Source: a virus. Taken from it: DNA of 20,452 bases. Each line of letters starts with the position of its first letter. Position 1 is the stretch's first letter. The DNA is taken from IMG/VR virus record IMGVR_UViG_3300033145_001309, positions 1 to 20,452 of that record; one strand, given 5' to 3'. A program made the position numbers and the translations under genes. Of this stretch, positions 1 to 20,452 are shown one piece after another. The notes below the pieces were generated by a model. That model did not search any database, was not told the DNA's origin, and was given only the letters and a program-made list of their open reading frames with translations.

Positions 1-12
1 TTTTCGGTGGAT

Positions 13-30
13 TTATTAATTAATTAATTT
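13..30 (+). promoter_or_regulatory. TTAATTAATTAATT leader in front of the GT4 gene
   Basis: Tandem TTAA/AATT steps end 8 nt before the ATG, where a Shine-Dalgarno would be expected. Nearly the same string lies on the minus strand before the tail chaperone gene (7633..7653). It is a leader without secondary structure or purine-rich RBS; a role in initiation is inferred from recurrence only. Confidence 0.35.
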
Positions 31-38
31 AAATATTT

Positions 39-1319
39 ATGAAAAAAATAAAATTATTATTTTATGGAGATTCGCCCACTGGTAACACTGGGTTTGCAAC
101 AGTAAGTAAAAATATTCTAAAAAGATTACAGGCTACTGGGAGATATGATATTACAATACTTGGTATAAATTATTTTGGCGAACCTCACAATCTTCCATAT
201 AAAATACACCCTGCTGTTTATAACAATCAGAATGATATTTATGGACGACAAAAACTTTTAGATTTATTAAGAAATCAAAAAAATGTTTTTGATGTTGTTT
301 TTACACTACAAGACACATTTATTATGGCATCAATTGGAGAAGCTATTAAGAAAATAAAAGATGGAGCAATAATAGAAAAGGAAGTAATAAATAAAGAAAC
401 AGGAGAAAAATCAATTAAGAAAGTTTTTCAAAAAGGTAGAAACTTCAAATGGGTTTATTATTATCCAATTGATTGTCGTCCAGAAAAAGAATGGATAAAA
501 AAATCAGTAGCATTCGCTGATGTAGCAATTCCTTATACTAACTATGCTAAAAAAGAAAGTGCCTTAGTTTTTGAAAGAGACTATAAAGTTTTATACCACG
601 GTTTTGATAAAAAAACTTTTCACCCTGTGAGCAAAGAAGAAAAAGAAAAATTTAAAAATAAATTCTTCAAAGACAACAATTTAAAAGATTCATTTCTAAT
701 TGTTAATGTTAATAGAAATCAAACTAGAAAAGGGATGCTTCAAACATTATTAGGATTTAAACAATTTAATCAAATAGTCCCTAATTCAGTCTTATATACT
801 CATTGCGATTTATATGATACAGCTGGTTATAATTTAATGAAATTAGCTAATAAAATAGGACTAAAAGAAAATTGGTTATATCCAAACCCAGAACACTTTA
901 AATTGAAACATACCTTTAGTGATGATTTTATTAACTTAATTTATAACATTGGAGATGTTAATTTATCAACAACGTTAGGTGAGGGATTTGGACTCTCCAT
1001 GGTAGAAGCTATGGCAACGAAAACAATCAACGTTTTTCCAGATAATACAGCTATGACTGAGATTCTAGGAAATAAGCGTGGAATTCTTGTAAAAAGTGGG
1101 AATACTCCCAATCATTTAATATGTAATGGTCCAATTGATAATAACCAAGTTAGACCTTTGACTGATATTCACGACTTAGTGGGTAAACTTTTATGGGTTT
1201 ATTCTCATGAGGAAGCTAAGAAAAAAATTGAGGAAACTGCTTATAGCTGGGCTCAAGAAAATCTTGATTGGGATATTATTGTGAAAAAATGGGATAATTT
1301 AATTATTGATATAATATAA
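39..1319 (+). CDS. GT4-family glycosyltransferase
   Basis: Predicted retaining sugar transferase of GT-B fold (GT4, 'glycosyl transferases group 1'), moving a sugar from a nucleotide-sugar donor to an unknown acceptor. The N-terminal half opens with a Rossmann strand followed by a Gly-rich turn (DSPTGNTGFA, about residues 11-20). The C-terminal half has the phosphate-contacting basic stretch NRNQTRKG (about 225-232) and the family E-x7-E signature EGFGLSMVE (E315 and E323), followed by a 'GILV' strand. At 426 residues it is a normal length for a complete enzyme. There is no signal peptide or membrane segment, so it is probably cytoplasmic. It starts at the first ATG after an A/T-only leader without Shine-Dalgarno. 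It is on the strand opposite the structural operon, with a small unknown gene 2 nt downstream. Family is well supported; substrate is unknown. It could act with the minus-strand GT2 enzymes of this window on a virion or host glycan (inference). Confidence 0.88.
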   Translation: MKKIKLLFYGDSPTGNTGFATVSKNILKRLQATGRYDITILGINYFGEPHNLPYKIHPAVYNNQNDIYGRQKLLDLLRNQKNVFDVVFTLQDTFIMASIGEAIKKIKDGAIIEKEVINKETGEKSIKKVFQKGRNFKWVYYYPIDCRPEKEWIKKSVAFADVAIPYTNYAKKESALVFERDYKVLYHGFDKKTFHPVSKEEKEKFKNKFFKDNNLKDSFLIVNVNRNQTRKGMLQTLLGFKQFNQIVPNSVLYTHCDLYDTAGYNLMKLANKIGLKENWLYPNPEHFKLKHTFSDDFINLIYNIGDVNLSTTLGEGFGLSMVEAMATKTINVFPDNTAMTEILGNKRGILVKSGNTPNHLICNGPIDNNQVRPLTDIHDLVGKLLWVYSHEEAKKKIEETAYSWAQENLDWDIIVKKWDNLIIDII

Positions 1320-1321
1320 AA

Positions 1322-1540
1322 ATGAAAATTAAACATATTACAATTTTTTTGCCTGATGGAAATAAAAACACTTACGGGGTTGGAGAAGAAATATTAGAAC
1401 AAAAAGGATCTGAACTTGTTCCTACTGGAATAAAAGTAGAATCCATTAATATAAATATACAAAAAAAAGAAAGCAGGATTCTACTTTCTAATAAAAGAAC
1501 TTATATCTTTGTTGATATGCCAATTTCTATAGTTGTCTAA
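1322..1540 (+). CDS. small protein of unknown function
   Basis: A 72-residue protein I do not recognise. It starts with an amphipathic beta-type run (MKIKHITIFLPDG), has a charged middle and ends in a hydrophobic strand (FVDMPISIVV). It lacks cysteines, a clear membrane segment and a signal peptide; the pattern suggests a small beta-rich soluble domain. The start is 2 nt after the GT4 stop, so it is probably translated from the same transcript. Its stop overlaps the stop of the convergent fibre gene by 4 nt. This leaves no room for a terminator between the two convergent units. It is likely real because it fills the gap exactly in the operon direction, but no function can be given. Confidence 0.6.
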   Translation: MKIKHITIFLPDGNKNTYGVGEEILEQKGSELVPTGIKVESININIQKKESRILLSNKRTYIFVDMPISIVV

Positions 1541-2184
1541 AATTTAATTATAAAATTAGATACTTGGAAAGGTTGAACAATGCTAGGAGCTGTTGCTGTA
1601 CTCATGCCTCCTGTTTGTCCTGTCCCTGCACTCCCTGTGTTCCCTCCATTATTACTTGAAGTCGTACCAGAATAAGTATGAGTATGATTTGGAGATGATA
1701 CATATTCTATATCAGTACTATCGACTTTAGTAAAGTTAGCATCTCCAGATGTAGTCCCTGAATATGTATGACTATGATTAGGCGTTGAATGACTATGATT
1801 TGGTCCAGAATGAGTATGTTGAATGGATACAGTTTTTGCTCCACCTGTTTCACCTATTGTATCAAAGTCTCCATCAGAAGAATTACGACCAACCATAACT
1901 TTTCCACGATAATCTGGAAGATTAAATGTAGTTGATCCATTTCCTACTCCATAAGAGTCTCCAATTACCGTAAATAGATCAACATAAGTTGTTCTTGAAA
2001 CAGCAGTTCCATCACATAATAACCATTGTTCTGGTGGAGTTGTTTTCCCCCAACCAATAATTACACCAGCGGGGAGGGCTTCTTTTAAATAATTCATATT
2101 ATCTCTTAATTGTTCATTAAGAGCATCAGATCCTGGTGCTTCTTTATATTCCCAAGTTTTAGGTGTTTCCCATTGCTCTGCCAT
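1537..2184 (-). CDS. tail collar-domain fibre protein
   Basis: Short tail-fibre or receptor-binding protein at the distal end of the tail module. Residues about 38-100 are a phage tail collar domain: AGVIIGWGKTTPPEQWLLCDG, then NLPDYRGKVMVG, the usual 'NLPDLRGRFPVG' position. Next comes a Gly/Ser/Thr-rich stretch with four His-x-His pairs (HTH at 123-125, HSH at 130-132 and 137-139, HTH at 167-169). Such pairs coordinate iron in T4 long-tail-fibre trimers. The C-terminus QPFQVSNFIIKF is the strand that closes these trimers. The N-terminal 35 residues (WETPKTW...ALNEQLRDNMNYLKEALPAG) are a typical attachment segment for this family. At 215 residues it looks complete. It is last in the minus-strand tail order, right after the hub gene, as expected for a fibre. 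Receptor is unknown. Confidence 0.88.
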   Translation of the reverse strand: MAEQWETPKTWEYKEAPGSDALNEQLRDNMNYLKEALPAGVIIGWGKTTPPEQWLLCDGTAVSRTTYVDLFTVIGDSYGVGNGSTTFNLPDYRGKVMVGRNSSDGDFDTIGETGGAKTVSIQHTHSGPNHSHSTPNHSHTYSGTTSGDANFTKVDSTDIEYVSSPNHTHTYSGTTSSNNGGNTGSAGTGQTGGMSTATAPSIVQPFQVSNFIIKF

Positions 2185-2189
2185 AAAAT

Positions 2190-4226
2190 TTAATTAATAA
2201 TTACTCTTTTTTGAAGTTCTAATGTTTGGATAAAATCATCATCTTGTCTCCATCTATTAGAAACTATATAAAAATCTTCTTGTGTTCCATCAAACGATCT
2301 CTGAACAGTAACTTTGTCTCCCACTCTTAAAAAAGGGACTCCGATTGCTTCTATTCTAATAAAATCTAACGAATCTTTTAGTTCTTTTAATCTTTGAGTA
2401 GCTAAAGTTTCAGCGTAATCAGCGTCGTCAAGGTAATCGTTTTCTATTGCCAAAGTCTGTACTCCATAAATTGATTGAGATGTTTGGTCTTCTTTAATTG
2501 ATTCTATCCTTGATTTTGTAACAATCGGATCCCCTGTAATATTAACAGTAGTAAGATAAACAGTATCTGTTGGATGATTATTTTTAATATTTAGTTTGAT
2601 AGACTCTCTAAAAATAGAATAACTTGAAATAGAGAGATACGCTGATAAGTTAGTTCCTCCTCCGTCTTCTTGTGAATTGCCAATAATATCTGTTCCGATG
2701 ACTGGAACTTGAACATTTAAAGCTGGAACAGAATCTTCTAATCCATAAAAAAACTGACACCAAATTTCATCTGTTGCTCCAACATTAAGAATTGGAACAT
2801 CTTGGACTGAATATATTATTTTACTTGATAATAATTTTTTAGGACTAGCTTTAACTTCAATCCTATTCTTAACTTTAACTTTCGATATTTCATAATCTAA
2901 ACTAATAATATTAGTATCAAAGGTAAAGGTATATTGAGATTCATCATTCTCTTTAAAATGAAGCCTATTCCAAAAATGTAAAACTCCTCCTGAATCAAAG
3001 AATACCATACCACCTTCTGCCTCAGCTATTTGAGCCATATAATACCAAATAGACCCTTCTGGTAACCAAGCAAATTCAATCGTTAAATACCCTGTTTCTA
3101 AATCAATTTTAGAGCTATCAACACCTGCTAAGCTAGCTAACCGTTGAATAATCTCATCTGTCCTTAAATTCTCATAATAAATTTTTTCTATTTTATAGTC
3201 TTTTAGTAAAGTTGCCCAATCATACGAATAAATATGAACAGAATCTTCTTCTAGCTTCGGATCAATTTTTTCAATCATTCCAGCAAATTTACTTATATTA
3301 CTATTACTGAACCCTACAGATAATTTAACTGGTCTTTTTGGCAATATGCAATCGCCAATAAAATCAGCATCGTAATTAGTTGCATTTGTTTCATATTCAA
3401 CTTGACCATCGTCAGCATACAAAGTTTGTCCTGACAAAGAAATAACACTCCTTACATAATATGCTCCAGACGGAACAATTAAATTAGTCTCATACCTTGA
3501 CCACTCTCCTGAGACCATAGCAGTCTGATAATTAGAAGCTGACAAATAACCAGTAGAAATGTTATTAACGCCACTATTGGACAAAGAGAAGGCATACAGG
3601 GCAATTGAGGCTTGTCCAGACCCATTAATATAAAAAGAGTTTGACCAATTCTGGTCTCCGTTAATAGGTTTTATTTCTCCAGTTAGATCGTCTTCATTTA
3701 ATGGGATAGCATCAGAGAACACATAAGCAGTATCAGCGTTAGGATTTTCAATAAATAAAGAACGAAGAGGAGTCCTTGATTGTAATTCACTAACAGATAT
3801 ATCTGCGTTTCCTGTTATTTCTTCATTCCAGTTATTTTTTTTAAATTCAAAACTAGGATTAGGTAATTTGTTTTTGTTCTCTTTGGGCGTAAATCTATTT
3901 TCAGTATTATCTAATTCACAATCAAAATCAGAAATTGAATATTGATAGTTATCTCCAATTAATTCAGAAAATCCTTCTAACATTAAAACATATTCAGATT
4001 CATCTACGTAAACTTTAGCATTAACATCAGTAATAATTTCAATAATAGTCTCTGTTTCCAAATAATTATCTTTTGTTAAAATTGCACCACTATCAAGTTC
4101 TCCTTGGTCAAGCCTGAACCACTCACCAGAAGTTAAAATATTCTTCCAAGAAATTTCCAAAACATTAGTTGGTTGTCTTAATTCCTTACTCCCTAGAGTA
4201 ACAATGTCTTGATATTCTACTGCCAT
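2190..4226 (-). CDS. tail hub/baseplate protein with an inserted carbohydrate-binding-like domain
   Basis: Large tail-tip protein of 678 residues. The C-terminal part ends with a pattern typical of siphovirus hub or tail-associated proteins: FLRVGDKVTVQRSFDGTQ, then FYIVSNRWRQDDDFIQT. The middle (about 300-540) looks like the hub body. Residues about 121-286 form a separate domain that begins NPSFEFKKNNW and ends LYADDGQVEYETNATNYD. That is the classic outline of a carbohydrate-binding beta-sandwich (CBM4/9 type, 'NPSFE..W' to 'yiDdvQlE..'). No peptidase or lyase signature is seen. The start overlaps the stop of the upstream tail gene (TAATG), so translation is coupled. Position after the tape measure and before the collar fibre fits a central tip or hub protein. 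Family assignment comes from position and terminal motifs; the sugar target is unknown. Confidence 0.75.
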   Translation of the reverse strand: MAVEYQDIVTLGSKELRQPTNVLEISWKNILTSGEWFRLDQGELDSGAILTKDNYLETETIIEIITDVNAKVYVDESEYVLMLEGFSELIGDNYQYSISDFDCELDNTENRFTPKENKNKLPNPSFEFKKNNWNEEITGNADISVSELQSRTPLRSLFIENPNADTAYVFSDAIPLNEDDLTGEIKPINGDQNWSNSFYINGSGQASIALYAFSLSNSGVNNISTGYLSASNYQTAMVSGEWSRYETNLIVPSGAYYVRSVISLSGQTLYADDGQVEYETNATNYDADFIGDCILPKRPVKLSVGFSNSNISKFAGMIEKIDPKLEEDSVHIYSYDWATLLKDYKIEKIYYENLRTDEIIQRLASLAGVDSSKIDLETGYLTIEFAWLPEGSIWYYMAQIAEAEGGMVFFDSGGVLHFWNRLHFKENDESQYTFTFDTNIISLDYEISKVKVKNRIEVKASPKKLLSSKIIYSVQDVPILNVGATDEIWCQFFYGLEDSVPALNVQVPVIGTDIIGNSQEDGGGTNLSAYLSISSYSIFRESIKLNIKNNHPTDTVYLTTVNITGDPIVTKSRIESIKEDQTSQSIYGVQTLAIENDYLDDADYAETLATQRLKELKDSLDFIRIEAIGVPFLRVGDKVTVQRSFDGTQEDFYIVSNRWRQDDDFIQTLELQKRVIIN

Positions 4227-4594
4227 TATAATTGAGTTAGTGTTATTTCTACATTAGATAACAAATCAGTCCCAGGTAATATGTTTCTATCTCCTAGGTC
4301 AATATGGACGTGTTCTCCAGAGACAGAAAACCCATCAGCTAAAATAGTAAAAACAGCATATGGTTGATCTGTTTGTAATCCTACTGATAACAATGATTCA
4401 AATTCAACTAATAACAAACTATAATCATTAGCATTCATTGTGTCATAACTAAACTTCCATCGTTTTTTTAATGCTTTTATATATCTTCTTTTTGCTCCAT
4501 TCATTGTTGTATTGTATCCACCAATAACTTCGTTTCCTTCTAAATAAGTTGAGGGAGCTTCTAATTCTAAATTACCCAATGTTGCCCATTTCAT
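4226..4594 (-). CDS. minor tail protein next to the tape measure
   Basis: A 122-residue protein between tape measure and hub, the position of lambda gpM-like or distal-tail proteins in siphophages. It is mostly beta strands: WATLGNLELEAPS at the start, a basic motif GAKRRYIKALKKRWKFSYDT near residues 33-52, then 'SLLLVEFESLL' and a hydrophobic C-terminal strand VEITLTQL. There is no cysteine cluster or membrane segment. It overlaps the hub start by one base (TAATG) and follows the tape measure stop by 10 nt. Its role as a tail-tip component is inferred from order and size; I cannot name a family. Confidence 0.65.
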   Translation of the reverse strand: MKWATLGNLELEAPSTYLEGNEVIGGYNTTMNGAKRRYIKALKKRWKFSYDTMNANDYSLLLVEFESLLSVGLQTDQPYAVFTILADGFSVSGEHVHIDLGDRNILPGTDLLSNVEITLTQL

Positions 4595-4604
4595 ATTGTT
4601 TAAA

Positions 4605-7022
4605 TTAATATCTATTTTCGTCTTCAGTTAAAAGTTCTTTTATTTTTCTAGCAAAATTTCTTTGTTCCCCTCTTGAGGCTACCATAGTTCCAACATTTAT
4701 ATTAACTACTGGACCACCTGCCCCAGCCATAGATGTTTTACCAGAAATCATATCAAATAAATTTGCTTGTTGTGATTGATTTAATACCATTTCGCCCGGA
4801 GTTAGCATTGCAGGGACTGTGTCTTTCCCTTTTGAGAAAAAGCCTTGAGCTGCGTAAATAACTCCTCCAGAAGCATGTTTGCTTTCTTCCCAATTTTTCT
4901 TACTACTCTTCGCTCCTTCTCCCATTGTTTTTTTTATATTTTCCCAAGCTTTGTAAGCAGCGTCAGCCACTCTTCCAAATAAACTTTCTGTTTCATCTAC
5001 CCAGTCGTAAAAAGCATTCGACACTCCTGGCCATCCTTTGTATCTTTCTATTAAAAATGCTGTTTCATTATTTAATGCTTCTGCCTTTGCTCTCATTCCT
5101 TCTAATTTTTCTTTATAAGGACCATCAGGAATCTTTTCAATCGATTCCTTCATTCGATTATTTCTATCAGTATTTTCTTTAGTTACTACTTTTAATTTTT
5201 TTAACTCTTCTTGAAAATCACCGAAGGTTATAATAGCTTTTGTTACTAAATACGCAGTAACTAAAGTGAGAGACCCTAATAAACTAGTCCCTAAGGAACC
5301 GGCTAACCCAGTCGAAGAACTGGTCCCTGCGATTTTTGCTGTTGTTCCAAGAGTTTTGCCAAGAGGCGTTAGTTTAAGCATTAATGTACCTATCCCACCA
5401 GTAACTTTTGAAGTTGCTGATAATAAAAAACCTAACCCAGTCGTAGAAAGTCCAACCATAGACAATAATGGACCTAATACTGCTACAACTCCAGCAAGCT
5501 TTAATATCCATTCTCTAGTAGCTGGATCTAAATTATTAAACTTCTCAAGTAAGCCTATTAAAAAATTCATTAATTTAATTTTGTATGGTAACAATTCATT
5601 TCCTAAAACAGTAGCTTGTTCTCTATATGCTTGTTCTAACCCTGCTACTTTTACAACATTGCTGTCTAACACTTTATTTATTTGTTGAACATTCCATTCA
5701 GCATTTTCTAATTCATCATTAGAGAGATTTAATGCCTCAGCAAAAATAGAAGAGGTAGCAGCATTACCATCAAACTCCTTGGATAAATCTTGTAGTAAAA
5801 TATTTAGATTATTTATTTGGAATTTACCTACTAAAGTAGCTAAAGCTTCATTTAGGGTGTGTAATTCAACTGTTCTTCCAGATTTTTCAAGATCTAATAT
5901 AATCCTATCAAGATTTTCTATTTTTTCTGAAGAGTTATCCCCTTTTACATTTAATGTATTTAAAGCATTATTAATTTCGTCTAATTTAATTCCATCACTT
6001 GATTTTTCAGCTTCTATCATGGCTGCTTTCAATAATTTTAATTTATCAGTAGGTCCCTCATCTTTAAAACCATATCCTTCAAGCGTTTCTGACATCTCTC
6101 CAAGTTCTTCATTGAATTTTTTAAGAACTTTTTTATCGCCAACCTTTTTTAACTCTACCATTTTTTTAGCAAGGATTTTTAATTTTTCAGAACCCGAAGA
6201 AGTTTGCCATTCAAGAGAAGTCATAGATACTCCAAGTTTAGCAAATTGATCTTTAGCTGTGTTAGATTGCTTAGTTAATGATACTAAAATAGATTTCATT
6301 GCGTTCCCTGCTCTCCCCGCTGGAATAGCACTAGCTTCAAACACCGCCTGAGCAGCTGCTACTTCTCTTATAGAAAAACCAGCCGCTCTCGCTGTCCCTG
6401 CAACTCTTTGCAACATAGATAGAACACCAGCTTCAGACGCAGTCGTTTTATCTGCTATAATATTAATAGCATCTAACTCTTGAGCTGTTTGAGCCACCGT
6501 TAAACCAAAGCCAAACATAATTGACTTCACTCCTAAGAGAGCCCCTGTCATATCTGTATCAAAAACTATGGCTGTTTTAGCTGTTAAATGAGTCAATGCT
6601 TCTAAGTCTTTTTTACTTTTTATCCCTGCTTTCGAGAATTCAGTCATAGCTTCAGTTGCTTCTTCAAAAGTTACACCATAAGTTTTTGCAACAGACCATG
6701 CTGTTTTCTCTAATTCTCCCAATTCTTGTTCTGTTCCATCGAATACTTTTTTCATTCTAAGCCAAGCTTTTTCAACCTCTAATGCTGTTTTAATACTTCT
6801 ATTTGCAAATAATAACAATGGCATAGTTACCATCCACGTCATTCTTTGTCCAAGAACGTGCAATCTTGATCCAGTAGATTCAAGCGTTTTCCCAAAATTA
6901 TTAATATTGGTATTAGCTTGTTTCATAGATCCTCCAAGATTTCTAACAGCTTTTTTAGCTCTGTCAATCTTATCTACGCCTGAAGATAAAACTTTAAGTT
7001 GTATTGTTAAATCATTTTCCAT
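4605..7022 (-). CDS. tail tape measure protein
   Basis: Length-determining protein of the tail. Residues about 50-300 carry the TP901/PhageMin tail-tape domain; recognisable parts are VAKTYGVTFEEATEAMTEFS, ALLGVKSIMFGFGL and FEASAIPAGRAGNAMKSILV. A charged helical region follows (about 280-480). After it come hydrophobic segments around 505-600 (LAGVVAVLGPLLSMVGL and SLLGSLTLVTAYLVTKAIITF) that could insert in a membrane at ejection. Near residues 716-760 is the usual C-terminal motif: ASGG, then KGKDTVPAMLTPGEMVLNQ. At about 1.5 angstrom per residue, 805 residues would give a tail near 120 nm (family rule, approximate). No lytic transglycosylase or peptidase motif is visible. It directly follows the frameshifted chaperone genes, the canonical siphophage order. 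No Shine-Dalgarno is seen before the ATG. Confidence 0.93.
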   Translation of the reverse strand: MENDLTIQLKVLSSGVDKIDRAKKAVRNLGGSMKQANTNINNFGKTLESTGSRLHVLGQRMTWMVTMPLLLFANRSIKTALEVEKAWLRMKKVFDGTEQELGELEKTAWSVAKTYGVTFEEATEAMTEFSKAGIKSKKDLEALTHLTAKTAIVFDTDMTGALLGVKSIMFGFGLTVAQTAQELDAINIIADKTTASEAGVLSMLQRVAGTARAAGFSIREVAAAQAVFEASAIPAGRAGNAMKSILVSLTKQSNTAKDQFAKLGVSMTSLEWQTSSGSEKLKILAKKMVELKKVGDKKVLKKFNEELGEMSETLEGYGFKDEGPTDKLKLLKAAMIEAEKSSDGIKLDEINNALNTLNVKGDNSSEKIENLDRIILDLEKSGRTVELHTLNEALATLVGKFQINNLNILLQDLSKEFDGNAATSSIFAEALNLSNDELENAEWNVQQINKVLDSNVVKVAGLEQAYREQATVLGNELLPYKIKLMNFLIGLLEKFNNLDPATREWILKLAGVVAVLGPLLSMVGLSTTGLGFLLSATSKVTGGIGTLMLKLTPLGKTLGTTAKIAGTSSSTGLAGSLGTSLLGSLTLVTAYLVTKAIITFGDFQEELKKLKVVTKENTDRNNRMKESIEKIPDGPYKEKLEGMRAKAEALNNETAFLIERYKGWPGVSNAFYDWVDETESLFGRVADAAYKAWENIKKTMGEGAKSSKKNWEESKHASGGVIYAAQGFFSKGKDTVPAMLTPGEMVLNQSQQANLFDMISGKTSMAGAGGPVVNINVGTMVASRGEQRNFARKIKELLTEDENRY

Positions 7023-7024
7023 AG

Positions 7025-7237
7025 TTATTTACTCTTATTTTTTTTAGCTTCTTCTTCTGATTCAATCAAATAAATCAAAGAAAATGTTGTGCAAACGTGA
7101 GGAGATTGATCATACCATCCTCCAGAATCTGGCAAGCAACTAAAATTTTTACATCTTACATATAAAGAGAGCTCGGGTGGAGGATTAATCACACGGTGTC
7201 CTCTGGCCCAAGCTCTTGTTTTGGTAATTAATTCCAA
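7025..7237 (-). CDS. tail assembly chaperone extension (T part), made by -1 frameshift
   Basis: This 70-residue stretch begins with TTG and has no ATG, but its frame is open further upstream right to a slippery run in the end of the preceding chaperone gene. A -1 shift at AAAAAAG (7261..7267) would give a fusion of about 201 residues: 123 from the first gene, then EQLTEKKR and this segment. That matches the lambda G/GT arrangement, in which the extended product recruits the tape measure to the tail tube. Visible parts are TKTRAWARGHRVINPPPEL, CLPDSGGWYDQS and an acidic/basic C-terminal helix. The tape measure starts 2 nt after its stop. I think it is made mainly as the fusion; independent TTG initiation is less likely. 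Confidence 0.78.
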   Translation of the reverse strand: MELITKTRAWARGHRVINPPPELSLYVRCKNFSCLPDSGGWYDQSPHVCTTFSLIYLIESEEEAKKNKSK

Positions 7238-7251
7238 CCTTTTTTTCTCAG

Positions 7252-7629
7252 TTAGCTGTTCTTTTTTTTTGAGTCAATACCATTAAACTCCTTTATTTCA
7301 TTACATAATTTTTTAGCCATATCTCCGTCCATCGTTGCGTATAATTCTTTCCATTCCTCTTCATTATAACCAGTCTTAACGTCTTTTTCTCCTACGCTGA
7401 CATTGTAGCCACAAACTGCTAATTCAACTAAAGCTTGTCTAGTTGTGCCAACATTACTTTCGACCTCAGCTTTCTGTGTTTGGGAGTCCATTATTACTTT
7501 CCCCCCAACGGAGTCTTCGAATTTAATTAATTCTCCTTCTGTTAATTTTTTAAATTCAATCCATTGTTCTTTTTTTGCATCAAGAAAAAACTTTTTTTTC
7601 TTATTTACTCCAAAGTAGATTTCACTCAT
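7252..7629 (-). CDS. tail assembly chaperone (G part)
   Basis: A 125-residue acidic, Lys/Glu-rich protein between tail tube and tape measure, where siphophages encode the tail assembly chaperone. Its N-terminus (MSEIYFGVNKKKKFFLDAKKEQWIEFKKLTEGE) resembles short proteins at this locus that begin with a beta-strand domain. The C-terminus ends in lysines encoded by a run of nine A, followed by Asn-Ser-stop. That run provides the -1 slip to the downstream frame (7025..7237). Role by analogy with lambda gpG: coats the tape measure during tail assembly and is absent from the virion. The ATG is preceded by a TTAATTAATTAATT leader and no Shine-Dalgarno. Sequence similarity alone is weak; position and frameshift carry the call. 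Confidence 0.8.
   Translation of the reverse strand: MSEIYFGVNKKKKFFLDAKKEQWIEFKKLTEGELIKFEDSVGGKVIMDSQTQKAEVESNVGTTRQALVELAVCGYNVSVGEKDVKTGYNEEEWKELYATMDGDMAKKLCNEIKEFNGIDSKKKNS
7261..7267 (-). promoter_or_regulatory. -1 ribosomal frameshift slippery heptamer
   Basis: On the minus strand the zero-frame codons are tca aaa aaa aag aac agc taa. The heptamer A AAA AAG fits the X XXY YYZ rule, and the zero-frame stop follows two codons later (7254-7252). After a -1 slip the frame reads E Q L T E K K R and runs open into the 70-residue downstream frame. The run of nine A also allows transcriptional slippage. I see only a weak possible stem downstream (agagct/agctct). Confidence 0.75.
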
Positions 7630-7632
7630 TGT

Positions 7633-7653
7633 ATTTAATTAATTAATTAATAA
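7633..7653 (-). promoter_or_regulatory. TTAATTAATTAATTAA leader before the chaperone gene
   Basis: A/T-only tandem string just upstream of the chaperone ATG, overlapping the stop codon of the tail tube gene. It is nearly identical to the plus-strand leader at 13..30. It replaces a Shine-Dalgarno at the usual distance; function is inferred. Confidence 0.35.
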
Positions 7654-8636
7654 GTTGTCTTGCTATTCCAAATGTGCATTTCAATTAAATTATGCCCTGT
7701 TGCTTTTGTAGATTTTAATTCTAGTGGGATAACTATTAAATCGTCTCCTGATGCAGGAGTCGGAGCTGCCATAAATACACAATTTTTAATCTGAACAAGA
7801 ATCTTATATGGCAATGCAGAAGATCCAATAGTCGTAGGGCTTTCTAATATAATATCAACACTATCAGCATAAACATCAAACCCTGCTTCTGTTTCATTTG
7901 CTCCTCCATAAAAAGCTTTCCTATATAATTCAGAAGTTGTATCTAATACAATATCCATTTTAATATCAAGCTCTCTTCTTTTTTCAGTAATATCTCCTAA
8001 AAATCTTGATCCAACTCTAAAGTCTGAATTATCAAGGTTGTTTTTAAAATCAACAGAACAACTTTTAGCAGAAATAGTAGAACCGCCTAAGTTAATAGTT
8101 GCCTTAGTAGCTACTAACAATGGAGCTGTTTCATAACTAGCTGATACAGCAGAACCAACTTCGTCTTTAATCCCTACAATATCAAACTTTGCATTACAGA
8201 ATTCGGAAGAATTTATATCAAGAGTAAACCCTTCAACTTTACAATCTCTATAATCAAATAACTGAACATTATCAGCGATTGATTTTTTAATCGATAACCA
8301 AGGAAGCGTCCCTGAAGTTAATGGAGTAAAATTATGAAGATATGCTCCATCACTTAAAAGTCCTGACGGTACATAAGTTCCTAATGCTCCCCAAAAAAGT
8401 AATCCAATAGCTTCTGGCCTTACATAACTCTCGATTGATCCACTAATCTTGTAAGTCCCTTGATGAATAGAATCAATATCACTAATAGATCCAATTTCTG
8501 GATCTGGTATAAGTTTATCGCCTTCAGGATTTAAATCAACAGACATAACTTTCATAAAGTCAGTTGGTTCTTTAAAAGTTCCTTTAGCGTCTTGACGAGC
8601 AATCCCGACAAACCCCGTTTCAGCTGTGTAACTCAT
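7647..8636 (-). CDS. major tail tube protein
   Basis: Structural subunit of the tail tube, 329 residues. The N-terminus (SYTAETGFVGIARQDAKGTF) is typical of siphovirus tube proteins ('...vGiakEttyGT'). It is followed by DPEIGSISDIDSIHQGTYKI and 'GSIESYVRPEAIGLLFWGAL', the family's usual 'G.v...v....lg.lL.aalG' pattern. The rest alternates beta strands. The C-terminal part (about 230-329) may be a surface immunoglobulin-like domain. There are no cysteine motifs and no signal peptide. It lies between the tail terminator and the chaperone genes, as expected. Start is the first ATG after an A/T-rich leader. Confidence 0.85.
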   Translation of the reverse strand: MSYTAETGFVGIARQDAKGTFKEPTDFMKVMSVDLNPEGDKLIPDPEIGSISDIDSIHQGTYKISGSIESYVRPEAIGLLFWGALGTYVPSGLLSDGAYLHNFTPLTSGTLPWLSIKKSIADNVQLFDYRDCKVEGFTLDINSSEFCNAKFDIVGIKDEVGSAVSASYETAPLLVATKATINLGGSTISAKSCSVDFKNNLDNSDFRVGSRFLGDITEKRRELDIKMDIVLDTTSELYRKAFYGGANETEAGFDVYADSVDIILESPTTIGSSALPYKILVQIKNCVFMAAPTPASGDDLIVIPLELKSTKATGHNLIEMHIWNSKTTY

Positions 8637-8646
8637 TTTATTATAG

Positions 8647-9123
8647 TTAAATAGTTAAATTAGTCTTAATTTTCAAATTTATCATACAAATATGAAGTAA
8701 ATTACTTTTTTGTCTTGATGTTCCAACAACATAATCAGAATTATCAATGTTATAAGAAATGACTGTCTCTGTTACTCCGTCAGAAGCATCTTCTAGCCCA
8801 TTCAATGTTCCGCTGTCTAATGAGAAATATTTAATTACTCTTCTAACAATTGTATCTAATTCAGTTTGCCCTTGATTGTAATCTCCGTTTTTAATCCTGA
8901 TTACAACAGAACATAGATACTCATTATTAGAAGGATGATATTTACCAATCTCTTGACTAAAACTTTCAGCTCTATCTATTGTCAATCCTATAAAGTAATT
9001 GACTAATACTGAATCTGGTAGCCTTGATTGAATATCTTCTATTTTCAAATTATCATAAGATGATTTATCTCCGAGTTCTTTCTCTAATCCATCTTTAATA
9101 TTGTTTAAAATAACATTTCTCAT
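8647..9123 (-). CDS. tail terminator-like protein
   Basis: A 158-residue protein that by position (gpG-like gene, this gene, tail tube) should be the tail terminator or tail-to-head joining protein (lambda gpU-like). Sequence features fit that fold: an N-terminal helix (NVILNNIKDGLEKELG), a strand pair about residues 40-55 (VLVNYFIGLTID), a central strand LCSVVIRIKNGD, a helix with TELDTIVRRVIKYF and closing strands LLHICMINLKIKTNLTI. Terminators of this type have the same alternation and size. The ATG overlaps the upstream stop (ATGA), indicating translational coupling. The call rests mainly on order and predicted fold. Confidence 0.65.
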   Translation of the reverse strand: MRNVILNNIKDGLEKELGDKSSYDNLKIEDIQSRLPDSVLVNYFIGLTIDRAESFSQEIGKYHPSNNEYLCSVVIRIKNGDYNQGQTELDTIVRRVIKYFSLDSGTLNGLEDASDGVTETVISYNIDNSDYVVGTSRQKSNLLHICMINLKIKTNLTI

Positions 9124-9611
9124 TTAAGTTGCATAAAAATCCATTTATTTAAACTGTCTTTTAAATTAGTTAAATCTTCTTTTTTAAAATCAATCATTCT
9201 CCTTTTTGGTAGTTTCTGTCCCTTTTTCCCTTTCCCTAATTGATGAGCACCAAATTTTACTTTAGCATCAGACCTTAATTGTTTTATTCCCCACTCTTTA
9301 ATTAGCATATTCTTTGATCCAGAAACAGCTCCTTTCAATGATGTTATTTCATCCATAAGGTTCCCTGTTCTATGTAATATTGGACCAGCTCCAAATCCTT
9401 TCTTTCTTCTCAGTTCCTTAGTAATTTCAGCTAGTGGTTTCCACTTTGGTCTTCCTTCCTGACTAAAAGTCTTTTTAAAACTATCGTTCATTATTTCATC
9501 AGGTTCATTACTACTCATCCAATTTTCAGTAATGATAGCTAGTCGTTCTCTCTTTTTTAAAGATTTTATTACTTTTTCTTGCCCTGTCAATGTAAAAGTT
9601 ATGCTCCTCAT
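9120..9611 (-). CDS. phage virion morphogenesis protein (Mu gpG / tail completion family)
   Basis: Small basic protein of 163 residues in the Mu gpG/P2 gpS-like virion morphogenesis family, which acts in joining or completing head and tail. Family landmarks: FSQEGRPKWKPLAEITKELR (about 49-68, 'F..eG.p.W.pLs..T'), then ILHRTGNLMDEI ('iL..TG.L..si') and VKFGAHQLGKGKKGQKLPKRRMIDF ('vGt.yA..HQ.G.....lPaR.fLg'), here about 118-142. The C-terminus is a helix as in relatives. It overlaps both neighbours by ATGA, showing tight coupling with the connector and terminator genes. Confident at family level. Confidence 0.8.
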   Translation of the reverse strand: MRSITFTLTGQEKVIKSLKKRERLAIITENWMSSNEPDEIMNDSFKKTFSQEGRPKWKPLAEITKELRRKKGFGAGPILHRTGNLMDEITSLKGAVSGSKNMLIKEWGIKQLRSDAKVKFGAHQLGKGKKGQKLPKRRMIDFKKEDLTNLKDSLNKWIFMQLK

Positions 9612-10123
9612 ACTGCTCTCTTATTATCTTCTAAACTATTATATTTTTCTGAATCAGTCTTTCCTTTAATTGCATCATTTTCTATCCCAGACATAGGTCG
9701 ATTAAATGTACTATATTCGTCAGCCGCAGATCCTTGGATTTTACCTGCATCTATCAATTCGTCTGTATCATCAGTATCTTTCGGAGCTCCCGTTAAAATA
9801 ATAGTTTGGTCTATTAACTTGTCAATTTTTTCTCTTGCTTGGTCAATAAGTAATTTCCCATACTCATGAACATTTTCTACTTCAGAGACACTAGCAACTG
9901 CTATTAATATATTCCCAGCAGCTAATCTTGATTCTATTGATTTAAGATATTCTTGGTCTATATCTTTCGTTGAAACAACTGGCACTATATAGAGCTTACT
10001 AATTTCCATATTTATCTCATGATAAGCCTCTTCTCTATAATCACCTACTGTTAAATCATTTGATATTTTTAAATGAGAATATTTAGAAGCAATATCATTA
10101 TCTGTTGAATAAGTAGCTGCCAT
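9608..10123 (-). CDS. head-tail connector protein
   Basis: A 171-residue protein directly after the capsid block and before the tail genes, the place of the gp6/DUF1320-type head-tail adaptor. It begins with Tyr/Ser/Asp-rich residues and DIASKYSHLKI. Helical segments follow: 'VGDYREEAYHEINMEISKLYIVP', 'DQEYLKSIESRLAAGNILIAVA' and VHEYGKLLIDQAREKIDKLI. A short helix bundle with an early 'sei..yi' motif is how these adaptors look. The C-terminal 60 residues are acidic and probably flexible. The ATG overlaps the stop of the zinc-finger microprotein (TAATG) and its own end overlaps the next gene (ATGA). Family call is from position and helix pattern. Confidence 0.65.
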   Translation of the reverse strand: MAATYSTDNDIASKYSHLKISNDLTVGDYREEAYHEINMEISKLYIVPVVSTKDIDQEYLKSIESRLAAGNILIAVASVSEVENVHEYGKLLIDQAREKIDKLIDQTIILTGAPKDTDDTDELIDAGKIQGSAADEYSTFNRPMSGIENDAIKGKTDSEKYNSLEDNKRAV

Positions 10124-10302
10124 TATTTTTTATGCTTACGTTTATGTGCAATTAATCCTAATTTACTTTTTGCAATAAACCCACATTCATTACAAGTTAA
10201 TTCTTTTTCCCCTGTTTCTTGTTTACTAGAGGATTTCCCCTTCCGGCTGATAACCCTAATTTGCATTCCTTTTTTACTATCAATCCTAATCCTTTTAAAC
10301 AT
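10123..10302 (-). CDS. C2H2 zinc-finger microprotein
   Basis: A 59-residue gene between major capsid protein and connector. The N-terminal half is basic (MFKRIRIDSKKGMQIRVISR). The C-terminal half is a classical C2H2 finger: C37-x2-C40-x12-H53-x3-H57, in TCNECGFIAKSKLGLIAHKR. The spacing is exact, and the hydrophobic positions of a C2H2 core are filled (F42, L50). It overlaps the connector start by one base (TAATG), which supports real translation. Small proteins with one finger are known at this head-tail junction in some siphophages; whether they bind DNA, protein or stabilise the connector is not settled. The leader is AATTAATTAACAAAAG with no Shine-Dalgarno. I am confident it is coding; the role is open. 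Confidence 0.82.
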   Translation of the reverse strand: MFKRIRIDSKKGMQIRVISRKGKSSSKQETGEKELTCNECGFIAKSKLGLIAHKRKHKK

Positions 10303-10331
10303 ATTCTTTTGTTAATTAATTACGTCCTTGC

Positions 10332-10355
10332 TATAGGGCATTATTATGCCCTATA
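10332..10355 (-). promoter_or_regulatory. perfect 10-bp hairpin after the capsid gene
   Basis: TATAGGGCAT and ATGCCCTATA form an uninterrupted stem with a 4-nt loop, 18 nt past the capsid stop in transcript direction. No T-run follows on either strand, so it is not a standard intrinsic terminator. Likely roles are 3'-end stabilisation of capsid mRNA, a partial terminator or a processing site (inference). Confidence 0.55.
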
Positions 10356-10373
10356 AGTAAAAATATAATTTTA

Positions 10374-11408
10374 CTAGTAAACCTTAGCGTTAAGAAGAAC
10401 TTCTGGATGAATAATCCTTGGGAAAGCGTCTAGTCCAACCCCTGCAAACATTGCATAAGGATCTTTCTTTTCTTCAGTCCAAGTATAATAACCAGGAGTG
10501 TAATTAGCCAATGCATGGCCAACTCTAGCTGTATCACCTATTCCATCAGGGAGTAATTCCTTAGATGGTAACATAATGATTTTATCTTCAGCTAACATTC
10601 TTGAAGTCGTAGTTCCTTCTTCATCTGTATAACGAGTGTTATATAGAATTATTGAAATACCTAATTCTGACTCAACATAACTTTGAGTCTTGTTAGGAGA
10701 GAAAACTGGGCTAGTGTATTTCAAGGTGTCTCTCATCTGAGCAGATTGAGCAATGTATTGTAATGCTTGAGAACTCATTATCACTACATCAGGTCTGATA
10801 CCACAATTATCCTCAACCACCTTCTGCCAACCCATTATATCGTCTAATGGTGTTGATGTTGCTACAGTACTCCAATCAGTTGTAGGAGTTAAACCTTTCT
10901 GTGTTGCTACCAAGCCATAGTCTACGTCAAACTTAACGTCTCCTGAGTAGGTAATCTTGCCTAAAAGAGCATTGATTTGCATCCATTCAAGACGACTATC
11001 AATAGCAGTCTTACATCTTTCTAATGCTTGTCTAACCTTTCTTTTTGCTTCTGCTCCTAATTGAGAAGTGATTGAAACTTTACCATCGACGACAGGTAGC
11101 ATCCCTGCTTCTCTAATTTTTCGTAAATCAGACATATTAAATCGCTCTTTTCTAGCAATACTTACTACGTCTGCATAAGCTCTATCAAAAGCTTGTCTTC
11201 CAACTAATTCAGCTTCACCATCTACTGCTCTAAACTTAGCAAGTGGATTTGTGGCTCTAATAATATCCCACATTGTTTCCTCAGTGGCTGAATCATAAAA
11301 AGGAAGAAAATCTAAACCAATTTTTTTACCACCTTTGTTTTCAAGTTTTCTAACAACTTTCGTCATTGTTGCTTGATCAAGGCCGTAAATTTCTAACTTC
11401 TTTGACAT
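10374..11408 (-). CDS. major capsid protein (lambda gpE-like, HK97 fold)
   Basis: Main shell protein, 344 residues, of the 'phage major capsid protein E' family. Landmarks are the N-terminal segment with FLPFYDSATEETMWDII, the arm/E-loop region 'KFRAVDGEAELVGRQAFDRA', and the P-domain helix in 'KRKVRQALERCKTAIDSRLEW'. The A-domain stretch IRPDVVIMSSQALQYIAQS is diagnostic ('.PdvlvmG..A...l'). The C-terminus has GYYTWTEEKKDP and 'PRIIHPEVLLNAKVY'. The length is normal for gpE-like proteins without a long scaffold domain, which agrees with scaffold residues being supplied by the upstream protease gene. It follows the decoration gene by 29 nt. A stable hairpin lies directly after its stop. Confidence 0.92.
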   Translation of the reverse strand: MSKKLEIYGLDQATMTKVVRKLENKGGKKIGLDFLPFYDSATEETMWDIIRATNPLAKFRAVDGEAELVGRQAFDRAYADVVSIARKERFNMSDLRKIREAGMLPVVDGKVSITSQLGAEAKRKVRQALERCKTAIDSRLEWMQINALLGKITYSGDVKFDVDYGLVATQKGLTPTTDWSTVATSTPLDDIMGWQKVVEDNCGIRPDVVIMSSQALQYIAQSAQMRDTLKYTSPVFSPNKTQSYVESELGISIILYNTRYTDEEGTTTSRMLAEDKIIMLPSKELLPDGIGDTARVGHALANYTPGYYTWTEEKKDPYAMFAGVGLDAFPRIIHPEVLLNAKVY

Positions 11409-11437
11409 TTCTTTTAAATGTTAATTATTAATGGATC

Positions 11438-11854
11438 CTAACGAAAGATTATGTCCAAACTATCAGTTCTGACATATTCTTTATAATGATCTGGAATACT
11501 ACCATTAGCAGAACCCATAACCACTTTACTTTCTTTAACTGTCCCTTTAATCAATACTCCTGCTTCGACATCGCCTTCTGAAAGGTCAGCGAAAGTATCA
11601 TTAAAGCCTACAATATTTGCTGTTGCTTGTCTGCCATCAGATGCAGTTGGATCCCAAGGACCAACTAATCCAGAAGCAGTTGCAGGTGTTGTTATCCTTG
11701 CTACTAAAACTCCTTTATCCATGTATGGATTGCTCTTGGAATCAACAGTTGAAACAGTGTCAGCGTCGATAGTGGCACTTGAAAAAACATTACCTACTGC
11801 AGATGCTAAATATTCCGTTATTGCGATTCCAGATGCTGGTGTAATTGAACGCAT
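11438..11854 (-). CDS. head decoration protein (lambda gpD-like)
   Basis: A 138-residue capsid decoration or stabilising protein. The diagnostic core is KGVLVARITT, then LVGPWDPTASDGRQATANIV and AGVLIKGTVKESKV, matching the head decoration family ('kG.vl......g.....yd....dG...a.gil', 'a.vl..G.v'). Such proteins cap three-fold sites of the expanded head. The order protease, decoration, capsid is the lambda C-D-E order. It is rich in Ala, Thr, Ser and Asp. It starts at ATG after an A-rich leader, 14 nt beyond the protease stop. Family assignment is good. Confidence 0.85.
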   Translation of the reverse strand: MRSITPASGIAITEYLASAVGNVFSSATIDADTVSTVDSKSNPYMDKGVLVARITTPATASGLVGPWDPTASDGRQATANIVGFNDTFADLSEGDVEAGVLIKGTVKESKVVMGSANGSIPDHYKEYVRTDSLDIIFR

Positions 11855-11868
11855 TTTTTTAATAGTTA

Positions 11869-13098
11869 CTAATTAGTTTCTTTGATAAATTCGTCAGCTT
11901 TTTTTTCTGCTATAGAATCAGCACTTTTCAATTCAGTTTCTTTTTTAGAAACTTCCTTTTTGCTTACTTTTATCTTCTCGTCATCTAATTTAACCATTTC
12001 TGGGATTGAAGAGAAAAGTTCTTTATATGATTCTAATTGTTCTTCTGACAAACTTTTAGCGAATACGATATGTTGTTCTTTTGAAGCAGGTAACATTTTT
12101 CCATTAGTTACTAGCTTTTCAAAGAAATCAACAAGAATCTGTTCTTTATATTTTGACAATTCCTTAGCTTCTTTAGGAAATTGTTCCTCAAATGACAACT
12201 TATTTTCGACCTTGTCAATTTTCCCCTTAACGACAGACTCTTTCCCCTCTTTCTTAAAATTACTTTCTTCTTTTTTAACAGATTTGACAGAAGATTCGTC
12301 CTTTTTTTCAGACTTCTCTTTAGTCAATTCAGTCTTTTCAGAGAAAGTATTTTTTTCTTTTTTAATTGGATTCATTGAATTTATTGAGTTAAGATTTAAT
12401 AAATTTATATTTTTTGAATAAGTAAACTTAGGAGAGAGACCTTCGACCGCAGGGATATCAACCCACGCTACTCCAAATAAAACAGGTGAATAAATAACTC
12501 CTTTGTTGTCATCGTAGTCTCCTATCTCTGCACTTCTATTAACGTAAGTTCCTTCTTGAATTTTTTCCCACATATTCTCATTAGTAATTCTGAAATCGGC
12601 TACTAGCTTTTTTCCAACTAATTTAAGGTCAGAAATATATCCTCCAACTTTATCAATTACATCGCCGATACCAAACATTGAAGGATGATCTGCTCTTACT
12701 GGCACGTGTGGAAATGTATCGAATGATTTGAGATAATGGAAATTAGCTACCATTTTTTCTAATGCTGACATTTTAAATTGAACTCCTTTGTAGGTCCCTG
12801 CTTTAAAAATTTCAACATCTTTTAATATCTTTCCTTCTTTAATTGAATTTATCTTCTTATCTTTTTTACTAAATTTAGAAGAAGAGAAGTATAGGTGATG
12901 AGTTTTACTTGCAACAATCTCTCGAGGCTTTTCTTTTTTTTCTGGGACTTTTTGACTCATAATAGATGTTTTGCAAATAGAAATAGCGGAGTCTTTTGAT
13001 TTCCCACTCTTCATTATTTTTTTTACACATCTATCCATTTTTGATGTTAATTCTTCTGGGATTCCTGAATATGGCATACTTTTAAATTTAAAATTCAA
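11869..13098 (-). CDS. prohead protease fused to a scaffold-like C-terminal region
   Basis: Head maturation protein of 409 residues. Residues about 8-47 are a small Cys-containing helical module (PEELTSKMDRCVKKIMKSGK to SAISICKTSI) seen at the front of some phage proteases. Residues about 85-225 are the protease-like domain: FPHVPVRADHPSMFGIGDV with H138, then GGYISDLKLVGKKLVADF and 'IQEGTYVNRSAEI' with S189, then GVAWVDIPAVEGLSP. H138 and S189 are the best catalytic candidates; I infer this from conservation and have not proved it. Residues about 245-409 are Lys/Glu/Ser-rich and helical, like scaffolds that protease genes of lambda and Mu carry at the C-terminus. An internal ATG at residue 242 sits after an A/T-rich stretch that looks like this phage's gene leaders, so scaffold alone may also be made. 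It lies directly before decoration and capsid genes. Confidence 0.75.
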   Translation of the reverse strand: MNFKFKSMPYSGIPEELTSKMDRCVKKIMKSGKSKDSAISICKTSIMSQKVPEKKEKPREIVASKTHHLYFSSSKFSKKDKKINSIKEGKILKDVEIFKAGTYKGVQFKMSALEKMVANFHYLKSFDTFPHVPVRADHPSMFGIGDVIDKVGGYISDLKLVGKKLVADFRITNENMWEKIQEGTYVNRSAEIGDYDDNKGVIYSPVLFGVAWVDIPAVEGLSPKFTYSKNINLLNLNSINSMNPIKKEKNTFSEKTELTKEKSEKKDESSVKSVKKEESNFKKEGKESVVKGKIDKVENKLSFEEQFPKEAKELSKYKEQILVDFFEKLVTNGKMLPASKEQHIVFAKSLSEEQLESYKELFSSIPEMVKLDDEKIKVSKKEVSKKETELKSADSIAEKKADEFIKETN

Positions 13099-13140
13099 TT
13101 ATTATAATAAGACTAAAAAAATAATTAGCACTTGTCAAGA

Positions 13141-15150
13141 CTATCTTTGATCTCTTGTTTTTTTAATAGCTACTTTTAGCTCTTGAGTATCAATATTTAC
13201 AAAAATATAATCAGTTTCTCCAATACTAGGACTAGCACTAGCACTTTCAGATGAACTCTCTGAACTTGATGGAGATAGACTGGGAGAATCAGAACTACTA
13301 GGACTTAGTGAAGAACTCTCAGAAGAACTTTCTGAAGAACTTTCGCTTGAACTTTCACTTGAACTTTCTGAAGAACTTTCGCTTGAACTTTCACTTGAAC
13401 TTTCAGATGGACTCTCTGATGAACTTGGTGATAAAGATGAACTTTCAGAGGAACTAGGACTCTGGCTTGGGCTTTCTGAGCTAGATTCTGATGAACTTTC
13501 AGAGGAACTAGGACTCTGGCTTGGGCTTTCTGAGCTAGATTCACTAGAACTTTCAGAGGAACTAGGACTCTGACTTGGGCTTTCTGAGCTAGATTCACTA
13601 GAACTTTGGCTTGGGCTTTCTGAGCTAGATTCACTAGAACTTTCAGAGGAACTAGGACTCTGGCTTGGAGAGTCTGAACTAGATTCTGATGAACTTTCAG
13701 AACTACTAGGACTCTGACTTGGGCTATCGGAACTAGATTCACTAGGACTTTCAGAACTACTAGGACTCTGACTTGGGCTATCTGAACTACTTGATGAAGG
13801 TGAGTCTGATGAACTAGGACTCAACGAGGGACTATCAGAGCTACTTTCGCTTGAGGAATCCGAAGAACTCTCTGAGGAAGACTCTGAGGAACTAGGACTC
13901 AATGATGGCGAATCAGAACTACTAGGACTCAATGAAGGCGAGTCTGATGATGATGGTGATTGGCTGGATGACTCTGAGCTACTTTCACTTGGAGAATCTG
14001 ATGAGCTAGGAGATAGACTAGAACTAGGGGACAAACTTGGTGAATTTGAACTACTCTCAGAAGGACTTTCTGATGGTGATTCAGACGAGGAGGGTGAACC
14101 TGCTACTGTATAATAAACAGTAATACGAATATGATCAACTTGAGAGGAAGTGTATGAAGCTATGTATGTTGATAAAACTACTCCAAAATCTATATCATTT
14201 ATATCTGTATTAGACCAAGTTTCACTCCATAAATCAGTAGAATCACCATAAGAACTATATACAAAATTTCGGTCATCCCAAACAGTTCCTAAAGCTTTGT
14301 TTTCGCTTCCTATTGTTCCGTCAGCTTTAACAATTTTAACATTTTCATCATATGTTGGTGAACCTGAATATTTTTTTATTTCTACTAAAATACCATCTAT
14401 TGTTGCTCCAGCAGAAATATTGAATCCAAAATTAGTTGCTTTCAAATAATGAGAATAGTCTCCTCCGGAGGAGCTAGCCTCTGCAGCACTCCCGTCTTCA
14501 ACTTTCGCATTATCTGGGTTTGACCAAGTCTTAGTCCCTACAGCACTATCATCTGCCATTGTTCCTGGGCTTGTTGCTGTTGTATCTGGGTCAACTAACT
14601 CTCCCTTTTTTACATCAACTTCCCAAAAAAACTCATATTTGTTTACTAAAGTTTTGTCGCCTTTGATTGAATCTATTTTTTTTCTTTTAACTCCGTCAAT
14701 TTCTTCTTCTGACATTCTTTGGGCATCTTCTTTAAATTTCAAATTACCAATTCCAGTTTTTTTAACTTTCCATTTGACTTTTTTATCTTCTTCAACTGAT
14801 TGCCATAATTTAATTCCCTCAACTGATATTTGTGGTTTAACTAACACTCCCTCAGTAATTAAATCAACTTGAACTTTACTATTAGTTTTTCTCTCTTTAA
14901 TTATATAGCCAGTGTTGTCTTTTTTTAACCAAATTTTGTTTGGCAATTTATCATAAAACCAATAATCGCCATCTTCTTTTTTAGAGGTTAAATCAATATC
15001 TTTCCAATCATCTGACTCTAAATAATTTTCTTTATAATGAACAGCCGAAAGACCAGAGATAGCCTTTCTTTTGCCTCCTCCTAAGTCAAAGACTTTTACA
15101 TTTTCAGTCCTTCGTTCTACTATTTCGTTAGTTATATTTTCTTTATCCAT
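13141..15150 (-). CDS. mucin-like serine-rich repeat protein, putative virion surface protein
   Basis: A 669-residue protein in three parts. Residues 1-190 are a charged beta-rich domain (RTENVKVFDLGGGKRKAIS, 'VHYKENYLESDDWKDIDL'). Residues about 190-350 form a beta-sandwich of a type common in phage and surface proteins (TKTWSNPDNAKVEDG, YLKATNFGFNISAGATIDG, VDHIRITVYYT). Residues 352-642 are a low-complexity tract in which every second residue is Ser, 146 in a row, with Pro, Ser, Glu, Asp, Gln or Leu between. A 27-residue tail (IGETDYIFVNIDTQELKVAI and on) closes it. No signal peptide, membrane segment or LPxTG anchor is seen, so it is probably a virion protein, not a secreted one. Its start overlaps the end of a GT2 gene by 19 nt, so the two are coupled. 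Alternating-Ser tracts are O-glycosylation substrates in bacterial adhesins; that it is glycosylated here is inference. Other options are a spacer or fibre stalk. Confidence 0.75.
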   Translation of the reverse strand: MDKENITNEIVERRTENVKVFDLGGGKRKAISGLSAVHYKENYLESDDWKDIDLTSKKEDGDYWFYDKLPNKIWLKKDNTGYIIKERKTNSKVQVDLITEGVLVKPQISVEGIKLWQSVEEDKKVKWKVKKTGIGNLKFKEDAQRMSEEEIDGVKRKKIDSIKGDKTLVNKYEFFWEVDVKKGELVDPDTTATSPGTMADDSAVGTKTWSNPDNAKVEDGSAAEASSSGGDYSHYLKATNFGFNISAGATIDGILVEIKKYSGSPTYDENVKIVKADGTIGSENKALGTVWDDRNFVYSSYGDSTDLWSETWSNTDINDIDFGVVLSTYIASYTSSQVDHIRITVYYTVAGSPSSSESPSESPSESSSNSPSLSPSSSLSPSSSDSPSESSSESSSQSPSSSDSPSLSPSSSDSPSLSPSSSESSSESSSDSSSESSSDSPSLSPSSSDSPSSSSSDSPSQSPSSSESPSESSSDSPSQSPSSSESSSESSSDSPSQSPSSSESSSESSSESPSQSSSESSSESPSQSPSSSESSSESSSESPSQSPSSSESSSESSSESPSQSPSSSESSSLSPSSSESPSESSSESSSESSSESSSESSSESSSESSSESSSLSPSSSDSPSLSPSSSESSSESASASPSIGETDYIFVNIDTQELKVAIKKTRDQR
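13225..14097 (-). repeat. Ser-x dipeptide repeat tract
   Basis: Encodes residues 352-642 of the serine-rich protein. Ser occupies every even position without exception. The intervening residue is Pro, Ser, Glu, Asp, Gln, Leu, rarely Asn or Ala. The register never slips, so all insertions and deletions in its history were multiples of 6 nt. It is acidic overall. Confidence 0.9.
13441..13800 (-). repeat. 54-bp tandem repeat array inside the serine-rich gene
   Basis: The string ACTTTC recurs (plus-strand reading) at 13441, 13495, 13549, 13603, 13639, 13693 and 13747. Spacing is 54 nt except for one 36-nt unit that has lost 18 nt. Neighbouring units are nearly identical and each codes for 18 residues. 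This indicates recent unequal duplication and probable copy-number variation. It is a coding tandem repeat; there are no unique spacers as in CRISPR. Confidence 0.85.
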
Positions 15151-16787
15151 AAATTTTTAATATTATTTTCTTTCCAATTTCTACAACTTCTGTAACTTTT
15201 AAAGTCTTCTGGTCTCCATTTACTCGCTGAAAAATTTCCACCGTGTCTTATGTCGATATTCGGTTCTTTTGAATGAAAATGTTCAGAACTACTATTAGAA
15301 AAACCACCTCTCTTTATGCTTCTTGTTCCGGGTTCATATCCTCCGTTATGAAATCCATTTTTTTCTACGTCGGCTACTCTGTGTTTAAATTCTTTTATTA
15401 AAGTTTCTCGATAAGCACATATTTGCGATAAAGACTTGTGATCATATTTTACTGCAAATCCATCTGCTAGTCTGACTCTCCATAGATTATCATTATAATA
15501 AAAAATATCTTTATTCTCTGGTATGAAATCAAAATGAGATGGATGATATAGGACATCGTGTTCACAGAAGAAAATAATGTTTGCATCGCTTTCTTCAAGA
15601 GCTTTTAAAATTTGTCTAAACATTGTTAATTGCCCTCGTTTTCCTTTTATAACAAAATTCTTACCAAATTTCAAGGGCTTTAATGAAGTACTAACTATAG
15701 GTAACCCCGATTTAGTTATTTGTTTTCTGCATTTATGAGCTAGTCTCATATTTAATCTATTGTCAGTATAATATATAATACCTTTAGAAATGCCTTTATT
15801 TTTCAAATTGGTCAAATCCTCTTCTGTCCATCCACGGACTGGCCAAAACTTTTCTACTAACCAAGAGGTTGGTTTTGTTTGTTCTGGGAATTTACCTTCA
15901 AACATTAATTTTCTAGCGTATTGCTTTGCTTCTTGAACCTTGGACTCCTCTTGTTTGTATGGGAATGAAAAGTCTCCTCCTTGAGTTCTAAATAAATGTG
16001 CATACCAACATCTCTTATTAACTATACATCGTCTTCCGGATAACCAGAATGAACATGCTATTTGAATCCCTTGACTTCCCCATGACCCAAACTTCTCATC
16101 TCCTATATTTAATTTCCAGTAGTTCTTCCTTGTCATCATAAAAAAACTTCCTTGTAAGCTCATTGTTTCTACTAAATCACCTTTTTGCTTTTTTTTATAT
16201 TCTCCGAAGTACTGAAAATGAGGCTCACTATCAAAACAATAAGAAGTACTATTCGGTGATGGATTTGGTTGCCAATAAATTACTTTTTTAAAATCAGTTT
16301 TGTTATCACAATCTTTATTTGGTTCTCTACTGTTTCTATTTCCGTTAATTTGAACCTTGCACTCAGTCGGTGTTGCTCCTTGGTACCATTCATTCCCGCA
16401 TTTATTACATTTCCAATTAAAAGCATGTAAATTTTTCATTAAGGGGATTGCAACTATTTCATCTCCTAGTTCTTCGAATGTTTTAAGCATCTCTATATCA
16501 AACCCTTCTGAAAAACAAGTATGAGCATCTACTTTTGCTATATATTTAGCTTTGGAAAGACTTACACATTTATTAGTCATTTCTCTTTGACCAATACTTT
16601 CTGAATAATGAATTATAACAACATCTGGATGATCAATTATCTGCGGATCAGCCCATTCTCCGTCTAACCCAATAATTATCTGAGTTTCTGCTCTTTTGTT
16701 CTTTAAAATATCCTCAACAGTATTTTTTAAAAATACTTCATTTCTAGCTGGGATAACTATTGATAATTTATACTTTGACAAAGTCAT
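15132..16787 (-). CDS. two-domain GT2 glycosyltransferase with zinc-ribbon insert
   Basis: A 551-residue enzyme. Residues 7-270 are a GT-A fold GT2 domain: LSIVIPARNE at the start, LDGEW (41-45), and the metal site VDAHT (D87-A-H89). WG (236-237) and H264 follow in the acceptor-side region. DxH, WG and a later His recall polypeptide GalNAc-transferases. A likely zinc ribbon is inserted at about 127-160 (CNKCGNEW, then C143 and C160). From about residue 335 a second domain begins (GIIYYTDNRLNMRLAHKC). It contains ANIIFFCEHDVLYHPSHFDF with an EHD (409-411) that could be a second nucleotide-sugar metal site. The C-terminus is basic with many Arg/Trp. There is no signal peptide. It overlaps the serine-rich protein gene by 19 nt, which makes that protein its most obvious substrate (inference). 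Donor sugar is unknown. Confidence 0.82.
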   Translation of the reverse strand: MTLSKYKLSIVIPARNEVFLKNTVEDILKNKRAETQIIIGLDGEWADPQIIDHPDVVIIHYSESIGQREMTNKCVSLSKAKYIAKVDAHTCFSEGFDIEMLKTFEELGDEIVAIPLMKNLHAFNWKCNKCGNEWYQGATPTECKVQINGNRNSREPNKDCDNKTDFKKVIYWQPNPSPNSTSYCFDSEPHFQYFGEYKKKQKGDLVETMSLQGSFFMMTRKNYWKLNIGDEKFGSWGSQGIQIACSFWLSGRRCIVNKRCWYAHLFRTQGGDFSFPYKQEESKVQEAKQYARKLMFEGKFPEQTKPTSWLVEKFWPVRGWTEEDLTNLKNKGISKGIIYYTDNRLNMRLAHKCRKQITKSGLPIVSTSLKPLKFGKNFVIKGKRGQLTMFRQILKALEESDANIIFFCEHDVLYHPSHFDFIPENKDIFYYNDNLWRVRLADGFAVKYDHKSLSQICAYRETLIKEFKHRVADVEKNGFHNGGYEPGTRSIKRGGFSNSSSEHFHSKEPNIDIRHGGNFSASKWRPEDFKSYRSCRNWKENNIKNLWIKKI

Positions 16788-16803
16788 AATATTGTGCTAC
16801 ATT
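16775..16803 (+). promoter_or_regulatory. sigma70-like promoter for the Tad2-like gene
   Basis: TTGACA (16775-16780) is followed after exactly 17 nt by TACATT (16798-16803), four of six matches to TATAAT. Transcription would start about 20 nt before the ATG at 16830. The -35 lies inside the beginning of the divergent GT2 gene. A lone plus-strand gene in a minus-strand operon needs its own promoter, which supports it. Confidence 0.42.
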
Positions 16804-16829
16804 GATTATATAAGAATTAATTTTAAAAA

Positions 16830-17057
16830 ATGAATAAAAGTATGAGTCCATTACCAGTACACTCTCTTCTTGATTTTCCATCTGCTATTAAAAAAGTGAT
16901 TGAAGGAAACAAAATATACAGACTTGAATGGAAAAATGAAGAATTTTACGGAATGTTAAAAGATTCTCATTTAAAACTCCATAAACCTGACGGCAAATTT
17001 TATGACTGGATACTTAACGATGGGGATCTAAAAGGAACTGATTGGATTATTCTTTAA
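16830..17057 (+). CDS. Tad2-like (DUF2829) small protein, putative anti-Thoeris sponge
   Basis: A 75-residue protein matching the outline of the DUF2829/Tad2 family: FPSAIKKVIEGNKIYRLEWK (about 16-35, 'f.eAi.alk.GkkV.R..W') and a C-terminal DGDLKGTDWIIL ('.Dl.A.DW.iv'). Known Tad2 proteins bind the cyclic ADP-ribose isomers that Thoeris TIR proteins make, so the effector is not activated. This copy is slightly short, and the glycine-rich 'W.GkgMfi' part is altered (WKNEEFYGMLKD). Binding of a signal is therefore not assured. It is the only plus-strand gene inside the late operon, with a sigma70-like promoter just upstream. It overlaps the 3' end of the methyltransferase gene by 11 nt, tail to tail. 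An early, host-polymerase-driven defence-evasion gene would fit this position. Alternatives: another DUF2829 protein without anti-defence role. A second Met at residue 5 is a possible start. Confidence 0.68.
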   Translation: MNKSMSPLPVHSLLDFPSAIKKVIEGNKIYRLEWKNEEFYGMLKDSHLKLHKPDGKFYDWILNDGDLKGTDWIIL

Positions 17058-17634
17058 TAAACATCCAGCTAGGACATTTATCACCTCTAAAAATAAATAG
17101 GGGTGATATTTTTTTACAATAAATCCAAGTGTTTACAGCGTCTTTCACATCAATTGCTTTGTCGGTATGTCTTCTGAAGTAATCGTGCCCTGCAACAATA
17201 CCTCCTTTTTTAACTTTTTTAGACCAACCGTTTATGTCTTCTATTACAAATTCTAAAGAGTGATTGCCATCTATAAAAACGAAGTCTAATGATTCATCTT
17301 TAAAATCCTTAACTGCATCCATACTCCATTTCTTTATAATATCACAGTTATAATCTTTGACTCTATTTCTTGCCTCTTGTTCGTAACCAATGAAGTCGCC
17401 ACCTTTATAATCATTATAACCATCATAGTCTTCCCAAGGATCTATTCCGAACATCTTAAACTCTTTGCAAAGATTTTTTAAAAATTGACCTTTAAATACT
17501 CCTATCTCTACTCCGACTTTAAAACCGAGAGACTTAAATAATGGTGTCATTTCTTTCCATCTACTTTTTGGTATATCTATCACTGGTTTTTCTTCTAGGT
17601 TATATCTTTTTAGAATCTCTGCTTTTATATCCAT
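17047..17634 (-). CDS. class I SAM-dependent methyltransferase (methyltransferase 24-like)
   Basis: A 195-residue methyltransferase of the Rossmann type. The SAM-binding motif I is VGVEIGVFKGQF (40-51), a ribose-binding acid is in GIDPW (D65), and LDFVFIDGNHSLEFVIEDI (116-134) covers the central strand plus the 'IDGdHsye.v..Di' motif of the methyltransferase 24 group. KKGGIVAGHDY (142-152) follows ('L.pGG.i..HDy'). Members near glycosyltransferases usually methylate sugars or small molecules. There is no DNA-methyltransferase (N/D)PPY motif, so it is not a restriction-type enzyme. It lies between two GT2 genes in the same direction, 10 nt from the upstream one. O-methylation of the transferred glycan is the likely job (inference). 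Its 3' end overlaps the opposing Tad2-like gene by 11 nt. Confidence 0.83.
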   Translation of the reverse strand: MDIKAEILKRYNLEEKPVIDIPKSRWKEMTPLFKSLGFKVGVEIGVFKGQFLKNLCKEFKMFGIDPWEDYDGYNDYKGGDFIGYEQEARNRVKDYNCDIIKKWSMDAVKDFKDESLDFVFIDGNHSLEFVIEDINGWSKKVKKGGIVAGHDYFRRHTDKAIDVKDAVNTWIYCKKISPLFIFRGDKCPSWMFIKE

Positions 17635-17644
17635 TTTTTTTAAA

Positions 17645-18493
17645 TTAATCTTTATATAATATTTCTTTCCAATTCTCTGGCCATCCAGGTATTGGCATAA
17701 ACTTCTCTATAAACTTAATAAAAAATTCTTTTTCTTCTATGACCCATTTATTATAAGCATACTCATAACTTTTTCGTGTCATGTCTTTACTCAAAAAATA
17801 CATCCTTCCGTATTTCTTGCCCTTGTGTAAATGAGCGTAATACGTATTCTTATTAGTCTTAACCTCTCCTCCGTTTTTCCAAGTTTCCATACATATCTCT
17901 TCCGCCTCTTGACCCCATTTCTGATATTTATAATCCATAAAACCTCTCTCTATAAACCACTTTTTAGTCATAAACCAACATGAAGCTTGCATTGTCATTG
18001 TCTCATCTAACATTATATCTTCTTTTTCTCTAGTCTTAGCATCCCACTTAAACCCATGTAAGCCCCTAGGAGTAAATTTACCAGGGAACATAATATATTC
18101 ATAATCGATAGGTGGTCTATCATCACATTGCTCTTGTAAGCACCAATTCTCTGCGTCTAAGCGGTTTCTACGAGGAACCTGTACCCAATTAGGTCTATGG
18201 TCCTTTATCAACTGCTCATCGAATCCTTTTGCCATCATACAATGAGCATCTAGGCTCATAACATACTCACCTTGGCAAACAGCTACCATCGCATTAATTC
18301 CTTGTCGTTTGCCTAATCCTGTTTTGAAATGAATATATTTAACACGTTTATCATTTACTACTTCTTCTTCTGGTATATTATATCCATCTAAAATAGGAAA
18401 AATTTCTATTTCTCCAGTAGCTTTTTCTAACACATCTTCGATTGTTCTTTTCAAGAAAATTTCATTTCTTGATGGAATGGCGATTGATAGCAT
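17645..18493 (-). CDS. GT2 glycosyltransferase with GalNAc-transferase-like motifs
   Basis: A 282-residue GT-A enzyme made almost only of the catalytic domain. It starts LSIAIPSRNE (2-11), has the donor-loop ILDGY (34-38), the metal site SLDAHC (D82-A-H84), and the acceptor-side motif WGQEAEEICMETWKNGGE (193-210), followed by YYAHLHKG with H221. The set DxH, WG-E-E, W--GG and a later H is arranged as in polypeptide GalNAc-transferases (DxH, WGGEN-E, WxCGG, H). Ordinary GT2 enzymes have DxD instead. It has no lectin domain, signal peptide or membrane anchor, so it would work in the infected cell's cytoplasm. It aligns part by part with the N-terminal domain of the larger GT2 (15132..16787), suggesting duplication and divergence. 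Substrate is unproven; the serine-rich protein downstream is the candidate. Confidence 0.83.
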   Translation of the reverse strand: MLSIAIPSRNEIFLKRTIEDVLEKATGEIEIFPILDGYNIPEEEVVNDKRVKYIHFKTGLGKRQGINAMVAVCQGEYVMSLDAHCMMAKGFDEQLIKDHRPNWVQVPRRNRLDAENWCLQEQCDDRPPIDYEYIMFPGKFTPRGLHGFKWDAKTREKEDIMLDETMTMQASCWFMTKKWFIERGFMDYKYQKWGQEAEEICMETWKNGGEVKTNKNTYYAHLHKGKKYGRMYFLSKDMTRKSYEYAYNKWVIEEKEFFIKFIEKFMPIPGWPENWKEILYKD

Positions 18494-18501
18494 AATAAAT
18501 A

Positions 18502-18834
18502 TTAATTAGTTATATCATCTCTAATAGTAATCTTTCCCATCCCTACTGAATTTATAATTCCAGATTCATAAGTTAATTGAATATCCCAAAAATAGTTACC
18601 TGCATCAATGTTAGTCTCATCGTGTGGCAATAAAATTTGAGTTATCCCGCTAGCTGGGGAAGTATGTAATCCAGAAGCAACTGAAACAGATAAAATAGAA
18701 GCTAATGAAGGATCTTTCTTAACAGTAAATACTAAATTAGCAGTTGAAATATCTATTATATCATCATTCTCATCAGTAAAAGCACATTTCAAAAGTGTAT
18801 CATCTCCTTTAATTATCTCTATGTTTTGAGACAT
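18502..18834 (-). CDS. small phage structural protein, BppU N-terminal-like fold
   Basis: A 110-residue beta-rich protein. The pattern IEIIKGDDTLLKCAFTDEND, then STANLVFTVKKDPS, ITQILLPHDETNIDAGNYFWDI and a final MGKITIRDDIT is that of small phage proteins related to the N-terminal domain of baseplate upper proteins ('i..GDt..l.f...d.dg.pidlt...v.f.vk', 'G.y.ydI.l', 'G...v..dvt'). Such domains attach fibres or other proteins to the virion. It has no cysteine motif or signal peptide. It lies between the lysis and glycan modules, away from the tail genes, so it could instead anchor the serine-rich protein to the particle (inference). The leader before its ATG contains a strong folded element (18856..18964). 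Confidence 0.68.
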   Translation of the reverse strand: MSQNIEIIKGDDTLLKCAFTDENDDIIDISTANLVFTVKKDPSLASILSVSVASGLHTSPASGITQILLPHDETNIDAGNYFWDIQLTYESGIINSVGMGKITIRDDITN

Positions 18835-18855
18835 TTTATAAATATTAAATATTAA

Positions 18856-18927
18856 ATTCTAAACTATTATCGCCTATGAAGGAATGTAGGGGGACATTAC
18901 TTCAATAGGCGAATAAAAATTTAGAAT
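18856..18927 (-). promoter_or_regulatory. long structured RNA element in the leader of the 18502..18834 gene
   Basis: Nested inverted repeats. The outer stem is ATTCTAAA (18856-18863) with TTTAGAAT (18920-18927). The inner hairpin is TCGCCTA (18870-18876) with TAGGCGA (18906-18912), one bulged base, TGAAG/CTTCA, one mismatch and AATGT/ACATT. It is capped by a G-run loop on the plus strand, a C-run on the transcript. It lies in a 135-nt non-coding stretch between two minus-strand genes. It could be a regulatory leader or an attenuator; no tRNA or known riboswitch is recognised. Confidence 0.6.
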
Positions 18928-18932
18928 ATTAT

Positions 18933-18964
18933 AGGAGGGAAACAATCTTTGACTGTCCCCTCCT
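18933..18964 (-). terminator. GC-rich hairpin after the zinc-ribbon gene
   Basis: AGGAGGG (18933-18939) pairs with CCCTCCT (18958-18964), with an inner ACA/TGT. It sits 5 nt past the stop of the zinc-ribbon gene in transcript direction. Only a weak A/T run (ataatattctaaattttta) follows, so termination would be partial. GTCCCC here (18955-18960) can also pair with the loop GGGGAC (18890-18895) of the neighbouring hairpin, giving a possible switch. Confidence 0.4.
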
Positions 18965-18969
18965 CAGTC

Positions 18970-19113
18970 TTAATCCTTTCGTTTAAACACATAAATCTTC
19001 CCGCAGGTAGGACAAGTGAGATATAGAGCTTCGAAGTCTATTCCGCCAAACTCTAATCTTCTTCCACAATTATCACAAAGTCTACGTATAACATTCCTTA
19101 TTTCAGTCTTCAT
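18970..19113 (-). CDS. zinc-ribbon microprotein
   Basis: A 47-residue protein with two knuckles, CDNC (13-16) and CPTCGK (34-39), a four-cysteine zinc ribbon with 17 residues between the pairs. The rest is basic at both ends. It is the only gene in the window with a textbook ribosome site: AAGGAG followed by AATATT and the ATG, 6 nt spacing. Similar tiny ribbons in phages are of unknown role; some touch RNA polymerase or nucleic acid. It sits 26 nt after the membrane coiled-coil gene and before the folded leader of the next gene. The four cysteines in frame and the Shine-Dalgarno make it a convincing gene despite its size. Confidence 0.8.
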   Translation of the reverse strand: MKTEIRNVIRRLCDNCGRRLEFGGIDFEALYLTCPTCGKIYVFKRKD

Positions 19114-19130
19114 AATATTCTCCTTTTTTT
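19107..19130 (-). promoter_or_regulatory. strong Shine-Dalgarno of the zinc-ribbon gene
   Basis: AAAAAGGAGAATATTATG on the minus strand: AAGGAG six bases before ATG. It is unusual here because the other starts have A/T-only leaders, and it shows that SD-led initiation is available in the host. Confidence 0.7.
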
Positions 19131-19139
19131 TTGAAAGAA

Positions 19140-19436
19140 CTACTTATCTCGAATTTTCAATGCTATGAAAATTGACTTAATATCTCCTTTAATGCTAGCA
19201 ACATCGTTTTCGATGTGCCTTAAATGATTATTTTTAATATCTCTTATGTTATTTTTGGTCTCCTCTGCCGTCTTGTCATAATGTTCCTTTCTTAATTCAC
19301 AAGTATTTCTAAGTATTTCTATCTTTGTGCTAGCTTCGATATCTGGATCACGTGAAAACTTATAAATGGCTATTACTATTCCACCTAATGTTGCTAATGA
19401 TATTATTAGTTGTAGCCAAGAACCTAAGTTTTCCAT
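19140..19436 (-). CDS. small membrane-anchored coiled-coil protein of the lysis module
   Basis: A 98-residue protein. Residues about 7-26 are one transmembrane helix (WLQLIISLATLGGIVIAIYK), followed by a basic/acidic switch (FSRDPD). The rest is a long charged helix with heptad-like spacing (IEILRNTCELRKEHYDKT, DIKNNHLRHIENDVASIK). Single-span proteins with a coiled coil next to holin and amidase genes occur in many phages as holin partners, antiholins or haemolysin XhlA-like proteins, although XhlA has its membrane helix at the C-terminus. There is no lipobox, so it is not a spanin lipoprotein. It lies 8 nt after the holin-like gene. The exact role in lysis is inferred from context. Confidence 0.65.
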   Translation of the reverse strand: MENLGSWLQLIISLATLGGIVIAIYKFSRDPDIEASTKIEILRNTCELRKEHYDKTAEETKNNIRDIKNNHLRHIENDVASIKGDIKSIFIALKIRDK

Positions 19437-19444
19437 TACTGTAA

Positions 19445-19657
19445 TTAAAAATTAATTGTTTTATTCTCTGTAAGTAATTTATATATATTCCTAAGAACTG
19501 CAATAAAAGATGATTTCATTGCTGGCATCATAAATGCCATAGTTAAAACATCTACTCCTTGGTTATCTGCGAAAAACATTAAAGCTAATAACACTGTAAC
19601 ATACGTTTTCACAAATGAGTATAACTGCATTTTAATTCTCTCTTTGTTAAATTTCAT
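19445..19657 (-). CDS. putative holin (r1t-like small membrane protein)
   Basis: A 70-residue membrane protein directly after the endolysin gene. It has a basic N-terminus (MKFNKERIKMQLYSFVKT), a first hydrophobic helix (VTVLLALMFFA, about 20-31), a short polar turn (DNQGVD), a second helix (VLTMAFMMPAMKSSFIAVL, about 37-55) and a polar tail. Two helices with a short loop and small size fit class II holins such as the r1t type, which release endolysin through the membrane. Start is ATG after an A/T leader without Shine-Dalgarno, 12 nt from the amidase stop. The call depends on size, topology and neighbours, not on a diagnostic motif. Confidence 0.6.
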   Translation of the reverse strand: MKFNKERIKMQLYSFVKTYVTVLLALMFFADNQGVDVLTMAFMMPAMKSSFIAVLRNIYKLLTENKTINF

Positions 19658-19669
19658 TTAGATTTTTTA

Positions 19670-20254
19670 TTATTTAATTAATCCCCAAATTTTTAATAAG
19701 TTTCTTTTTACATCTAATAACAATTTATACAAAGCACTTTTCTTCTCTAATGCTATTTTTAGATCCATTACTTCTTTTTTTCTATTCTCTAATGACCTTA
19801 AAGTCTCTATTGTATCTTTATAGATTATTTTCTTTTCTGGGGTTTTCTTAAAGGCCTTTTTTAAATCCTCCGCTGCTCTCTTTTGTTCTTTTTCGTTCAT
19901 TACCTTTCCATAATCGTCTTTAGTGATGTCTTCAATAACATTTTTAAGAACACTTTTAACATTATACATATTTTCTTCTTTAAAATTTAATTGTTGTAAC
20001 AACCACTTTTTTGTAATTGCCCATCCCGGGCAGGATCTTTGAGAAAAGTTTCTGTGGAATGCTGTCTCGCTGTCTTTAATCTTGAGTTTTTTTTGAAGAA
20101 TTTTTATCACTCCTAGTGCAGTGTCTTTTGTTTTCCCACTCCAAACTTCATTATCATAGTTACCAACAATTTCTATCCCTACCGAATAACCCGACTCAAT
20201 CGTCCCATTTCCTTTCCCTGCGTGATAAACAAATGAGGGCCTTTGCCTCCCCAT
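19670..20254 (-). pseudogene. C-terminal part of a broken N-acetylmuramoyl-L-alanine amidase (endolysin)
   Basis: This frame holds the second half of an amidase_2-type domain: YHAGKGNGTIESGYSVGIEI (10-29, second Zn-ligand His and the 'siGIE.vG.yd' strand), 'FHRNFSQRSCPGWAI' (third ligand Cys75), then a Lys/Glu-rich helical tail (about 95-194) that may bind the wall or be a separate gene from Met96. Its apparent start at ATG 20254 is inside the amidase fold and yields MGRQRPSF, unrelated to the family, so it is not a natural start. The first half lies in the +1 frame (20179..20436). About 18 residues that normally join the halves are missing, so simple frameshifting would not restore the family sequence. 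Intact relatives cut the amide bond between muramic acid and L-Ala. Confidence 0.7.
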
Positions 20255-20436
20255 CCTTTTCTTCTGTAGTATCTATCCAATGAATCAATAGAAGTTTTAC
20301 CATTCCAGCTCTCTTTTGTTGGTTTCCATGTATGGTGAATCACTAAAAATGACGGTGGTATTTTACCAAAATCTTTTTTTTCAACATACTTTTTAAACTT
20401 TTTCAATGATAGTTTTTCTTTAATTGGTGTTGACAT
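20179..20436 (-). pseudogene. N-terminal part of the broken amidase endolysin
   Basis: An 85-residue frame. Residues 29-70 are the start of an amidase_2 domain: PPSFLVIHHTWKP with the first Zn-ligand His pair, 'SIDSLDRYYRRKGWGGKGPH' and LFI. After LFI the frame runs into TQGKEMGRLSRVIR and a stop, which is shadow sequence from the other half's frame. The natural continuation (HAGKGN) is in the -1 frame a few bases later. Residues 1-25 are a Lys-rich leader without signal peptide, so export would need the neighbouring holin. Together with 19670..20254 this is one endolysin gene disrupted by a deletion whose size is not a multiple of three, or an assembly error. First gene visible in the late operon. 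Confidence 0.7.
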
Positions 20437-20452
20437 ATTTTTAATAATAATT

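Follow-up and report, generated by a model that had tools for sequence, protein, structure and literature searches.

To our knowledge, O-glycosylation starting on dense Ser/Thr tracts has so far been treated as an invention of animals (mucins) and of Gram-positive bacteria (SRRPs). A virus record of IMG/VR, a 20,452-base stretch of DNA analysed as a whole and referred to below as the window, raises the question of whether phages too possess enzymes that build glycans on such tracts. A preliminary description of this DNA had reported two glycosyltransferases with the DxH, WG-E-E, WxxGG and His motifs of polypeptide GalNAc-transferases, located next to a Ser-rich protein, and had inferred that their acceptors are proteins rather than lipids or wall components. 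The window is a phage fragment carrying lysis, head and tail genes, with amidase-like, head maturation protease, head decoration, major capsid, minor tail, tape measure and tail collar genes. The amidase-like endolysin gene (19670-20436, minus strand) is split into two overlapping frames, 20179-20436 and 19670-20254, owing either to an assembly error or to a real frameshift. At its far end, the fragment encodes a further, unrelated group 1 glycosyltransferase (PHROG 2170) in the opposite orientation (39-1319, plus strand).

The glycosyltransferase GT-a and its active site

GT-a (P0001) is a protein of 282 residues encoded at 17645..18493 on the minus strand, and the motifs attributed to it are in place, i.e., DAH at residues 82-84, WGQE at 193-196, E199, WKNGG at 205-209 and H221. 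Residues D82, H84, E196 and H221 are strictly invariant in 68 divergent relatives with identities down to 37%, E199 is kept in at least 90% of them, and in the ten close relatives H223 is invariant together with the four others. Such an invariance across 68 sequences rules out a chance origin of the motifs. The WG-E motif holds only for its glutamate, E196, since W193 and G194 vary, are already gone in two relatives (L010 and L011), and are replaced in the majority of sequences by F-x-Q-E. Because W193 and G194 are not conserved, the constant core of GT-a is reduced to DxH ... E ... H, and the WGGExxE motif of GT27 with its conserved Trp is not met, this Trp being present in P0001 and variable in the family. 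In the alignment produced by the single-sequence PDB search, the His of the GalNAc-transferase HxFR motif stands opposite H221, at a place where GT-a reads HLHK. It is proposed that D82-x-H84 and H221 act as metal ligands and that E196 and E199 line the sugar and acceptor pocket, the convergence of these residues in three dimensions being inferred and not measured.

The only significant Pfam domain of GT-a is a GT2 domain (PF00535) covering residues 3-102 with 54.1 bits against a cut-off of 23.3, accompanied by a sub-threshold galactosyltransferase match over residues 174-222, a pattern that a GT-A enzyme from the GT2/GT7/GT27 neighbourhood should show; no lectin domain was detected by Pfam in the 282 residues. 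The PF00535 match is a clan-level statement that cannot separate GT2 from GT27. A profile search of GT27 against GT2 had been suggested as a means to decide, and it returned full-length matches on polypeptide GalNAc-transferases, not on polymer-forming GT2s, with which the structural comparison agrees. Polypeptide GalNAc-transferases rank first in the single-sequence PDB search (5.6e-5), they form the top chains for a profile of 10 sequences (A1; GalNAc-T4 at 2.3e-7 over residues 3-260), and they are the best single-domain matches for a profile of 68 sequences (A2; about 1e-10 over residues 6-260), which chondroitin synthase equals only when the scores of its two domains are summed. The AlphaFold model (AF2) of GT-a is confident (pLDDT 95.9, pTM 0.92) and, among its 1,234 Foldseek matches in the PDB, the first 50 are all GalNAc-transferases (best 1.5e-15, TM about 0.62-0.73), the class of enzymes that initiates mucin glycans in animals. 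A neighbouring GT2 of the same cassette type, taken as a control of specificity, matches other glycosyltransferases only and no GalNAc-transferase, which rules out that any GT2 would give these matches. GT-a is a soluble, probably metal-dependent GT-A enzyme with a GalNAc-transferase-like layout of the active site.

The gene cassette and the Ser-tract protein

The gene of P0003, a SAM methyltransferase (Methyltransf_24, PF13578, 60.4 bits; 17047..17634, minus strand), starts 10 nt past GT-a, and is followed by GT-b (P0002, 551 residues; 15132..16787, minus strand), the second glycosyltransferase, identified from its A3 profile, its model and Foldseek. The 3' end of GT-b is overlapped by 19 nt by the gene of P0004 (669 residues; 13141..15150, minus strand). 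The cassette abuts the head module, where a head maturation protease (11869..13098, minus strand; PHROG 976, 1.9e-36) is the next gene downstream and the major capsid protein (PHROG 29, 3.7e-50) occupies 10374..11408 on the same strand, and the lysis genes lie on the other side. No hydrophobic segment occurs in GT-a, GT-b or the methyltransferase, which fits the needs of a cytosolic modification; the window cassette contains no lipid-carrier partner and the window no export machinery.

The Ser-rich neighbour is real, for P0004 contains 192 Ser within a tract of 300 residues (348-647). Its non-repetitive N-terminal part (residues 1-348; 14107..15150, minus strand) matches neither Pfam nor PHROG and is homologous, according to tblastn, to segments in two related loci (L238 and L035); it is probably the virion-binding part of the protein. 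Some Ser-tract proteins of related loci match PHROG minor tail or Laminin G. One of them (L206:14666-18223) possesses an N-terminal Laminin G/ConA-like domain and may be of the kind reported as 'lectin AMG' for Patescibacteriota phages.

To what extent the enzyme and the tract occur together was assessed in both directions. A profile scan of viral contigs with the glycosyltransferase gave 198 relatives; the 80 best were retained, and an alternating-Ser protein (SPSxSxSPSxS) is encoded on the same strand in 67 of the 81 phage loci found by means of the glycosyltransferase alone. None of 120 control loci, drawn with an arbitrary 14-mer, contains an alternating-Ser tract (Fisher 8e-40). The loci are not fully independent, and thinning at 70% identity of the glycosyltransferase leaves 48 loci with the tract out of 60; the control loci also have a lower mean length (8.6 vs 12.9 kb). 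The arbitrary 14-mer was used in place of a Walker-A-like pattern, which had yielded only 10 control loci, and the capsid protein of the window, with only 6 relatives (2 of them with the tract), offered too few as a phylogenetic control. Reciprocally, a DNA pattern for SPSxSxSPSxS retrieved 120 loci, 18 of them with a true tract, and the glycosyltransferase is found in 7 of these 18 as compared to 0 of the 102 devoid of a tract (p 5e-7); the 11 others show no visible glycosyltransferase, though many of them are short. The inference of a protein acceptor is thus supported by a statistical association in both directions with alternating-Ser proteins, the acceptor itself not having been shown biochemically. 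The tracts consist of 53% Ser and 1% Thr, with mostly Pro, Ala or Val elsewhere, and the median protein contains 106 Ser.

Among the 14 loci lacking the tract, about ten break off close to or at the expected position of the S gene (that of the Ser-tract protein), and L040 and L082 encode Thr-rich repeats. The closest relative of the window (L003) ends inside an apparent S gene, and no tract is visible in the available sequence of the viral loci L031 and L036. Orthologous virion-type proteins occur with the Ser tract in L056 (6469-7980) and without it in L040 (5606-7366), the latter protein carrying Ig-like domains with Thr/Pro mucin-like linkers between them.

Clustering of the proteins from the 81 loci yields as recurrent enzymes the glycosyltransferase family itself (81/81), the P0003 methyltransferase family (58/81) and the long second glycosyltransferase (51/81). 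The genes are commonly arranged in the order GT-a, methyltransferase, GT-b, S, or else in the order TerL-like, portal-like, scaffold-like, capsid-like, S, GT-a, methyltransferase, ..., GT-b, S, in which the TerL, portal, scaffold and capsid labels were assigned by eye from the sequences. The S gene often lies immediately 3' of the major capsid gene and the cassette often beside capsid and tail genes; some loci, often incomplete ones, contain GT-a and no GT-b. Related loci contain, in addition, members of the UDP-glucose/GDP-mannose dehydrogenase family (16 loci), an NAD-dependent epimerase (5 loci), and further GT2s and methyltransferases, and these accessory genes fit the building and capping of a glycan. 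In L003, the GT-a of which is 87% identical to that of the window, an APS kinase (PF01583) and a sulfotransferase-like ORF lie between GT-b and the S gene (12322-13178), which suggests that the glycans are sulfated, sulfation being an inference from these genes; an ORF related to that of L003 immediately precedes the tract gene in L228.

Distribution and probable hosts

Isolate phage records contain no match to P0001 or P0002, and when they were queried with two further members of the family, one gave two weak partial matches and the other none. A search of 84,980 species genomes yielded 33 loci, about 30 of them in Patescibacteria/CPR MAGs, so that the family extends beyond animals and phages and, its cellular relatives being mostly from CPR MAGs, the hosts of the cassette phages are inferred to be, probably, the ultra-small CPR bacteria. 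A weaker match to the family occurs in a 697-residue ORF of a Heimdallarchaeota MAG (L235). In the phylum of one cellular locus, the gene was found in 3 of 192 genomes, 2 of which were already known. The strict Ser tract is present in 10 of the 33 cellular contigs and, as 23 show none within 10 kb, other acceptors are possible there. Some of the cellular loci, such as L206, lie on clear phage contigs. In four others (L211, L216, L223 and L226), the cassette and a Ser-tract protein are found amid apparently chromosomal genes of CPR MAGs, e.g., a methionyl-tRNA-synthetase-like gene in L226, and represent either a host-encoded version or a prophage remnant. In the tree of GT-a, nine cellular sequences are scattered among those of phages and require 9 changes of label, which points to repeated exchange, with the caveat that phage contigs may have been binned into MAGs.

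Possible role and comparison with known systems

The reading that best accounts for these data, with a probability of about 0.68, is that of a phage-encoded cytosolic O-glycosylation cassette of a mucin/SRRP-like type acting on a Ser-repeat virion protein. In the cytoplasm of the infected cell, GT-a would transfer a sugar, by guess a HexNAc from a metal-bound UDP-HexNAc, to the hydroxyl groups of Ser in the alternating-Ser tract that the adjacent virion protein carries, and the two-domain GT-b would then extend the glycan, the order of the two steps being a guess as well. The P0003 methyltransferase would cap or methylate the glycan, and related phages have, in addition, sulfation genes and enzymes that form uronates or epimers. 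The end product would be a mucin/SRRP-like bristle on the virion, the glycans of which could serve for protection of the particle, for adhesion or for mimicry of the host surface. The invariant motifs, the match of the fold, the existence of the cassette and its association with Ser tracts are observed; the donor sugar, the linkage, Ser as the acceptor and the location on the virion are inferred, in the absence of biochemical evidence. A cytosolic process is consistent with the soluble enzymes, the nucleotide-sugar genes and virion acceptors that are assembled in the cytoplasm. Against this reading stand the generic GT2 assignment by Pfam, the level score of chondroitin synthase with the A2 profile, the loci devoid of a tract and the Gln positions of GT-b described hereafter. 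A wider proposal, still tentative and in our opinion somewhat short of an even chance, regards the cassette as a prokaryotic and viral counterpart of the mucin-type system, with enzymes of the GalNAc-transferase clade, repeated exchange between CPR bacteria and their phages, and dense, methylated or sulfated bristles on alternating-Ser virion proteins that possibly mimic the CPR host's surface or that of its partner cell.

Which of the two enzymes would act first depends largely on GT-b. GT-b too had been credited with the motifs, and indeed contains D87-x-H89, W236-G237 and H264-x-F266-R267, but Gln occupies both Glu positions (Q239 and Q242) and WLSGR stands for WxxGG. Q239 sits at the first Glu of GT27, where the GT-b consensus also has Gln; at Q242, at least 90% of the relatives of GT-b have Glu as GT27 does, and the window copy, with Gln at two GT27 Glu positions, may for this reason be weak, impaired or inactive. 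Direct searches with P0002's own peptides retrieved no relatives, which came instead from the loci found with P0001. The model is confident (pLDDT 92.8) and its Foldseek matches are K4 chondroitin polymerase (K4CP) and GalNAc-transferases; the family of the C-terminal region is unknown, and this region also exists as a stand-alone protein in CPR gene clusters. A serious alternative, unlikely as we judge it, is that the same glycoprotein system operates in reverse, GT-b initiating on Ser and GT-a extending. The N-terminal domain of GT-b scores highest against GalNAc-T1 (A3 profile, 2.1e-12) and retains exactly the HxFR motif, invariant in its family, where GT-a has HLHK, and there is a precedent for GT-a as an extending enzyme in glycopeptide-preferring GalNAc-transferases or bacterial extension glycosyltransferases. 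The reversed order is opposed by the Gln at the first Glu position in the window copy and the consensus of GT-b and by the loss of the second Glu in the window copy, as well as by the four invariant residues of GT-a and its occurrence without GT-b in some loci.

It is improbable that the cassette modifies the host surface instead, by altering a lipid-linked or wall glycan for seroconversion or superinfection exclusion, with the Ser-tract protein as a mere neighbour. In Patescibacteriota phages, lectin genes and those for nucleotide sugars have been interpreted as host-surface genes (PMC12911398), and related glycosyltransferase clusters exist in CPR MAGs, several of them without a nearby Ser tract; but the window cassette lacks both a membrane segment and a lipid-carrier partner, the two-way association with the tract is strong, the cassette is flanked by lysis genes on one side and head genes on the other, and in many loci the capsid gene immediately precedes S. 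A pair of GT2s of the chondroitin-polymerase type, making a free or capsule-like polysaccharide, is more doubtful still: the whole GT-b model resembles K4CP (5.4e-14) and the A2 profile matches chondroitin synthase, but the TM values towards K4CP are only 0.32-0.35, single-domain scores favour GalNAc-transferases for both enzymes, the window is devoid of export machinery and DxH replaces DxD. DNA hypermodification can hardly be entertained. DNA-glycosylating phage glycosyltransferases do exist (cited in PMC12619734), but a gene of the thymidylate-synthase/hydroxymethylase type is missing from 23 of 24 related phage records (possibly fragments), the fold matches are polypeptide transferases and the Ser tracts would remain unexplained.

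If glycosylation of a Ser-repeat virion protein is indeed the function of the cassette, phages would represent a third setting for dense-tract O-glycosylation and a source of small, soluble polypeptide glycosyltransferases of bacterial type. One would also have to ask how the particles of CPR phages, of which no cultured example was found, are coated, and the lectin and nucleotide-sugar 'auxiliary metabolic genes' of Patescibacteriota phages (PMC12911398) could alternatively be read as serving the decoration of the virion rather than a change of the host surface. A single enzyme and a single synthetic peptide (SPSSSESPSESSSDSPSQSPSSS) would suffice for a direct test of the claim concerning the acceptor.

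With respect to known systems, the GT27 enzymes (GalNAc-T1/T2/T4/T12 and Toxoplasma GalNAc-T3), the best PDB neighbours of GT-a by profile and by structure, share with it the GT-A fold, the DxH motif, the two Glu and the C-terminal metal-ligand His. Most but not all GT27 members possess a ricin-type C-terminal lectin domain. GT-a, which is only 15-22% identical to them, lacks this domain and the Golgi anchor, its family does not conserve the Trp of WGGE, and its acceptors apparently are Ser rather than Thr. The Gram-positive SRRPs GspB, PsrP and SraP are initiated by GtfA-GtfB, of GT4 type, and exported by the accessory Sec system. Long alternating-Ser tracts, linked glycosyltransferase genes and cytosolic O-glycosylation, the last being only proposed here, are common to both, but GalNAc-transferase-type GT-A enzymes and virion-linked proteins distinguish the phage cassette, and neither GT4-type GtfA/GtfB initiators nor accessory Sec (SecA2/Y2) occur among its recurrent families. 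K4CP, a GT2 with two GT-A domains, recalls the two-domain arrangement of GT-b, but is a DxD polymer former with a low TM to GT-b, the N-terminal domain of which is nearer to GalNAc-T1. Mycobacteriophage glycosyltransferases glycosylate virion proteins at the C-termini of capsid and tail tube proteins (Freeman et al. 2023, Cell Host Microbe, as cited in PMC12363180 and PMC12619734). Both systems rely on phage-encoded glycosyltransferases, with virion proteins as established acceptors there and as proposed acceptors here, but the system described here differs in combining several enzymes in one cassette with an alternating-Ser protein dedicated to it. A GalNAc-transferase-like annotation has also been given to an archaeal protein (PMC10939349). 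Within a partial coverage of the literature, no published report was found of this cassette in CPR phages, nor of a pairing of GalNAc-transferase-type enzymes with virion proteins of the alternating-Ser kind. Taken singly, glycosylated virions and Ser-repeat glycoproteins have precedents; their combination, the clade of the enzymes and the probable host range appear to be new.
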